Of a DNA stretch of 64,000 bases, positions 1 to 64,000 are shown in pieces. This DNA comes from Ilumatobacteraceae bacterium (lineage in GTDB: Bacteria; Actinomycetota; Acidimicrobiia; Acidimicrobiales; Ilumatobacteraceae): positions 1-64,000 of the forward strand of contig JAJTFJ010000004.1 of assembly GCA_021298435.1 (NCBI GenBank), in the 5' to 3' direction. Every line of letters starts with the position of its first letter. Positions within the stretch are counted from its first letter, which is position 1. The notes beneath the pieces are model-generated. The model was not told the DNA's origin. It did not search any database and saw only the letters and a program-made list of their open reading frames with translations. The position numbers were made by a program, and so were the translations under genes.

Positions 1-1347
1 TGTGCGCTGGTAGAGCCACAAGAGGTAACCAGCGGCAAGCACTGTTCCGATTGCGGCGACAACCATGTACACGCGGAAGACGGTGACATTGAGTCCTGGA
101 GCAGGCTGGTACGCAGACAAGATCGCGGGGAATTCACCCCAGAAACCTGCAAGGCCTGGAAGACCAAGCGACGCCATCGCACAGAAACCAAGGATCCAAC
201 CGAGCTTTGGCATTTGCACCAACATTCCCGAGAGACGCTTGATTTCGAGTGTGTGATAACGCTCTTTCACAGAACCTGCAACGAAGAACAACATGCCGGT
301 GATGAGACCGTGTGCAACCATTCCGAACATTGCAGCGTTCATGCCGAATGAAGTGAGGGTGGAGATACCGAGCATCACGTAGCCCATGTGAGCAACCGAC
401 GAGAACGCAATCAAGCGCTTCATGTCGGTTTGCGCAAGACAGCCGAGTGCACCGTAAATGATTCCGATAACAGCAAGAAGGCCGATCCATGGAGCCCACT
501 CTTTTGCGGCCTCAGGAAGGATTGGAATTGCGATACGAACGAAACCGTATGTACCGAGCTTCAACAAGATGGCAGCCAAGATGACTGAGCCTTGTGTTGG
601 TGCTTGTGTGTGGGCATCGGGCAACCATGTGTGGAATGGGAACATCGGCACCTTGACGGCAAAGCCAACGAACATTCCAGCGAAGATCCAGATCTGGGTG
701 TTCTTCGCGATGACTCCACCGTTTTCAATGAGGAACGGAATCGAGAAACTCTCAGCGCCTGTCTTGAAGAACAATGCAAGGAACGCCACCAACATGAGGG
801 CGGAGCCAAACATTGTGTAGAGGAAGAACTTGAGCGATGCGTACTGGCGGTTCTCGCCACCCCACACACCAATCATGAAGTACATCGGCAACAACACGAG
901 TTCGAAGAACACGAAGAAAAGAACGAGGTCACGCGCAATAAATGTTCCGGCCATACCTGTCTGGAGAACCAGCATCAAGATGTAGAACGCCTTTGCATTA
1001 CCTGGCGATGGAACATGGTTCCAGCTGTAAATCATCACAAGCAATGTGATGACCATCGAGAGGAAGTACAACGGCAAGCTAATGCCGTCGAGACCGATGT
1101 AATACGAGGACTTGATGACTGAGATCCACTCAGCCTGTGCCACGAACTGCATCTCTCCGGCTTTGTCGTAGTTGAACTGGACCAGCGTGAACACGCCGAC
1201 TGCCAACGTTGCCGCTGCGGTACCGAAGGCTACTGCCTTCGATAACGCCTCGTCTGCCTTCGGTATGAAGAGCATGATGAGGACACCGACAAGCGGCAAA
1301 AATGTGCCGACTGTCAATACCCAATTGTGGTCGCTGAGGACTTCCAT
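1..1347 (-). CDS. nuoM: NADH-quinone oxidoreductase subunit M, copy 1 (3' end outside window)
   Basis: Membrane proton-pumping subunit of complex I, belonging to the first nuo cluster. The visible 449 residues have the antiporter-like fold signature: repeated hydrophobic helices, the motif FFELVLLPMYFMIG, and a typical segment AAGYLLWLYQRT just at the window edge. The ATG at 1347-1345 is preceded by GGGAG nine bases upstream, which fixes the start. It lies 14 bp after nuoL and is surely cotranscribed. The C-terminal helices and any nuoN lie outside the window. It is clearly a different sequence from the second NuoM at 13008-14609. Confidence 0.93.
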   Translation of the reverse strand, partial: MEVLSDHNWVLTVGTFLPLVGVLIMLFIPKADEALSKAVAFGTAAATLAVGVFTLVQFNYDKAGEMQFVAQAEWISVIKSSYYIGLDGISLPLYFLSMVITLLVMIYSWNHVPSPGNAKAFYILMLVLQTGMAGTFIARDLVLFFVFFELVLLPMYFMIGVWGGENRQYASLKFFLYTMFGSALMLVAFLALFFKTGAESFSIPFLIENGGVIAKNTQIWIFAGMFVGFAVKVPMFPFHTWLPDAHTQAPTQGSVILAAILLKLGTYGFVRIAIPILPEAAKEWAPWIGLLAVIGIIYGALGCLAQTDMKRLIAFSSVAHMGYVMLGISTLTSFGMNAAMFGMVAHGLITGMLFFVAGSVKERYHTLEIKRLSGMLVQMPKLGWILGFCAMASLGLPGLAGFWGEFPAILSAYQPAPGLNVTVFRVYMVVAAIGTVLAAGYLLWLYQRT

Positions 1348-1361
1348 GCTGAGTTGCTCCC

Positions 1362-3707
1362 TTAGAAGTTAATGATGACGAGTACGAGTGCACCGATGGC
1401 GGCAGCGCCGAACAACAATGCACCGTATTGATTGACTTTTCCTGATTGAACGGGTTGCAACGCACCACCAGCATTTTCAGCTGATGTACCTGCTCCGTTC
1501 ACCGCTCCATCGACCAGTTTCTGGTCGACATTGCGATAGACCCAACCGGCAGTCTTCCTGGTGCTGGTACCAGCACCATTCACAATGCCGTCGAGGACGT
1601 TCTGATTGAACCAATAGGCACCACGAGAGATGGGGTGCGCAATGGAACGGACGATGATCTTCTCGTACAAGGTGTCGAGGTAGTACTTGTTCGCAAGGAA
1701 TGAATACCCCGCGCCCAAAACTTTGTTGCGCTCTGTCAGGCCAACAAGTTTCTTGTTCTTGCGGGTGTACAACTGCACACTCAGCAACCAGCTGAGAATC
1801 ATGCCCAAGAACACAATGCCCACCGACATGCCGGCCTTCCACCATTTGAAAGGTGCGTGCTTCAGTTGCGGTGCATAACACACGCCACCGACAGGGGTCT
1901 CTGTGCCACACGGCGAAGCATGATGCCCATCTGCTTTTTCAGCGGCGATGCGCGTTTCGCCATGTGCGCCTGCGGGCTTAGCAATGCCCGTCACACTGAC
2001 GACTTCTGCTCGTGGCTCAGCCCACTTCTTCAGGTTTTCCCACTTCTCACCAAATGCAGGTGCGTTCAGGAAACCTGAGCTAAGGGCAAGAGTCGCCAAA
2101 AGGATGAGTGGAACTGTGATGATGAGGCCTGATTCACGTGGACCATGCGATGCATGATCATCGTGTGCATCATGCGCAGCATGTGAGTCATGTGCGTCAT
2201 GACCATGATCATCATGTGAAGCATGAGCGTCATGCTCGTCTTCATGATGCTCACCAGCAGCTGCACCACGTGGCTCACCAAAGAAGGTGAGGTATGTCGC
2301 ACGTGTCATGTACGCAGCAGTGAGGAATGCGCCGAACAAGCCGACGATCATGAAGAAGTTGTAACCGGCATACCCAACGTTGTCGATGATCTCATCCTTC
2401 GAGAAGAAACCAGAGAATGGGAAAACGCCGCACAACGCAAGAGTGGAAACAATCCACGTACTGAAGGTGATGGGCATGAACTTACGAAGTCCACCCATGT
2501 CCTTCTTCATGTCGAATGAGTGGTGTGATGCGCTGTGGCTAATGGAGCCCGCACCGAGGAACAAACATGCTTTAAAGAATGCGTGGGTGAAGATGTGGAA
2601 GACAGCTGGCAACCATGCACCAGCGCCAAGGCCCATCATCATGTAGCCCAACTGTGAAACCGTCGAGTACGCGAGCACCTTCTTGATATCGGTCTGCACG
2701 AATGCCAACGCTGCAGCGATGACAATCGTGACGCCACCAATGAGAACGATGAAGTTCACGCTGTTGCCGTAAATGTTCATTCCCTCGTAGAAGACGGGGT
2801 ACAAACGCGCGACCAAGAAAACACCGGCCACAACCATGGTGGATGAGTGCAAGAGCGAGCTAACCGGTGTTGGACCAGCCATCGCGTCTGGCAACCAGGT
2901 GTGCAGTGGGAACTGACCCGACTTACCAATACATGCGATGAACAGAGCGACTGCGCCCACTGTGATTGCTGCACTGCTTGGGTCACCCGACAGCGCCCAA
3001 GCGGACAAGCCACGGATGCTGAAGCCAGAAACACCAAGAGTCTTCTGGGTCCAATCGTTTGCAGCGAAGAACAAGACCGATGTACCAACGAGAAGCCCAA
3101 TGTCACCAGTACGAGTGGTGAAGAAAGCTTTCAGAGCAGCGCGACTATTTGCGCCCTCTTCCCACCAGTGGCCGATGAGCATGAATGAGCACAAGCCCAT
3201 GAGCTCCCAACCAAGGATGAGCTGAATCATGTTCTCGGCAACGACCATGTTGAGCATGCCCGCAGAGAACAACGTCAATGACGCAAAGAAGTGCGTATAT
3301 CGACGATCTCCGTGCAAATACTCGGTGGAGTAGATCTGAACCAGCGAAGAAATAAATGCAACAACTACAAGGATGGTGATGGAAAGACCGTCGATGTGCT
3401 GGCCAATTCCCAATGAGACACCATCGTTCTGCCACCATGTCCATGACCGAATGATGGGCTTTACATATGTTTCTTCAGAGACGCCATTGACGCGCTGAAT
3501 CCACTGGTACGCCGCACCAAGCGACATTGCCAATGCGGCAAACATCGACAAGATGCCGAACTCGGAACCCTTCATTGGCATCTTCTTGCCAAAGAAGATG
3601 ATCAAGAAGAATGCAACTGCAGGGATGATCGGAATGATGAACGCGTTTTCGAGGAACCAGCCGGACTTCAAGATGACTTCGGCAGCTTCGGTAGATGCAG
3701 AGAACAT
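1362..3707 (-). CDS. nuoL: NADH-quinone oxidoreductase subunit L with His-rich loop, copy 1
   Basis: Terminal antiporter-like proton-pumping subunit of complex I, 781 residues. Core motifs are clear: GWELMGLCSFMLIGHWWEE, then the PLHTWLPDAMAGPTPVSSLLHSS-type region, the TDIKKVLAYSTVSQLGYM block and a long C-terminal section. It is about 145 residues longer than the second NuoL. Much of the excess is a hydrophilic loop near residues 480-520 with 13 histidines among Asp and Ala, and a soluble stretch near residues 560-610. It sits between nuoK and nuoM with 3- and 14-bp gaps. Confidence 0.96.
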   Translation of the reverse strand: MFSASTEAAEVILKSGWFLENAFIIPIIPAVAFFLIIFFGKKMPMKGSEFGILSMFAALAMSLGAAYQWIQRVNGVSEETYVKPIIRSWTWWQNDGVSLGIGQHIDGLSITILVVVAFISSLVQIYSTEYLHGDRRYTHFFASLTLFSAGMLNMVVAENMIQLILGWELMGLCSFMLIGHWWEEGANSRAALKAFFTTRTGDIGLLVGTSVLFFAANDWTQKTLGVSGFSIRGLSAWALSGDPSSAAITVGAVALFIACIGKSGQFPLHTWLPDAMAGPTPVSSLLHSSTMVVAGVFLVARLYPVFYEGMNIYGNSVNFIVLIGGVTIVIAAALAFVQTDIKKVLAYSTVSQLGYMMMGLGAGAWLPAVFHIFTHAFFKACLFLGAGSISHSASHHSFDMKKDMGGLRKFMPITFSTWIVSTLALCGVFPFSGFFSKDEIIDNVGYAGYNFFMIVGLFGAFLTAAYMTRATYLTFFGEPRGAAAGEHHEDEHDAHASHDDHGHDAHDSHAAHDAHDDHASHGPRESGLIITVPLILLATLALSSGFLNAPAFGEKWENLKKWAEPRAEVVSVTGIAKPAGAHGETRIAAEKADGHHASPCGTETPVGGVCYAPQLKHAPFKWWKAGMSVGIVFLGMILSWLLSVQLYTRKNKKLVGLTERNKVLGAGYSFLANKYYLDTLYEKIIVRSIAHPISRGAYWFNQNVLDGIVNGAGTSTRKTAGWVYRNVDQKLVDGAVNGAGTSAENAGGALQPVQSGKVNQYGALLFGAAAIGALVLVIINF

Positions 3708-3710
3708 GAG

Positions 3711-4010
3711 TTAGCCCTTCATCTCTGAGAGATCGTCGAGACCAACGGAACGACGGTTGCGGTACATGAGCAAGACCATTGCAAGACCAACGCCGACTTC
3801 GGCTGCAGCCACTGCAATGACGTAAAGAGCAAACGTGTGCCCGTCAGGAGATCCATTGCGTAGTGAGAACGCAAGAAGGTTAATGTTGACGGAGTTCAGG
3901 ATGAGCTCGATGGACATCAGCACGAGAACTGCGTTCTTACGAACAATGACGCCATAGACACCGATGCAGAAAAGCACCGCACCAAGCATGAGGAACTGAT
4001 TGAGCAACAT
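3711..4010 (-). CDS. nuoK: NADH-quinone oxidoreductase subunit K, copy 1
   Basis: Small three-helix proton-channel subunit of complex I, 99 residues, the usual family length. The sequence has the family features GVYGVIVRKNAVLVLMSIELILNSVNINL, with the membrane glutamate of helix 2 (SIELIL), and the conserved AAAEVGVGLAMVLLMYR segment with the second glutamate. It is packed between nuoJ (2-bp gap) and nuoL (3-bp gap) and is translated as part of the first nuo operon. Confidence 0.96.
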   Translation of the reverse strand: MLLNQFLMLGAVLFCIGVYGVIVRKNAVLVLMSIELILNSVNINLLAFSLRNGSPDGHTFALYVIAVAAAEVGVGLAMVLLMYRNRRSVGLDDLSEMKG

Positions 4011-4012
4011 AG

Positions 4013-4525
4013 TTAGTCCCTCCTCGCGAGCACGATTGCTCCGATAGCTGCAGCGAGCAAGACAAACGACAATGCCCAGAACGGAAGCAAATAGATTCCA
4101 AAGATCTGGTCAGATACTTGCTGCGTTGTAACGAGCGGAGAATCAGCAGGCAATTTCTCAGCCTTGAATCCGTCATTCAACGCAATCAACATTGTTGCCA
4201 ACAAAAGAACGGCGATGGGAAGACCAATAATTGCGTTCTTGTTGTTGAGATCTTTCTCTGCGCCAATTTGCGCACGAGTGAGCATGGTTCCGAATAGGAA
4301 CAACACCATCACTGCGCCGATGTACACCATGACCTGCGTGACAGCAAGAAACTCTGCAGCAAGCAAAATGTATTGAGCAGCAGCGCCGGCGAGAACCACG
4401 ACAAGCCACAGTGCTGCATGCACCACGTTCTTTGTTGTGACGACGCGTAAAGCACCAATCACCATGATTGCTGCGATGATCGCAAAGCCCACGTTCTGGG
4501 CAACAAGCACATCTGAAGCGAGCAT
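4013..4525 (-). CDS. nuoJ: NADH-quinone oxidoreductase subunit J, copy 1
   Basis: Five-helix membrane subunit of complex I, 170 residues. The region AEFLAVTQVMVYIGAVMVL is the conserved NuoJ signature holding the pi-bulge helix that links the quinone site to the membrane arm. The start ATG shares bases with the nuoI stop (TAATG), so translation is coupled. The C-terminal hydrophobic anchor FWALSFVLLAAAIGAIVL is intact. Confidence 0.95.
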   Translation of the reverse strand: MLASDVLVAQNVGFAIIAAIMVIGALRVVTTKNVVHAALWLVVVLAGAAAQYILLAAEFLAVTQVMVYIGAVMVLFLFGTMLTRAQIGAEKDLNNKNAIIGLPIAVLLLATMLIALNDGFKAEKLPADSPLVTTQQVSDQIFGIYLLPFWALSFVLLAAAIGAIVLARRD

Positions 4526-5022
4526 TACTTTTTGCCCTTCTTCTCTGCGCCAGCTTCAAGTTCAGGAGCTTCGGGCACGGTCTGCATCCACTCGCCGAGC
4601 TTGGCCTTGTCATGCAAGAGATCGGCAATACGTGGTTCGGAGTATTCGTATTCAGGGCTCCAGAAGAGAGCATCGAACGGACACACCTCTACGCAGATAC
4701 CGCAGTACATGCACAATGCGTAGTCAATGTCGAAACGATCAAGCTTGTTGACCTTGCGTGGTGCACCTCCAGCACGGCGAGGTGGTGCAAGTTCCTTGTG
4801 ACCCTCGATGTAAATGCACCAGTCGGGACAGGAGCGTGCGCACAACATGCACGATGTGCAGTTGTCTTCATGAAGTGCAATTACTCCACGTGCACGAATC
4901 GGAGGTGTTTCCTTTTCGTGTGGGTACTGAACTGTGTCCGCACCATTTTTTGCAGTCGCCAAGAGAGTGGCGAATGTGACGCCGAGACCCTTGAACATGC
5001 CGGGAACTTTTGGCTTAGCCAT
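4525..5022 (-). CDS. nuoI: NADH-quinone oxidoreductase subunit I (two 4Fe-4S clusters), copy 1
   Basis: Ferredoxin-like subunit that carries clusters N6a and N6b in the peripheral arm of complex I. Two complete ligand sets are visible: [12 protein letters not shown] and [12 protein letters not shown]. The ATG at 5022, giving MAKPKVPG, is chosen over an upstream in-frame ATG at 5091 because it overlaps the nuoH stop as TGATG, the same coupling used across this operon. The protein then has 165 residues, normal for the family. The C-terminal tail is charged and lysine-rich. Confidence 0.94.
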
Positions 5023-6086
5023 CAGAAAGCCACCTTCAGAACAGCAGTCAACATGATGTTGACTAGCGAAATTGGAATCAGAACTTTCCATGCGAAACGC
5101 TGCAATTGATCCTCACGCAAGCGCGGAGAAGAGAAGCGGATCCACATAATGAAGAAAACAAGGGCCATCATCTTGGCGAACAAGATGAGTGGTCCGGCAA
5201 AATTCATCCAGTTGTCAACACTGTCGATGGTGGTCCAGCCGAACCATGCGAAAGGCACTCCCCAACCACCAAGGAAAAGAATCGATGCGATCATTGCGAA
5301 GACACCAGCCGTCGCAAACTCACCGATGAAGAAGATCAGGAATCGGAAGCCCGAGTATTCCGTCATGTAGCCAGACACAAGTTCGGATTCCGCAATGGGC
5401 ATGTCGAATGGAGTTTGTGAGAGTTCTGCCTGCACAGAAATCATGAAAATGATGAAGGCAACAAACTGCGTCAGAACGTATGGATTGCCAATGCCGTCCC
5501 AGCCAAACATCGAACCCGTGTTTTGAGCAACAACAATCTGCTGCAAGTTCATGGTGCCCGCCTGAATGACAACACCAACCACTGCAAGAACCATCGGCAA
5601 CTCGTACGCAACAAGCTGACCTGCAGCACGCAAACCACCAAGCAACGAGTACTTGTTGGCGCTTGCCCAGCCGGCGATGAGGATTCCCAAGACCGATATC
5701 GAAGACACAGCAAGTGCGTAGAAGATTCCAGTCTCAAAATCAGTGAAGAGTGCATCGGGACCAAATGGCACGACGACAACAAGCAAGAAAGTGCTTGCCA
5801 AAACAATCAGCGGAGCCATTTTGAAAATACGTGCTTCAGGCTGAGCATTGGCAGGAACGATGTCCTCTTTTTGCAGCCACTTGCCCACTTCGGCAAACAA
5901 CTGAAATGAGCCGTACGGACCAGCTTCCATTGGGCCAAGACGTGACTGCATAAACGACAACATCTTGAATAGGAACAAGTACACCACGGTGCCCGCAGGG
6001 AGCAACACAGCAACGAGTCCACCAACGACACGGAAGATTGACTGCAGCCAATACGGCAAATCAGAAGCGAGAAGGACAGCGTTCAT
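5022..6086 (-). CDS. nuoH: NADH-quinone oxidoreductase subunit H, copy 1
   Basis: Quinone-site membrane subunit of complex I, 354 residues with about eight helices. Typical motifs are seen: [17 protein letters not shown] near residue 50, the E-rich loop [24 protein letters not shown], and [11 protein letters not shown]. The loop lining the quinone chamber is intact. Start and stop are coupled to nuoD and nuoI by TGATG overlaps. It is 55 residues shorter than the second NuoH at 18046-19275 and diverged from it. Confidence 0.96.
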
Positions 6087-7258
6087 CAGCGATCAATGTC
6101 TCCGAGAATGAAGTACAGCGACGCAAGGATGGTGATGATGTCGGGGACATACACACCCTTGAGAAGCCAAGGGACAATAGAGATGTTGTTGAACGATGCG
6201 CTACGAATCTTCACGCGGAATGGACCTTGGTCGCCTTGAGAGACAACGTAGTAACCCATCTCGCCAAGTGGGTTCTCGGTCGAGACCCATGCTTCGCCTT
6301 CAGGAACCTTGATGATCTTGGGAACCTTGGCCATCACTGGACCAGCAGGAATTGTGTCGAGAAGTTGATCAACAATCTTTGTTGACTCACGCACTTCTTG
6401 CAGACGCACCCAGCAACGTGCGAACGAGTCGCCATCTGGGTGTGTGATGACTTTGAAATCTGTCTTGTTCCAGGCCATTGGGATGTCCTGGTCACGACGA
6501 AGGTCCCAGTCAACTCCACTTGCACGAAGGTTCGCACCTGACAAGCCGTATGACAATGCAACGTCTTTTGGAATCACACCAATGCCACGAGTACGCGACT
6601 GGAAGATTTCGTTTCCGAACAAAAGGTCTTCGATCTGATCGCAGAAGGTACGCAACTTCTTCATGACGACACGTGTCTCGTCGATGAAGCCAGCTGGCAA
6701 GTCATCTTTCAATCCGCCAATACGGTCGAAGTTCGGGTGGAAGCGTCCACCGGTTGCACCCTCAATCAGGTTCAACACATATTCACGGTCACGGAATGCG
6801 AAGAAGACTGGAGTGATTGCACCCAACTGCACACCGAGGTCACCAAGGAACAATGAAACGTTCGCGATGCGAGACAACTCAAACAAAATGGTGCGAATGT
6901 GCTGCGCGCGTGATGGTGCTTCAACGCCCATCAACTTTTCAGCAGCGAGAATGAAAGGAACTTCGTTAGCGAAAGAACCCAACCAGTCGATGCGGTTCAC
7001 CAATGCAGTGACCTGCGGGAACGTACGAACTTCTGTGAGCTTTTCGTAACCACGGTGCATGTAGCCAGCAGATGGTTCCGCCCACACCACTTGTTCACCA
7101 TCAAGGCGAGCAATGATGCGCAGTGTTCCGTGCGTCGCAGGGTGCTGCGGTCCGATGTTGAGGGTCATGCCCTCTGTTTCAAGTTCAACGTTGACTCGTG
7201 CATCGGCAGCCTGAGATGCGATGTATGCGAGTTGTTGACGGTCGCCAAGCATGGTCAT
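6086..7258 (-). CDS. nuoD: NADH-quinone oxidoreductase subunit D, copy 1
   Basis: The 49-kDa-type subunit that forms the quinone-reduction cavity with NuoB, 390 residues. Motifs include LNIGPQHPATHGTLRII, EPSAGYMHRGYEKL and the C-terminal VPWLLKGVYVPDIITILASLYFILGDIDR end typical of NuoD (ending GDIDR). The start overlaps the nuoC stop as ATGA; a second ATG two codons in is also possible. It remains a separate protein, not fused to NuoC. Confidence 0.95.
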   Translation of the reverse strand: MTMLGDRQQLAYIASQAADARVNVELETEGMTLNIGPQHPATHGTLRIIARLDGEQVVWAEPSAGYMHRGYEKLTEVRTFPQVTALVNRIDWLGSFANEVPFILAAEKLMGVEAPSRAQHIRTILFELSRIANVSLFLGDLGVQLGAITPVFFAFRDREYVLNLIEGATGGRFHPNFDRIGGLKDDLPAGFIDETRVVMKKLRTFCDQIEDLLFGNEIFQSRTRGIGVIPKDVALSYGLSGANLRASGVDWDLRRDQDIPMAWNKTDFKVITHPDGDSFARCWVRLQEVRESTKIVDQLLDTIPAGPVMAKVPKIIKVPEGEAWVSTENPLGEMGYYVVSQGDQGPFRVKIRSASFNNISIVPWLLKGVYVPDIITILASLYFILGDIDR

Positions 7259-7938
7259 GATGCTTCGCCTTCCTCTTCGTCGTCACCGGGCAATGGTTCA
7301 ACATCAACGATGCCTGGCCATGGCTTCACGATGCGTGCAAGCAACGGGAAGTCCTTGCGCATCGGATGGCCTTCGAAATCTGTTGGGAGATACATGTTGC
7401 GAAGATCTGGATGACCGTTAAAGCCGATACCAAACATTTCGTGAGCTTCGCGCTCGTGCCAGTTCGCTCCGGCGAAAACGCTGGACCATGAATCGACTGC
7501 CATCACTTCATCAGCAACATCAACCTTGATGTTGATTCCGATTGTGGTGAATGGCTGTACCAATCGAGCGATCACTTGGAAACGAGTATCACCACCGGCG
7601 TAGCCCTGCTTGATGGTGGAATCACGTTCGCCAGAAGGACCAGAAGCATCATCTTCGCTCTTACCGAATGGTGATGGAAGCCAGTCAATGGCGGAGACAT
7701 AACCGAAGTAGGTGTAACCCAAGGCCTTCAATTTTTCTGCAGTTACGCGCCATGTCTCTGCAGTCACGCGGATCCACATGTCATCGTTTGGCTTCAACAG
7801 TGAATCAACAACGCCAGCACCGAGTGCTTCAAGAATGCGTGCAAGTTCCGCTTCGCGCACTGTGTCGCGAGGTGCCTCAGTTGGGGTATCAGTTGTGGAC
7901 GACAACGGGAACACCACCCTTCTCAGCTGATTCGCCAT
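7255..7938 (-). CDS. nuoC: NADH-quinone oxidoreductase subunit C, copy 1
   Basis: The 30-kDa-type peripheral subunit of complex I. The 30-kDa signature [20 protein letters not shown] is present followed by [13 protein letters not shown]. The start given overlaps nuoB by 50 bp; a GTG around 7914 is an alternative that would shorten the unusual N-terminus. A hydrophilic insertion with an acidic run and the C-terminal acidic tail [10 protein letters not shown] are not found in the second NuoC, which is 60 residues shorter. Confidence 0.93.
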
Positions 7939-8446
7939 CGACGATGTTCATTGACTTGGTGCCTTCACCGCGCCAACGAGCGCCCATGTCTTCGTTCTTG
8001 ATGCGCTGTTGCAGCAACACGATTCCTTCAAGCAACGCTTCCGGGCGTGGTGGGCAACCAGGGACATACACATCAACAGGAATGATTTGGTCAACGCCCT
8101 TGGTGACCGAATAGCTGTCCCAATATGGACCGCCGCAGTTTGCGCAGCTTCCCATTGAGATCACGTACTTGGGTTCTGGCATCTGTTCGTACAAGCGCTT
8201 AATTGCTGGCGCCATCTTGTCGGTGACAGTTCCGGAGATAACGACAAGGTCAGCTTGGCGTGGTGATGCAGGAAGAGGAATCACTCCGAGACGCATCACG
8301 TCATAACGAGGTGATCCGAATGCAGCACCCATTTCGATAGCGCAGCATGCGAGTCCCCACTGATACACCCACAATGAATATGAGCGACCCATATTGAAGA
8401 GTGATGTGAGTGGCTTTGGAAGCCGACCGCGATCAACAAGTCCCAT
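7889..8446 (-). CDS. nuoB: NADH-quinone oxidoreductase subunit B, copy 1
   Basis: Peripheral subunit that binds cluster N2, the direct electron donor to quinone. Ligand motifs are [11 protein letters not shown] with the tandem cysteines, [11 protein letters not shown], and [12 protein letters not shown]. The 185-residue length is normal. The gene follows nuoA by 18 bp. The C-terminal 15 residues overlap the start of nuoC in another frame. Confidence 0.96.
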
Positions 8447-8464
8447 AATCGATGAACCTTTTCC

Positions 8465-8830
8465 CTAGACCCAGCGCAGGACGCCCTTGCGCCATGCATA
8501 CACAAGACCGAGAAGAAGAATGCCGACGAAGACACCCATTTCTACAAGTCCGAATACGGCATAACGCTCGAGTTGAGTAGCCCACGGGAAGATGAACACT
8601 GCCTCGACGTCAAAAATGACGAAGAGAAGTGCGAAGACGTAATAACGAATCTGACTTTGCGACCAACCATCACCGACGGGATCCACACCACTTTCGTAGG
8701 TGAGCAATTTTTCTCGGGAGGGCTTATTGGGGCGAATTAGCGCAGAGATACCCAGCAATAATCCGGCGACCAAAAACGCGGCAAGCCCGAACCACACAAC
8801 TGTGAGATAGGACCGTAGAAACTCAGACAC
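8465..8830 (-). CDS. nuoA: NADH-quinone oxidoreductase subunit A, copy 1
   Basis: Three-helix membrane subunit of complex I, 121 residues, first gene of the left nuo operon. The family motifs YESGVDPVGDG and YYVFALLFVIFDVEAVFIFPWA are clear. Start is GTG at 8830-8828. A TAGTTT hexamer lies 8 nt upstream, so the operon may start as a leaderless message; AAAGG near the start could also act as a ribosome site. The operon holds A, B, C, D, H, I, J, K, L and M but no E, F or G. Confidence 0.95.
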   Translation of the reverse strand: MSEFLRSYLTVVWFGLAAFLVAGLLLGISALIRPNKPSREKLLTYESGVDPVGDGWSQSQIRYYVFALLFVIFDVEAVFIFPWATQLERYAVFGLVEMGVFVGILLLGLVYAWRKGVLRWV

Positions 8831-8838
8831 AGCCTTTG

Positions 8839-8844
8839 AAACTA
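8839..8844 (-). promoter_or_regulatory. Candidate -10 of the left nuo operon
   Basis: TAGTTT on the minus strand, followed by 8 nt and the nuoA GTG. It fits the TAnnnT plus short-spacer pattern seen before many first genes in this window. No clear -35 was recognised. Confidence 0.45.
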
Positions 8845-8882
8845 CTACGGAGGCCTATTCAGACCCCAACTTCACAAGGGAT

Positions 8883-9590
8883 TCAGCCCTGTGGCATGTG
8901 CCCTTGTGCGATTGTCGTGAGGAACCAGTCGATCAGCGCATCGCATCGTTCTTCAGAATCTGCCACCTGAATCCGAGTCGTCGACAAGAGGTCCTCGGCA
9001 TCAATTCCCTGGCCCACGAGTTCTTCCACCCCATCATCCGATGACCACATCTTGACGATGGTTTCGGTGGCCTCAGGGTGAAATTGCAGCCCCAAGGCTC
9101 TCCCACAGACAAAGGCCTGGGGGCCGGCGGACGATTGCGCCAGAGCCGTTGCCCCAGAAGGAACACTGAAGCTGTCATAGTGCCACTGCATCCAGGGGCC
9201 ATTGAAGAGGACTTTGGGGGCAATTTGTGCTGTTTCGAGCACATTTTCGACCGAAAACCATCCAATTTCCGTACTTTGTGCCTTTGTGACCACTCCGCCG
9301 AGGGCACGAGATAGCTGCTGGCCCCCGAAACAGACCCCCAGAACCGGGATATCCCTGGCCATTGCCTCCTGCATCAGCAACTGCTCCGCCAGAACCGGCT
9401 CGGCCACATGGTCCCAATAGGTGCTCCACCCCGACCCCAGAGCCACGACCAGGTCGAAACCATCCAGAGAAGGCCAGTCTGCATGCTGCTCTCGGAGGAA
9501 GTCAGTGAGGGCATAGCCGCGACGGCGCAAGGAACGACCCACGAAACCGGGGTCAGCTTCATTCATATTCGCGATCAGTGCTGCGCGCAT
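8883..9590 (-). CDS. Class I glutamine amidotransferase, stand-alone
   Basis: Single GATase1 domain of about 235 residues, related to the amidotransferase half of GMP synthase. The nucleophile elbow GVCFGGQQL puts the catalytic Cys near residue 87, and LQFHPEATE gives the His-Glu pair. The substrate is not known; such free-standing proteins can hydrolyse gamma-glutamyl compounds or serve an unlinked synthetase. ATG at 9590 is preferred to GTG 9596 because a TACCGT hexamer lies 7 nt upstream. It diverges from the threonine ammonia-lyase gene across only 20 bp. Confidence 0.85.
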   Translation of the reverse strand: MRAALIANMNEADPGFVGRSLRRRGYALTDFLREQHADWPSLDGFDLVVALGSGWSTYWDHVAEPVLAEQLLMQEAMARDIPVLGVCFGGQQLSRALGGVVTKAQSTEIGWFSVENVLETAQIAPKVLFNGPWMQWHYDSFSVPSGATALAQSSAGPQAFVCGRALGLQFHPEATETIVKMWSSDDGVEELVGQGIDAEDLLSTTRIQVADSEERCDALIDWFLTTIAQGHMPQG

Positions 9591-9593
9591 GAC

Positions 9594-9606
9594 CACTACG
9601 GTAGTG
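9594..9606. promoter_or_regulatory. Palindromic bidirectional -10 candidate
   Basis: CACTACGGTAGTG is a perfect palindrome around a central base. Read on the plus strand it gives TACGGT, 8 nt before the ATG at 9611; on the minus strand TACCGT, 7 nt before the ATG at 9590. Both match TAnnnT, so one symmetrical element could start two leaderless messages. Confidence 0.5.
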
Positions 9607-9610
9607 ACGC

Positions 9611-10822
9611 ATGCCCGTGTTCCCTATTGACCCCTCTGACATCCTTGCTGCGCGCAAGGCAGGAGTTGGCGTTGTGAAGCGAACACCAGTGACCGAATCG
9701 CTCTCACTGACCGAGCGTTTTGGCGGCAACGTTGTACTCAAGGCAGAAAACCTTCAGCGAACGGGCTCCTTCAAGATTCGCGGAGCAATGAACAAACTGG
9801 CGTCGCTCGGCGATGCTGCGAAGAACGGCGTTGTTGCGGGAAGTGCTGGCAACCACGCACAAGCTCTTGCGTTTGCCGCAAAGCACTACAGCGTGCCGTG
9901 CCAGATCTTTGTTCCTACTGGTGCATCACTTTCAAAAATGAAAGCAGTGTTGTCCTACGGCGCAACATTGACTGAAGGTGGCGACACATTGTCTGATGCA
10001 GTTGCAGCAGCACAAGAGCACGCGGACAAAACCGGCATGATTCTTTGTCATCCTTTTGATGATCCGATTGTTGTTGCTGGTCAGGCAACTCTTGGTCTTG
10101 AACTTGTAGAAGATATCCCAGACCTTGCAACGGTGATTGTTCCACTTGGTGGAGGTGGCCTCACCGGTGGAGTCGCGATTGCAGTGAAGCAAGCAATGCC
10201 TCACGTGCGCATCATTGGCGTCCAAGTTCGTGCATGTGCGCCTTATGCAGGCGATCATCCAGCAGACGGACCCATTGTCACACTTGCTGACGGTATTGCT
10301 GTGAAAACACCAGGCGACTTCACGCGACCCATCATTGAACAATTCGTTGATGAAATTGTTGTTGTCGAAGAAGACCTTGTTGCCGATGCGATGGTGATGT
10401 TGATGGATCGCAGCAAGTTATATGTCGAAGGTGGCGGCGCTGTTGGTGTGTCTGCACTGCTGAGTGGCCAGGTTGTTCCTTCAGCGACTGGAACAACCTG
10501 TGTTGTTCTCTCTGGTGGCAATGTTGACCTAGGTCTCGTTCCTAACCTCATCCGACGAAACGAAACACAAGCTGGACGACGCCTGATTCTGTTTGTTCGT
10601 ATCTCTGATCGCCCCGGTGGACTTGCGCGACTTCTCACATTGTTCGCAGGTGCTGGCGCCAACTTGATTGAAGTGGAACATGTACGTGAAGGCATCTCGC
10701 TTCATGTTCGTGAGACCGGAGTACAAGTTGTTCTCGAAGTTCGCGGACGTGAGCATGCCGACAGTGTCATCTCAATGGCACGCCAAAACGACTACGTGGT
10801 TGACGAAGTCATCTCACGATGA
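9611..10822 (+). CDS. ilvA: Threonine ammonia-lyase (threonine dehydratase) with ACT domain
   Basis: Cytosolic PLP enzyme that deaminates threonine to 2-oxobutanoate, first step of isoleucine synthesis or threonine breakdown. The PLP lysine is Lys55 in GSFKIRGAM, and the phosphate-binding glycine loop is PLGGGGLTGG. Residues from about 325 form an ACT domain (ILFVRISDRPGGLARL), the usual regulatory part of the 400-residue form. The stop overlaps the start of the next gene by 4 bp. The gene starts without a ribosome site, 8 nt after a TACGGT box. Confidence 0.92.
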   Translation: MPVFPIDPSDILAARKAGVGVVKRTPVTESLSLTERFGGNVVLKAENLQRTGSFKIRGAMNKLASLGDAAKNGVVAGSAGNHAQALAFAAKHYSVPCQIFVPTGASLSKMKAVLSYGATLTEGGDTLSDAVAAAQEHADKTGMILCHPFDDPIVVAGQATLGLELVEDIPDLATVIVPLGGGGLTGGVAIAVKQAMPHVRIIGVQVRACAPYAGDHPADGPIVTLADGIAVKTPGDFTRPIIEQFVDEIVVVEEDLVADAMVMLMDRSKLYVEGGGAVGVSALLSGQVVPSATGTTCVVLSGGNVDLGLVPNLIRRNETQAGRRLILFVRISDRPGGLARLLTLFAGAGANLIEVEHVREGISLHVRETGVQVVLEVRGREHADSVISMARQNDYVVDEVISR

Positions 10823-11514
10823 AGCCACCACTGATTGCGATTCCTGGACGGCGTTCTGATGAAGCCAAGGGCCACCGCACGCCCGTTGTCAGTGGAGGTC
10901 GACTGTATGCCGATGCCGTGCAACGCGCAGGCGGACTTCCTGTTGTTATTCCGCCCACTGATGACGTAGATCTCATTCGTGCCACTGTTGAACGGTGCGA
11001 CGGAATGGTCCTCTTGGGCGGCGGTGATGTGAGCCCTTCTCAGTACGGCCGCGAAATCAACGCGCGTTTGTTCGGTGTCGATCAATTCATTGACGACTTT
11101 GAGATTGCAGCAGTGCAACACGCAGTCGCATTGGACCTTCCCGTTCTGGCAATCTGTCGCGGACACCAGATCTTGAATGTTGCCTTAGGTGGCACTCTCA
11201 TCCAACATCTCGAAAACTATGAAGTCCACCGTGACACGATGCATGACGTGCAGTTGACCCAGGGCTCGCTAGTCGCCGAAGCGATGGGAACAACCCAGCC
11301 AATGACTCACTCGTTCCATCACCAGGCCATTGAGACTGTTGCTCCATCGTTAGCAGTGGTTGGTCACTCCAGCGACGGAACGATTGAAGCGGTGCAGCAC
11401 TCCACATCAACATGGGTCATCGGTGTGCAGTGGCACCCGGAGGACACCGCAGAAGAAGACCCTGCAAATCAAGGGCTGTTTAACGCGTTAGTACAACGCG
11501 CAAATCGTCGTTAA
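10819..11514 (+). CDS. Gamma-glutamyl-gamma-aminobutyrate hydrolase-type peptidase (C26)
   Basis: Class I amidotransferase-like hydrolase of 231 residues that in known relatives cleaves gamma-glutamyl amides such as gamma-Glu-GABA. The nucleophile motif LAICRGHQIL and the catalytic VQWHPEDTA are intact. It is coupled to ilvA by ATGA. The stop codon touches that of the convergent nuoN at 11515, leaving no intergenic terminator. The substrate cannot be inferred from the neighbours. Confidence 0.88.
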   Translation: MKPPLIAIPGRRSDEAKGHRTPVVSGGRLYADAVQRAGGLPVVIPPTDDVDLIRATVERCDGMVLLGGGDVSPSQYGREINARLFGVDQFIDDFEIAAVQHAVALDLPVLAICRGHQILNVALGGTLIQHLENYEVHRDTMHDVQLTQGSLVAEAMGTTQPMTHSFHHQAIETVAPSLAVVGHSSDGTIEAVQHSTSTWVIGVQWHPEDTAEEDPANQGLFNALVQRANRR

Positions 11515-13008
11515 TCAGAGTGGCGCGAAGCGCACAAGTTCAATTGCATCAAGCAAGATGCTCGGGAAGAACCCGATGAAGAGCGTGAAGGCGACTGAGA
11601 GTCCGATCACCACACTGACAACTGTTGGAATCTCAAGAGGTTCCTGTGTCTCTGGTTCTTCCATCCACATGCTGACAACGATTCGTAAGTACAGGAAAGC
11701 ACCAATAACGGCGCCCACCATCGCTGCGATACCGATGCCGTAGGAGTTGACTTCGACAGCTGCTTTGATAACACCAAACTTGGCAACGAATCCGGAAGTG
11801 AACGGCACACCAGCTTGAGCAAACAGCAATGTGCTGAATGCCAATGCAAGAGCAGGACGACGCTTTGCGAGACCCTTGAATGCATCAAGGGTTGTCGCTG
11901 TGTCGTTCTTTCCTGCCACTGCAATCAAGATGGCGAATGAGCCCATGACCAACATTGTGTAGATAGCCAAATACGTCATGGATGCGGCAAGGCCGTTGCC
12001 TTCCATGTGTGCGGCAGCTTCAACACCGACAAGGATGAAACCCGCATGGCTGATGGACGAATACGCGAGCATCCGCTTAACGTTGGTTTGCACCACTGCC
12101 ATTGTCGAACCCACAAAAATGCTGAGAACTGCAAGAACCCAGATCACTGGACGCCAGTCATCAACACGCGACTCAAGTCCAACAACAAAGATTCGCAGCA
12201 ACGCCGCAAACGCAGCCACCTTGGCAGCCGATGCCATGTACGACGTCACCGATGTCGGCGCACCTTCATACACATCTGGCGTCCAAATCTGGAATGGTGC
12301 AGCAGAGACCTTAAAGCCAAGACCAACCAACATGAGACCGATACCAATCAGCAACATTGCGTCCGAACCACCCACGGCAATTCTCTCTGACAATGCCTTA
12401 GCAATGCCATTGATGTTGGTTGATGCCGTTGCCCCGTAGACAAGGGCGATGCCGTACAGCAAGAACGCCGAGGCAAAACCGCCAAGGATGAAGTACTTAA
12501 GACCCGACTCTTGGCTTTCTTCACGACGGCGATCGCTCGCGGCCAAGAGATACAGCGAGAGGCTCAGAATTTCTAAGCCAAGGAATAAAACAATGAGGTC
12601 ATTTGACGAACCCATCACCATCGCGCCAATTGCGGAGGTGAGCAACAACGCATAATTCTCAAGTGGGTCGCCATTTGCAGCATCATGATGCGCCGATGCA
12701 AGAAGAGCACCAAGCGCCACAGCCACTGTGATGATGATTGATGTCAGGACAGCAAAGCGGTCGACAGAAATTGCATCAGCAACAATGGAGTACCCCTTGC
12801 GGTAGTACAGATTGTTCCATTGCACACACAATGCGACACCCGAAGCGAGTGCAGTCGCAATTGTCAAAGTAGGTGTAGCCGATCGTGGCCAACGGGGAAC
12901 AAGAGTGCCTAACAAAAGAAGCGCACAGGTGCCACCAAGAAGAATAAGAAGTGGAGCAAGTGCACCCCACGCAATCTCAGGAGCGTTCATTGTTGCTGCG
13001 AGAACCAT
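11515..13008 (-). CDS. nuoN: NADH-quinone oxidoreductase subunit N, copy 2 cluster
   Basis: Antiporter-like membrane subunit of complex I, 497 residues, about 14 helices. Motifs include LEILSLSLYLLAASDRR, the SAAPFQIWTPDVYEGAPTSV signature of NuoN and TNVKRMLAYSSISHAGF. It is the last gene of the complete second nuo cluster. Its start overlaps the nuoM stop by one base. Confidence 0.96.
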   Translation of the reverse strand: MVLAATMNAPEIAWGALAPLLILLGGTCALLLLGTLVPRWPRSATPTLTIATALASGVALCVQWNNLYYRKGYSIVADAISVDRFAVLTSIIITVAVALGALLASAHHDAANGDPLENYALLLTSAIGAMVMGSSNDLIVLFLGLEILSLSLYLLAASDRRREESQESGLKYFILGGFASAFLLYGIALVYGATASTNINGIAKALSERIAVGGSDAMLLIGIGLMLVGLGFKVSAAPFQIWTPDVYEGAPTSVTSYMASAAKVAAFAALLRIFVVGLESRVDDWRPVIWVLAVLSIFVGSTMAVVQTNVKRMLAYSSISHAGFILVGVEAAAHMEGNGLAASMTYLAIYTMLVMGSFAILIAVAGKNDTATTLDAFKGLAKRRPALALAFSTLLFAQAGVPFTSGFVAKFGVIKAAVEVNSYGIGIAAMVGAVIGAFLYLRIVVSMWMEEPETQEPLEIPTVVSVVIGLSVAFTLFIGFFPSILLDAIELVRFAPL

Positions 13009-14609
13009 TACTTGCCTCCCTCGTGTGCAGTGTCGGTTTCGGGCAGGTGACCACCCTTGTGAACCGGAGCCTTGAAGTCAGAGTGCAATTCAACATGTTT
13101 GACCAACTTGTCGACACTGGGTTCAATGCGGTTCAACATCGGCTTCGGGTAAAGGCCAGTGAATCCGATGATTCCAATGAACACCAAGAGCAAAGCACCC
13201 TCGCGAAGTGTGAGTTCCTTGAAAGATGAATTTGCTTCATCTGGCTCACCATGGAAGACGCGTTGATACGCCCACAACAAGTACAACGCCGCAAGGATGA
13301 CGCCAGTCGCCGCGATGATTGTCCACCATCGCGCTGTTTCAAACGAACCAATGAGAATAAGGAATTCTCCAACGAACCCATTGAGTCCGGGAACCCCCAC
13401 TGACGACAACATCACAACCATGAATGCCGCAGCAAAAATTGGTGCAACCGACTGAATGCCCTTCAGCTCAGCGATGACTCGTGTGTGGCGACGTTCGTAA
13501 ATCATTCCGACAAGCAAGAACAATGCTCCGGTGGAGACTCCGTGGTTGATCATTTGCATCACGCTTCCGGTCAGCGACTGTGACGTGATTGCAAATGTTC
13601 CGAGAACAATGAAACCCAAGTGGGCAACTGATGAATATGCGACAAGACGCTTGAGGTCTGTCTGCATCGTCGCTGCAATCGCGCCATAGATGATGCCGAT
13701 GGTTGCGAGCGTTAACAGCACAGGCTTTGCCCACACGGCAGCAGCGGGGAACAAGTAGAGACCAAATCGAAGGAATCCGTACGTTCCCATCTTCAAAAGC
13801 ACACCGGCGAGGATGATGGAGCCACCAGTTGGTGCTTGCGTATGCGCATCAGGCAACCAGGTGTGCAGCGGGAAGATAGGAACCTTCACAGCGAAAGCAA
13901 TCGCAAACGAGAGGAACAACCAGCGAGCAGTGTTGGTAGCAAAGGTTGCTTCTTCTGCAATCTTCACGAGGTCAAAGGTGATGTACCCAAGATCGCGTTG
14001 CGCGAGAACAGCGGTAGCGATGATGCCCACCAACATGAACGCAGAGCCAAACATTGTGTAGAGGAAAAACTTGGTTGCGGCGTAGATGCGCTTGTCGTAT
14101 CCCCATCCACCAATGAGGAAGTACATCGGAACAAGCACGATCTCAAAGAAGATGAAGAACAAGAACAAGTCAAGGCTCAAGAAGCTGCCCATAACTCCTG
14201 CTTCCAGAAGCAAGAGCCATCCGAGATAACGCTTCTCGTCATGATGCGGATCAACTCCGACAATCACGAGTGGGAAAAGGATGCCGGTGAGCACGACTAA
14301 GAAGAGCGAAATACCATCGACACCGAGATGCCACGAAATGCCCCACGCACGAATCCATTCATGCTGTGAGACAAATTGAAACCCAGCTTCATGTGAGTCA
14401 AATTTGGCCAGCATCCACAATGACATTGCCGCTGTGCCGACGCTGATAATGATGGCGACAAGCTTCACGTACTCCGGACGACGATTAGACAACAACGTCA
14501 CGATGACTGCACCGAGCAGCGGTACAAGAATGAGGGCCGAGAGGATAGGAAATGGGACAGCGACTTTCTCAACTGCTGCTCCTGCGCTTGGCAAAAGTGT
14601 TGACAACAT
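13008..14609 (-). CDS. nuoM: NADH-quinone oxidoreductase subunit M, copy 2
   Basis: Proton-pumping membrane subunit, 533 residues. The start at 14609 (MLSTLLPS) is chosen over an in-frame codon at 14636 because it gives the TGATG coupling with nuoL used elsewhere in the run. Conserved motifs are FFEIVLVPMYFLIGGWG, PLHTWLPDAHTQAPTGGS and TDLKRLVAYSSVAHLGF. An acidic and histidine-bearing tail follows the last helix. Confidence 0.95.
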   Translation of the reverse strand: MLSTLLPSAGAAVEKVAVPFPILSALILVPLLGAVIVTLLSNRRPEYVKLVAIIISVGTAAMSLWMLAKFDSHEAGFQFVSQHEWIRAWGISWHLGVDGISLFLVVLTGILFPLVIVGVDPHHDEKRYLGWLLLLEAGVMGSFLSLDLFLFFIFFEIVLVPMYFLIGGWGYDKRIYAATKFFLYTMFGSAFMLVGIIATAVLAQRDLGYITFDLVKIAEEATFATNTARWLFLSFAIAFAVKVPIFPLHTWLPDAHTQAPTGGSIILAGVLLKMGTYGFLRFGLYLFPAAAVWAKPVLLTLATIGIIYGAIAATMQTDLKRLVAYSSVAHLGFIVLGTFAITSQSLTGSVMQMINHGVSTGALFLLVGMIYERRHTRVIAELKGIQSVAPIFAAAFMVVMLSSVGVPGLNGFVGEFLILIGSFETARWWTIIAATGVILAALYLLWAYQRVFHGEPDEANSSFKELTLREGALLLVFIGIIGFTGLYPKPMLNRIEPSVDKLVKHVELHSDFKAPVHKGGHLPETDTAHEGGK

Positions 14610-16519
14610 CAGAGGACTCCCCTCAAGAGGAACCAAGCAAGCACGAGAACTGCACCGAGCCCGATGATTGCGGCATACGAACGAACGAGACCGCTTTGCA
14701 CTTTGCGCAAGAGACCGCTCGCCGCGCGAACCTCAGTGGCAACACCAACCACGGCGCCGTCAACGATGTGCGCATCAAATGCAGCAACAGAATCAAATGC
14801 CTTGCGACCGGGGCCCCCGACAAATGCAGAGATGCTCGAGTCATATCGCCATGCATCGGCAAGAAGTTGAGGCTCAATTGCCTTGAACTTGCCTTTTGCG
14901 TACACAGCAATGCTTGCGGCAATACCAGCAGACGCAATGAGCACAGCAAGGCCGAGGAGCAGCCACTTGTTGTCGTACGCCCATGTTCCCTTGATGTTTG
15001 CTTCGGAATGATGCACCACGGGCTCAAGCCAATGCTCTAACCAATGCGTCTCTTTCGAGAAGGGCAATTGCATGATGCCGCCAGTGATAGCGAGTCCGGA
15101 AAGAACAACCAATGGCGCAGTCATTGTCCATGGGCTCTCATGTGGAGTGTGATCGCCGTGAGCGCCATTTTCTTCTGCATGATCATTCCAGCGAGCTTCA
15201 CCAAAGAACACCATGATGACTTGACGTGTCATGTAGAACGCAGTGAGAAGCGCGGCCAATACTCCGATGAAGTAGAGCAAGCGATTGTTTGCGAATGCAT
15301 AAAGAAGAATCTCGTCTTTTGACCAGAAGCCAGAGAACGGCGGAACACCCGCGATTGCTAGCCAACCGATGATGAAAGTGATTGCCGTAATCGGCATGAC
15401 CTTACGAAGGGCACCCATGCGACGCATGTCTTGCTCGTGATGCATACCGTGAATCACCGAGCCAGAACCCATGAACAACAGTGCCTTGAAGAATGCGTGG
15501 GTCACCATGTGGAAGATTGCAGCAACGTATGCACCAGAACCAATGGCAAGGAACATGAAGCCCAACTGTGACACCGTGGAGTACGCCAGGACTTTCTTAA
15601 TGTCGGTTTGCGCAACAGCGATAGTGGCGGCAAAGAGAGCTGTGAGAGCTCCGACAGTCGCGATGACGTCGCTCGACCATGGATATGCGGCATGAAGAAC
15701 TGGTGCCATGCGGGTGAGCAAGAACACACCAGATGTCACCATGGTTGCTGCGTGAATCAACGCCGATACAGGAGTTGGGCCTTCCATCGCGTCGGGTAAC
15801 CAAATGAAAAGAGGAAGCTGAGCGCTCTTTCCGCAAGCACCAACGAACAACATCATTGCGATACCGGTTGCGGTGACTGCTGCAAGACTTCCGCTCTCTG
15901 CAGCGTGGTTGATTCCTTCGTACGACAATGTTCCAACGGCAGCGAATGCCAAAAACATCGCCACGAGCATTCCCCAGTCACCAACGCGGTTCGTGACAAA
16001 CGCCTTCTTGCCTGCCGTTGCGGCGGAATCACGTGTGTGCCAGAAAGAAATCAGGAAGTAGGAGCAAGCGCCTACGCCTTCCCAACCAAGGAATGTCACC
16101 AACAAGTTCTCACCCAGCACCAACATCAGCATGGAGAAGATGAACAAGTTCAAATACATGAAGAACTTCGGGAACTTTGCATCACCGTGCATATAGCCAA
16201 TGGCGTAGAGATGAATCAGAGAACCGATACCAGTCACAAACAATCCCATTGTGATGCTGAGGGGATCAGCAAGCAAAGCCATATCAACTTGCAACCCGCC
16301 CACGGGGATCCACGAGAACAGCGTGACAACGTTCGTGCGCTCTTCAGATGGAAGCGACAAGAGTTCGAAATAGATACCAGCAACAACGACGAATGATGAA
16401 GCAGTCATCACTGTTGCAAGAACACCAGCGAACGGATCGCCTAATTTGCGCCCGAAAAGAAGGATAAGAAGAAACCCAGTGAGGGGTAAAGCAGGGACGA
16501 GCCAAACGAGATCCAACAT
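14609..16519 (-). CDS. nuoL: NADH-quinone oxidoreductase subunit L, copy 2
   Basis: Terminal antiporter-like subunit with the long lateral helix, 636 residues, close to the common family length. It has FLGWEGVGACSYFLISFW, PLFIWLPDAMEGPTPVSALIH and the AYSTVSQLGFMFLAIGSG block. It contains only a short histidine cluster (near residue 440) compared with the long one of copy 1. Gap to nuoK is 8 bp. Confidence 0.96.
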   Translation of the reverse strand: MLDLVWLVPALPLTGFLLILLFGRKLGDPFAGVLATVMTASSFVVVAGIYFELLSLPSEERTNVVTLFSWIPVGGLQVDMALLADPLSITMGLFVTGIGSLIHLYAIGYMHGDAKFPKFFMYLNLFIFSMLMLVLGENLLVTFLGWEGVGACSYFLISFWHTRDSAATAGKKAFVTNRVGDWGMLVAMFLAFAAVGTLSYEGINHAAESGSLAAVTATGIAMMLFVGACGKSAQLPLFIWLPDAMEGPTPVSALIHAATMVTSGVFLLTRMAPVLHAAYPWSSDVIATVGALTALFAATIAVAQTDIKKVLAYSTVSQLGFMFLAIGSGAYVAAIFHMVTHAFFKALLFMGSGSVIHGMHHEQDMRRMGALRKVMPITAITFIIGWLAIAGVPPFSGFWSKDEILLYAFANNRLLYFIGVLAALLTAFYMTRQVIMVFFGEARWNDHAEENGAHGDHTPHESPWTMTAPLVVLSGLAITGGIMQLPFSKETHWLEHWLEPVVHHSEANIKGTWAYDNKWLLLGLAVLIASAGIAASIAVYAKGKFKAIEPQLLADAWRYDSSISAFVGGPGRKAFDSVAAFDAHIVDGAVVGVATEVRAASGLLRKVQSGLVRSYAAIIGLGAVLVLAWFLLRGVL

Positions 16520-16527
16520 GATGTTTG

Positions 16528-16854
16528 TTATCCCTTCAGAGCCGAAAGATCATCGGCAGTGATGCCGTTGCGACGACGCATGATTGCAACGATGATGCCC
16601 AAGCCAACGACGACTTCTGCGGCTGCAACAACCATGACGAAGAACACCACGACTTGACCATTGATATTGGAAAGCGCTGTCGCCAAGGTGACGAATGTGA
16701 GGTTGACAGCATTCAACATGAGTTCGATGCACATAAACATCACAAGTGGATTACGACGAACCATGACGCCAAAGGCGCCGATACCGAATAACACAGCAGC
16801 GAGGATTAGGTACCAGCTGCTCGTGGGTTGGATAGCCGACAACATGGCGCTCAC
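16528..16854 (-). CDS. nuoK: NADH-quinone oxidoreductase subunit K, copy 2
   Basis: Three-helix subunit of complex I, 108 residues, slightly long at the N-terminus. The conserved glutamates are in [15 protein letters not shown] and [19 protein letters not shown]. The start overlaps the nuoJ stop as ATGA. A later ATG (residue 4) is an alternative start. Confidence 0.95.
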
Positions 16855-17390
16855 TTTCCTGCCCCATTGGACTTCACACGCCTGGCCATCAGCACCGTGC
16901 CAACAACAGCAACGAGCAACAACACCGATGTGAGTTCAAAAGCAAAAACATTGTTGCCAAAAATCTCACGGGCTAATTGACGAATATTCGCGTCCGGAGC
17001 ACTCAGCGTGGTCTTGTCAAGACCGCCAACGGGACGACCGAGAAGTTCCCTCGATGAGACAACGGCAGCGATGACAATGCCCACCACACCGGCACTCACA
17101 ATGAGTGCGAGCGGACGCTGCACTGTGATTGGCTCGATGTTGACATCTTCAGTTCGGTCAACGCCCAACAACATGATGACGAACAAGAAAAGGACGACAA
17201 TGGCGCCGGCATAGACAATCACCTGCACCGCGGCAAGAAACTGTGCATCGTGAGACACGAACATCACAGCGATACCAAACAGCGTGAGCACAAGGCTGAG
17301 CGCAGCATGTACTGGATTGGAACGAGTGATCACACCAATTGCTCCACCCAGAACCATGGCAGCAGCGACGACGAAAACGAACAGTTCCAT
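16851..17390 (-). CDS. nuoJ: NADH-quinone oxidoreductase subunit J, copy 2
   Basis: Five-helix membrane subunit of complex I, 179 residues. [23 protein letters not shown] is the NuoJ signature. A soluble linker near residues 110-145 separates the fourth and fifth helices. It is coupled to nuoI by TAATG and to nuoK by ATGA. Confidence 0.95.
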
Positions 17391-18046
17391 TAGTGACTGC
17401 CTCCGTCTGATTGATCACGAACTTCTTGTGCTGGTTCGGGCTGACGCACGCCATACCCAAGCTCGCCACTCCACGAGACCACACCTTCGAAGGTTGCATC
17501 ACCAGCAGGTGCTGTTGCGCGCATCCAACCCGATGTGTTCTGGTCTTCACCAGGGCGCCAGTCTTCCCAAGGCAGATGTTGAGGCATTCCGTCATCACCA
17601 ACAAGCAATTCGTCCTTGGTGTAAATCGCATCTTGACGATTCAAGAAAGAGAATTCGAACAACTTTGTCTCTGTGATCGCTTCTGTCGGGCAAGCTTCCA
17701 CGCACATATCGCAATGGATACAACGCAAGTAATTAATCTCGTAAATGAAACCGTAACGTTCGCCAGGAGACGTTGGATTGTCCGGATCGTTATCTGCTCC
17801 GCGGACATAGATGCACTTCGCAGGGCATACACCAGCGCACAACTCACAGCCGATGCACTTTTCCATGCCATCTTCGTAGCGATTCAGGACGTGACGGCCA
17901 TGCAAGCGCTCTGGCTTTTCAATCTTCTCGTCCTTGGTGTCGCGATTCTTTTTACGGAAGACGCGACCGCCTGAATACTCAGTTGTCACCTTGTTTTTCG
18001 CGCCGTGCTGACGCATGGTGACGAGGAATCCGCCGAAGTAACCCAT
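17390..18046 (-). CDS. nuoI: NADH-quinone oxidoreductase subunit I, copy 2
   Basis: Cluster N6a/N6b carrier of complex I, 218 residues. The two ligand sets are [12 protein letters not shown] and [12 protein letters not shown]. The protein carries a C-terminal extension of about 50 residues compared with copy 1, rich in Gly, Glu and Trp, without recognisable motif. Coupled by one-base overlaps to nuoH and nuoJ. Confidence 0.95.
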
Positions 18047-19275
18047 TAGAAGCTTGCTCCGTCCTGCTCACGGTTGGCACGACTGACCTTGTACGCCAGT
18101 TGCAACAACACGTATCCGACAATGAGAACAATTGCGGTCGAGAGAGTGACGACTGTTTGATCCCAACCCGCATCACGACCCACGCGCTGTGCAGCCAGCA
18201 ACATGAACCAACCCAAAGAAGCAGGAATCAAGATTCGCCAGCCGAGATCCATGAGTTGGTCGTAACGGAATCGAGGAAGAGTCGCACGGAACCATACGTA
18301 GATGTACAGGAAGACCAGGACCTTCAGAAGCAACCACACGGTTCCTTCAATTGCGTTCGGTAGCAACGGAATGTCGAGGGTGGTGTCTCCGATGGAGATT
18401 GGCTGTGGACCACCGAAGAACAATGTGACGATCAATGCCGACATTGTGATTGTGTTCATGAACTCGGCAAGGAAGAACAAAGCAAAACGAATCGAAGAGT
18501 ATTCAGTATTGAATCCACCCACTAGTTCTTGCTCGGCTTCCACCAAGTCAAACGGTGGTCGATTCAGTTCCGCGGTTGCGGCAATCATAAAGATGAAGAA
18601 CGGGACGAAGCCGGTAGCAACGATGTTCCAATTCCCGATAGATGACTGCAAGTTGACAATTCCTGCAGTGGACAATGTTCCTGACACAATCAAAACAGCA
18701 GCAAGCGAGAGACCAAGTGCCGCTTCATACGAGACCATCTGTGCTGACGCACGTACTGAACCCAGCAATGGATACTTCGAACCACTGGACCAACCAGCAA
18801 GCATGATTCCGTACACGGCAATTGCTGAGATTGCGAGAGCAAAAAGAACACCTACAGGTGGGTCGGCTAACTGCAAACGAGTCTCGTGTCCGAACAAGGT
18901 GACAATGCCACCCTTTCCATCACGGAAATCTCCGCCCAATGGAATGATTGCAAACGCCAGGAACGCCGGCACCAATACAAGGTACGGAGCAAGACGAAAA
19001 ACAAGTCGATCAGCACGTTCAGGGATCAAGTCTTCTTTGAAGAAAAGCTTTGTTCCGTCTGCCAAGGTCTGCAACAAGCCCCATGGACCAGCCTTATTGG
19101 GGCCGACGCGGTTCTGCATGCCTGCAATGACCTTGCGTTCAAACCACACCATCAACATCGTTGCGACGAGGCCAACAACGAAGACAACAAGGACCTTGAT
19201 CAGAATGATCAATAGCGGTGTCCATAAAAGGCCATCCTCTAACAGAGGGTCAATAGCAAACAGCGACGACATCAC
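18046..19275 (-). CDS. nuoH: NADH-quinone oxidoreductase subunit H, copy 2
   Basis: Quinone-chamber membrane subunit, 409 residues. Motifs are [22 protein letters not shown] and the [25 protein letters not shown] loop with the conserved acidic residues. It is longer than copy 1 owing to an extra C-terminal helix ([18 protein letters not shown]), a form common in actinobacteria. The start overlaps the nuoG stop by 4 bp. Confidence 0.96.
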
Positions 19276-21641
19276 ATCGACTCAATTCTCACGTCAACAA
19301 CTGAATCACCATGACGGATCAGTTCACGTACGTCTGCGCCTGGCTGATTGAACGGGATAACCGCAGTACCGCGAGGAACCTTCTCATTTGACTGAACAGG
19401 CAGCACGATGCTGCTGTGTGCATTCGACACGCGAACATTTGCTCCGATTGCTGCACCAACGCGTTCAAGATCAAGCGGGTGAATGGTGATGCTGACTCCT
19501 GTTGCCAGATTTGCAAGTGCTGGGCTGGTGATTGTTCCCACCGCGCGGTCATACAGCTTTCGACTCACGTCAACGCGGAACTCATAAGAGTTGCGCGGCG
19601 TGATGGTGGGCGCGACAAATGATGTACGCGTCGGTGTCGGAACCGTTACGACAATGCCATCGCGCTTCACGGCAACTGAAGTTGTTGTTGCACCAAAGCC
19701 GGGAACTTTCTTACCCATCAACTTCTGCACATCGGCAAGGGTGGTGACATTGGCATCATGACCAAGCAAGAGACCAAGTTCAGCAGCAATCATCCAGTCG
19801 GCACGTGATGTACCGCGAGGCGTGATCTTCTGAACCACGTTCGTGACGCGACCCTCAAGGTTCATCGTGGTGCCGTCTTTTTCACCGTATGCAGCAGCAG
19901 GCAGAACAATGTCGGCGTGCGCCGCTGACTGAGTGAGGAACGTATCAATCGCAACAACAAACTTTGCACCGGCGATACCGCGACGTGCAAGGTCTGCATC
20001 TGCAATGTCATTCATCGGATCTGCACCCAAAAGAATGAGGCATTCAACTTGTCCACGAGCCGATGCTTCGAGAATTGCAACTGCATCTTTGCCACTTTGT
20101 GGCGCAAGGCCGAGCGACAATGCACCGCGAACGTTGCCGCGACGAAGAACTGGAAGAACAGAGGCGTTCTGCACGCCGGCAAGAACTGCATCAACTGCAG
20201 CCATTGTGTGTGCGGCATCTTCAGCAAGGTTTGCGCGACCTGCAACAACGACCACTGGGCCAGAAGCCAACTGTGCTGCGATTGCAGAATCTGCCAACAA
20301 CTGCTGCACTGCTGTTACTGACGTGCCTGATTCGGCACGCACAGAACGCCATGCGTGCTTCGTGAGGCCAGTTTCTCGAGCAGAGATTTCAATGATGCGA
20401 ATCTTCTTCTTTTCTGCAGCATCGCGGAGACGAATATGCAGAACAGGAAGTTCTTCTTTCATATCAGGAGCCAACAAGATGACTGTGCCCGCAGAGCATG
20501 CAGCATCAATAGTTGCCTGAGGGTAACTAAAGATTGATGCAGGGAGACCATCGTCAAGTTGTGCATCACGCATCGTGACACCTAAGGCATCAGCTAACTG
20601 TGCCCACATGAAAGCGTCTTCGTTTGTACCGCGTGCACCACCAAGAATCGCTACGGAACCCGGTGTTGCATGTCGAATCGTGCGTGAGATTGTGTCGAGC
20701 GCTGCAGACCATGTTGTCGTGGCATACGAGTCGCCCGCCTTCGTCTGAGGATTCTCCAAACGATCTTCCGAGTTCACCGACTGGAAGTTGAAACGGCCAC
20801 GGTCACACAACCATCCCCAGTTCACTGGGTCACTGTCAACACCTTGGTAGCGGAGCAGTTCATCGCGACTGGACTGCACCACTGTGCGACAACCGACTGA
20901 ACATGTAGTGCACGTGCTCTCGCGTTGTTCGAGGTCCCACGGACGAGCCTTGAATCGATACGGCTCAGCAGTGAGGGCGCCTACAGGGCAAATCTGCACA
21001 ACGTTTCCACTGAAGTACGAAGCAAACGGTTCGTCAGGGAAGGTCATGACTTGTGTGTTATTTCCACGCTGCGTGAAGCTGATCAGTGGGTCACCAGCAA
21101 CTTCATCAGCAAAACGCGTGCAGCGATCACACAAGATGCAACGTTCGCGATCGAGGAAAACCAATTCGCTGATTGCAATTGGCTTTTCATAGTGGCGCTT
21201 CTCTTCAACGAAACGACTTTCGCCTGCACCATGGCTGAATGCCTGGTCTTGCAATGGACATTCACCACCCTTGTCACACACGGGACAATCGAGTGGGTGG
21301 TTGGCAAGGAGCAGTTCAATCATGCCTTCTTGTGCACGCTTGACCTGAGGTGTTTCAGTGCGGACAACTTGGCCTTCGGCCACTGGTGTCATACAACTCA
21401 CGACCATCATCGGACCACGGGGTCCTTCAACTTCAACAAGACACTGACGGCACATACCGACAGAGCTCATACGTGGGTGATAACAAAAACGTGGAATGAA
21501 TTCGTCTGCACGGTCTGCGGCCGCAATGATGAACTCACCTTTTTGTGCTTCAACAGTACGACCATTGATGGTGATGCTCACCGCGTTGGGATCCTTCTCA
21601 GGCATCTCTGACGATTCAGTGTTGGTATCGATAGTTGTCAT
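19272..21641 (-). CDS. nuoG: NADH-quinone oxidoreductase subunit G
   Basis: Largest peripheral subunit, 789 residues. An N-terminal 2Fe-2S domain (FIPRFCYHPRMSSVGMCRQC) is followed by CPVCDKGGECPLQD and CILCDRCTRFADEV for clusters N4/N5-type sites, then a molybdopterin-oxidoreductase-like domain that in complex I has no cofactor. CTTCSVGC with a fourth Cys 27 residues later (WLCDRG) forms a complete Cx2Cx3Cx27C set, the ligand pattern of the additional cluster N7 found only in some bacteria. One-base overlap with nuoF. Confidence 0.95.
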   Translation of the reverse strand: MTTIDTNTESSEMPEKDPNAVSITINGRTVEAQKGEFIIAAADRADEFIPRFCYHPRMSSVGMCRQCLVEVEGPRGPMMVVSCMTPVAEGQVVRTETPQVKRAQEGMIELLLANHPLDCPVCDKGGECPLQDQAFSHGAGESRFVEEKRHYEKPIAISELVFLDRERCILCDRCTRFADEVAGDPLISFTQRGNNTQVMTFPDEPFASYFSGNVVQICPVGALTAEPYRFKARPWDLEQRESTCTTCSVGCRTVVQSSRDELLRYQGVDSDPVNWGWLCDRGRFNFQSVNSEDRLENPQTKAGDSYATTTWSAALDTISRTIRHATPGSVAILGGARGTNEDAFMWAQLADALGVTMRDAQLDDGLPASIFSYPQATIDAACSAGTVILLAPDMKEELPVLHIRLRDAAEKKKIRIIEISARETGLTKHAWRSVRAESGTSVTAVQQLLADSAIAAQLASGPVVVVAGRANLAEDAAHTMAAVDAVLAGVQNASVLPVLRRGNVRGALSLGLAPQSGKDAVAILEASARGQVECLILLGADPMNDIADADLARRGIAGAKFVVAIDTFLTQSAAHADIVLPAAAYGEKDGTTMNLEGRVTNVVQKITPRGTSRADWMIAAELGLLLGHDANVTTLADVQKLMGKKVPGFGATTTSVAVKRDGIVVTVPTPTRTSFVAPTITPRNSYEFRVDVSRKLYDRAVGTITSPALANLATGVSITIHPLDLERVGAAIGANVRVSNAHSSIVLPVQSNEKVPRGTAVIPFNQPGADVRELIRHGDSVVDVRIESM

Positions 21642-23044
21642 TAGGACACCGCCGTCACTGGAATAAGAACTCGCTTTGTTATCCGCGCCTCGAATTCATC
21701 ACGGAACAATGTCAGTGCAGAGTGCACTGGCGCATATGCCGATGGTCCGACGAAGCAAATCGTGTTCATGCGATATGGGAATGGAACTGCTGCAATGCCA
21801 AGCTTCTCATTCGAAGCATGTGGGAAAGCACCTGGACAGATGGACTCGCCTACTTCCATGAGTTGATCAAGGTCGGCATCGGTGCCTTTGCCATCAACAA
21901 CACGAGACAAGATGCGCTCAAGCCATGTGCCACCTTCGCGGCATGGTGTGCACTTACCGCATGATTCGTGTGCATAGAAACGTGTGAGCGTGAGAGCTGC
22001 GCGAGGAATATCGGTGGTGGAATCCATCACCATGATGGCGCCCGAACCAAGCATTGAACCTGCCGGTCCGACCTGACTTGCTTCGAACGGAAGATCTAAC
22101 TGATCTGGCGTGAACCATGGAGCGGAACCGCCACCAGGAACAAATGCCTTGAGTTCATTTCCGTTGCGAATGCCTTGGCAGAACTCTTCGCCGTACAACA
22201 AGTCACGGAATGTAGTGATGCCGTTGATGATTTCGTACACACCAGGACGCTGTACGTGTCCGGAGACTGCGACCATGCGGGTACCAGGCGATGTTGCTGT
22301 GCCAATCGCTGTGTACGCAACTGCACCATTGAGTAACAACCAAGGAAGGTTGGCCAATGTTTCGACGTTGTTCACGATTGTTGGTTGACCATACAAACCA
22401 ATTGCTGCCGGGAAATACGGAGGCTTCAAACGAGGCATTCCGCGGTTGCCTTCAAGGCTCTCAATCAACGCAGTTTCTTCACCGACGACATACGCGCCTG
22501 CACCCCAGTGCAACACGATGTCGACAGAGAACTTTGAACCAAGAATGTTCTTGCCCACGTAACCAGCTGCATACGCTTCATTGAGCGCAGTCGCAACGCG
22601 CTCTTGGGCAAGTGCCATTTCACCGCGGATGTACAAGAAGCATTGTGAAAGACCAGCTGCGTAACACGCGATGAGGCAACCCTCAATGAGTTGATGCGGA
22701 TCGCGCTCCATCAATAAGCGGTCTTTGTAGGTGCCTGGTTCAGATTCGTCACCATTGACAACTAAGTAACGCGGCCACACACCTTGTGGCGTGAGTCCCC
22801 ATTTGTTGCCAGCAGGGAAACCTGCTCCACCACGACCAAGAACCGTTGCGTTCTTTACTTCATCATGAACATCTGTTGCTGGACGACCAAGAGCGGCGCG
22901 CAGACCTGCATAACCGTCGGTCGCGAGGTAACGCTGCAATGTGTAGGAATCTTCGTATTCAAAACGTGAGGTCACGATCTTTGGGCGATCGCCAACGATG
23001 AAGCCAGGAGCATGTGGCCAAGTGCCACCGGGATTGCTGGTCAT
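21641..23044 (-). CDS. nuoF: NADH-quinone oxidoreductase subunit F
   Basis: NADH-oxidising flavoprotein of complex I, 467 residues. The NADH/FMN site GRGGAGFPAGNKWG, the FMN region and the N3 cluster motif CGKCTPCREG are all present. Its presence together with E and G shows that the second complex uses NADH, unlike the left cluster. Start overlaps the nuoE stop (ATGA). Confidence 0.96.
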   Translation of the reverse strand: MTSNPGGTWPHAPGFIVGDRPKIVTSRFEYEDSYTLQRYLATDGYAGLRAALGRPATDVHDEVKNATVLGRGGAGFPAGNKWGLTPQGVWPRYLVVNGDESEPGTYKDRLLMERDPHQLIEGCLIACYAAGLSQCFLYIRGEMALAQERVATALNEAYAAGYVGKNILGSKFSVDIVLHWGAGAYVVGEETALIESLEGNRGMPRLKPPYFPAAIGLYGQPTIVNNVETLANLPWLLLNGAVAYTAIGTATSPGTRMVAVSGHVQRPGVYEIINGITTFRDLLYGEEFCQGIRNGNELKAFVPGGGSAPWFTPDQLDLPFEASQVGPAGSMLGSGAIMVMDSTTDIPRAALTLTRFYAHESCGKCTPCREGGTWLERILSRVVDGKGTDADLDQLMEVGESICPGAFPHASNEKLGIAAVPFPYRMNTICFVGPSAYAPVHSALTLFRDEFEARITKRVLIPVTAVS

Positions 23045-23655
23045 AGCGCAGCCTTTCCATCAAGCCACGCAGGACCTTCAGTCACATCTTCAGGTGCAAC
23101 TGCACCTACACCACGATCAGCAGGAATGTGCTGACGAACTGCCGCGACTGTTCCGTGCGCAGGGATCTCACTGTTGAGTTCCCCTGCTTGCAACTGATCA
23201 ATGAGCGTGTCGAAGTTTTCTGATGTCACACGGAAGCGGTAGCGATAGTTGACCTGCAAGCACGGTGCTTCTGTGCACGCAGCCTGGCACTCAGCTTTTT
23301 CCAATGTGAAGAGACCATCGGGTGTTGTGCCACCCATGTGAATACCCAGACGAGATTCAGCATGGTGCATTAATTCTTCGGCACCCATCAGCGCACATGA
23401 CATGGTGCCGCAAATGTTGATGAGGTACTTGCCCACTGGTTCAAACTTGAACATCTCGTAGAACGATGCGGTTCCGTACACCTCTGCAGATGTTGCACCG
23501 ACGAGTTCACCAATGTGCGCCATCGCATCATTCGTGACGTACCCATCTTGCTCTTGTGCGAGATGCAGCAATGGAATCGTTGCAGATCGAGCTTTTGGAT
23601 AACGACCGATGATCTCGCGAGCGAGACGTACGTTCTCTTCAGTCAGGCGTGCCAT
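23041..23655 (-). CDS. nuoE: NADH-quinone oxidoreductase subunit E
   Basis: Thioredoxin-fold subunit that holds the 2Fe-2S cluster N1a, 204 residues. The ligands are in ICGTMSC and ECQAACTEAPC. The C-terminal 40 residues are a low-complexity extension beyond the family core. Coupled by overlap to nuoD and nuoF. Confidence 0.95.
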   Translation of the reverse strand: MARLTEENVRLAREIIGRYPKARSATIPLLHLAQEQDGYVTNDAMAHIGELVGATSAEVYGTASFYEMFKFEPVGKYLINICGTMSCALMGAEELMHHAESRLGIHMGGTTPDGLFTLEKAECQAACTEAPCLQVNYRYRFRVTSENFDTLIDQLQAGELNSEIPAHGTVAAVRQHIPADRGVGAVAPEDVTEGPAWLDGKAAL

Positions 23656-24986
23656 TAGCGATCAACCTCTCCCAACACAGGGTCGACGGACGAAATAACT
23701 GCCACAGCGTCTGCAACAAGGCCTCCACGCATCATGTGCGGGAGTGCCTGGATGTTGACAAACGACGGTGCGCGCATGTGCATGCGATACGGATTCGATG
23801 AACCATCGGAAACGATGTAGCAACCAATTTCTCCACGCGGACTCTCAATACCGACATACACCTCACCCTCGGGAACCTTGAATCCCTCGGTGAAGATCTT
23901 GAAGTGGTGAATCAGTGCTTCCATTGATTCATCAATTCGCGCACGTGGCGGTGGGGTGACCTTCTTGTTCTGAATGCGGTAATCACCAGATGGCATGCGA
24001 TCAAGAATCTGATGCACAATCTTCATCGACTCACGAATTTCATTGAATCGGATTGCGTAACGGTCATATGCATCGCCGTACTGACCCACGATGACATCGA
24101 ACTCAACATCTTCGTAACGCAGGTATGGCATATCGCGACGAAGGTCCCATGCGACTCCGGTGGAGCGCAGGATTGGTCCAGTGGCACCAAGTGCCATCGC
24201 TTCACGCGCAGTAATCGCGCCCACGCCTTGCAAGCGCTCGCGCCAAATGGGCTGGCCCGTCATCAAGATGTCGTATTCCTCAAGACGTGATGGCAAGTTT
24301 TCCAAAATTGCAAGAACATCGTCTCGCCACCCTGCAGGCATGTCAGCAGCAAGACCACCAGGGCGAATGAAGTTGTGATTCATCCGAAGGCCAGTGACCT
24401 TCTGGAAGAAGCGCAACACGTCTTCGCGTTCGCGCCATCCGTACAACATCATCGACACTGCACCAATGTCCATACCGTTAGTCGCAAGGAACAACAAATG
24501 GCTGCTCATGCGATTGAGCTCTGAAAGAAGCATGCGCATCCAGACAGCACGTTCTGGAATATCCCCTTCAATGCCCAACAGTTTTTCCACGGCAAGTGAG
24601 AAAACAAGTTCGTTGTTGAGCGGAGAGAGGTAATCCATGCGGGTGACGTTCGTGCCACCTTGCATGTACGTCAATGACTCGCCAGTCTTTTCCATGCCGG
24701 TGTGCAAGTAGCCAATGATTGGCTTGCAGCGAAGAACTGTTTCGCCTTGCAGTTCAAGCATGAGACGCAACACACCGTGCGTGCTTGGATGTTGTGGCCC
24801 CATGTTGATGATCATGGTCTGATCTTCAGGGACCTCAGTCTGCACTTCTGCCAACTTGGCTGCTTCCGCTTCACTCAGACGAAGAACGGAACCAACTTCA
24901 CGGAAGAGTTCTTTCGCAGTGAGTTCACTACGGGATTGGAGTTCTTGTCCACCCTCATTGGTTCCGGCTGAGATGACACTGCTCAT
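23655..24986 (-). CDS. nuoD: NADH-quinone oxidoreductase subunit D, copy 2
   Basis: The 49-kDa-type subunit of the quinone site, 443 residues. MIINMGPQHPSTHGVLRLM, GYLHTGMEKT and the terminal SSVDPVLGEVDR are diagnostic. The N-terminus has about 50 extra residues ahead of the core. It shares the family but differs widely from copy 1, so this is not an assembly duplicate. Confidence 0.96.
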   Translation of the reverse strand: MSSVISAGTNEGGQELQSRSELTAKELFREVGSVLRLSEAEAAKLAEVQTEVPEDQTMIINMGPQHPSTHGVLRLMLELQGETVLRCKPIIGYLHTGMEKTGESLTYMQGGTNVTRMDYLSPLNNELVFSLAVEKLLGIEGDIPERAVWMRMLLSELNRMSSHLLFLATNGMDIGAVSMMLYGWREREDVLRFFQKVTGLRMNHNFIRPGGLAADMPAGWRDDVLAILENLPSRLEEYDILMTGQPIWRERLQGVGAITAREAMALGATGPILRSTGVAWDLRRDMPYLRYEDVEFDVIVGQYGDAYDRYAIRFNEIRESMKIVHQILDRMPSGDYRIQNKKVTPPPRARIDESMEALIHHFKIFTEGFKVPEGEVYVGIESPRGEIGCYIVSDGSSNPYRMHMRAPSFVNIQALPHMMRGGLVADAVAVISSVDPVLGEVDR

Positions 24987-25486
24987 GAGTTCGTCCCTTT
25001 GAACTGCACTGGGATGAAACCTTGGTCGTAGTCCTTACGCAATGGATGTCCATCCCAATCTTCTGGCATGAGGATGCGGGTCATATCGGGATGACCCTCA
25101 AAGGTGATTCCGAACATGTCGTACGTCTCACGTTCATGCGCTTCAGTTCCGGGGTGCACATCAAATAACGATGCGAGAGTTGTGTCGTCTGCTGGCACCT
25201 GCACGCGCAAACGGATGCGCTCGCGCTTCGTCAGAGACAAGAGGTTGACAACAACTTCAAAACGCTCGGGCTGAACGCCAGCGCCCACAACGCGGTTAGG
25301 TAATGACAAATAATCAACACCAGTGAGGTCGATGCACACATCGAATCCATCAATAAGAAGTGACTTCACAACGCTTACATACTGATCGCGAGAGACCAAC
25401 AAAACCTTTTGATCGCGTGAGTAAACAACCGGACAGCCATGCAGTGTCTCGACGGTTTCCTCCGCTTGTTCCACTTGGTCGCTCAT
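24983..25486 (-). CDS. nuoC: NADH-quinone oxidoreductase subunit C, copy 2
   Basis: The 30-kDa-type subunit, 167 residues, a compact form. The signature HERETYDMFGITFEGHPD is followed by DWDGHPLRKDYDQG. It is coupled by ATGA to nuoD and lies 2 bp after nuoB. Confidence 0.95.
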   Translation of the reverse strand: MSDQVEQAEETVETLHGCPVVYSRDQKVLLVSRDQYVSVVKSLLIDGFDVCIDLTGVDYLSLPNRVVGAGVQPERFEVVVNLLSLTKRERIRLRVQVPADDTTLASLFDVHPGTEAHERETYDMFGITFEGHPDMTRILMPEDWDGHPLRKDYDQGFIPVQFKGTNS

Positions 25487-25488
25487 AA

Positions 25489-26070
25489 TTACTTCGACCC
25501 GAGTGCGACAGAGATAGCTGACGGAGCATGAGCATCAAGCTCAACTCTTGCGCCACCGTTATTGGCTTCACGACGACGCATGATTTCACCATCTTCAATC
25601 AGTTGGTGCAAAGTCTCGATTGCGTGAATAAGAGTTTCTGGAGTGGGAGGACATCCGGGTGCATACACATCGACGGGAACAATTTGATCAACACCTTGCA
25701 CGATGGCGTAGTTATTAAACATTCCGCCACTTGATGCACAGACACCCATGGAGATAACCCACTTTGGTTCCATCATTTGGTCATAGACCTGACGAAGAAC
25801 AGGAGCCATCTTCTGGCTCACTCGTCCGGCGACAATCATGATGTCCGCCTGGCGTGGAGAAGCGCGGAACACTTCCATTCCGAAACGTGAGATGTCGTAG
25901 TGCGATGCACCTGTTCCCATCATTTCAATGGCGCAACATGCGAGACCAAAAGATGCAGCCCAGCTGGAACGAGAGCGTGACCACTTGACTAAGTCTTCAA
26001 CGCGTGCAGTGATGAAGTTATGGTCGAGGCCACCGAGGCCATCATCAAGAACATTTTGAGCAAGACCCAT
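25489..26070 (-). CDS. nuoB: NADH-quinone oxidoreductase subunit B, copy 2
   Basis: Cluster N2 subunit, 193 residues. The tandem cysteines are in [12 protein letters not shown], with [11 protein letters not shown] and [12 protein letters not shown] completing the ligand set. Its start overlaps the nuoA stop by one base. Confidence 0.96.
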
Positions 26071-26540
26071 TACGCGGCCTTTCCACTATTTGCAGCACGG
26101 CCTTCAGAACCCACAATTCGCACACTGCCGAGCGGTGTGAGGGCAGGTGCATCAGAGATTTCGCTGCTTCCGTTTGCGCGCTTCATCGGACCCCAATCAA
26201 GTGCTCCACGAGCAATCACATAGACAAATGCAACAAAGAACACCGCACTAAACGACGCCATCTCAAAGAAACCAAAAGTTCCGAGGAACTCACGGTCAAT
26301 TGCATATGGATACGCAAAAATGATTTCAATGTCGAACATGATGAACAACATTGCAATGACGTAAAAGCTGACAGGGAAACGCTCCGGTGGTTCGCGACCA
26401 GGAACAATTCCGCACTCGTACGGTGCTTCTTTTGCAGAGTTAGGGCGATTCGGAGCCAATAAACGCGATGCGATGAGGCTGAGCACCCCGAATAGAACGG
26501 CCAGCACCATCAATACGACGATGGGAAGGTACTGACCCAT
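26070..26540 (-). CDS. nuoA: NADH-quinone oxidoreductase subunit A, copy 2
   Basis: Three-helix membrane subunit, 156 residues. [21 protein letters not shown] and [17 protein letters not shown] are typical. A hydrophilic C-terminal tail of about 30 residues is additional. It begins 3 bp after the preceding unknown membrane gene, so the bc-complex genes and complex I genes run together without a break. Confidence 0.95.
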
Positions 26541-26543
26541 GAA

Positions 26544-27359
26544 CTATGCCTCCGCTGACTTCAAGGCAAGGTTGTCGCGCAGAAGTGTCTCACGACGATG
26601 CAACATCCATGCCATCAAGAAGAAGATCAAAGCAGAACCGGCGCCGATGAGGAAACCAGGACGGCGCTTTGCACCGAGGTCACGAATCATCACGACATAG
26701 CGGTGAGGCTTTGTGGTGTCAATCTGCACGCGAGCTGGTGCACGACCAGGCTCTGTGCGCTGAGCAACGACCGGCGCAACCTGAACAATTGAGTAACGCG
26801 GCTTATGCCAGAAAGCAAGGAAGTCGAGCGACTCACCAATCTTTGGGTAACGCTCGCCACCCTTATCAAAGACCGCAACGGAGACATACTCACCGGCAGC
26901 GAATTCTTCAGCTTCAATCTGCAGAATTTCGTCGGAAGCTGCAACTGCCTTACCCCGAGCAGAGTCAGAATCGGCAAGCAATCTCCAGCCATCTTCGACA
27001 AGTGTGTCCGAGACTTTCTTGGCTGCAGCTGTTGGGTCAAGACCATCAAGGTTGATCGATGTTTCTAAAACTTCAGCACGATCCATCAACGCACCATCAC
27101 GAACGATGGCTATGGGCTCATTGGGCTTCCATTTTGGTTCTGGTCCCTTCAGACCAATTCCATAAATGGCCCACACAATGCACATCAGCATCATCCAGCC
27201 GGCGAGCGTGGTTGCAACAATGAGGAAACCGAGACGTGCACCAAGGTTGGTGCCAACAAGTAAGTACGTGCCGCCAACAAGGAATACGAACATGACGAGC
27301 GTGACAATGATGCCACGAATACCCGGATTGAAGTCAATAGAAAGAAGAGCAGACAACAT
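26544..27359 (-). CDS. Unknown membrane protein between bc-complex and complex I genes
   Basis: 271 residues, no family recognised. Two hydrophobic helices at about 15-36 and 42-67, a soluble domain of about 165 residues with alternating charged stretches, then a C-terminal helix near 236-254 followed by a basic tail. There are no cysteine or haem motifs. The stop is 3 bp from nuoA and the start overlaps the cytochrome c stop by one base, so it is made with the respiratory chain. An accessory or supercomplex-linking subunit is an inference from position only. Confidence 0.75.
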   Translation of the reverse strand: MLSALLSIDFNPGIRGIIVTLVMFVFLVGGTYLLVGTNLGARLGFLIVATTLAGWMMLMCIVWAIYGIGLKGPEPKWKPNEPIAIVRDGALMDRAEVLETSINLDGLDPTAAAKKVSDTLVEDGWRLLADSDSARGKAVAASDEILQIEAEEFAAGEYVSVAVFDKGGERYPKIGESLDFLAFWHKPRYSIVQVAPVVAQRTEPGRAPARVQIDTTKPHRYVVMIRDLGAKRRPGFLIGAGSALIFFLMAWMLHRRETLLRDNLALKSAEA

Positions 27360-28423
27360 CAGAGACCTCGCACGTACTGGACGATTAATTTGATCTGTTC
27401 ATCGGTGTACAACTGACCGAATGCTGGCATTCGTCCGCTGCCCTGACCTTGTTCGCCATAACGCTTACCAAGTTCAGAACCATTCTTAATGAAGTTGATC
27501 ATGTCGGACTGATTAGGGAACTGACGTGTTGATGATCCGCCTGTCAGGCTTGGTCCGAGAGCACCGCCACCTGTTGCTTGAGGATCGCCGTACGACCAAC
27601 CCTTCGTATGGCAACGTGCGCAAGAGTAAGCGCCACCACCAAGATCGAGATTGAACAAGGCTTCCCCAACAGAGCCGTAGGTCCCTGCTGTCACCAGACG
27701 ATTTGCCTCAGCAATGATCTCTTTGTTCTTTTCTTCTGGCAAAGAACCTTCATCACATGTTGGGTTGTAATAGCTACGAGTCTCGATGCAACCAGCCTGA
27801 GGAATCTGAATCGACTTCATGTAGTCAATCACTGTCTCAATTGACTGATCAGTCAATGGTCCACCACCGATTGTTCCCCACGCCGACATTGGCGAGAAGG
27901 GACGGCCATAGTTCATGATAAAAGTGATTTCTTCCTCACTGAAGCGATACAGCACTGTGTTCAATGCTGGTGCCTTCCAAGAAACAGCTTTCACTTCGCC
28001 AGTCTTTGGGTCGGTGACTGCATACGCAGCAACACCGCCGGTACCACTCATGCCACCGTGACAACCTGCGCAGTTATATCCACCATCTGCAGTGGGAGCG
28101 AAAATCTTTGACCCCCACTTAACAAAACGCTTTTCGAAACCGAAGTTTGCTTGGGCCTGACGCTGTGGTTCCAAGATCCAGTAGAGCGGCAATGCCACCG
28201 TGATGATTGCGAGACATACCAAACCAAGAAGTTGCACACGCTCGAGACGTGGACCTTCGAGAGTTTCGTCGTCGTAGTAGGGCTTACGGTTAGCGGCAAG
28301 GATTTGTTCAGAACCAATTTCTTTACGACCCTTGCGGAAGTTGAAAATTCCATAGAGAACCCAACCACCTATCGAAATAAGCAGGATGAGTAATCCAATA
28401 GATCTGCTCGTTGCGGCAATCAT
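27359..28423 (-). CDS. Membrane-anchored diheme cytochrome c of the bc complex
   Basis: 354 residues with two N-terminal helices (about 9-27 and 64-85), then two cytochrome c domains. Haem sites are CAGCH at 118-122 and CARCH at 268-272; Met ligands are likely near residues 179 and 333. This is the place of QcrC, passing electrons from the Rieske protein to an oxidase. The start is ATG at 28423 (MIAATSRS), with AGGAGG about 12 bases upstream; a much longer in-frame upstream extension is arginine-rich and overlaps the Rieske gene, so it was rejected. Confidence 0.88.
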   Translation of the reverse strand: MIAATSRSIGLLILLISIGGWVLYGIFNFRKGRKEIGSEQILAANRKPYYDDETLEGPRLERVQLLGLVCLAIITVALPLYWILEPQRQAQANFGFEKRFVKWGSKIFAPTADGGYNCAGCHGGMSGTGGVAAYAVTDPKTGEVKAVSWKAPALNTVLYRFSEEEITFIMNYGRPFSPMSAWGTIGGGPLTDQSIETVIDYMKSIQIPQAGCIETRSYYNPTCDEGSLPEEKNKEIIAEANRLVTAGTYGSVGEALFNLDLGGGAYSCARCHTKGWSYGDPQATGGGALGPSLTGGSSTRQFPNQSDMINFIKNGSELGKRYGEQGQGSGRMPAFGQLYTDEQIKLIVQYVRGL

Positions 28424-28428
28424 GATGA

Positions 28429-29271
28429 TTAGTGTCCTCCTGCACCGACGCAGTGCGGTCCTTCGGCTTCTTGACCTGTTGTGTTGATACCAACGGCTGG
28501 ACCAGCGAAAACTGAGCCTGTATCGATTGTGAGATTTCCGTTCGAGACTGACACCGCGAAGCGATCCATTCCGCGAGGTGCAGGACCACCACGTACTTCG
28601 CCAACACGGTTGTATTGCGAACCATGGCACTGGCATTCAAACCACTGGGAGCTTGAACACTCTGGAACACGGCAACCAAGATGTGGGCACTTTTGATACA
28701 AAGCAACAATGCCGGCTTCCATGCCTGCATAGACAGGAGCTTGCGCACCGTACACAGCCTTCGCCTTGCTGAGAGAACCCTTTGGATACTCAGTCACCCA
28801 TGCACGAGCTTCTGCGAGATACAAGAAACCCTTGTTCGAGCGAATACCGGAGACGATGTCGTCAACTTTGCCGGCACTGATTTTGGAACCAAATCCGCCG
28901 TCAGCGCCCTTCCACAAGAAGGCAACACAAGATGCACCGAATGCACCAATGCTTGCAGCCATCAACGTGACAGCTGTGCGGTTGAAGAACTGACGACGAG
29001 AAACACCAATTGCTTCTGCGTCTGGTGCAACAAAAGGTGCAACTGCAACAGGAGCAGCCTTCACGATGTCAGTAGTACGTGCAGCCGCTTCGACCTCACG
29101 GCCAGTTGACGCATCCGCGCCAATGGTTGTCTTGCGATCACGTGAACGTGTTTCGCGTGATAGCGAGCCTGCGCCACGAACTTCCGTGGAGCGTGATGTT
29201 GTCAAGACAACGATCGCGCCGAACACGACCGCTGCGATAACCACGATGGCAATTACCAATCCGGTACTCAT
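28429..29271 (-). CDS. qcrA: Rieske 2Fe-2S protein of the bc complex, Tat type
   Basis: Iron-sulfur subunit of the menaquinol:cytochrome c reductase, 280 residues. Cluster ligands are CPHLGC (195-200) and CQCH (213-216), with the usual disulfide cysteines. A twin-arginine motif SRRQFF at 91-96 precedes a membrane helix (about 99-120), so the folded domain should be exported by Tat. An extra N-terminal helix (residues 4-25) and a 65-residue charged linker come first; multi-helix Rieske proteins are known in actinobacteria. Followed by the cytochrome c gene after 5 bp. Confidence 0.92.
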   Translation of the reverse strand: MSTGLVIAIVVIAAVVFGAIVVLTTSRSTEVRGAGSLSRETRSRDRKTTIGADASTGREVEAAARTTDIVKAAPVAVAPFVAPDAEAIGVSRRQFFNRTAVTLMAASIGAFGASCVAFLWKGADGGFGSKISAGKVDDIVSGIRSNKGFLYLAEARAWVTEYPKGSLSKAKAVYGAQAPVYAGMEAGIVALYQKCPHLGCRVPECSSSQWFECQCHGSQYNRVGEVRGGPAPRGMDRFAVSVSNGNLTIDTGSVFAGPAVGINTTGQEAEGPHCVGAGGH

Positions 29272-29333
29272 ATCTTTGCGTTCCTTAATCCTTTGTCTGT
29301 ACGTCGAATGTCATTGTGTGATTGAAAGTTCGA

Positions 29334-30032
29334 TCACAACTCGAAGAAAATTCCGTCCCGCCATGGGAAGGTGAAGTTGAAACCTGGACCACGGAAGAAC
29401 GAACCAATAATCGTCAGCACTGCCCAGAAGATGAGGAACATTGTCATCATCGCAGTCATGAACTTGCGATCTTCTGGTTTGTTCGATGGGTTGCGGTCGA
29501 GATACGGGGCAAGGATGAGGGCAAGGATGCCAACACCTGGAAGAGTCACACCAGCAATCATCGGGTGGAACATCGTGAGAAGTTCCTGCAAGCCGAGGAA
29601 GTACCACGGTGCCTTTGATGGGTTTGGTGTCTGGTTGAAGTCAGCTGCTTTCAAAAGTGGTGCATTGACCACCCACGAGAAGATGAAGAGTGCTGCGAGC
29701 ATCGCAAGAGATGCAACGAACTCCACTGCAAGAAGGTGAGGCCATGTGTGCACTTTGTCAACTGGTGCAGCTTTTGCTTCTTGAATAGAGCCTGACTTCA
29801 CCACTGTGAGCAAACGCTGAGTGTGTCCACCAGGACCAGCACCAACAGGCAAGCCTGCGGCAGGTGCAGTTGCGACAACAGCAGCAGCGCCTGCGCCGGC
29901 AGACTTTGTGCGGTCAAGAAGTGCGTCAGGGATACGGTCACCAGCAGGTGCCGCATCAGCGCCAGTTGCTCCGGCTGCCTTTTCGCGAGCAGCTTGCGCT
30001 CGCTTCAGGAGGTGTTCGGGGATTTCAGTCAT
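29334..30032 (-). CDS. qcrB: Cytochrome b C-terminal half (subunit IV-like)
   Basis: 232 residues. The C-terminal cytochrome b domain has three helices after residue 95 and the quinol-site motif SKAPWYFLGLQELL (the PEWY region). An unusual N-terminal 90 residues are Ala/Gly-rich and begin MTEIPEHLLKR, with a second related IPDALLDR near residue 34. The same opening nine residues begin the cytochrome c at 32123. Separate N- and C-terminal halves are the cytochrome b6f arrangement. Confidence 0.9.
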   Translation of the reverse strand: MTEIPEHLLKRAQAAREKAAGATGADAAPAGDRIPDALLDRTKSAGAGAAAVVATAPAAGLPVGAGPGGHTQRLLTVVKSGSIQEAKAAPVDKVHTWPHLLAVEFVASLAMLAALFIFSWVVNAPLLKAADFNQTPNPSKAPWYFLGLQELLTMFHPMIAGVTLPGVGILALILAPYLDRNPSNKPEDRKFMTAMMTMFLIFWAVLTIIGSFFRGPGFNFTFPWRDGIFFEL

Positions 30033-30049
30033 TGTTCTTCTCCCTCAGA

Positions 30050-30838
30050 TCAGAGCGGTCCGGAAATTCCGCCGTCCTTGCGGACGCGCCAGAAGTGAAT
30101 AGCCATAAAGATGATGATGACGAACGGAAGCATGATCACGTGCAACACGTACCAGCGCAACAACGTTTCCGATCCGATTTCAACACCACCCAAAAGAACG
30201 AAGCGAACTTGAGATCCCATCACGGGGGTGTAGCCCATCATGTTCGTACCCACCGTTACAGCCCATAGTGCCAATTGGTCCCATGGAAGCAAGTAACCGG
30301 TGAAGGAAAGAAGCAATGTGAGCGTGAGCAACACAACGCCGATAACCCAGTTGAATTCACGTGGCGGCTTGTATGCACCGTGGTAGAAAACGCGCGCCAT
30401 GTGCAAGAACACGCTGAGCACCATGAGGTGAGCAGCCCATCTGTGCATGTTGCGAATCAACAAACCGAACGTCACTGATGTCTGCAACGTTTGAATGTCT
30501 TGCCACGCATTTGCGCCAGTTGGTCGATAGAAGAACATCAAGAAGATGCCCGTCACTGTCAACAAGATGAACAAGAAGAAACTCAATCCACCAAGACAGA
30601 GCGTGTAGCTCACCTTGACTGCGTGTCGCTTCACCTTCACCGGGTGCAAGTGATAGAGCACCGAGTTCATGATCACGTACGAACGGTTACGTGGACTGTC
30701 CGTGTATCCCTTACGGAAAATTGATCCGGGACGGAAGATGGAGTTCCACACCTGGCTGCCCTGAACTTGCTGTCCAGCTTTTGCTGCACGCTCTTTCAGA
30801 GTTGGGCGGGGGTTATCTAATACTTTTGCCATATTCAT
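30050..30838 (-). CDS. qcrB: Cytochrome b N-terminal half (b6-like)
   Basis: 262 residues with four helices and the haem ligands: His pairs spaced by 13 (HRWAAHLMVLSVFLH) and by 14 residues (HVIMLPFVIIIFMAIH); the 14-residue second spacing is typical of b6-type proteins. TLCLGG near residue 81 matches the position of the cysteine that binds the extra haem c-n in cytochrome b6. PWDQLALWAVTVGTNM is the Qo-side segment. ATG 30832 (MAKVL) with GAGGTG upstream is an alternative start two codons in. Confidence 0.92.
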   Translation of the reverse strand: MNMAKVLDNPRPTLKERAAKAGQQVQGSQVWNSIFRPGSIFRKGYTDSPRNRSYVIMNSVLYHLHPVKVKRHAVKVSYTLCLGGLSFFLFILLTVTGIFLMFFYRPTGANAWQDIQTLQTSVTFGLLIRNMHRWAAHLMVLSVFLHMARVFYHGAYKPPREFNWVIGVVLLTLTLLLSFTGYLLPWDQLALWAVTVGTNMMGYTPVMGSQVRFVLLGGVEIGSETLLRWYVLHVIMLPFVIIIFMAIHFWRVRKDGGISGPL

Positions 30839-30843
30839 TCACC

Positions 30844-31257
30844 TCAGAGGCGCATTCCATAGCCGTAGCCGTGGTTGTTTGTTCGGGTATGACTGTCACC
30901 TTCTGGATCAGGCGCGCCGGCCTTCCCCAAAATGATGACGCCGGTAGGACAACGATCGACGCAGAGTGCACAACGCGTGCAGACATCGTCATCGATGATA
31001 AAGATCACGTGATCGGAAGGATCATCGCCAGGCTTGTCGACAGCTTCGGCTTCCGCAACTGCGTCTGGAGACACCATGTGGATGCACTTCCATGGGCAAA
31101 TGTCCACGCAGCCTTCGCACATGATGCATTCACTTTGGTCGATGTGAATGAACTGCTTTGGCTTGACAGCCCTGCCCAGATAGTCGGCATCCACCTCGAC
31201 GAGTTGATACTCAGTCGACCACTCCGGCATGGGTGGGTTGGCGTCAGTGCGTGCCAT
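30844..31257 (-). CDS. Two-cluster 4Fe-4S ferredoxin in the bc operon
   Basis: 137 residues with two complete cluster motifs, CIMCEGCVDICP and CTRCALCVDRCP, separated by about 40 residues including an acidic loop. The C-terminus is polar. No membrane helix. It lies 5 bp before cytochrome b and 6 bp after another membrane gene. A role as an electron-input or structural Fe-S subunit of the bc complex is inferred from the operon only; it is too divergent in context to call NuoI. Confidence 0.85.
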   Translation of the reverse strand: MARTDANPPMPEWSTEYQLVEVDADYLGRAVKPKQFIHIDQSECIMCEGCVDICPWKCIHMVSPDAVAEAEAVDKPGDDPSDHVIFIIDDDVCTRCALCVDRCPTGVIILGKAGAPDPEGDSHTRTNNHGYGYGMRL

Positions 31258-31263
31258 GAGAAA

Positions 31264-31740
31264 TCAGCCCTTTCGAACCAAAGGACGGCCGTATGAAGAA
31301 GTAGCAACTTCTTTACTTGTCTTTTCGCCACGCTTCTGCCACCACACGAAGAGGTAGATCATGAGCGCAATGAAATACACATGGATCACGATTGCGATGA
31401 CGTCACGAACTGCTTCATAGCTGAGCGTGAATGGGAAATTTCCGCCATTTGCCTGTGCCTGCAAGATGTCGAAGGGGCCGTTGAGAAATTTGTCTTTGCG
31501 CCAGCCGAGCTCGTTGTCAGCGTGAACGATGAACTGGTGAGGAACAACACCAAAGGCGAGGAACATCGTGAAAAACACGTAGGTGCTGCCCAACAAGGCC
31601 TCACCCCAGGTGGTTTGCTTGTCGACGGGGCGTCGTTTTCCGAAGGGAATTACAACAAGAGACATCGCTGTGGTGAGCAGCAATGAAAACAAGAAAGCCT
31701 GGTTAACTCCGGGCCATTTGAGGATGTCAATCGCGAGCAT
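31264..31740 (-). CDS. Unknown three-helix membrane protein, first gene of the respiratory run
   Basis: 158 residues, no family recognised. Hydrophobic helices at about 14-34, 48-68 and 111-132. The second helix ends in VVPHQFIVHADNELGW, with two histidines at the membrane surface; the third carries IVIHVYF. The tail is basic. The start ATG has a purine-rich GAGAAGAAGAAGAG upstream. As the leading gene of the bc-complex operon it may be a small subunit or assembly factor; this is inference. Confidence 0.75.
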   Translation of the reverse strand: MLAIDILKWPGVNQAFLFSLLLTTAMSLVVIPFGKRRPVDKQTTWGEALLGSTYVFFTMFLAFGVVPHQFIVHADNELGWRKDKFLNGPFDILQAQANGGNFPFTLSYEAVRDVIAIVIHVYFIALMIYLFVWWQKRGEKTSKEVATSSYGRPLVRKG

Positions 31741-32122
31741 GGACTCTTCTTCTTCTCCGGTCCTAGGTGACGGTGTGGTCCTGGGGCAGGTGCCTAAGCA
31801 CTTAGAACACTAGCCAGCAGGCAGGCTCCTAGACCCAATTCGTTGAGTACAACTTTGGTCACTCACCCCAGCCCCCCCAAGTGAGGACGGTTGTGCTTTT
31901 GTGCGAAAACATTGTGCTTTTGTGCAGACATCATCAGTCTTGCCCCGAGCGACCCCCGTTCTGCTCCCACAGAGGGGGCCATTGAGACCCCTCTCAAAAC
32001 CTTGATCAGATAATTGCGGTCAGGGGTGCAATTTTGTCTATCGTGGAGAGGTCAGGCGCCGTAAAAGGTGGGTAATCCGCCCACTCAAGGCACCTGAGCA
32101 GGTCTTCCGAGAGGTAAGTGCA
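31741..32122. promoter_or_regulatory. Divergent regulatory region of the bc operon and cytochrome c gene
   Basis: 382 bp without a gene. On the minus strand TAGTGT at 31812-31807 could be the -10 of the bc/nuo run, leaving a leader of about 60 nt. On the plus strand TATCGT at 32039-32044 could serve the cytochrome c gene. Two 14-bp direct repeats (31891-31925) lie between them. A small hairpin GTGGG/CCCAC sits at about 32078-32092 in the cytochrome c leader. Confidence 0.5.
31891..31925. repeat. Direct repeats with 21-bp period, operator candidate
   Basis: TTGTGCTTTTGTGC occurs exactly at 31891-31904 and 31912-31925. A period of 21 bp places both copies on the same face of the helix. Each copy itself holds two TTGTGC/TTTGTGC half-sites. 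Position between two divergent respiratory promoters suggests a regulator site. They are direct, not inverted as in a standard Rex box. Confidence 0.5.
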
Positions 32123-32944
32123 GTGACCGAGATCCCCGAGCACCTTCTGAATCGTTCCAAAGCACGCCGTGCGGCTGCTTCTGGCGAGTCCACTGGCGAC
32201 GCCAGCCCGGCCGTTGCTGCTTCAGCAACCCCGGCCGCAGCAGCGCCAGCAAAGAAAAATGTCGCTCCAGCGCCAAAAGCAGCCATCCCCGACCCTGTGT
32301 ATGTCACCGCTGCAAAGAACCGTCGCAAGATTCCGTTCTGGGCAATGTCGGCCCTCGCTTTGTTACCTGTGTGGGCTTTGATCTACTTCATTGCAGTTGT
32401 CCCCTCAGAAAAAGTTGTTGAAGGGCCCACCGCAATCGGAACTGCCGTTTATTCAAGTTGTGCGGGTTGCCACGGTGCTAACGGCGCCGGTGGTGCTGGA
32501 CAAGTTCTGTACGAAGGCAACGCGATCAAGACATTCCCTCACATCGAGGACATGTTGAACTTCGTGTACGCAGGAAGCCAGAAGTACGTCGCGGCTGGAC
32601 TCGCCACTTATGGCGACCCGAACCGGGAAGGTGGCCCTCATAAGCCACTTGGTTACAACGGCAACCCCATGCCACAGCAGGGCGAGAAGGCCGGCGGTGG
32701 TTTGAATGAAGCGCAGATTCTTGCTGTTGTCTGCCATATTCGCTACGACCTTGCGGGTGCAGATCCGAAGAGCGAAGAGTGGGCTGCTGAATACGAAGCA
32801 TGGTGCTCACCAGATTCTGAGATCTATAAGGCTCTTGAATCAGGTGGAACAAGCTTTGACACCATTGAGAAGGATTTCTCGATGTTGGATCCAAAGCCAA
32901 TTGCAGTGGGCACAGAACCACGCCTCGGCACTTCACGGAAGTAG
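32123..32944 (+). CDS. Membrane-anchored monoheme cytochrome c
   Basis: 273 residues, GTG start with GAGAGG nine bases upstream. A Pro/Ala-rich N-terminus of about 70 residues beginning MTEIPEHLLNR, one membrane helix (about 71-93), then a cytochrome c domain with CAGCH at 113-117 and a probable Met ligand in NPMPQQG near residue 184. It should be anchored facing outward and could carry electrons between the bc complex and an oxidase or receive them from another donor. Its start diverges from the bc operon. Confidence 0.88.
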   Translation: MTEIPEHLLNRSKARRAAASGESTGDASPAVAASATPAAAAPAKKNVAPAPKAAIPDPVYVTAAKNRRKIPFWAMSALALLPVWALIYFIAVVPSEKVVEGPTAIGTAVYSSCAGCHGANGAGGAGQVLYEGNAIKTFPHIEDMLNFVYAGSQKYVAAGLATYGDPNREGGPHKPLGYNGNPMPQQGEKAGGGLNEAQILAVVCHIRYDLAGADPKSEEWAAEYEAWCSPDSEIYKALESGGTSFDTIEKDFSMLDPKPIAVGTEPRLGTSRK

Positions 32945-32981
32945 TACATCGCGCGATTGCGCGTTGACACTTTCGTTTCTT

Positions 32982-33584
32982 TTACTTGCAGGTCACTGAC
33001 ACAACGTTGTCAGTGGTGAGGTTCACGATGGATGAGCTTGCATCGTGTGGAAACTGTGTAATGAAATCACGGAGTGACGTCGTGTCTGTTTTCTCACAGA
33101 TGCGCTTCACAGGTGTTGCCAACTTCACGATCCATCCGTTGCGCAAAATTCCTTCGTCACCATTTGACTGCATGTCGACGAGTCCGGGCAACGTCAGTGT
33201 TTGCATGCCCGCAACTTTGTCTGCGGGTACCAGTGCAAACCACACAACTGCATCACCCAACATGTCGGCAAGCAACACGCATGCGTTTGGTGTTGTGAAA
33301 TCTTCACACTTCGCCATTGCGTCATAGTCGTCGACCAATGTTCCTTCTGGGATTGTGAGAACTCGTGTGTCATCTAGCGACAGTTGAGCAACAGCACCAC
33401 TCGTGACACCATCTTGCTTCCAATTCACATCAGCAGTCACTGTGTTCACACTTGCAACTAAATCAACTGTGTGTCGTACATCAGTTGCAACGGACACGGA
33501 ATTGTTATTCAAAGATGCATACACACCGTTACCAATAACAACTGCAGCGAGTACCGCCCCTACAGCAAGTGGAACACGTCTGTT
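32982..33584 (-). CDS. Unknown secreted or membrane-anchored protein at the end of the hem operon
   Basis: About 200 residues; the start is TTG at 33587 overlapping the hemL stop (TTGA), so the first three bases extend to 33587. A basic N-terminus (NRR) and a hydrophobic helix at about 5-24 indicate an export signal or anchor; there is no lipobox. The rest is a beta-rich extracellular domain with five cysteines near residues 94, 103, 163 and the C-terminus. No family recognised and no link to haem chemistry is evident in the sequence. Confidence 0.65.
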   Translation of the reverse strand, partial: NRRVPLAVGAVLAAVVIGNGVYASLNNNSVSVATDVRHTVDLVASVNTVTADVNWKQDGVTSGAVAQLSLDDTRVLTIPEGTLVDDYDAMAKCEDFTTPNACVLLADMLGDAVVWFALVPADKVAGMQTLTLPGLVDMQSNGDEGILRNGWIVKLATPVKRICEKTDTTSLRDFITQFPHDASSSIVNLTTDNVVSVTCK

Positions 33585-34933
33585 CAACGCGTGAATCCGT
33601 TCAGTGCAGATGCAACGCGATCTGCAAGTTCGTTCATGATTGCATCTGTGTGCGCCAGGCCAACAAAGAGTGCTTCGTAAGCGCCTGGAGCAATAGCAAT
33701 TCCACCACTGAGCAACGCATGGAAAAACCGTGCGTACAACTTCTCATCAGTAGTTTTCGCCTCATCAAAGTTTGTTGGAGCATCAGTCAGTGCATCACCA
33801 AAGTGCATTCCCACCAAAGTTCCGACAACAGGGAACTGCGCACGAATACCAACTGACGAACAGGCATCGCGAAGAAGCGCGGACAACGTACGAGCACGTG
33901 CAAGAAGTTCCATGTACACATCTGCGTTGAGTTCATTCAATGCCGCAAGACCTGCTGCAGTAGCCAACGGATTGCCCGCAAGCGTTCCTGCGTGGAACAC
34001 ACTGCCCAAAGGTGTGAGATTTTCCATGACATCGCGACGTCCGCCGACAGCGCCAATGGGCAATCCGCCACCGATGACTTTGCCGAAGCATGTGAGGTCT
34101 GGACGAACATCAAACTTTGCTTGCGCGCCACCGGTCCCTAAACGGAAACCTGTAATCACTTCGTCAAACACCAAGAGTGCTCCAACACGATCACACTCTG
34201 CGCGTAAACCTTCGAGGAAACCTTTTGCAGGAGCAACAACGCCCATGTTTGCGGCCACTGGCTCAACAAACACAGCAGCAACATCGTCATCAAGAGTTGG
34301 CACCACGTTGTACGGAACAACCCACGTGTTGGCAACTGCCTCTTCAGGAACACCGGCGGTGCCAGGAAGACCCAATGTTGCAAGTCCACTGCCACCTGCA
34401 GCAAGCAATGCGTCTGTTGCACCATGGAAGTTGCCATTGAAGGTGACAATGCGCTTGCGACCTGTTGCACCGCGAGCCAAACGCACTGCGGTACTCGTGG
34501 CTTCTGTACCGCTATTCATGAAGCGCACGCGTTCACATGACGGAACTCGTTCACCAATTGCTTCTGCCAACTTCATTTCACGCGGTGTTGGTGCACCGTA
34601 TGACGTGCCGTCACCGGCGGCGGCGCGAATTGCTTCCGTTACCTTCGGATGAGCGTGTCCAAGAATAATTGCGCCGTAACTCTGCACGAGGTCAATGAGG
34701 TCATTGCCTTCAACATCCCACACGCGTGCACCTTCAGCACGCGAGACGATGTACGGGTTACCACCAACAGATTTGAAGGCACGAATGGAAGAATTCACTC
34801 CGCCAGGAATTGCCTTCGCTGAACGTTGAAACACTTCTTCGTTCGAAGGAAGTCCTGCGCCTTTGCACACTGTTGCAACACAACCAGCCGCCTCACAACG
34901 AATGGGATCACAAAATGGGATGGTGCCCGTCAT
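33584..34933 (-). CDS. hemL: Glutamate-1-semialdehyde 2,1-aminomutase
   Basis: PLP enzyme that converts glutamate-1-semialdehyde to 5-aminolevulinate in the C5 haem pathway, 449 residues. AIPGGVNSSIRAF, the VFDEVITGFR motif and the PLP lysine in CFGKVIGGGLPIGA are intact. TAGGAG lies five bases before the ATG at 34933, supporting this start even though it adds about 28 residues, with three cysteines, ahead of the family core. Last enzyme gene of the rex-hem operon. Confidence 0.94.
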   Translation of the reverse strand: MTGTIPFCDPIRCEAAGCVATVCKGAGLPSNEEVFQRSAKAIPGGVNSSIRAFKSVGGNPYIVSRAEGARVWDVEGNDLIDLVQSYGAIILGHAHPKVTEAIRAAAGDGTSYGAPTPREMKLAEAIGERVPSCERVRFMNSGTEATSTAVRLARGATGRKRIVTFNGNFHGATDALLAAGGSGLATLGLPGTAGVPEEAVANTWVVPYNVVPTLDDDVAAVFVEPVAANMGVVAPAKGFLEGLRAECDRVGALLVFDEVITGFRLGTGGAQAKFDVRPDLTCFGKVIGGGLPIGAVGGRRDVMENLTPLGSVFHAGTLAGNPLATAAGLAALNELNADVYMELLARARTLSALLRDACSSVGIRAQFPVVGTLVGMHFGDALTDAPTNFDEAKTTDEKLYARFFHALLSGGIAIAPGAYEALFVGLAHTDAIMNELADRVASALNGFTR

Positions 34934-34941
34934 AGGAACTC

Positions 34942-35925
34942 CTACTTAGATGCGTACTCTGCGAACCAACGCGTGAGATACGTGAGAATGATGTCCGCGC
35001 CTGCGCGCTTGATGGACGTGAGATGTTCGAGAGCAACTGCATCGTGATCAATCCAGCCACGCTCAGCTGCAGCTTTGATCATGCTGTATTCACCACTGAC
35101 GTGATACGCCGCCACAGGCGTGTCTACAGACGCGCGCACTTGGCCAATCACATCAAGGTACGACAATGCAGGTTTCACCATGACAATGTCTGCGCCTTGT
35201 TCAATGTCTTCGAAAACTTCACGCATTGACTCGCGAGCGTTGCGCCAATCTTGTTGGTAGCCCTTGCGATGTCCGCCACCAGCAATCTGTACGTCCACAG
35301 CATCACGGAAAGGTCCGTATAACGCTGATGCATACTTGGCCGAGTAGGCCATGATGGCAACATTCTGAAAACCTGCATCGTCAAGTGCAGAACGAATAGC
35401 GCCGACTTGGCCATCCATCATTCCGCTCGGCGCAACAACATGTGCGCCAGCAGTTGCCTGTGCAATCGCAGCTTTGCAATAGATCTCAATCGTTGCGTCG
35501 TTGTCAACATCGCCATCGGCACCCACAATTCCGCAATGCCCATGCGATGTGTACTCATCAACGCAGAGATCAGCCATGATGACCATGTCGTCACCTACTG
35601 CATCGCGCAATGCACAAAGAGCGACCTGTGCGATGCCTTTCGGATCAAATGCGCCAGAGCCAATCTCATCTTTTGATGCAGGAACGCCAAAGAGAATGAC
35701 TGCCTTCACGCCTAGGTCACGAAGACCCTTCACTTCTTCAACGAGAGAGGCGACAGTGTGTTGCACCACGCCCGGCAACGACAAAATGGGCTGAGGCTCA
35801 GTAATGCCCTCACGAACAAACAGAGGCGCCACGAGGTCGGACACATGCAACCTGGTCTCGGCTACGAGCTCTCGCATTGCCTGAGAAGTGCGGAGACGAC
35901 GGGGGCGTGAAACGGGGAAGGTCAC
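34942..35925 (-). CDS. hemB: Delta-aminolevulinic acid dehydratase (porphobilinogen synthase)
   Basis: Condenses two 5-aminolevulinates to porphobilinogen, 327 residues. Active-site lysines are in YSAKYASALYGPFRD and MVKPALSYLD. The metal-site segment is DLCVDEYTSHGHCG, with two of the three usual zinc cysteines, a form known among actinobacteria. 57 bp separate it from hemD and 8 bp from hemL. Confidence 0.95.
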   Translation of the reverse strand: MTFPVSRPRRLRTSQAMRELVAETRLHVSDLVAPLFVREGITEPQPILSLPGVVQHTVASLVEEVKGLRDLGVKAVILFGVPASKDEIGSGAFDPKGIAQVALCALRDAVGDDMVIMADLCVDEYTSHGHCGIVGADGDVDNDATIEIYCKAAIAQATAGAHVVAPSGMMDGQVGAIRSALDDAGFQNVAIMAYSAKYASALYGPFRDAVDVQIAGGGHRKGYQQDWRNARESMREVFEDIEQGADIVMVKPALSYLDVIGQVRASVDTPVAAYHVSGEYSMIKAAAERGWIDHDAVALEHLTSIKRAGADIILTYLTRWFAEYASK

Positions 35926-35982
35926 GCTCTGATGCTATTGGCATCCATGCCCAGCCCGACCTGCGGGGCCGGCGAAGTAGCC

Positions 35983-36723
35983 CTATTCAGCGTCCAGAAG
36001 TCGCTCTGTGGTCTCCACAAGCGACTCAAGCGACTGTTCGTCAGCGACAGCAGAGACGTCAACCCCGAGAGCAGTGGCCACTTTGGCGGTCGATGGACCA
36101 AGGGCCACCACGATCGAGGGGGTCCTTGTCCCGAACGATTCAAACCACGCGCTCACAGCACTCCCCGACGCCAGGAGCAAAACATCTGCTTGCAGTGCTG
36201 GTTCCATCATCTCGGGAGTTGGTCGAAGTTGAACGGTGCGATACGCGACAACTTTTGTCAGTGACCAGCCTTTGGCACTGAGCGATTCGGCAAGAGACTC
36301 ATCGGCAAGATTTCCCTGCACCAACAAGACAGTTCCTGAGCCTTCTGGAAACTGTTCCGCAAGAATCTCAGCGCGCGCCGGCTGCGCAATCACACTGACC
36401 GCTGTGTTCAGTGTTCGTGCCGTTGCATCCCCTACTGCTGCAATCAGCGGAAAACGAGGTGCATCACCCGCAGCTTCTGCAGCTGAAATAAATGGTGCAA
36501 CTCGTTCGGCACCATTGGGCGATGTCACAACAATCCAATCGAACTCATGGAAACGCTGCAGCACTTCGTCGCGCTCGCGACCTTCGTCGTCTGGTTCTGC
36601 AATTGCGATGAGCGGCACTTCCACAACATCTGCACCTCGCGCTTCAAGCAGGCGGCGAAGAGATTCGTTTTGCGTGATGGACCGAGTAATAACGACGGAC
36701 CGGCCATCAAGCGACGGGGACAT
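35983..36723 (-). CDS. hemD: Uroporphyrinogen-III synthase
   Basis: Closes hydroxymethylbilane to uroporphyrinogen III, 246 residues. The family is weakly conserved; recognisable are VVITRSITQNESLRRLLEARGADV at the N-terminus, FDWIVVTSPNGAERV, and a C-terminal PSTAKVATALGV segment. The ATG at 36723 is chosen because it lies 2 bp after the hemC stop; an upstream in-frame ATG would overlap hemC. It stands alone, not fused to a methyltransferase as in many actinobacteria. Confidence 0.88.
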   Translation of the reverse strand: MSPSLDGRSVVITRSITQNESLRRLLEARGADVVEVPLIAIAEPDDEGRERDEVLQRFHEFDWIVVTSPNGAERVAPFISAAEAAGDAPRFPLIAAVGDATARTLNTAVSVIAQPARAEILAEQFPEGSGTVLLVQGNLADESLAESLSAKGWSLTKVVAYRTVQLRPTPEMMEPALQADVLLLASGSAVSAWFESFGTRTPSIVVALGPSTAKVATALGVDVSAVADEQSLESLVETTERLLDAE

Positions 36724-36725
36724 GA

Positions 36726-37607
36726 CTAGGCCTTGCCCTGCAATCGACTTCGACATTCAATTGCCATTGCAACTCCAACAACGATGTGATCATCAGAATC
36801 ACCAATTTCGCCTTCGAGTTGCACAGTGTCGCTGATGTCGTCGGCTGCCATGAACGCACGGAAAATTCCGTCTGATGACAAATGGGCAGCGACTGGCAGC
36901 GAACAACCAGCACCGAGTTCCGCAAGGAACGCGCGCTCTGCTTCGACTGCACGACGACTTGCTGCATGATCAATGCCGGCGAGAACTGCTGCAGTTTCAG
37001 CATCATCACTTCGACATTCGACAGCAACAGAGCCTTGACCCACCATCGGTACCGCAATGTCTAATGGCAACACTTCAGCGATCTGATCAGTAATGCCAAG
37101 AATTTCCATCGCAGCAATTGCCATCACAATTGCTCCTCCATCAGGAATCTTCGACAATCGAGTTTGGATATTGCCACGCAAGTCAATGAATTGAAGATCG
37201 GGGCGAAGACGAGTGAGTTGAGCACGACGGCGCACCGAACCAGTTGCAACGGTTGCACCATGTGCGAGATTCTCGAGTGAGTTTCCCACAAGGGCATCAT
37301 TCGCAGTACGTCGTTCACCGATTGCGGCAATCACAAGGCCCTCGGCTTGTTGTGATGGGAGATCTTTCGCAGAGTGCACAGCAATGTCGGCCCGTCCATC
37401 AAGGACTGCGCGCTGCACTTCCTTCACAAAGATTCCTTGACCGCCCATTTGATGCAATGGCGTTGTGGCGTTCAAGTCACCTTGCGTATCGACATACACA
37501 TACTCAACCGTTGTGCCGGCGGATGTCTTCTCAATCAAACCGCCCACATACTCAGCCTGAGTCCGTGCCTGCAGGCTGGAACGAGTTGCGATGCGAAGAA
37601 CTGTCAT
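36726..37607 (-). CDS. hemC: Hydroxymethylbilane synthase (porphobilinogen deaminase)
   Basis: Polymerises four porphobilinogens, 293 residues. RIATRSSLQARTQAEYV, VHSAKDLPS and the dipyrromethane-cofactor cysteine in LAELGAGCSLPV are present. Nine bp downstream of hemA, with hemD following directly. Confidence 0.95.
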   Translation of the reverse strand: MTVLRIATRSSLQARTQAEYVGGLIEKTSAGTTVEYVYVDTQGDLNATTPLHQMGGQGIFVKEVQRAVLDGRADIAVHSAKDLPSQQAEGLVIAAIGERRTANDALVGNSLENLAHGATVATGSVRRRAQLTRLRPDLQFIDLRGNIQTRLSKIPDGGAIVMAIAAMEILGITDQIAEVLPLDIAVPMVGQGSVAVECRSDDAETAAVLAGIDHAASRRAVEAERAFLAELGAGCSLPVAAHLSSDGIFRAFMAADDISDTVQLEGEIGDSDDHIVVGVAMAIECRSRLQGKA

Positions 37608-37616
37608 AGAGGTGAT

Positions 37617-38876
37617 TTATTCGAGATTAAACAAATCTCGGACCGCAGCGGACAAACGCTCTCCCTGCGGTGTTCCGGCAGCCTCTCGGAGACGCACGGA
37701 CGGTGAGTGCAACAGCTTCGCGACAATGCCACGCACGATTGAATCAACGGCTTCACGTTGCTCGTCTGTCATTTCACCAAGGCGGGTGCCGTAGCGCTCC
37801 ATCTCGGCATGACGAACGCTTTCCACTACTTCACGAAGCTGCGCAACAAGTGGAGCAGCCTGACGCTGAGCTTGGTCTTGTGAGAAGCGTTGTACTTCGT
37901 CACCGATAATCGCGCGTACTTGATTCACTTCCGCTGCGCGCAGTTCAAGCCCACGCTGTGCCCAAGCACTGAGATGATCAAGGTCTCGCAGAGTCACGCC
38001 TGGCAAGTCAGCCACCTTGTCATCAACATCACGAGGAAGAGCGATATCAACAATCAACACTGGTGTCGACACATTCTCTCGAGCACGTCGCAACATTGCC
38101 TGATCAATAATCACATTGCCCGAACCTGTACATGCAACGAGAACATCGGTTGTCGAAAGTTCTTGTTCAAGTTGCTCGAACGAAGAAACTTTTGCGCCCA
38201 CTTTTTTGGCAAGAGCCTCGCCACGAGACTCGGTGCGATTCAGAACAGTGACATGTTCCGCGCCTTCACGAGCAAGAGCAGTGGCGACACCTTCGCCCAT
38301 CTCTCCCGCTCCGACAACAAGTACGCGCTTGCCAGCAAGTGACCCAATGATGTCTTCAGCCATTTCCACTGCTGCGTGAGACACCGATGCGGTGGATCGA
38401 CTAATCGCAGTTTCTGTACGAGCGCGCTTGCCAACTTCCAGCGCATAACGGAACAAGAGATTCAAGGTATTTCGTGACGCACCTTCAGCCATTGCGACTT
38501 CCCAGGCATTACGAACTTGGCCAATGATTTCGCTCTCTCCAAGCACTGCAGAGTCAAGGCCAGAAGAAACTTCGAACAGATGCTTGATGGCTTCTTCATC
38601 CCATTGGCTGTACAGGTGTGGTTCGATATCTTCGACGTTGATTCCGCTTGTCTCAGACAAAAACTTTTGAATCTCGTCGTATGCACCGTGGAAGCGTTCC
38701 ACCACTGCGTAGATCTCCGTACGATTACACGTTGAAAGCACAACTGCTTCGCGGATGTCGTCGCGACCAGAAAGACTCTTCAATGCATGGGGCATCGTTG
38801 AGTCAGAGATCATGACCTTTTCAAGAAATGACACAGGCCCTGTGCGGTGGTTGACGCCAATAACAACAATGGGCAT
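37617..38876 (-). CDS. hemA: Glutamyl-tRNA reductase
   Basis: NADPH-dependent reduction of Glu-tRNA to glutamate-1-semialdehyde, the first committed step of haem synthesis, 419 residues. GVNHRTGPVSFLEKV, the catalytic cysteine in STCNRTEIYAV, and the NADPH motif VVGAGEMGEGV are clear. Six bp after rex, which probably controls it. Confidence 0.96.
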   Translation of the reverse strand: MPIVVIGVNHRTGPVSFLEKVMISDSTMPHALKSLSGRDDIREAVVLSTCNRTEIYAVVERFHGAYDEIQKFLSETSGINVEDIEPHLYSQWDEEAIKHLFEVSSGLDSAVLGESEIIGQVRNAWEVAMAEGASRNTLNLLFRYALEVGKRARTETAISRSTASVSHAAVEMAEDIIGSLAGKRVLVVGAGEMGEGVATALAREGAEHVTVLNRTESRGEALAKKVGAKVSSFEQLEQELSTTDVLVACTGSGNVIIDQAMLRRARENVSTPVLIVDIALPRDVDDKVADLPGVTLRDLDHLSAWAQRGLELRAAEVNQVRAIIGDEVQRFSQDQAQRQAAPLVAQLREVVESVRHAEMERYGTRLGEMTDEQREAVDSIVRGIVAKLLHSPSVRLREAAGTPQGERLSAAVRDLFNLE

Positions 38877-38882
38877 AACGGC

Positions 38883-39569
38883 CTATGCGCTCACTGCGCC
38901 TGTAGTGGTGTCTGCAGGAGTCACGTTGGTGTTATTGCGGCACTGTTCGTAGTAACTGAGAATCTGCAGCTCAAGAGCTAAGTCCACCTTGCGAACATTG
39001 ACACCTTGAGGCACATTTAAAACTGTTGGTGCAAAGTTCATGATGGAACCAACGCCGGCACGCACCAGTGAATCGGCCGCTTCTTGTGCATGTTGTGCGG
39101 GTGTGGCGATGATGCCGATGCTGACGCCCTTCGATTGCACAATCTGTGACAACTCATCCGCGTGAGTGACACGGACGCCGCCCACCAGGCTTCCAATTTT
39201 GCTCGTGTCCTTATCGACAACTCCGACGATGTGGAATCCGCGCTCTGAGATGCCTGAGAAATTCGCGAGAGCTTGACCAAGGTTGCCGGCGCCGACGATG
39301 ACGATTGGCCATGATTGGTTCAGACCAAGTTCACGCTGAATTTGGTATGTCAGAAACTGAACGTCGTATCCGACACCACGAGTGCCGTAGGTACCGAGGT
39401 AGGACAAGTCCTTGCGCACCTTTGCTGCGTTCACAGCAGCAAGTTCAGCCAACTGCTCACTCGAGACTTGCGTGACAGCATCAGATGCAAGGTCCACAAG
39501 GATGCGCAGATATACCGGGAGGCGGCCGAGGGCTGCCTCGGGGATTCTGCGGCGGGGGGAGTCCGACAT
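38883..39569 (-). CDS. rex: Redox-sensing transcriptional repressor Rex
   Basis: NADH/NAD+-sensing repressor, 228 residues. N-terminal winged helix (LPVYLRILVDLAS ... LAELAAVNAAKVRKDLSYLGTYG split across two motifs) and a Rossmann domain with VGAGNLGQALANFSG. ATG at 39569 is preferred to one at 39596: a TAGCGT hexamer lies 8 nt upstream. In actinobacteria Rex controls respiratory and rex-hem operons; here it heads hemACDBL. Confidence 0.95.
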   Translation of the reverse strand: MSDSPRRRIPEAALGRLPVYLRILVDLASDAVTQVSSEQLAELAAVNAAKVRKDLSYLGTYGTRGVGYDVQFLTYQIQRELGLNQSWPIVIVGAGNLGQALANFSGISERGFHIVGVVDKDTSKIGSLVGGVRVTHADELSQIVQSKGVSIGIIATPAQHAQEAADSLVRAGVGSIMNFAPTVLNVPQGVNVRKVDLALELQILSYYEQCRNNTNVTPADTTTGAVSA

Positions 39570-39577
39570 CAAGTTCC

Positions 39578-39583
39578 ACGCTA
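39578..39583 (-). promoter_or_regulatory. Candidate -10 of the rex-hem operon
   Basis: TAGCGT on the minus strand, 8 nt from the rex ATG. It lies inside the short space to the divergent membrane-protein gene, whose own start is less certain. Confidence 0.45.
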
Positions 39584-39590
39584 TTGCCTC

Positions 39591-40388
39591 GTGCACACAT
39601 TCACGAAGTCCGTTCCACTCCGCCTAGCCTTGACCAGCGTGACCTTGAACACGGCTTTGGCCGCCGCTTCCGCCATCATCGCTTTGGCATTTGGCCTCAG
39701 CACCCTTGATCGCTGGCTCCGTCGTCGCAGACCCCATGAATTGGCCTGGACCATCGCCATGGGGCTCTTTGTTGCCGCTGCGGCATCCCTGTGGTGGGCG
39801 GAGGGCCACGGTTGGACCAATGTCTCCTTCCGGTTGTTCTTCACCTTCGGCGCAATCATCAATGTGCCCTGGCTAGCCCTCGGAACCATCTTCCTTCTGG
39901 CGGGCCCCAAAGCGGGTCGAGTCGCAACTCGAGTTCTTTTGGTTTTCAGTGGGTTCGCTGCCGGAGTTGTCTTCACCACCCCCATCCGCGGTGTCATTGA
40001 CCCCGAGACAATGCCAATGGGCAAAGAACACTTTGAGGCTCTGCCTCGCATTCTTGCGGCTGTGGGCTCATCCATTCCGGCGCTCATCATTTTTGTTGGA
40101 GCTGCGTGGTCTGCATGGCGAGTACTTCGTGGCGCCAACCCCGCTCTCACCTCAGCTGCAACGCGACAAGTCCGTTCAGCTCGTTTGCTCGCTCTGGGCA
40201 ACATCTTGATTGCTGCAGGCGCAGCCATCTTGTCGGCAAGCGGAACCTTCTCAGGACGTTTGGGTGCTGATCGTGCATTTGCAGTCACACTACTCGTCGG
40301 CATCGCGGTGCTGTTCGCAGGTTTTCTCGTGGCAAGCAATGCCACACATGGTTCTAGCGCAATGCGAAGCGCTGAACTTTCCCGCTGA
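39591..40388 (+). CDS. Seven-helix membrane protein of unknown function
   Basis: About 265 residues from the GTG at 39591; TTG 39627 and GTG 39639 are also possible starts and no ribosome site decides. Seven hydrophobic helices fill nearly the whole protein, with short loops, one conserved-looking acidic loop (GVIDPETMPMG) and a Ser/Arg tail. No family recognised. Its 3' end overlaps the convergent acyl-CoA synthetase gene by 35 bp. It diverges from rex across about 21 bp. Confidence 0.7.
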   Translation: MHTFTKSVPLRLALTSVTLNTALAAASAIIALAFGLSTLDRWLRRRRPHELAWTIAMGLFVAAAASLWWAEGHGWTNVSFRLFFTFGAIINVPWLALGTIFLLAGPKAGRVATRVLLVFSGFAAGVVFTTPIRGVIDPETMPMGKEHFEALPRILAAVGSSIPALIIFVGAAWSAWRVLRGANPALTSAATRQVRSARLLALGNILIAAGAAILSASGTFSGRLGADRAFAVTLLVGIAVLFAGFLVASNATHGSSAMRSAELSR

Positions 40389-41847
40389 TATTGCGCGGGA
40401 GTGTGTCAACAAAAATCACTTTTGAAGGGCACTTGTAGCGCGCCAACTTCGTGCGGCAGTAATCAATGATTGCGTCTTCATCAAGATGCACGCCATTACG
40501 AGACACCACATATGCGCGAACAGCTTCTCCAGTGTGCGGATGATCTGTTCCGACAACTGCAACCTCTGCAATGTCGGGGTGAGCTAACAAAACACCTTCG
40601 ACTTCTGCAGGAAAGACATTGAATCCGGAAACGATGATGAGGTCCTTCGCGCGATCCACCATGTAGAGATGGCCTCGATCATCAACCACTGCGATGTCAC
40701 CTGTGCGCAACCAACCATCACGTGTCAACACGCGAGCTGTTGCTTCTTCATCATCGAGATATCCAGCGAAGATGTTCTCTCCGCGAATCCAAATTTCTCC
40801 GCTGTCCCCCATCAAAACATCGTCTCCATTTTCATCAACGATGCGTAACTCGATGCCAGGCACAGGACGGCCGATCGACCCAGGAATCCATTCGAGACCA
40901 ATGGCGGTTGTTACTACGGGAGCCGCTTCCGTCAGGCCGTAGCCCTCGAAGACCTGTAGCCCGAAACGAGCACTCAGCGAATGTGCAATCTGCTCGGGCA
41001 GTTTCGCAGCGCCGGACAACGCAATACGCACTGATGAGAATCCATCAGGCGTTGGGTGATCGAGCTGCGCCAACGCCATCCACATGCTGGGAGCACCGGG
41101 CACAATCGTGACACCACGTTCAGCGATTGTTTCCATCGTGGACACCGGATCGAATCGTTGAATCAGAACAACACATCCGCCACCAGCAATCGTTGTCCCC
41201 AACACAACGTTGAGACCGAAAATATGGAACAACGGCAACAAACCAAGCGTGACGTCATTAGGGCCAATGTGTTCAGCGATGTTTGCTTGACGAATGTTTG
41301 TGAGCAAATTGTTGTGCGTAAGAATCGCGGCCTTTGGCGAACCTGCTGTTCCGCTGGTGAACATGTACACCGCCGGATGTGATGGTTCAACGTCAACAAT
41401 GGGGGCTGGCTCTCCGCCGAGGAACTCATCAATCGTGTGAGCACCTTCGATGGAATGGCCCTCTGTCGAAATCACAATTCGAACAGCTGATGTCGTGATG
41501 GACGGTATCTGCAACCACGCCGGCGCAGCAGATGGTTCAATGACAACAGCAGTGGGCTTCACTGCAATCAGTTCATTTTCAATTTCAGGTGCTGGGCTTG
41601 TCGGGTTCAAGGGTGAAACAATTGCGCCGATTCCGACTGCAGCCAAGTACGACACAATGAAGTAGCGACTGTTGCCGCATAAGAGAGCAACAACGTCACC
41701 TTTCGTGACTCCTAATCGAGTGAGTTCACCACGCATCGATGCGACTTGCGCACGCAGTGTTGCGTAGGTGGTTTCGCGACCGCGACTGATGAGTGCAATG
41801 GAGTCGTCAGCATGACCCTCGATGATGTGCGAAAGGTTCATGAGCAT
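40354..41847 (-). CDS. AMP-dependent acyl-CoA synthetase/ligase
   Basis: ANL-superfamily enzyme that adenylates a carboxylate and transfers it to CoA, 497 residues. The phosphate loop is MFTSGTAGSPKAAIL, the A5 motif GYGLTEAAPV, the hinge DRAKDLIIVSGFNVFPAEVE and the catalytic lysine NISGKVQRF. Length and motifs resemble the medium/long-chain fatty acid or aromatic acid ligases, but substrate cannot be read from sequence. Start is ATG 41847 or 41841. Confidence 0.9.
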   Translation of the reverse strand: MLMNLSHIIEGHADDSIALISRGRETTYATLRAQVASMRGELTRLGVTKGDVVALLCGNSRYFIVSYLAAVGIGAIVSPLNPTSPAPEIENELIAVKPTAVVIEPSAAPAWLQIPSITTSAVRIVISTEGHSIEGAHTIDEFLGGEPAPIVDVEPSHPAVYMFTSGTAGSPKAAILTHNNLLTNIRQANIAEHIGPNDVTLGLLPLFHIFGLNVVLGTTIAGGGCVVLIQRFDPVSTMETIAERGVTIVPGAPSMWMALAQLDHPTPDGFSSVRIALSGAAKLPEQIAHSLSARFGLQVFEGYGLTEAAPVVTTAIGLEWIPGSIGRPVPGIELRIVDENGDDVLMGDSGEIWIRGENIFAGYLDDEEATARVLTRDGWLRTGDIAVVDDRGHLYMVDRAKDLIIVSGFNVFPAEVEGVLLAHPDIAEVAVVGTDHPHTGEAVRAYVVSRNGVHLDEDAIIDYCRTKLARYKCPSKVIFVDTLPRNISGKVQRFALR

Positions 41848-41855
41848 GGCGATGG

Positions 41856-41942
41856 TTACTTCAGCATCAAGAGGTTGACAATGCCTGCGGCAAAGATGGT
41901 GGCGATCAGTAACGCAATAGTGAGGGTGGTAGCGGGGCGCAC
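41856..41942 (-). CDS. Candidate 28-residue single-helix membrane peptide
   Basis: GTG at 41942 opens a 28-codon frame ending in TAA. After MRPATT the peptide is one continuous hydrophobic helix (TIALLIATIFAAGIVNLLML) with a final lysine: a basic N-terminus and a membrane span. A TAAGGT hexamer is 7 nt upstream, made from the stop codon of the SAM hydrolase gene, as in the leaderless pattern of neighbouring genes. It ends 8 bp before the acyl-CoA synthetase. Small size makes the call tentative. Confidence 0.5.
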   Translation of the reverse strand: MRPATTLTIALLIATIFAAGIVNLLMLK

Positions 41943-41952
41943 GAGACGAACC

Positions 41953-42810
41953 TTACTTCCCTAAACGAAGGGTCACGGCAGAGGTCGTTGTTCCCCCATC
42001 GCCTGCAAACACAAGGACCGCGTCCCCAGCTTCAATCCGCAGGGTTTCGGCGGCAGAACCACGATCCACACTCAATGCCACCATGCCGTACGAGTCAATA
42101 ACGGCGCCGATTGCGCCTCCATCAATGTCGGCATAGTGCGTCACCACGCGCGCACTACGGACATCCTCGCCAATGACTAACTTCAGAACTGGCCCATACG
42201 GAGCAACATCATCGGGCCCAACGTTTAACTGACAATTCCCGAATGCATCAACCCACGTGACTTCACAGCGCATGCCGCTTCCGTGTGCCGGGTGAGTCTC
42301 ATCACTTGGCACCGGAACAAGTCCTGGCATCACGCTCGCTGTATCAATCTCTCGGCCTACTTCCTCGAGTGCGCCACCGTTAGCGAGGAACGCTGCGACA
42401 GGAGCAAAGATGTCTCTCCCCGCAAACGTTGTTCCTGGTGCTTCTAGATGAAGATCTGTATTCGACAACTCGAATGCACGATCTGCACCACCCGCCATCG
42501 CAACACCCGAACCCAACAACCCATTGTCGGGCCCAAGGAAGATTCCACGGCCACCAGCAACTTCAACGGCAATTGCACGACGTGATGACCCAACACCTGG
42601 ATCGACAACAGCAATCACAATGCCGGGCGGAACGTATTGCACTGCACGCGCGAGAGCTAACGAACCTGCACGCACATCGAATGCGGGAACTCCATGAGTG
42701 AGATCTGTGATGCGCACATGAGGTGCCATGTCGATGAGAACACTTTTCATGACGCCGACGAACTCATCATTCAGTCCGTAATCAGTGAGGAGCGACACGT
42801 GGTTGTGCAT
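41953..42810 (-). CDS. SAM hydrolase (adenosine-forming), DUF62 family
   Basis: 285 residues. Members hydrolyse S-adenosylmethionine to adenosine and methionine and are relatives of fluorinase/chlorinase. The N-terminal SLLTDYGLNDEFVGVMK and DPGVGSSRRAIAVE motifs and the C-terminal beta domain are intact. ATG at 42810 (MHNHVSLL) is chosen over an upstream frame that would run through a terminator hairpin; TACTCT lies 7 nt upstream. The halogenase-specific loop cannot be judged by eye. Confidence 0.9.
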   Translation of the reverse strand: MHNHVSLLTDYGLNDEFVGVMKSVLIDMAPHVRITDLTHGVPAFDVRAGSLALARAVQYVPPGIVIAVVDPGVGSSRRAIAVEVAGGRGIFLGPDNGLLGSGVAMAGGADRAFELSNTDLHLEAPGTTFAGRDIFAPVAAFLANGGALEEVGREIDTASVMPGLVPVPSDETHPAHGSGMRCEVTWVDAFGNCQLNVGPDDVAPYGPVLKLVIGEDVRSARVVTHYADIDGGAIGAVIDSYGMVALSVDRGSAAETLRIEAGDAVLVFAGDGGTTTSAVTLRLGK

Positions 42811-42817
42811 TGGAGTC

Positions 42818-42823
42818 AGAGTA
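42818..42823 (-). promoter_or_regulatory. Candidate -10 of the SAM hydrolase gene
   Basis: TACTCT, 7 nt before the ATG, 6 bp downstream of the proC terminator stem. The -35 region would lie inside the hairpin. Confidence 0.5.
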
Positions 42824-42828
42824 AACGA

Positions 42829-42867
42829 AAAGGGCTGGTGCCAACCCCCCGACGGCACCAGCCCTTT
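42829..42867 (-). terminator. Intrinsic terminator after proC
   Basis: A perfect 14-bp stem, AAAGGGCTGGTGCC at 42829-42842 against its complement at 42854-42867, with an 11-nt loop. On the minus strand the stem is followed by TTTTCGTTT, fitting termination of proC transcripts about 115 bp past the stop codon. Confidence 0.75.
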
Positions 42868-42981
42868 CGGCGCTGCCCTTGTGGGGCGCGACTCCCAGTG
42901 TTGGTTTCCCAAGACTGGTGACCTGTGTCACAGACGCTACACCTTCGAATTAGAGAAATGGAATTCCCTCACAAGATTTTT

Positions 42982-43785
42982 TTATTTGTTGGCGGCGCCC
43001 ATTTCGGCACTGCGAGTTGCGGCCGCACGCACCACTTTGTTCACGGTTTCACGAAGTCCCGCTGCCTCAAATTGGGCAAGGCCAGCAGCTGTTGTTCCAT
43101 TCGGAGACGTCACGCGTTCACGCAGGGTTGCGGGGCTTTCATCAGACTCAGCAAGGAGGACTCCTGCCCCACGAAACAGTTGCCGCACAAGGACATTTGC
43201 AACATCATCAGGTAATCCTTCAGCTCGTGCCGCATCCAACAATGCCTCGGCCATGAGGAAGATGTAGCCCGGACCCGAACCAGCAACTGCAGTAACGGCA
43301 TCCATCTGAGACTCAGGAACTCGCACAACAACACCGACAGCGGACAGCACATTCTCAGCCCACACATAGTCGTCTTCCGAACAGTTGCTGCTTCCGCAAA
43401 TGGCGGTGACGCCTTCACGCACTAAGGCTGGGGTGTTGGGCATTGCTCGCACAACAGCCACAGACGACCCTGCTGCAGATTCCAATGTGGCTAGAGAAAC
43501 ACCCGCAGCAATCGACAACACACGAGAGATGCCCAAAGAAGAAACCTCGCTGCACACGCTGGCAACGTCTCCCGGCTTCACAGCAATGAGGGCTCCAGCT
43601 GCGGACACGATCACATCGCTTGTTCGCACACCGAACTGTGACTCCAACGCAGCGCGCTTATCTGCATCAAGTTCAACGACAACGATGGATGTCGCATCCC
43701 AACCACTCGCAACAAGGCCGCCCACCAGGGCGGATCCCATGTTTCCGCCGCCAATGATGACGAGCTGCGCTGTTGTTGAAGACAT
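42982..43785 (-). CDS. proC: Pyrroline-5-carboxylate reductase
   Basis: Last step of proline synthesis, NAD(P)H-dependent, 267 residues. Rossmann motif IGGGNMGSALVGGL and the C-terminal signature VAGSGPGYIFLMAEAL with GAGVLLAESDESPATLRERVTSPNGTT (split) are typical. TAGTCT lies 6 nt before the ATG. A strong terminator follows. Confidence 0.95.
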   Translation of the reverse strand: MSSTTAQLVIIGGGNMGSALVGGLVASGWDATSIVVVELDADKRAALESQFGVRTSDVIVSAAGALIAVKPGDVASVCSEVSSLGISRVLSIAAGVSLATLESAAGSSVAVVRAMPNTPALVREGVTAICGSSNCSEDDYVWAENVLSAVGVVVRVPESQMDAVTAVAGSGPGYIFLMAEALLDAARAEGLPDDVANVLVRQLFRGAGVLLAESDESPATLRERVTSPNGTTAAGLAQFEAAGLRETVNKVVRAAATRSAEMGAANK

Positions 43786-43791
43786 GTCTTG

Positions 43792-43797
43792 AGACTA
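43792..43797 (-). promoter_or_regulatory. Candidate -10 of proC
   Basis: TAGTCT, 6 nt before the ATG; TTGTGC 16 bp further upstream could be the -35. Confidence 0.5.
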
Positions 43798-43936
43798 ATG
43801 GTGTGCCACCACCGCACAAGAGTGTGTTTTGACAAAGAGACCCAAAAGCTGTGGGTTGCCGGGGCGGAGGTGGCTTCCCCGACCATCTCAACCCCGGCGC
43901 ATGCATGTGCACGCCAGAAGATGAGATTCGGCAGAG

Positions 43937-44398
43937 TTATTCGGCGAAGCGGGAAGCGAAACCGATGCGAATAATCACGGGGAAGACTCGCTCGACTGTG
44001 GCGTACAAAGTGCCAATGACTCGGTCAAGCTCTTCTTCGTCCACCATGCGCAAAGGCATTTCACCGCGCAAGAACATTGCATCTTCGATACCGATAGAGA
44101 AATGTGCTCCGACCAGTGATTCGTTTCGACGCAGGAGGTGTTCATACAACTGCTCGGCATTTTCTTCCGGAGCAGGCATCACATACGTCTCGTACTTCAG
44201 CGTTCGTTGGCCCAAAGTAATCCACACAGTTGTGAACTCTTTTTCCTCGCCACGCATGCGGACATACCAACGGCGTTCACCAATTTCACCACGATCAACT
44301 GCTGCAATGGTTTCGTTGCGAGTTTTCATGTCAAGCAACCAGCCCGTGATCTGACCCTCAAGCGCATCGAGGTCGTGAATGCCGAAAAGTTCACTCAT
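43937..44398 (-). CDS. YbjN-domain protein next to mshA
   Basis: 153 residues of the YbjN / type III chaperone-like fold, including RRWYVRMRGEEKEFTTVWITLG and a C-terminal helix pair. Genes of this type are common neighbours of mshA in actinobacteria; the biochemical role is not established. ATG 44398 follows the mshA stop by 2 bp, with GGAG about 11 bases upstream; a further start inside mshA is less likely. Confidence 0.8.
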   Translation of the reverse strand: MSELFGIHDLDALEGQITGWLLDMKTRNETIAAVDRGEIGERRWYVRMRGEEKEFTTVWITLGQRTLKYETYVMPAPEENAEQLYEHLLRRNESLVGAHFSIGIEDAMFLRGEMPLRMVDEEELDRVIGTLYATVERVFPVIIRIGFASRFAE

Positions 44399-44400
44399 GG

Positions 44401-45612
44401 TTACTGACACTCCACGCGATCACGAGATGTGAGATCTGCATAGGCGCGACGCAACCGTGCTGCAGCAAAGCTCCACGTGTACCCACGCGCACGTTCTGCA
44501 GCAGCACTCGACATACGCGCAGCTAATGCAGGGTCATCAAGAATTTGTGCGATATGCCGTGCAAAAACATCTGGCTGGCGATCTGCAACCAAGAAACCCG
44601 TACGGCCATGTTCCACAATCGTGAGAAGTCCACCCACTGCATTCGCAACCACCGGTGTTCCACATGCAGCAGCTTCTAATGCAACAAGACCAAAGCTTTC
44701 GCTGCGGCTAGGGACTAACACCACATCAGCGGCGCGGTAGTACGTGGAGAGAATGTGGTGTTGCTGTGGTTCAACAAATCGCACCTGATTCTGTAACCCA
44801 TGTTGCTGAATAACGGAATGAACATTGGCCAATTCAGCATCGCCTTCTGCACCGCTTGCGCCACCGACGATGAGCAACTTCGCATCTGGTCGGTTCAGCG
44901 CTGCAAGAGACTTCACTGCAACATCAGCACCCTTCAATGGCTGAATGCGTCCAACGAACAACAACACTGGCCCATCGCCAAGCTCTAATGCTTTTCGTGC
45001 GCCCCGTTGATCACCCGGCGCAAAGAATGCATGTTCAACACCTGGTGCAACAATCTCGATTGTTCCTGGTGGATTGCCATACAAGTCAATGAACTGACGT
45101 TCCTCTTCTGTGCAACTCACACAGATTGCATCAGAGCAACCAATGACTTCTGCTTCTGATCTCTCACGCAATTCAGATTCAGGGTCTCCGCCCAATGCCT
45201 TCACGCGTGCAAACGTGTGAAAGGTACTCACGAGCGGCACGTTCAACTCATGTTTCAGAACATGGCCACTGAGTCCGCTCAGCCAGTAGTTCGCATGAAT
45301 GACATCAGTGCCGCCGTTTTCTTTGATGTGTTGCAGAACACCAGCGGTGAACTCAGGAACAATGTCGAACATGTTGTCTTTTGGCATGTCAAGTGCACCG
45401 GCAGTGATGTGCACAACCTTGTGATTTGGTTCAACAACAATCTCGCGAGGGGCATCAGCGCTTTGAGCCCGCGTGTACGTGGTGCAATCAATGCCAGCAT
45501 GCGCCAAAGCGGAAACAAGTTCACGCACATACACATTCATTCCGCCACCGTCGCCGACACCTGGCTGAGCCAGTGGCGAGGTGTGAAGCGAGAGAATGGC
45601 AACACGGAGCAT
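44401..45612 (-). CDS. mshA: D-inositol-3-phosphate glycosyltransferase (mycothiol synthesis)
   Basis: GT4-family transferase that makes the first mycothiol intermediate from UDP-GlcNAc and inositol-3-phosphate, 403 residues. LHTSPLAQPGVGDGGGMNVY is the MshA-type donor/acceptor loop; PSRSESFGLVALEAAACGTPV binds the sugar nucleotide. ATG 45612 is preferred to TTG 45618. TAGGTT lies 9 nt upstream. Its presence implies mycothiol as the main thiol buffer. Confidence 0.93.
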   Translation of the reverse strand: MLRVAILSLHTSPLAQPGVGDGGGMNVYVRELVSALAHAGIDCTTYTRAQSADAPREIVVEPNHKVVHITAGALDMPKDNMFDIVPEFTAGVLQHIKENGGTDVIHANYWLSGLSGHVLKHELNVPLVSTFHTFARVKALGGDPESELRERSEAEVIGCSDAICVSCTEEERQFIDLYGNPPGTIEIVAPGVEHAFFAPGDQRGARKALELGDGPVLLFVGRIQPLKGADVAVKSLAALNRPDAKLLIVGGASGAEGDAELANVHSVIQQHGLQNQVRFVEPQQHHILSTYYRAADVVLVPSRSESFGLVALEAAACGTPVVANAVGGLLTIVEHGRTGFLVADRQPDVFARHIAQILDDPALAARMSSAAAERARGYTWSFAAARLRRAYADLTSRDRVECQ

Positions 45613-45624
45613 GCTCAATGCAAC

Positions 45625-46035
45625 CTATCTAGAGGCGTCTGGATTCCCCTCGTTGGAGGTATCGCTTTGGGAGGTGGGCTGAGAGTCCTGGCTACCGACA
45701 AACGACCGATACACCGACAACAAACTGAGTTTTTGTTCTGGCGTTAATTTGCCATCGGCGCTAATCGCTTCGGCAACAGAACTGATCTCAGGCACGGTGC
45801 CGTCGAGAATGCCTGCACGGACATACAAAGTCTCCGAAGAGATCTCCAGAGCCCGCGCGATCTGCTGCAGTATCTCTGCCGATGGTCGACGGATACCGCG
45901 TTCAATTTGTGACAAGTACGGATTCGATACACCGGCTGAACGTGCAAGATCTCGAATGCTTTTTTGTGCACTCTCTCGCTGCAGTCTGATGAACTCGCCA
46001 ACATCGTGCAGAGCATCACTCGGCTTGATCGCCAT
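45625..46035 (-). CDS. XRE-family transcriptional regulator
   Basis: 136 residues. Residues 14-70 form a Cro/CI helix-turn-helix: IRDLARSAGVSNPYLSQIERG is the recognition unit, in pieces of the family pattern. The C-terminal part has a helix (PEQKLSLLSVYRSFVG) and a Ser/Asp-rich tail. It starts 3 bp after the RsiG-like gene and ends just before mshA, so it may act on this operon; the effector is unknown. Confidence 0.85.
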   Translation of the reverse strand: MAIKPSDALHDVGEFIRLQRESAQKSIRDLARSAGVSNPYLSQIERGIRRPSAEILQQIARALEISSETLYVRAGILDGTVPEISSVAEAISADGKLTPEQKLSLLSVYRSFVGSQDSQPTSQSDTSNEGNPDASR

Positions 46036-46038
46036 CGG

Positions 46039-46521
46039 TCAGTTTTCTTTCACGATGGAGCCTGCTCCACCCTCGCGCACACGACGAACAAGTTCAGCCG
46101 TTAGCGCATCAATCTTTTCGAACAAATCGTGTCGCTGACCAGAGCAGGACTTTTCAAACATGCCCAATGCACCCGCAAGTTCATCAAGAGATTTGTCGTC
46201 AATATTTTCCATTGACTCGAACTGATAGTGCTCACACAACTGATCAAGCTCAAGAACTAACGGATGATCCGCCGGCACATTCGTTTCACGCGGTGGACGT
46301 GCGCTGCCGCCACCATGCTGTTGACCAAAGACATCTGCAAGACGATCAGTTAATGAACCCACTGGTTGTTGCGCACCACTGGCGCGACGACGCTGTTCGT
46401 CTTGCACCAGATCAAGGCGACCCTGAGCAAGACGACGGACGAACGAGATTGCGTCTTCTTCTCCTTGCAGAGCATTTCGCTGCGCACGAATATCAGCAAG
46501 AGTGAGTTGTTCGTCTGCCAT
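46039..46521 (-). CDS. RsiG-like protein, candidate c-di-GMP-binding anti-sigma factor
   Basis: 160 residues. Residues 22-37 match exactly the RsiG signature E(x)3S(x)2R(x)3Q(x)3D: E22, S26, R29, Q33, D37 in a predicted long helix. A second copy near the C-terminus has E123, S127, R130, F134, D138, with Phe at the Gln place. Known RsiG uses two such helices to bind a c-di-GMP dimer and hold the sigma factor WhiG. ATG 46521 is chosen because GGAGG sits eight bases upstream, inside the end of the MoaD-like gene. No sigma gene lies in the window. Confidence 0.75.
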   Translation of the reverse strand: MADEQLTLADIRAQRNALQGEEDAISFVRRLAQGRLDLVQDEQRRRASGAQQPVGSLTDRLADVFGQQHGGGSARPPRETNVPADHPLVLELDQLCEHYQFESMENIDDKSLDELAGALGMFEKSCSGQRHDLFEKIDALTAELVRRVREGGAGSIVKEN

Positions 46522-46760
46522 CACATGCCTCCTGAGACCGGCGGAAGTACCGCTACTTCATCTTTATCGCTGATCGCATGGGAGAGTGGTACCTCTTCAC
46601 CATTGACCCATACTTTGCTCATCTTGACGACTGCGGCGAAGGTGTCGCCATACTCGGCAATTGCAGCGTGAATCACTTCGTCAACGGTCGAACCATCAAA
46701 AGATGCAGATCCCGTGCCTGCTGCCTCACGAGCTTGAGCGAAGAGACGAAGAATGGCCAC
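46521..46760 (-). CDS. MoaD/ThiS-like sulfur-carrier protein
   Basis: Beta-grasp ubiquitin-like protein, 79 residues. LRLFAQAREAAGTGS is the N-terminal strand and PPVSGGM the C-terminus: the Gly-Gly that is thiocarboxylated is followed by one extra Met. That Met codon arises where the next gene's ribosome site and start overlap. GTG start at 46760, with TACCAT 6 nt upstream. It may serve molybdopterin, thiamine, cysteine or another pathway; no partner enzyme is adjacent. Confidence 0.85.
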   Translation of the reverse strand: MAILRLFAQAREAAGTGSASFDGSTVDEVIHAAIAEYGDTFAAVVKMSKVWVNGEEVPLSHAISDKDEVAVLPPVSGGM

Positions 46761-46766
46761 GCGGTG

Positions 46767-46772
46767 ATGGTA
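46767..46772 (-). promoter_or_regulatory. Candidate -10 of the moaD-rsiG-xre operon
   Basis: TACCAT, 6 nt before the GTG start of the MoaD-like gene. Confidence 0.45.
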
Positions 46773-46820
46773 TCGGCGCGTGCCTGTGGGGCATCAGCAG
46801 CCATGTCAACACGGTGCGCA

Positions 46821-47831
46821 TCACTGCAAAGTGATCCCGGGCCCGCCTGATTCAACAAGTCCAATGTCCGTCCAGAGACCAGAATCGACCAATTCAGTCG
46901 CAATCGTCTCGCTCACCGCAGCAAGTAAGCCACCAGATGTCTGAGGGTCCATACATAAAGCCACATGTGCTTCTGATGCCGAACTTGTGAGGTGTTCACC
47001 CACATATGCCCGATTACGTGGATCGCCACCGGTGCGATGCCCCGAGAGTGCGACATCGAGTGCACCTGGATACAACGGCAACGATTCAGTTGCGATGCGC
47101 AAAGTCACCCCTGAACGTTCAGCAATTTCCCAGCCGTGACCTGCAAGTCCGTACCCCGTGACATCAGTGACGGCATGCACGAATTGATGATGCGCCTGCA
47201 GGGACTCGGCTGCCGCTCTATTCAGTGTGCGCATTCCAGCAATCGCAGCCTTCTTGTCAGCATCTGTACCCGCAGCAGTCACCAGACCAGTACCCAATGG
47301 CTTTGACAACACAGCAACATCGCCAGGTTGTGCGCCACCCTTACGGAAAATGCGAGCTGGGTCGACAACTCCTTGCACCGCTAAACCAAAAATTGGTTCC
47401 GGATTACGGATGGTGTGACCACCCGCGATGGTTCCACCTGCAGCTGCAACTGTTTCTGATGCAGCAGCAAATATGGCCGCAATCACTTCTGGTGGAAGTT
47501 CTTCTGGGAATGCTGCGATGTTGACGGCCAACACCACTCGCCCACCCATTGCAAACACATCACTGCATGCATTGGCAGCAGCAATGGCACCAAAGTCCGA
47601 AGGATCATCAACCAAAGGTGGAAAGAAGTCTGTGGTGCTCACCAACGCAAGATCTGGGGTTAGTTGATACACCGCAGCATCATCGAATGGGGCAAGTCCG
47701 ACCAATAAAGAGGTGTCAAAACCCATTGGCATGTCTTTGACCATGCCCGCCAACAAAGAGGCTCCCCACTTTGCGGCGCAACCACCGCACGATGTCCACT
47801 CGGTCAGTTTGATGGATGCGTTGTTAGGCAT
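46821..47831 (-). CDS. selD: Selenide, water dikinase (selenophosphate synthetase)
   Basis: Makes selenophosphate from ATP and selenide, the selenium donor for Sec-tRNA. 336 residues from ATG 47831; an upstream in-frame extension overlaps selA and is rejected. The active site is TSCGGCAAKWG (C15, C18, K21), with cysteine rather than selenocysteine. The AIRS-type domains include GLAPFDDAAVY, a glycine-rich KPLGTGLVTAAG and PQTSGGLLAAV. TAGTTT is 7 nt upstream of the start. Confidence 0.95.
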   Translation of the reverse strand: MPNNASIKLTEWTSCGGCAAKWGASLLAGMVKDMPMGFDTSLLVGLAPFDDAAVYQLTPDLALVSTTDFFPPLVDDPSDFGAIAAANACSDVFAMGGRVVLAVNIAAFPEELPPEVIAAIFAAASETVAAAGGTIAGGHTIRNPEPIFGLAVQGVVDPARIFRKGGAQPGDVAVLSKPLGTGLVTAAGTDADKKAAIAGMRTLNRAAAESLQAHHQFVHAVTDVTGYGLAGHGWEIAERSGVTLRIATESLPLYPGALDVALSGHRTGGDPRNRAYVGEHLTSSASEAHVALCMDPQTSGGLLAAVSETIATELVDSGLWTDIGLVESGGPGITLQ

Positions 47832-47857
47832 GGTTCGCAAACTACTAGGTTGACCTC
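47832..47857. promoter_or_regulatory. Divergent selD/selA promoter space
   Basis: Only 26 bp separate the two start codons. Minus strand TAGTTT (47844-47839) is 7 nt before the selD ATG; plus strand TAGGTT (47846-47851) is 6 nt before the selA GTG. Both messages would be leaderless, and the two -10 elements nearly overlap. Confidence 0.5.
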
Positions 47858-49156
47858 GTGACGACTCCCGCGACACATCCACCTTCCGTTGACTCACTGG
47901 CTCGTCACCTGTCGCACACGAGTTCTCTTCCGCACTCTCTTTTGGTGGACTGTGCACGTCGCGCAGTTGCACAGTCACCTGCACAGGCCACGACGACTGC
48001 AGAACAATTCGCACACGAACTCTCTACTGCTCTTTTGACGGATGTTGTCAATGCAACAGGCGTGTTGTTGCACACCAACCTTGGCCGTGCTCCGCTCGCC
48101 CACACCACTACTGCTCGCCCAAGCAACATTGAATTCAATCTCGCCACGGGCGAACGTGGCTCTCGACAAACTGCCGTTTCAGCCCTCGTGTCATCTCTGA
48201 TTGGCGCAGAGGCAGCCATCGTGGTGAATAACAATGCTGCAGCCGTCATGTTGGTTCTTGCATCTCTCGCACAGGGCCGAGACGTTGCGGTATCACGAGG
48301 CGAAAGTGTTGAGATCGGCGGCGGGTTCCGCATCCCCGACGTGATGGAGCAATCAGGCGCACGACTAGTTGATGTGGGCACCACGAATCGAACACGCCTG
48401 CGTGACTACGCAAAAGCGATTGACAACAAGCGCAATGACATTGCACTTGTCATGAAGATTCACCCATCGAACTTTTCCATCGAAGGCTTTACCGAAGACA
48501 CTGCGGTGCAGGAACTTGCGACACTGTCTGTTCCGGTCGTTGCAGATATCGGGTCAGGACTTCTTGATAACACCGCACCATGGCTGCAAGGACACACTCC
48601 AACAGTCCCATCGTGGTTAGTGAATGAACCAGCAGCAAAACAAGCTCTTGCAGATGGCGCATCACTTGTCACGTTTAGCGGCGACAAACTTTTGGGTGGA
48701 CCACAGTGCGGCATCATCGCAGGGCGCGCAGATCTCGTTGCTCAATGTGCAGCACACCCTCTCATGCGTGCACTTCGCCCCGGCAGCCACACAATGATCT
48801 TGCTGCAACAGGTGCTGCTGTCCTACGCCTCACGCACTGTGTGCACTGATGTTCCTTTCTGGCGAATGGTTGCAACACCGGAGCCTGAATTGCGCGCACG
48901 TGCCGAAAGCATCGTGGCTACTGCAGGCATGGGTTCCGTTGTTGACGTTGATTCTTTGGTCGGTGCTGGCTCAGCACCTGGCAGCACGATTGCATCAATC
49001 GGTGTCGCTCTGAATGGTGATCAACGTGTCGCATTACGAGCCCACACCACACCCGTGATTGCACGCACAGTCGGCAACACCACGTATCTCGACATGCGCA
49101 GCATTGCCCCCGCCGACGACCATGTCGTGGTTGAGGCGATGTCTCGTCTGCATTAA
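47858..49156 (+). CDS. selA: L-seryl-tRNA(Sec) selenium transferase
   Basis: PLP enzyme that turns Ser-tRNA(Sec) into Sec-tRNA(Sec), 432 residues, GTG start. VVNATGVLLHTNLGRAPL and GERGSRQTAV are conserved; the PLP lysine is in SGDKLLGGPQCG near residue 275. Followed after 2 bp by selB. Confidence 0.95.
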   Translation: MTTPATHPPSVDSLARHLSHTSSLPHSLLVDCARRAVAQSPAQATTTAEQFAHELSTALLTDVVNATGVLLHTNLGRAPLAHTTTARPSNIEFNLATGERGSRQTAVSALVSSLIGAEAAIVVNNNAAAVMLVLASLAQGRDVAVSRGESVEIGGGFRIPDVMEQSGARLVDVGTTNRTRLRDYAKAIDNKRNDIALVMKIHPSNFSIEGFTEDTAVQELATLSVPVVADIGSGLLDNTAPWLQGHTPTVPSWLVNEPAAKQALADGASLVTFSGDKLLGGPQCGIIAGRADLVAQCAAHPLMRALRPGSHTMILLQQVLLSYASRTVCTDVPFWRMVATPEPELRARAESIVATAGMGSVVDVDSLVGAGSAPGSTIASIGVALNGDQRVALRAHTTPVIARTVGNTTYLDMRSIAPADDHVVVEAMSRLH

Positions 49157-49158
49157 CC

Positions 49159-50844
49159 ATGACTGTCATTGCCACTGCTGGCCATGTTGATCACGGTAAG
49201 TCTTCTTTAGTTCTGGCTCTCACGGGCACTGACCCAGACCGTTTGGCAGAAGAGAAACGTCGCGGAATGACGATTGACCTCGGCTTTGCTCACACCGATT
49301 CTCTTAGTTTCGTTGACGTACCGGGCCACATTGACTTTCTCAACACCATGGTGGCTGGCGTACACGGCGTTGACATTGCACTTCTTGTTATCGACATAGG
49401 TGAGGGCTGGAAACCACAGACAGTGGAACACCTCGACATTCTCATGTTGATGCAGGTGCGACACATTGTGGTGGCTCTCACGAAAGCGGATGCAAGCACA
49501 CATGATGAAACGACTGCACTGGTTGCTCGCACTGAATCAGAATTTGCATCCCGTGGGCTGGCGCCCAGCAACATCATCAGTACTTCTGCACACACTGGCT
49601 TAGGAATTGAAGAACTTCGTGATGCACTCACTTCGCTCACCCAGGTTGTCTCAGCTGCATCCACGACATCACCTGCACGATTGTTTGTTGATCGTGTCTT
49701 CACCATCGCTGGTTCAGGAACAGTTGTCACTGGAACACTCAGTGGTGCTGCACTTCATGAAGGTGATGAACTCATCGTTGCGCGCACACAGCAAGCCACC
49801 AGAATTCGCAGCATCCAACAACACGGTGCCGTCAGCAACAGTGCACTTCCACGCAATCGCTGTGCACTTAATCTGACCAATCTCAGTACTGATGACATTC
49901 ATCGTGGTGATGTTCTTCTCTTCAATGACTCCTGCTACTCCACTGAAGTTTTTGATGGGTCGGTTGAATTGGCCTTCGGCACCCGCGCACTAGGAACTGC
50001 GATCTCGCCAGTTCGTAATGGTGGTGGCTACACCTTGCATATTGGAACTGCACGCCGGGCAGCATCGCTTCGATTTCTTGGCACAGATCACAGCAACGTT
50101 CGCATTCGATTCGCCGGTGCTTTGCCTCTCATCCCCGGCGACAGATTTCTATTGCGCCGCACTGGCGATGACATCACCGTTGCGGGCGGATCAATTCTTG
50201 ATGTCAAACCAATTGCACGCACTTCACGGGCAACACCAACAGGCACGATGTCTTCCATCCTTAAACATCATGGATGGGTAACTGTTGCAGAAGCAACACA
50301 ACTCGTCGGAGAACCTGTTGCTCCGGTTGTTGATGTTTGGGTAGCGACTCCAGGCACTGTTCGCGTCACAACCGATGCACTGGTTGATCTCCTCGCACAT
50401 ACTGGTGAGGTTGACACCACACAGTTGCAACCATGGGAACGCGCACTCATCGCCACTCTTCCCAACGTGACCATCACACAAGGCATAGCAACCGTCGGAG
50501 TCAGCAATCCATTGCTCTCGCACCCGTACGTTGAGTTGTTTCTTTCGTCTGGCGTCACAACACCCGACACCAAATCACTCGACCGAGATGTGATTCGCCG
50601 TCTCATTCATGCCGGTGTTCTCTTTGAACATGACAACATCGCGTTTCATGCCGATGCGCTACAGAGTCTCCGACCCACATTGCAGAATCTGTGGCATCAA
50701 CACCCCAATGGCTTCTCTGTCGGTCACTTACGCGAAGAACTGGGCATCACCCGCAAACATGCAGTGCCGCTGGCAACGTGTCTCGACAAAGTTGCACTCA
50801 CAAAGCGAGTCGGCGATTCCCGACTGCCCGGATCTTCCTGGTGA
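49159..50844 (+). CDS. selB: Selenocysteine-specific elongation factor
   Basis: Carries Sec-tRNA(Sec) to UGA codons marked by a SECIS hairpin, 561 residues. The G domain shows [25 protein letters not shown] and the TKAD site; EF-Tu-like beta domains follow, then winged-helix repeats ending in [19 protein letters not shown], the SECIS-binding part. The stop codon abuts the 3' end of the tRNA-Sec gene on the other strand. Confidence 0.95.
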
Positions 50845-50940
50845 TGGCGGAGGCGGACGGGAATCGAACCCGCCAGACGGGGATCGCCCGTCTCGTCTGT
50901 GTTGAAGACAGCGAAGCCCACCAGGTACTTATACGCCTCC
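50845..50940 (-). tRNA. selC: tRNA-Sec, anticodon UCA
   Basis: 96 nt with encoded CCA. Acceptor GGAGGCG pairs with CGCCTCC, discriminator G. The anticodon loop CTTCAAC holds TCA at 50905-50903, closed by CTGT/ACAG. The long variable arm has a 7-bp stem AGACGGG/CCCGTCT; the T arm is GCGGG-TTCGATT-CCCGT. The eighth acceptor pair, usual for tRNA-Sec, is a T-C mismatch. The 3' end is directly next to the selB stop codon. Confidence 0.93.
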
Positions 50941-50945
50941 GTCAC

Positions 50946-50960
50946 CGAGGGTATAGCGTT
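50946..50960. promoter_or_regulatory. Shared promoter space of tRNA-Sec and the thioredoxin-like gene
   Basis: Minus strand TACCCT (50953-50948) is 7 nt before the tRNA 5' end; plus strand TAGCGT (50954-50959) is 6 nt before the ATG at 50966. The two hexamers are back to back, so tRNA and selenoprotein operon may be switched on together. Confidence 0.5.
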
Positions 50961-50965
50961 CGGTC

Positions 50966-52411
50966 ATGAGCACCACCGCTCCACTCTTGCCCAATGGTTT
51001 CGTCGTCATCGTGAAGCACGAATGCGCGACCTGCCAAATGGTTGAACCTGTCCTCGCAGCCATTGCCGCCTCAGGCGCACCGCTCACCGTGTACACCCAG
51101 GACAACCCAGATTTCCCAGAGTCTGTGCCGCACACCCTTGACAGCACGTTGGCCGTGTCATGGCATTACGACATCGAAACGGTGCCCACTCTTCTCGTCA
51201 TTGAAAACGGCGTCGAGGTCGGCAGAACATTCGGATGGTCACAAGCGGAATGGCAACGCATCACAGGTATTGACTCATTGGGAGCAGACCTTCCAGTGAC
51301 TCGTCCCGGTTGCGGATCAATGAGTGTTGACCCTGACCGCGTTGACGCATTGCGCGCCGCATTCACAGACTCGCCTGTCATTTCTCGCCACATCGAATTC
51401 TCGTCAGCTGAAGATGAATTTGAAGCGATGTACGCACGTGGATGGACCGATGGACTTCCTGTCATACCACCGACACGTGAACGCGTCTTGCGCATGCTCA
51501 CTGGCACCACACGTCATCCACAAGACATCGTCGCCATTGCTCCACCGGACTTAGTGGAACTCACTGTTGAGAAAATTGCCATCAATGCAGTGATGGCTGG
51601 TTGCTTGCCCGAATACATGCCGTGGGTTATTGCCGCACTTGAAGCTGTGTGCAACGACCAATTCAATATGCATGGTGTTCTTGCAACAACAATGCCCGTG
51701 GGCCCCGTCATCATTTGTAACGGCCCTGGCACACGCGCCATTGGTATGAACTCAGGTATTAACGCCTTTGGACAAGGCAATCGCGCGAACAACACCATCG
51801 GACGCGCAGTACAACTCACTATTCGCAACGTTGGTGGCGGACGTCCTGGTGAAGTTGATCGCGCAACCCATGGCAACCCAGGCAAGATTTCATTTTGTTT
51901 TGCTGAAGACGAAGAGAACTCACCATTCACATCACTTGCAACAGAACGTGGTGTGCCACCCGGACAAAATGCCGTCACAGTTTTTGCTGGCGAAGGACCA
52001 CGATGTGTTGTTGATCAACTGGCGCGCACTCCTGAAGAACTCACGGAGTCTCTTGCGGCATGTCTTCTCACCGTTCATCACCCCAAGTTGGTCATTGGTT
52101 TCGATGCGATTCTCACGCTGAGCCCCGACCATGGTCGCGTGTATGCCGAAGCCGGATGGTCTCGAGAAAAGTTGCTTGCAGAAATCACTGAGCGCACACT
52201 GCGACCAGGCGCAGACTTGGTCCGCGGAGCACAAGGCATGGCCGAAGGGGTTCCACCACATCTCCGTGACAGCACACTGCCCAAATTCCGCGCCGGAGGA
52301 CTGTTACTGACATATGCCGGCGGCGGCGCGGGCTTGTTCTCCTCCATCGTTGCCGGCTGGGCAAATGGGGCAATCGGCAGTGACCCCGTCACTCGCATCG
52401 TTGGCTCGTGA
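50966..52411 (+). CDS. Thioredoxin-like domain fused to a large uncharacterised domain; UGSC partner
   Basis: 481 residues. Residues 1-105 form a thioredoxin-like fold with the redox motif HECATCQM near 18-25 and the cis-Pro segment ETVPTLLVI. A linker with RPGCGSM follows, then about 350 residues beginning WTDGLPVIPPTRERV, rich in glycine loops (FGQGNRANN, AGGGAG) and without a recognised function. It sits 12 bp before the selenoprotein gene. A job as reductase or catalytic partner of the selenoprotein is inferred from the Trx domain and context. Confidence 0.8.
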   Translation: MSTTAPLLPNGFVVIVKHECATCQMVEPVLAAIAASGAPLTVYTQDNPDFPESVPHTLDSTLAVSWHYDIETVPTLLVIENGVEVGRTFGWSQAEWQRITGIDSLGADLPVTRPGCGSMSVDPDRVDALRAAFTDSPVISRHIEFSSAEDEFEAMYARGWTDGLPVIPPTRERVLRMLTGTTRHPQDIVAIAPPDLVELTVEKIAINAVMAGCLPEYMPWVIAALEAVCNDQFNMHGVLATTMPVGPVIICNGPGTRAIGMNSGINAFGQGNRANNTIGRAVQLTIRNVGGGRPGEVDRATHGNPGKISFCFAEDEENSPFTSLATERGVPPGQNAVTVFAGEGPRCVVDQLARTPEELTESLAACLLTVHHPKLVIGFDAILTLSPDHGRVYAEAGWSREKLLAEITERTLRPGADLVRGAQGMAEGVPPHLRDSTLPKFRAGGLLLTYAGGGAGLFSSIVAGWANGAIGSDPVTRIVGS

Positions 52412-52423
52412 CATACTGAAGAC

Positions 52424-52954
52424 ATGGCAACTGGACTCACCATTCTTGATCCGACCAGTGAGTCGAATCCGTCCACGCGACAATTGCTTGCGCGCCCTGA
52501 CGACATCAAGGGCCACACCATCGCACTGCTTGACATTTCGAAGCCACGCGGCAATGTTTTCCTCGACCGTCTTGAAGAATTACTGACCGAGCGCGGCGCA
52601 AAGGTCAAGCGCTTCGCGAAGCCAACTTTTACCAAGCCTGCACCTGTTGATCTTCGACACGAGATTGCTACTCAATGCACTCTTGTCATCGAAGCTCTTG
52701 CTGATTGAGGCAGTTGTACGTCGTGCAGTGTGCATGACATCGCAGACTTAGAACTTCGCGGCCTCCCCGGCATCTTTGTGGCATCAGCGGAATTCGTGAC
52801 CGCTGCTACGGCACAATCAGAGGCACTTGGCTTTCCGGACATGAAGCGCGTCTTCACGTCGCACCCCATCCAAGATCGCACCGATCAAGAGATGCGTGAC
52901 CTGGCAGATCAGTTTTTTCCCGAAATCCTCGCAGGCATTACCTCAGGTCAATAG
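52424..52954 (+). CDS. UGSC-family selenoprotein with in-frame UGA (Sec95)
   Basis: Reading TGA at 52706-52708 as selenocysteine gives 176 residues; stopping there leaves an incomplete 94-residue fragment. Around the codon the protein is EALAD-U-GSCTSCSVHD, the U-x-x-C redox motif of the UGSC family, with one more Cys at 101. Upstream is a Rossmann-like fold (ILDPTSES, TIALLDISKPRGNVFLD); downstream is a helical region ending in SGQ. A SECIS-like hairpin starts 12 nt after the UGA. selA, selB, selD and tRNA-Sec are next door. Members are known from marine metagenomes; the reaction is unknown. Confidence 0.9.
52720..52738 (+). promoter_or_regulatory. SECIS-like hairpin
   Basis: GTCGTGCA (52720-52727) pairs with TGCATGAC (52731-52738), with one G-T pair, around the loop GTG; opening the top A-T pair gives a 7-bp stem and an AGUGU loop. 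The loop lies about 20 nt after the UGA, the usual distance for a bacterial SECIS, and holds the GU expected by SelB. Confidence 0.75.
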
Positions 52955-52967
52955 GGGAAGCTCCTCC

Positions 52968-52973
52968 TACACT
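52968..52973 (+). promoter_or_regulatory. Candidate -10 of the phosphatase gene
   Basis: TACACT, 6 nt before the GTG start at 52980; supports that start over upstream codons. Confidence 0.45.
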
Positions 52974-52979
52974 GTCGCA

Positions 52980-53582
52980 GTGAATTCCCCCACCCGCATC
53001 CTCATGCTCCGGCACGGCCAGAGCGAATGGAACGCAATGGGGCGCTGGCAAGGTCAAGCCGACATCGAGCTCACCGACCTTGGATACGAGCAAGCACGTC
53101 GAGCCACCGAGAAACTGGGCATGTTCGATGCTGTCATCTCTAGCGACCTTCGTCGCGCATATATGACAGCCACCATCATTTCGAACGGCTTGGGAATTGG
53201 TCTGATGCCACCCGATGTACGCCTGCGCGAAACACATGTGGGTGAATGGCAAGGCCTCACACATGATCAGATTGAGCGTGATTGGCCTGGGTATCTCAAA
53301 GAACACAAGCGACCGCCAGATTTTGAAACCGATGAGTCCATTGTTGAACGCGTGACCAATGCACTTGTTGATCTCGCCACAGAGTTTCCCGCATCAGAGG
53401 TGTTGTGCATTGCACACGCTGGCATCATTCGCGTGATGCGTCGCGCCCACGGAGTATCCGACCCGCGCATTGCAAATCTCGGTGGTTGCCATTTCATCGT
53501 GCGTCCTGGTCATCCTTCACCTATTGAAGTAGGCGACGTTGTTGACCTGTTCGAGCATGGTGAACTTGGCGAAGAGCTGTAA
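52980..53582 (+). CDS. Histidine phosphatase family protein (phosphoglycerate mutase-like)
   Basis: 200 residues. The catalytic motif is LRHGQSEWN near residue 10, with ETHVGEWQGLTHDQI and the second histidine in CIAHAGIIRV. This small branch includes cofactor-dependent mutases and phosphatases of varied substrates, so a specific one is not assigned. GTG start chosen because of the TACACT box; the longer upstream frame overlaps the selenoprotein gene. The MFS gene starts at the next base after the stop. Confidence 0.88.
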   Translation: MNSPTRILMLRHGQSEWNAMGRWQGQADIELTDLGYEQARRATEKLGMFDAVISSDLRRAYMTATIISNGLGIGLMPPDVRLRETHVGEWQGLTHDQIERDWPGYLKEHKRPPDFETDESIVERVTNALVDLATEFPASEVLCIAHAGIIRVMRRAHGVSDPRIANLGGCHFIVRPGHPSPIEVGDVVDLFEHGELGEEL

Positions 53583-54752
53583 ATGTTTTCTCGCTTCGTC
53601 GACACCTCGTACGCACCGGTTGTTCGCTCAAACATTGATCGACTCGTGTGGGCACGTTTGGTTTCAAACTCGTGCTATCGATTCGCACCGCCGTTCATCG
53701 CAGTCATCGCTCGTGGGCTTGACGTTTCTGTTGGTCAGATGGGTGTTGCGTTCATGGTCGGCGAATTCGCCGGACTTCTCTCGCCCATCATCGGCCGATT
53801 CATTGACAAGGGCAATCGACTGATCTCCATGATGATGGGTATTGCACTCATCACGATTTCGATTGTTGTAGCCGCAACCGCTCAGAATCTTGTTGTCTTT
53901 GCAGCCGCGATGTTTTTACTCAGTGCTGCAAAAGTTCTCTTTGATACCGCACTCATTGTCTGGGTGAATGATCATGTGCCCTACGACAGGCGTGGCCGCA
54001 TTGTTGGAGTGATTGAAACGTCATGGGCATTATCGCTTTTCATTGGCGTCGCGATCATGGGCCTCGCAACAGCACTCATCTCGTGGCGCGCCGGATTCAT
54101 CGTGGGCGCTATTGCAATGATGTTGACAGGTGCCTTGTTGGCTGCTGGCCTGCCCCGCCACGACGCGCATGCGCCTGTAACTGAACATGCGCGAGGGAAA
54201 GTCCCTGCAAACGCATGGTTTGTCTTCGCATGTTCCTTCATGCTTATGGGAGCCAGTCAATGCGTCAGTATCACTTTTGGCCCGTGGTTTGAGGACGAAT
54301 TCAACTTCACAAGCGGTGGCTTGATTGCAATCGTGATTGTGCTCGGCGTCTTCGAACTTGCATCGAGTATCGGAAGCAGTCGAGTGACTGATGGATGGGG
54401 CAAAGAGATCAGCGTGCGACGTGGTGTCATCATGATGGTGATTGCTGGTGTCGCTATGAGTGCAGGCAGTCACATCAGTCTGATTGCAATTCCCATGCTG
54501 GTGTTGTTCATTGCAGGGTTTGAGTTTGCACTTGTCAGCATGTTGCCACTCGCGGCGAACCTCGTGCCCACTGCCGGCGGCATTGGTTTAGGTCTCACGG
54601 TTGGTGCAGGCACATGTGGTCGCGCTGTCTTCAGCACAGTGGCAACATCGCTGTATGACTCTGTTGGCCCTGTCGGTCCAACAATTGCGGGCACCGTTCT
54701 TGCAGCACTTACAGTGCTTGCGATTACTGCTTACGCGCGATCCGCGCGATAA
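53583..54752 (+). CDS. MFS transporter
   Basis: 389 residues, twelve predicted helices, drug/metabolite efflux type. The first half has FAGLLSPIIGRFIDKGNRL, the loop 2-3 signature of the superfamily, and YDRRGRIVGVIETSWALSL. Directly joined to the phosphatase gene (no gap), so they are cotranscribed. It ends in a 22-bp convergent overlap with nadE. Substrate unknown. Confidence 0.88.
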   Translation: MFSRFVDTSYAPVVRSNIDRLVWARLVSNSCYRFAPPFIAVIARGLDVSVGQMGVAFMVGEFAGLLSPIIGRFIDKGNRLISMMMGIALITISIVVAATAQNLVVFAAAMFLLSAAKVLFDTALIVWVNDHVPYDRRGRIVGVIETSWALSLFIGVAIMGLATALISWRAGFIVGAIAMMLTGALLAAGLPRHDAHAPVTEHARGKVPANAWFVFACSFMLMGASQCVSITFGPWFEDEFNFTSGGLIAIVIVLGVFELASSIGSSRVTDGWGKEISVRRGVIMMVIAGVAMSAGSHISLIAIPMLVLFIAGFEFALVSMLPLAANLVPTAGGIGLGLTVGAGTCGRAVFSTVATSLYDSVGPVGPTIAGTVLAALTVLAITAYARSAR

Positions 54753-56407
54753 CCGTTTGTAATTGGCACGCGGCGATCTTTGCCGAATGCTTTTGTTGAT
54801 ACACGAACTCCTGGCGCACACTGACGACGCTTGTATTCGTTTACATCAACAAGTCGGGCAATGCGAGCGACCACTGCCTCATTGAATCCCAACTTCACGA
54901 TTTCGCTGACTGACAGATCGTTGTCAACGTAGTGGCGAAGAATCGGGTCGAGTTCTTCGTATGGCGGAAGGCTTTGATCATCGCGTTGATCAGGACGAAG
55001 TTCGGCTGATGGTGGCTTGCTAATCACTGTCTCCGGAATGATTTCACGGCCAGCACGCTCGTTGATACGACGACACAGATCAAACACCTGCGTTTTGAAG
55101 ACATCTTTGATCACTGCGTAGCCACCAGCAGAGTCGCCATAAATCGTGAAGTATCCGACAGCCATCTCGCTCTTGTTGCCATTGGTGAGAACCATCCAAC
55201 CAAACTTGTTGCTCATTGCCATCAGAGTCATCCCACGACAACGGCTCTGCAAGTTTTCTTCGGTGAGATCAGGGTCACGACCTTCGAATGACGGTGACAA
55301 CATCTCCAAATAAGCAGTAAACGCTGGCTCAATGGAGATCACTCGGTGGTCAATTCCTAACGCCTTCGCTAAACGATCCGCATCATCGAGAGAACCCTGG
55401 CTGGAGTAACGCGACGGCATCGCAATGCCATGCACGTTGTCTGCACCCAATGCATCAACTGCGACTGCAGCAACGATGGAAGAGTCGATGCCGCCCGACA
55501 AACCAATGACAACATTTGAGAAACCATTCTTACGAACGTAATCACGAGTGCCCACAACAAGTGCTGCGTACACACGATCAAGATCTGATTCAAATGGAAC
55601 GATTCCGCCGTCTGCGACAGTTCCATTAGCAGCAATATCAATCACTGAGAAGTCACTGTCAAAGGACTTCAAGCGACTTGCGACAGAACCATTCGGTGTC
55701 ACGACCACGCTCGAGCCTTCAAAGACCAATTCGTCTTGTCCACCCACTTGGTTGACATAGACAATTGCAGAACCTGTCTCCCGTGCACGTTGCGCCAACA
55801 TTTCTTCGCGCTCTGTGTGCTTGCCCTGGTGAAACGGTGAACCATTGAGGTTCAACAAAACTCGAGCACCGGCTGCAGCTTGATCTTTGACTGGTCCATC
55901 CGCAAACCAAATGTCTTCGCAAATTGAAACGCCCACCGTGACACCGTTCAATGTTGTTACGCCCGCAACAGTGCCGTCAGAGTTCGTCGCAGCACCAGGT
56001 TCGAAGTAACGCTCTTCATCAAAGACTGAATAGTTCGGCAACAACTGCTTGCGATACACATCGCGCACCGCGCCATTGATACACACAGCAGCGGCGTTGA
56101 ACAGTTGTGCATTTTCTTGGAGAACAAAACCAACGACTGCAGCACACTCACCCGTTGTTGCCGCAAAATCTTCAAGCGCTCGGCGATTGTCTGCGATGAA
56201 CGAACCCTTCAACAACAAGTCCTCGGGCGGGTATCCCGTGACACTCAACTCGGGGAACACCACCACTTGAGCACCGGCCTGAACAGCGCGCTCGTAATCG
56301 GCTGTCATGAGTCCGATGTTGCCCCGCAAGTCCCCCACAACCGGGTTCAGCTGCGACAAAGCCACCCGAAGGCCCATTTCTGGGGCTGGCGCGGTCATTT
56401 TGCTCAC
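54731..56407 (-). CDS. nadE: Glutamine-dependent NAD(+) synthetase
   Basis: Amidates nicotinate adenine dinucleotide to NAD using glutamine, 558 residues. N-terminal nitrilase-type glutaminase domain (VFPELSVTGYPPEDLLLK; catalytic Cys in SICEDIWF), C-terminal ATP pyrophosphatase domain with GLSGGIDSSIVAAV. Length is that of the shorter bacterial form. GTG start at 56407 has TAGCCT 6 nt upstream; a later ATG (MTAPAPEMG) is possible. Confidence 0.94.
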   Translation of the reverse strand: MSKMTAPAPEMGLRVALSQLNPVVGDLRGNIGLMTADYERAVQAGAQVVVFPELSVTGYPPEDLLLKGSFIADNRRALEDFAATTGECAAVVGFVLQENAQLFNAAAVCINGAVRDVYRKQLLPNYSVFDEERYFEPGAATNSDGTVAGVTTLNGVTVGVSICEDIWFADGPVKDQAAAGARVLLNLNGSPFHQGKHTEREEMLAQRARETGSAIVYVNQVGGQDELVFEGSSVVVTPNGSVASRLKSFDSDFSVIDIAANGTVADGGIVPFESDLDRVYAALVVGTRDYVRKNGFSNVVIGLSGGIDSSIVAAVAVDALGADNVHGIAMPSRYSSQGSLDDADRLAKALGIDHRVISIEPAFTAYLEMLSPSFEGRDPDLTEENLQSRCRGMTLMAMSNKFGWMVLTNGNKSEMAVGYFTIYGDSAGGYAVIKDVFKTQVFDLCRRINERAGREIIPETVISKPPSAELRPDQRDDQSLPPYEELDPILRHYVDNDLSVSEIVKLGFNEAVVARIARLVDVNEYKRRQCAPGVRVSTKAFGKDRRVPITNGYRADRA

Positions 56408-56413
56408 GCCTTG

Positions 56414-56419
56414 AGGCTA
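56414..56419 (-). promoter_or_regulatory. Candidate -10 of nadE
   Basis: TAGCCT, 6 nt before the GTG start. Confidence 0.45.
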
Positions 56420-56591
56420 ACCACCCGACCCCTAGAACCCTGTCCCTATAAGGATTCCCGCCCCGGAGGGCCCTGGGCCGGCACCTCTTTACACAGCGTT
56501 CACAATTGGGAAAAGGGAAAGAAATCCCTAGGTGCCATCATTAAGGCACTCAGAAATCGGGAATTATCCCCCAGAGGCAAAGGAATCCTCA

Positions 56592-57605
56592 ATGCCAATT
56601 CAGGCCGAATACATCTGGATCGACGGAACATCGCCGACACCATTGCTCCGTTCAAAGACCAAGGTCATTCCTGACTTCGCTGGTGCAATCGTTGACATGC
56701 CAATGGATGAGTGGGGCTTTGACGGTTCCTCCACCGAGCAGGCAAGCGGCGACGCATCTGACTGCGTGTTGAAGCCAGTCTTCCAATGCCCAGACCCGAT
56801 CCGTGGTGGCAAGAACGTTCTCGTGTTGTGCGATGTGTACATCGCAAAGACCGGTGAACCACACCCAACCAACACTCGCGCTGCATGTGCAGCTGCTGCA
56901 GCAAAGTACGCATCAGAAGAGATGTGGTACGGCATTGAGCAGGAATACACCATGCTTCGCACAGACGGTTCACCATACGGTTTCCCCGTTGGCGGTTACC
57001 CAAAGCCACAGGGTCCGTACTACTGCGGCGTCGGCACAGGCCGCGTTGTTGGTCGTGACATCATCGAAGAGCACACACAGGCATGCATCGATGCAGGTCT
57101 CCTCATCTCTGGCACCAACGCTGAAGTGATGCCTGGCCAGTGGGAATTCCAAATCGGACCTGGCGATGCACTCACCGTGTCTGACCACATGCATGTTGCA
57201 CGCTGGTTGCTCCACCGCATCTCTGAGGACTACGACGTAGTCATCTCCTTCGATGCAAAGCCAATGAAGGGCGACTGGAACGGCGCAGGCGCACACACCA
57301 ACTTCTCAACAAAGGCAATGCGCGAGAGCTACCCAGCAATCATCGCAGCCTGCGAAAAGCTTGGTACTCGCGTTCTTGAGCACGTTGAGAACTACGGCGA
57401 TGACATTCAGAGCCGTCTCACCGGTAAGCACGAAACAGCACCATGGAACAAGTACTCATACGGCGTGTCGAACCGCGGCGCATCAGTGCGTATCCCATGG
57501 CAGGTTGAGCGTGACCAGAAGGGGTATGCAGAGGACCGTCGTCCAAACGCAAACGTTGACCCCTACACAGTCACCCGTCTCATTCTTGAGACTGTCTGCG
57601 GCTAA
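56592..57605 (+). CDS. glnII: Glutamine synthetase type II (eukaryotic-like)
   Basis: Assimilates ammonium into glutamine, 337 residues, the short octameric-type family also found in Rhizobium, Frankia and Streptomyces. Motifs WGFDGSSTEQASGDASDC, YGIEQEYTM, GPGDALTVSDH and KPMKGDWNGAGAHTNFST are characteristic. ATG 56592 (MPIQAEYIW) has AAGGA eight bases upstream. About 185 bp of leader separate it from nadE; no riboswitch was recognised there. A strong terminator follows. Confidence 0.94.
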   Translation: MPIQAEYIWIDGTSPTPLLRSKTKVIPDFAGAIVDMPMDEWGFDGSSTEQASGDASDCVLKPVFQCPDPIRGGKNVLVLCDVYIAKTGEPHPTNTRAACAAAAAKYASEEMWYGIEQEYTMLRTDGSPYGFPVGGYPKPQGPYYCGVGTGRVVGRDIIEEHTQACIDAGLLISGTNAEVMPGQWEFQIGPGDALTVSDHMHVARWLLHRISEDYDVVISFDAKPMKGDWNGAGAHTNFSTKAMRESYPAIIAACEKLGTRVLEHVENYGDDIQSRLTGKHETAPWNKYSYGVSNRGASVRIPWQVERDQKGYAEDRRPNANVDPYTVTRLILETVCG

Positions 57606-57630
57606 GCCCAGAAAACACACACTTTGTGAG

Positions 57631-57657
57631 ACGGGGGGCCGAAAGGTCCCCCGTTTT
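57631..57657 (+). terminator. Intrinsic terminator after glnII
   Basis: Ten-pair stem ACGGGGGGCC / GGTCCCCCGT (one G-T pair) closed by a GAAA tetraloop and followed by TTTT. Confidence 0.85.
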
Positions 57658-57703
57658 GCTTTCTCAGTAGCCCTTTGCCCCTCTCTCGGGGCAGACTGAA
57701 GGA

Positions 57704-59050
57704 ATGAGCGACATGCTTGATCAACACCGCGACTATGTATTGCGCACCGTAGAAGAACGAGGAGTGCGTTTAGTACGCCTCTGGTTCACCGATGTGCTCG
57801 GCACACTCAAGAGCTTCGCCATCAGCCCAGCGGAGTTAGAGAACGCTCTCAATGACGGCATGACATTCGATGGCTCTTCTATCGACGGCTATTCACGCAC
57901 AGAAGAATCGGACGTGCTGGCGATCCCCGATCCAAACACTTTTGAAGTATTGCCGTGGGTGGATCCGAAGTCGGCAGAGGCTCGAGTCTTTTGCGACATT
58001 CACAATCTCGACGGTTCCATTTTTGGTGGCGACCCTCGTCAGATTCTGCGTCGCACACTCGATGCTGCTCGCGCACAGGGTTATGAATTCCTCATTGCTC
58101 CCGACATGGAGTACTTCTATTTTGAGACTCCAAAACGTGGGGAGTTGCCTGTTCCACTTGATGAAGGTGGTTTCTTTGATCTCACAACGACCGACGTTGC
58201 ATCGTCACTTCGTAAAGAAACAATTCGCACTCTTGAAGTAATGGGCATTCCTGTGGAGTATTCATTCCACGAAGATGCACCAAGCCAGCAAGAGATCGAC
58301 TTGCGTCATACCGACGCATTGTCGATGGCTGACTCTGTCATGACATTCCGCATGATCGTGAAAGAGATTGCGGCGATGCACAATGTGCATGCAACGTTTA
58401 TGCCAAAGCCGCTTGAAGGTGTGCAGGGTTCGGGCATGCACCTTCACGTCTCACTCTTCAAGGGTGATGAGAACGCGTTCTACTCCGCTGATGATCAGAA
58501 CAATTTGTCTGCCGATGCAAAAGCTTTCATGGCCGGCTTGTTGCGACATGCTGCTGAAATCACAGCGATTACGAACCAAACAGTGAACAGCTACAAGCGT
58601 TTGGTGCCTGGTTTCGAAGCACCAGTGCACATCAGCTGGGCACGCAACAACCGCAGTGGACTCATTCGAGTTCCTATTCCGAAGCGCGGAAACCCCAGTG
58701 CCACGCGCCTTGAATACCGTTCGCCAGACCCTGCATGTAACCCATATCTTGCGTTTTCCGTCATCCTCGCTGCAGGCATGAAGGGCATCCGCGAAGGCTA
58801 CGAACTGCCAGCAGAAGCCGATGCGAATCTCTTCCAGATGGACGATGCGGACCTCGCAAAGTTGGGTATTCATCAACTTCCACAGTCACTCAATGATGCG
58901 TTGAAGGTCATGGAACAATCAGAGCTTGTGCGCGAAACACTTGGTGAGCACATGTTTGATTGGTTCCTGCGCAACAAGCGTCGTGAGTGGATGGAATACA
59001 AAACCCAAGTCACTCCGTTCGAACTCAACCGCTACTTAAAGTCGTTGTAA
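57704..59050 (+). CDS. glnA: Glutamine synthetase type I, alpha-like
   Basis: 448 residues. MTFDGSSIDGYSR, the metal-binding DMEYFYF, QGSGMHLHVS and the substrate loop NRSGLIRVP are intact. At the position of the adenylylated tyrosine of beta-type enzymes the sequence is ANLFQMDDADL: Phe instead of Tyr and no insertion, so control by adenylylation is not expected. Length fits GlnA2-type actinobacterial enzymes. Start is ATG 57704, or 57713 which has AAGGA nine bases upstream. glnR follows 7 bp later. Confidence 0.92.
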   Translation: MSDMLDQHRDYVLRTVEERGVRLVRLWFTDVLGTLKSFAISPAELENALNDGMTFDGSSIDGYSRTEESDVLAIPDPNTFEVLPWVDPKSAEARVFCDIHNLDGSIFGGDPRQILRRTLDAARAQGYEFLIAPDMEYFYFETPKRGELPVPLDEGGFFDLTTTDVASSLRKETIRTLEVMGIPVEYSFHEDAPSQQEIDLRHTDALSMADSVMTFRMIVKEIAAMHNVHATFMPKPLEGVQGSGMHLHVSLFKGDENAFYSADDQNNLSADAKAFMAGLLRHAAEITAITNQTVNSYKRLVPGFEAPVHISWARNNRSGLIRVPIPKRGNPSATRLEYRSPDPACNPYLAFSVILAAGMKGIREGYELPAEADANLFQMDDADLAKLGIHQLPQSLNDALKVMEQSELVRETLGEHMFDWFLRNKRREWMEYKTQVTPFELNRYLKSL

Positions 59051-59057
59051 TCACACC

Positions 59058-59753
59058 ATGGCTTCATCCGACATGATCGTTGTCTTCCCAGGCACACCTT
59101 CACCTGATTTGGCGCGCACCCTTGACATGGGTGGGTACCGATGGAAGGCCGTGTCTGGCGCAGATGAAGCGATCAAAACAGAGCCAAAGAACGGCTGGAT
59201 GGGCGCCATCATTACGTGTGACGAAGAATCGGAAGCCGCGTGGGCATTTGCTCGTGCACTGCGCAAGCGCGATAACCCCGTCAACTCAGTGTTGCTGTTG
59301 ATATCAGGTGCGCAGTTGTCTGATCTTGAATTACGCGATGACCTGTTCGACGACTTCTGTCTGACACCATTTCATCCGCGCGAATTAGAAGCTCGCTTGC
59401 GTCATTTGTTCTCAGGCAATAGTGAAGGTGCTGCAGCGCGACCAGAACTTGTTGAGAACTCAGGCCTTGTTCTCAACCTCGAGACATATCAGGCAAGTTT
59501 CAATGGAGCATCGCTTGATCTCACGTTCATGGAATATGAGTTGTTGAAGTTCCTTGCGCAGAACCCCGGCAAGGTGTTTACGCGAGAGATGCTGTTGTCA
59601 CGTGTGTGGGGCTATGAGTACTATGGCGGTGCACGAACAGTGGACGTTCACGTGCGTCGTTTGCGCGCCAAGTTGGGCGAAGAACACGCCAACCTGATTC
59701 AGACTGTGCGCTCGGTGGGTTATCGCTTCGGCCAAGGCCGCTGGGGCAGCTAA
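59058..59753 (+). CDS. glnR: OmpR-type orphan response regulator, GlnR-like
   Basis: 231 residues. The C-terminal winged helix is complete: LDLTFMEYELLKFLAQNPG, KVFTREMLLSRVWGYEYYGG and RTVDVHVRRLRAKLGEEH, very like actinobacterial GlnR. The receiver is degenerate: the acidic pocket near residue 10 is missing (VVFPGTPSP) and the usual Lys-Pro near residue 100 is LTPFHP, so it is probably not switched by phosphorylation. Position behind two glutamine synthetase genes supports a nitrogen role. Its last 52 bp are repeated 1190 bp downstream. Confidence 0.85.
   Translation: MASSDMIVVFPGTPSPDLARTLDMGGYRWKAVSGADEAIKTEPKNGWMGAIITCDEESEAAWAFARALRKRDNPVNSVLLLISGAQLSDLELRDDLFDDFCLTPFHPRELEARLRHLFSGNSEGAAARPELVENSGLVLNLETYQASFNGASLDLTFMEYELLKFLAQNPGKVFTREMLLSRVWGYEYYGGARTVDVHVRRLRAKLGEEHANLIQTVRSVGYRFGQGRWGS
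59701..59752 (+). repeat. 52-bp direct repeat, left copy (glnR 3' end)
   Basis: 48 of 52 bases match 60891-60942; the longest unbroken block is TGGGTTATCGCTTCGGCCA. Three of the four differences are synonymous in the glnR frame, one changes Val to Met. Confidence 0.85.
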
Positions 59754-59763
59754 GTCTCACCTC

Positions 59764-60246
59764 TCAGCAAAAGTTCGATGATGATTCATCTGCAGAGATG
59801 TACGAATCTTCTCTGGAGTGCTTCGGATACTTAGTTCGACTGTCATAGGCAGCAATTCCATAGCCATCTTTTATCAATTCCAAACCAAGGTCCCGACCTT
59901 CAACATCTACGTACCTAAGAAGTCGCCCGTAACGATCTTTGTCTTCTGTACCTGCAAGTGAGAGGTTGATTTTGTTCGTGCCAATCAACTGAGCCAAAGC
60001 TTCACTCGCTTCACGAAAACCACATTCACCAGGCTCCGCAGTATCCAGGCCAACGAGGCGCACACGCTGCACAACTTCGGTGCTGTCTTTGACATCGATG
60101 GTGTCTCCATCAACTACCTTCACAAGACTCCACGTTGCCTTATTCGATTCATCTTCACCAGATTGTGAACTGACAACATAAAGGCCCATCAAGGCAAAGA
60201 GCGCTAAACCAAGAGCAACAATCTTTTTTTGGTTTGATGTTCTCAT
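59764..60246 (-). CDS. Secreted thermonuclease-like protein
   Basis: 160 residues from MRTSNQKK; an N-terminal helix (about 9-28) is a signal or anchor. The staphylococcal-nuclease fold is seen in VKVVDGDTIDVKD, RVRLVGLDTAEPGECG and DRYGRLLRYV, with the catalytic Arg/Asp/Glu positions kept. The C-terminus stops after SYISADESSSNFC, shorter than the usual family tail, so the last helix may be lacking. It is downstream of the Excalibur gene with a 21-bp gap. Confidence 0.8.
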   Translation of the reverse strand: MRTSNQKKIVALGLALFALMGLYVVSSQSGEDESNKATWSLVKVVDGDTIDVKDSTEVVQRVRLVGLDTAEPGECGFREASEALAQLIGTNKINLSLAGTEDKDRYGRLLRYVDVEGRDLGLELIKDGYGIAAYDSRTKYPKHSREDSYISADESSSNFC

Positions 60247-60267
60247 TGTTACTGATTGCAAGATGCG

Positions 60268-60804
60268 CTACTTGCAAACTCCACGCGTCGATTCCCCAAT
60301 TTTGACTGCGCTCAACATCGGAGACCCTTCGGAGATTGTCCTTCCCGGTGCTGGACTTTGCTTAATCACAATCCAATTGCTGTCATTCCACTGTCCTCGA
60401 CCTCTTCCGGAAGCATCTTGAGAGCGAGAGTAGAACACCCCGTGGTCTTGGATTTCATCTTGTGCTTCTTGAAGAGTCATGCACAAGACGTTGGGCATTT
60501 TGAAATCTTCTTGGGCATTACCCCCCAGAGGGTTATCAACATCTTTCTTGTCGCAAGCAATGCCATTCTTATTTGTATCCAGTGCGATATTGGCTTTGTA
60601 CAACGAAAGACTAAATCGTGCTTTATTTTTCTTGGCCAAAGCGGATGTCTTAGCTATTCCATTCACGAACTTGGATCGAAGTTCGACACATGTTCCATAA
60701 GCCTTTGCGGGCATCACAGTGGCTCTAGTCAAAGTTGCAGGCATCAGAAGCGTTGCCACTGCGAGTGCTGCAACCAATTGATTAGCTTTTTTTCTAACCT
60801 TCAT
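60268..60804 (-). CDS. Secreted Excalibur/PASTA-domain protein
   Basis: 178 residues with a signal peptide (about 8-35, ending near AKA). Residues 37-88 resemble an Excalibur calcium-binding domain with YGTCVELR and ALDTNKNGIACDKKD. Residues 102-176 resemble a PASTA domain (MPNVLCMTLQEAQDEI ... VIKQSPAPGRTISEGS). It should be extracellular; with the nuclease gene it forms a two-gene unit. The task is unknown. Confidence 0.78.
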   Translation of the reverse strand: MKVRKKANQLVAALAVATLLMPATLTRATVMPAKAYGTCVELRSKFVNGIAKTSALAKKNKARFSLSLYKANIALDTNKNGIACDKKDVDNPLGGNAQEDFKMPNVLCMTLQEAQDEIQDHGVFYSRSQDASGRGRGQWNDSNWIVIKQSPAPGRTISEGSPMLSAVKIGESTRGVCK

Positions 60805-60877
60805 CAGGGACTACCTCAATCTGAATTTCTCTTTCCAAACAATAAGTTCGGGAGCATCAGACCAAACAGGTCTCAAG

Positions 60878-60943
60878 ATGAAACTCGTAAAGACAGTGCG
60901 TTCGATGGGTTATCGCTTCGGCCAGGGCCGCTGGGGCAGCTAG
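60878..60943 (+). pseudogene. Fragment of the glnR 3' end
   Basis: A 21-codon frame whose last 17 residues (TVRSMGYRFGQGRWGS with the preceding Lys) repeat the GlnR C-terminus and its stop. No other part of glnR is present. A chance ATG opens it, so it is best read as a duplicated remnant. Confidence 0.75.
60891..60942 (+). repeat. 52-bp direct repeat, right copy
   Basis: Partner of 59701-59752 with four mismatches. It lies 4 bp from the stop of the CAP-domain gene, where the original glnR end probably was before the insertion. Confidence 0.85.
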
Positions 60944-60946
60944 CCA

Positions 60947-61618
60947 CTACTGGCAGTTGCCGCCTGCACCAAAGTTCTGCGTCCAGTAGATGGACTGCTG
61001 ACCCTTAAAGTCTCCTGTCGCGACACCTGATCCGAGGTGTGTGTAATCAGGCTTCATGATGTTTTCTCGATGCCCAGGGGAATCCATCCACCCTTGCATC
61101 ACTTCAGCAACATCTCGTTGGCCAACAGCGATGTTCTCACCAACCGTCTGGAAGTCATACCCCTGAGATTTTGCACGATCCGCAACCTCGCGCCCATCAA
61201 GACTCTCGTGCTCGAAGTAGTTCTCTGCTGCCATATCTTGCGAGTGAGCAGTGGCCGAGCGCGCCAACGCAGGACACCACGTCACAGGTGCCAATGATTC
61301 CCGCATACGTTCCTCATTGACTAAGTCCAACATCTCTTGCTCCTCTGGAGTGAGAGACACCGTTCCAGTCGTTTCGCCAATAGGAACCGTACTTGAGCTT
61401 CCCAACCGAGGCACTATTCGGATGTCGTCGACGGGCCTCATCGACATTAAACCAGTAAATACACCAACCAAGAAAGACACCAAGACCGCAGTTATCAATA
61501 CTCCACGGCCATAGGATCGTTTTCTTCCCTTCTGTATTTCATTATGTAGACAAAATCTTTGTCCGCATACATCACAACCTGCTTGGAAGAGTTCTTCAAA
61601 CTCAAATGGATCAGACAT
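60947..61618 (-). CDS. CAP-domain (SCP/PR1-like) membrane-anchored protein
   Basis: 223 residues. The first 30 residues hold a CDVCGQRFC cluster with His, like a small zinc ribbon, in the cytoplasm; a helix at about 40-60 crosses the membrane; the CAP domain (about 93-222) has ATAHSQDMAAENYFEHES and SPGHRENIM with the conserved His/Glu residues. Known bacterial members are secreted with poorly defined roles. Start ATG 61618 or 61621; both overlap the marC stop region. Confidence 0.85.
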   Translation of the reverse strand: MSDPFEFEELFQAGCDVCGQRFCLHNEIQKGRKRSYGRGVLITAVLVSFLVGVFTGLMSMRPVDDIRIVPRLGSSSTVPIGETTGTVSLTPEEQEMLDLVNEERMRESLAPVTWCPALARSATAHSQDMAAENYFEHESLDGREVADRAKSQGYDFQTVGENIAVGQRDVAEVMQGWMDSPGHRENIMKPDYTHLGSGVATGDFKGQQSIYWTQNFGAGGNCQ

Positions 61619-61620
61619 CA

Positions 61621-62232
61621 TTAACCTGCCTGCACGAATGCGGTAACGGAATTAGCAATCATCTGCACAGCGATCGCAGCAAGTAACATGCCAGCAACGC
61701 GAGCCAGCAAAACAACTCCTGCGGGACGCACAATCTTCACAACCAACCCGCTAAACCGCAGAGCGAATAGCGAGATGGACAGAGCGACTCCCATGCCGCC
61801 AAGAACGCTGAACCACTCGGCGGCATTGTCTGTTCGCTTGAAAAACACAATGGTTGCAACAATTGCCCCTGGGCCAGCTAAAAGCGGCGTTCCCAATGGA
61901 ACCATCGCGATAGATGTCCGTTGCTCTGGCGTTGCAACTTCGAAAGCATCTTCCTGGCCTTTGCCGTAGAGCAATTGAAGAGCGACAAGGAGGAGGAGCA
62001 AACCGCCAGCCCCTTCCATGGCCGGCACAGAAACATTCAGATAATTCAGAATGCTCTGTCCACCGATTGCGAAAAGAGAGATCACGAAGAAGGCAGTTCC
62101 CACGGCAAGATACGCAGCCCGATGCCGTTCCTTTTCAGTGAGATTCTTCGTGACGGAGAGGAAAATGGGGGTGTTTCCCGGCGGGTCCATAATGACCAAC
62201 ATGGTGACAACCACTTCTCCGAACAAGTTCAT
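61621..62232 (-). CDS. MarC-family integral membrane protein
   Basis: 203 residues with six helices. The conserved IMDPPGNTPIFLSVTK opening and PLGTPLLAGPGAI motif identify the family; the function is not established in spite of the historical link to antibiotic resistance. TAGCCT lies 6 nt before the ATG. Confidence 0.9.
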   Translation of the reverse strand: MNLFGEVVVTMLVIMDPPGNTPIFLSVTKNLTEKERHRAAYLAVGTAFFVISLFAIGGQSILNYLNVSVPAMEGAGGLLLLLVALQLLYGKGQEDAFEVATPEQRTSIAMVPLGTPLLAGPGAIVATIVFFKRTDNAAEWFSVLGGMGVALSISLFALRFSGLVVKIVRPAGVVLLARVAGMLLAAIAVQMIANSVTAFVQAG

Positions 62233-62238
62233 ATGCTG

Positions 62239-62244
62239 AGGCTA
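62239..62244 (-). promoter_or_regulatory. Candidate -10 of the marC-like gene
   Basis: TAGCCT, 6 nt before the ATG at 62232. Confidence 0.45.
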
Positions 62245-62405
62245 CTCGCGACCATCATCACTTTGTATTGCAGCAATGTTCAGTCGTGTCAGAGCCGTGA
62301 CAACAAATCGCCATTCAACTGCTGTAGCCACTCCCATCGGCCTTGCCATCAGGCATTTGACTAGGGTTGAGGAAAGCATTTGCTCAAATAGGAGTTCTTG
62401 ATTTC

Positions 62406-62786
62406 ATGCCTCGTCACAATCTTCAATTGCGCAGAAAAAGATTCTCGTTTCTTGGCACATCGTGCCTCACAGTTGTCACTCTGATTTCTCTTTCCGCATG
62501 CCTAGAAGCGTCTCCCACCGATCCCTCACTGGACAACTCTCCCGCCATCGAAGCACCTGAGAGCACAATCGCCATGAGAGATCCATCGGTTCCCATCGTG
62601 AATCCAGGAAGTGGTCTCCCGAGTTCGGGCAATGACTTCGGCGGTACTGAGGAAGAAGTTGACTGCGATAACGCTGAAGACCTCTGTGACTCTGGCGCTT
62701 GGGCATGTGATGACATCGCCGACTATTGCGATATCGGCCCGGATGACGGTTCAGAGTTACCCGAAGATTGGGACTGGGACAGATGA
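62406..62786 (+). CDS. Acidic lipoprotein of unknown function
   Basis: 126 residues from ATG 62406 (MPRHNLQL), AGGAG about 11 bases upstream, TAGGGT at 62362-62367 as a likely -10. Basic N-terminus, hydrophobic stretch and lipobox LSAC near residue 33 predict a lipoprotein. The mature part is Pro/Ser-rich, then strongly acidic with four cysteines and ends in EDWDWDR. No family recognised. Overlaps the next gene as ATGA. Confidence 0.7.
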   Translation: MPRHNLQLRRKRFSFLGTSCLTVVTLISLSACLEASPTDPSLDNSPAIEAPESTIAMRDPSVPIVNPGSGLPSSGNDFGGTEEEVDCDNAEDLCDSGAWACDDIADYCDIGPDDGSELPEDWDWDR

Positions 62787-63199
62787 TTACGCCCGACGGG
62801 AACTCGAGTTCAACGACTATCCGAGATTGGTTTAACAACCTCTCTCGCCCCCAAGCAGGAATACTTGGTGGTGTTGCTGGCTATGTCATCGGACTTATTT
62901 CCGGACCAATCCTTCGTCTGCTTTTGTCGGTTGGAGTGATAGTTCTTTTTGGATTCCTCGGACGTCATCTAGAGAAGAAGTTTGAATCCCGCCTCGGATT
63001 TATTGGAGTAATTGCCGCGATTCTCGCGTGTACCTCTATGGGACCCTTCCAGAAGGTGCTTGGGAACATCATTGGTCCGATTATTTCAAACTCGTCAAGG
63101 TTCGCGTTTGCAATTCTGGGTGTCCATCTCATCTTTCAAGTACACGATTCCCTTAATGAATCAACTTCGAGTGCAGAGCAAGAGGAGGACAATTCATGA
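62783..63199 (+). CDS. Small membrane protein of unknown function
   Basis: 138 residues from ATG 62783, coupled to the lipoprotein gene. Glycine-rich first helix (AGILGGVAGYVIGLISGPIL), two further helices at about 47-61 and 70-86, another weak one near 100-118, then an acidic tail. No family recognised. Confidence 0.7.
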   Translation: MITPDGNSSSTTIRDWFNNLSRPQAGILGGVAGYVIGLISGPILRLLLSVGVIVLFGFLGRHLEKKFESRLGFIGVIAAILACTSMGPFQKVLGNIIGPIISNSSRFAFAILGVHLIFQVHDSLNESTSSAEQEEDNS

Positions 63200-63630
63200 G
63201 TGCTATTGAAGCAATGCGTAATCGAGTACACGTGATATTGGCCAAGCACTTTGGCGTACTGGGTGCCGACAAACATGGCGAGTTCAGAATTCAGAATGAA
63301 TCAGCCCATGTTTTCGTTTCAATTGATCATGGATTTGGATCACAAGGGTTAGTCATCAAAGTGAATTGCCCGATGGTGAGTCGTGTTCCACTATCACCAG
63401 AGCTATTTCGATGGATTTCTGTGGAAGGACGCGACTTTCCACTAGGTGGCGTTTATCTCGTTCCACATGCCAATGGCACCCACGGAGAAATTTGGTTTGG
63501 TCACAACTTTGTAGCCGACGACCTTGATGAGAAGGAATTGCTCGGGAGCCTCTACCCGATTCTCGTATTTGCAAATGACTTAGATGATCAACTTGTTCAT
63601 CGCTTCGGCGGCGAACTATTCACCAACTAG
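63196..63630 (+). CDS. Hypothetical protein, YbjN/type III chaperone-like fold possible
   Basis: 144 residues, soluble. The pattern of an N-terminal helix, a beta sheet (GLVIKVNCPMVSRVPLSPEL), GGVYLVPHANGTHGEIWFGHN and a C-terminal helix resembles the chaperone-like YbjN group, but the match is by eye only. Coupled to the membrane protein gene by ATGA. Confidence 0.65.
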   Translation: MSAIEAMRNRVHVILAKHFGVLGADKHGEFRIQNESAHVFVSIDHGFGSQGLVIKVNCPMVSRVPLSPELFRWISVEGRDFPLGGVYLVPHANGTHGEIWFGHNFVADDLDEKELLGSLYPILVFANDLDDQLVHRFGGELFTN

Positions 63631-63664
63631 AAGAAGAAAAGACACTCAGGACAGAGAGACACAT

Positions 63665-63865
63665 ATGGGAATCATTTTTCGTCGCACAATAAACCTTGGA
63701 TTCTTTCGAATCAACTTCAGCAAGAGCGGCATTGGTTGGGGGGTTTCACCCATTCCCGGCTTCATCTCTTGGACGCGCACTGTGCACAGAAAGAGATATT
63801 GGACGTTCCGCATTCCGGGTACGGGAATTTCCTATCGAACAAAAATGAAAGGCCGTAGCAAATAG
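63665..63865 (+). CDS. DUF4236-like small protein
   Basis: 66 residues from ATG 63665. FRRTINLGFFRINFSKSGIG and the C-terminal FRIPGTGISYRTK match the pattern of DUF4236 (short beta-rich domain, often with the SKSG and PGTG motifs). Function unknown. The start is favoured over an upstream codon inside the previous gene. Confidence 0.7.
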   Translation: MGIIFRRTINLGFFRINFSKSGIGWGVSPIPGFISWTRTVHRKRYWTFRIPGTGISYRTKMKGRSK

Positions 63866-63878
63866 GCCACCCCTATTT
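63860..63878. terminator. Weak bidirectional hairpin between convergent genes
   Basis: AAATAGG and CCTATTT form a 7-bp stem with a 5-nt loop. Each arm contains the TAG stop of one of the two converging genes. A/U-rich ends could serve termination both ways, but the stem is weak. Confidence 0.35.
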
Positions 63879-64000
63879 CACAGCGGAAAAAACCATCCAC
63901 AACAAAGCGAAGAAAATCAGAACATAGGCAAAAAGGTCTGATGTTGGAACTTTCAACGAAGAGATGCTCATCTCTTTATTGAGCTTCACAACCCGCTCAC
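63873..64000 (-). CDS. C-terminal end of a membrane protein (5' part outside window)
   Basis: A minus-strand frame open from the window edge to TAG at 63875-63873, 41 residues. It ends in a clear hydrophobic helix, LFAYVLIFFALLWMVFSAV, after a basic-polar stretch (VVKLNKEMS). Convergent to the DUF4236-like gene. Family cannot be told from this piece. Confidence 0.5.
   Translation of the reverse strand, partial: ERVVKLNKEMSISSLKVPTSDLFAYVLIFFALLWMVFSAVK

Follow-up and report, generated by a model that had tools for sequence, protein, structure and literature searches.

A UGSC-family selenoprotein gene from an Ilumatobacteraceae bacterium, its CORE partner and a probable distant kinship to GrdB/PrdB

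The UGSC family is an abundant group of selenoproteins without an assigned function. We analysed one of its genes within a window of 64 kb (the whole stretch of DNA studied; Table 1), and on comparative grounds its product is almost certainly a genuine selenoprotein, in which an in-frame UGA is recoded as selenocysteine (Sec). Its Sec-bearing domain is taken, from profile comparisons, to be a distant homologue of the Sec domain of GrdB/PrdB, and the gene directly upstream, which carries an otherwise unnamed domain called CORE here, appears from its genomic linkage to encode an obligate partner. This kinship and this partner, both absent from the preliminary description of the locus, are the new parts worth following: together they lead to a concrete and testable enzyme hypothesis for the family.

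Table 1. Features of the UGSC locus, in coordinates of the 64-kb window.
Feature	Position	Strand	Basis
selD, selenophosphate synthetase	46821..47831	-	TIGR00476, 326.2 bits, over cut-off; likely start, deduced from the ORF
selA, selenocysteine synthase	47858..49156	+	TIGR00474, 407.1 bits, over cut-off
selB, Sec-specific elongation factor	49159..50844	+	TIGR00475, 274.4 bits, over cut-off
tRNA-Sec (UCA)	50845..50940	-	ARAGORN; RF01852, 62.7 bits
Partner gene, Trx domain and CORE domain	50966..52411	+	Directly upstream of UGSC; Trx profile, fold match, linkage
UGSC-family gene, almost certainly of a selenoprotein	52424..52954	+	176 aa, Sec at residue 95; translation, NF041046/PF24696 matches, homologue alignment
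TGA codon, almost certainly read as selenocysteine (U95)	52706..52708	+	In-frame TGA retained in relatives; TGT/TGC there in Cys forms
Putative bacterial SECIS hairpin	52720..52738	+	8 bp stem, GUG apical loop, 11 nt past UGA; frozen codons, covariation

The ATG at 52424, the TGA at 52706-52708 and the TAG at 52952-52954 lie in a single frame, which bears out the preliminary proposal that this TGA joins two open frames of the same register with Sec at position 95. Translation with TGA read as U gives a protein of 176 residues containing D-U95-G-S-C98-T-S-C101, that is, the U-G-S-C motif and the further Cys three residues on that had been described. The joined protein scores 157.7 bits against NF041046 (NCBIfam, cut-off 125) and 152.5 bits over residues 6-173 against PF24696 (Pfam, cut-off 25). 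These family profiles cover both sides of the TGA, and the part preceding it scores only 56-59 bits by itself. In the column alignment, U95-G-S-C98 occupies the conserved family site, where Sec or Cys is followed by GSC, and no profile other than those of the UGSC family matched the 176-residue protein. The family identity, first suggested without these curated models, can be regarded as firmly established at the sequence level, and the protein is an ordinary new member, with nothing defining that differs. Its nearest named records come from uncultured freshwater Actinomycetota bins, several of them labelled Acidimicrobiaceae or Ilumatobacteraceae. Some public metagenome-assembled records are titled Bifidobacterium breve or Ferrithrix thermotolerans (L035, L042, L044, L069, L087, L103, L110); these titles look wrong, and the genes belong to an Acidimicrobiia-like actinobacterial group.

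The 2008 report on Global Ocean Sampling data (PMC2398784) first describes the family, in agreement with the marine origin given in the preliminary description, and places its proteins among the most abundant selenoproteins of fresh and sea water samples. Current reviews list UGSC with unknown function (PMC13188914).

The family was found in 38 of 61 related genomes, with exactly one internal TGA in nearly all copies, and over the cut-off in 35 of the 396 genomes of a phylum-wide draw of Actinomycetota. The internal TGA is retained across the phylum, and the Cys forms of the family carry TGT or TGC at the same codon, so that both variants proposed for position 95 occur among homologues. Standard gene calling ends the protein at residue 94, a truncation that had been foreseen; the homologues do not end there and run on past the TGA with strong conservation. 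U95 and C98 are nearly invariant among UGSC proteins, and the pair is invariant in an alignment of 48 sequences. A rough scan of the 64-kb window for other TGA-interrupted frames returned one unconvincing candidate; since it overlooked the UGSC gene itself, it says little on such frames.

Just 3' of the UGA, at the distance anticipated in the preliminary description, lies a hairpin (52720-52738, GUCGUGCA-GUG-UGCAUGAC) with a G in its apical loop, as in bacterial SECIS elements. The folding energy of the region is unremarkable by itself (z -0.14 to -1.24), and we therefore turned to comparative evidence, which proved decisive. Across 98 distinct close homologues, codons 99, 101, 102, 103 and 105 each use one synonymous codon, whereas flanking codons vary freely: the mean codon entropy is 0.20 bits within the 99-105 stretch versus 1.36 outside (Mann-Whitney p 1.4e-5). 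The pair 52723-52735 among 80 distinct TGA sequences is G-C in 64, A-U in 11, G-U in 4 and unpaired in 1. In distant paralogues, where Cys101 is replaced by Trp, the facing Val codon shifts too (TGC...GTG to TGG...GTC) and the pair is kept. We picked 21 distinct sequences among the hairpin-bearing ones for a covariation alignment, in which 92.9% of cells are paired and 17 are double-changed, versus 3.8 in shuffles (0/500); sliding the structure along this alignment lowers pairing to 14-54%. The full stem and the apical-loop AGT codon are both missing from all eight distinct Cys forms examined. Some divergent Sec forms also lack a stem in the same register, among them L156, L157 and L158, in which UDGC or UPGC replaces the UGSC motif. 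Given the codon freeze and the covariation, and despite its ordinary folding energy, the hairpin is best read as a functional SECIS.

The genes for SelD, SelA, SelB and tRNA-Sec all lie just upstream of the UGSC gene, as the preliminary description had stated, and many close relatives share the conserved block selD-selA-selB-tRNA-Sec-CORE-UGSC. The listed selD frame starts at 48014 and overlaps selA on the opposite strand; ATG 47831 is the likely true start, with which the overlap disappears. The conserved TGA, the frozen SECIS codons, the covariation and this adjacent machinery together are the reasons for reading the TGA as Sec with near certainty.

The partner protein consists of an N-terminal thioredoxin domain (about residues 4-102, with a CATC motif, C20/C23) and the CORE domain (~340 residues, from about residue 145 to the end). 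The former has a weak Trx profile match and a fold match to thioredoxins (Z 10.4), to which the matches of a structure search with the whole protein are confined. Profile searches found no Pfam, NCBIfam or PDB relative of CORE. It adjoins UGSC, in either order and sometimes fused to it, in nearly all loci on a long enough contig, and it is present in all 35 UGSC genomes of the 396 and in 37 genomes altogether (Fisher p 4e-48). We rejected CORE as a GrdE homologue (HHalign 0.1%) and as a relative of the GRDB Sec domain or of UGSC, for which there was no signal. Many paralogues, the more distant ones, lack the thioredoxin domain, and their gene neighbours include short-chain dehydrogenases, CoA ligases, acyl-CoA dehydrogenases and amidohydrolases, which suggests that different copies may act on different substrates. 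One related genome (G047) has ten UGSC matches in varied neighbourhoods (L002, L141-L148), with CORE adjoining those examined that have enough flank. Two loci encode single-frame UGSC-CORE fusions (L155, L180), and the site of L180 has neither Sec nor Cys (GDMGTSS). A fusion of UGSC with a domain named Unknown_1 is mentioned in the 2008 report (PMC2398784).

The Pfam GRDB model (PF07355) ends at the Sec codon, and genome matches to it halt at the TGA and leave a conserved domain beyond it unannotated. Both the region after Sec and its kinship to UGSC are consequently invisible to Pfam, and more generally homology between selenoprotein families can be concealed when a Pfam model is truncated at the Sec codon. 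We read the GRDB genes of Actinomycetota through their own TGA for comparison; standalone PrdB-like frames of this phylum also run past the TGA (loci within L121-L140). When a UGSC profile made from 70 diverse sequences was compared with the GRDB/PrdB Sec domains, HHalign gave 96.0% with a score of 60.9; on another pair of alignments, built separately, it gave 96.4%, in both cases with Sec aligned on Sec. The controls reached at most 3.1% and a score of 21.5 in 40 column shuffles, and 1.3% with a reversed profile. GRDB frames are likewise recovered by a plain hmmsearch with the UGSC profile, at best with E 7e-6 in a set of only 432 frames. The likeness is limited to some 60-90 residues within the Sec domain, running past the motif. 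The partial literature coverage contained no statement of a UGSC-GrdB link; one review gives the motif of GrdB as UxxCxxC (PMC13188914).

Despite this kinship, UGSC should not be taken for a glycine reductase. The genome (a bin 76.5% complete) has no match to PF07355, with no GRDB N-terminal domain found in it, and none to GrdE (PF09338, the pyruvoyl partner), which also gave no match in the listed genomes of the same family. GrdA (PF04723) had no match in G000-G036, all of the same genus or family and including this incomplete bin. Because none of the three was found and CORE is unlike GrdE, the chemistry of glycine reductase cannot be copied onto UGSC.

We lean, by a modest degree, towards a mechanism in which the UGSC selenoprotein and the CORE protein encoded upstream together make up a GrdB-like, selenium-dependent reductase that thioredoxin recycles. 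The selenolate of Sec95 would attack a polarised bond in a small substrate bound where UGSC and CORE meet. Displacement of the intermediate by Cys98 would then leave a selenenyl-sulfide, which the thioredoxin domain (CATC) of the CORE protein would reduce back. The invariance of the U95/C98 pair fits the proposed attack and resolution. In GrdB-type enzymes, Sec has been proposed as the nucleophile on a polarised carbon bond, and the same has been argued for a GrdB-like defluorinating system (PMC10838667). Weighing against this mechanism are the short span of the likeness to GrdB, the many paralogues that lack a thioredoxin domain, the dissimilarity of CORE and GrdE, and the lack of any GrdA, GrdE or GrdB match in this incomplete bin.

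The predicted structure bears on two other functions. The AF2 model of the UGSC protein (pLDDT 91.4, pTM 0.86) has five strands alternating with five helices throughout, and Sec is placed where the helix after the third, central strand begins. Its best structural matches (Foldseek, VIA-align) are Rossmann-like proteins, and the protein is thus predicted to have a Rossmann-like fold, whereas the literature has assumed that of thioredoxin. A generic thiol or selenol redox protein of thioredoxin-like fold, such as a peroxidase or disulfide reductase whose likeness to GrdB would be confined to the active-site loop, could account for the UxxC at a helix start, for the thioredoxin domain of the partner and for the placement of UGSC among Trx-fold proteins in the literature. 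We consider it unlikely: the thioredoxin topology (beta-alpha-beta-alpha-beta-beta-alpha) includes consecutive paired strands that the predicted model lacks, the best matches are of another fold, and the GRDB match extends beyond the motif. More doubtful still is a role in electron transfer, with UGSC as a metal- or Fe-S-binding subunit that would activate CORE or supply it with electrons. It draws on the top fold match, chain H of the methyl-coenzyme M reductase (MCR) activation complex (8s7v_H; Z 12.6, with 130 residues aligned at 2.9 A, versus Z 10.0 for the next), but the identity is 15%, a common Rossmann-like fold shows no function, U95 and C98 alone are invariant among the possible ligands, and a PDB search by sequence profile finds no such relative. 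A reading without recoding, in which the TGA is a true stop or an error of sequencing and what follows it is an independent frame or the remnant of one, agrees with the standard gene call but is already refuted by comparison, as the identical TGA in dozens of independent genomes, the freeze of the SECIS codons, the covarying stem and the complete Sec machinery next to the gene make it vanishingly improbable.

Extending the GrdB-like, two-protein reading to the whole family is more tentative, and we hold it with somewhat less than even confidence. UGSC and CORE may form a new class of selenium-dependent reductases, made of a GrdB/PrdB-type selenolate domain and a substrate-binding partner that replaces the pyruvoyl subunit and may bring its own thioredoxin. 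In Actinomycetota this class would exist as many substrate-specific copies, beyond the amino-acid-fermenting anaerobes.

Among known systems, the MCR activation complex chain H (8S7V), probably Mmp7 to judge by its size, is the closest solved fold to UGSC, a likeness of fold only: it belongs to an archaeal protein complex and has no sequence-level match to UGSC. PDB sequence searches with the UGSC, CORE and GRDB profiles returned no convincing relatives. The UxxC selenoproteins of thioredoxin fold resemble UGSC in having this motif at the start of a helix and differ from it in the predicted topology. GrdB and PrdB (PF07355), the Sec subunits of glycine, sarcosine, betaine and D-proline reductases, have in common with UGSC a Sec region made of a strand, U-G-[ST], a helix and an LE..GIP entry to the next strand, whereas UGSC lacks the N-terminal domain of GrdB and has CORE as its partner instead.
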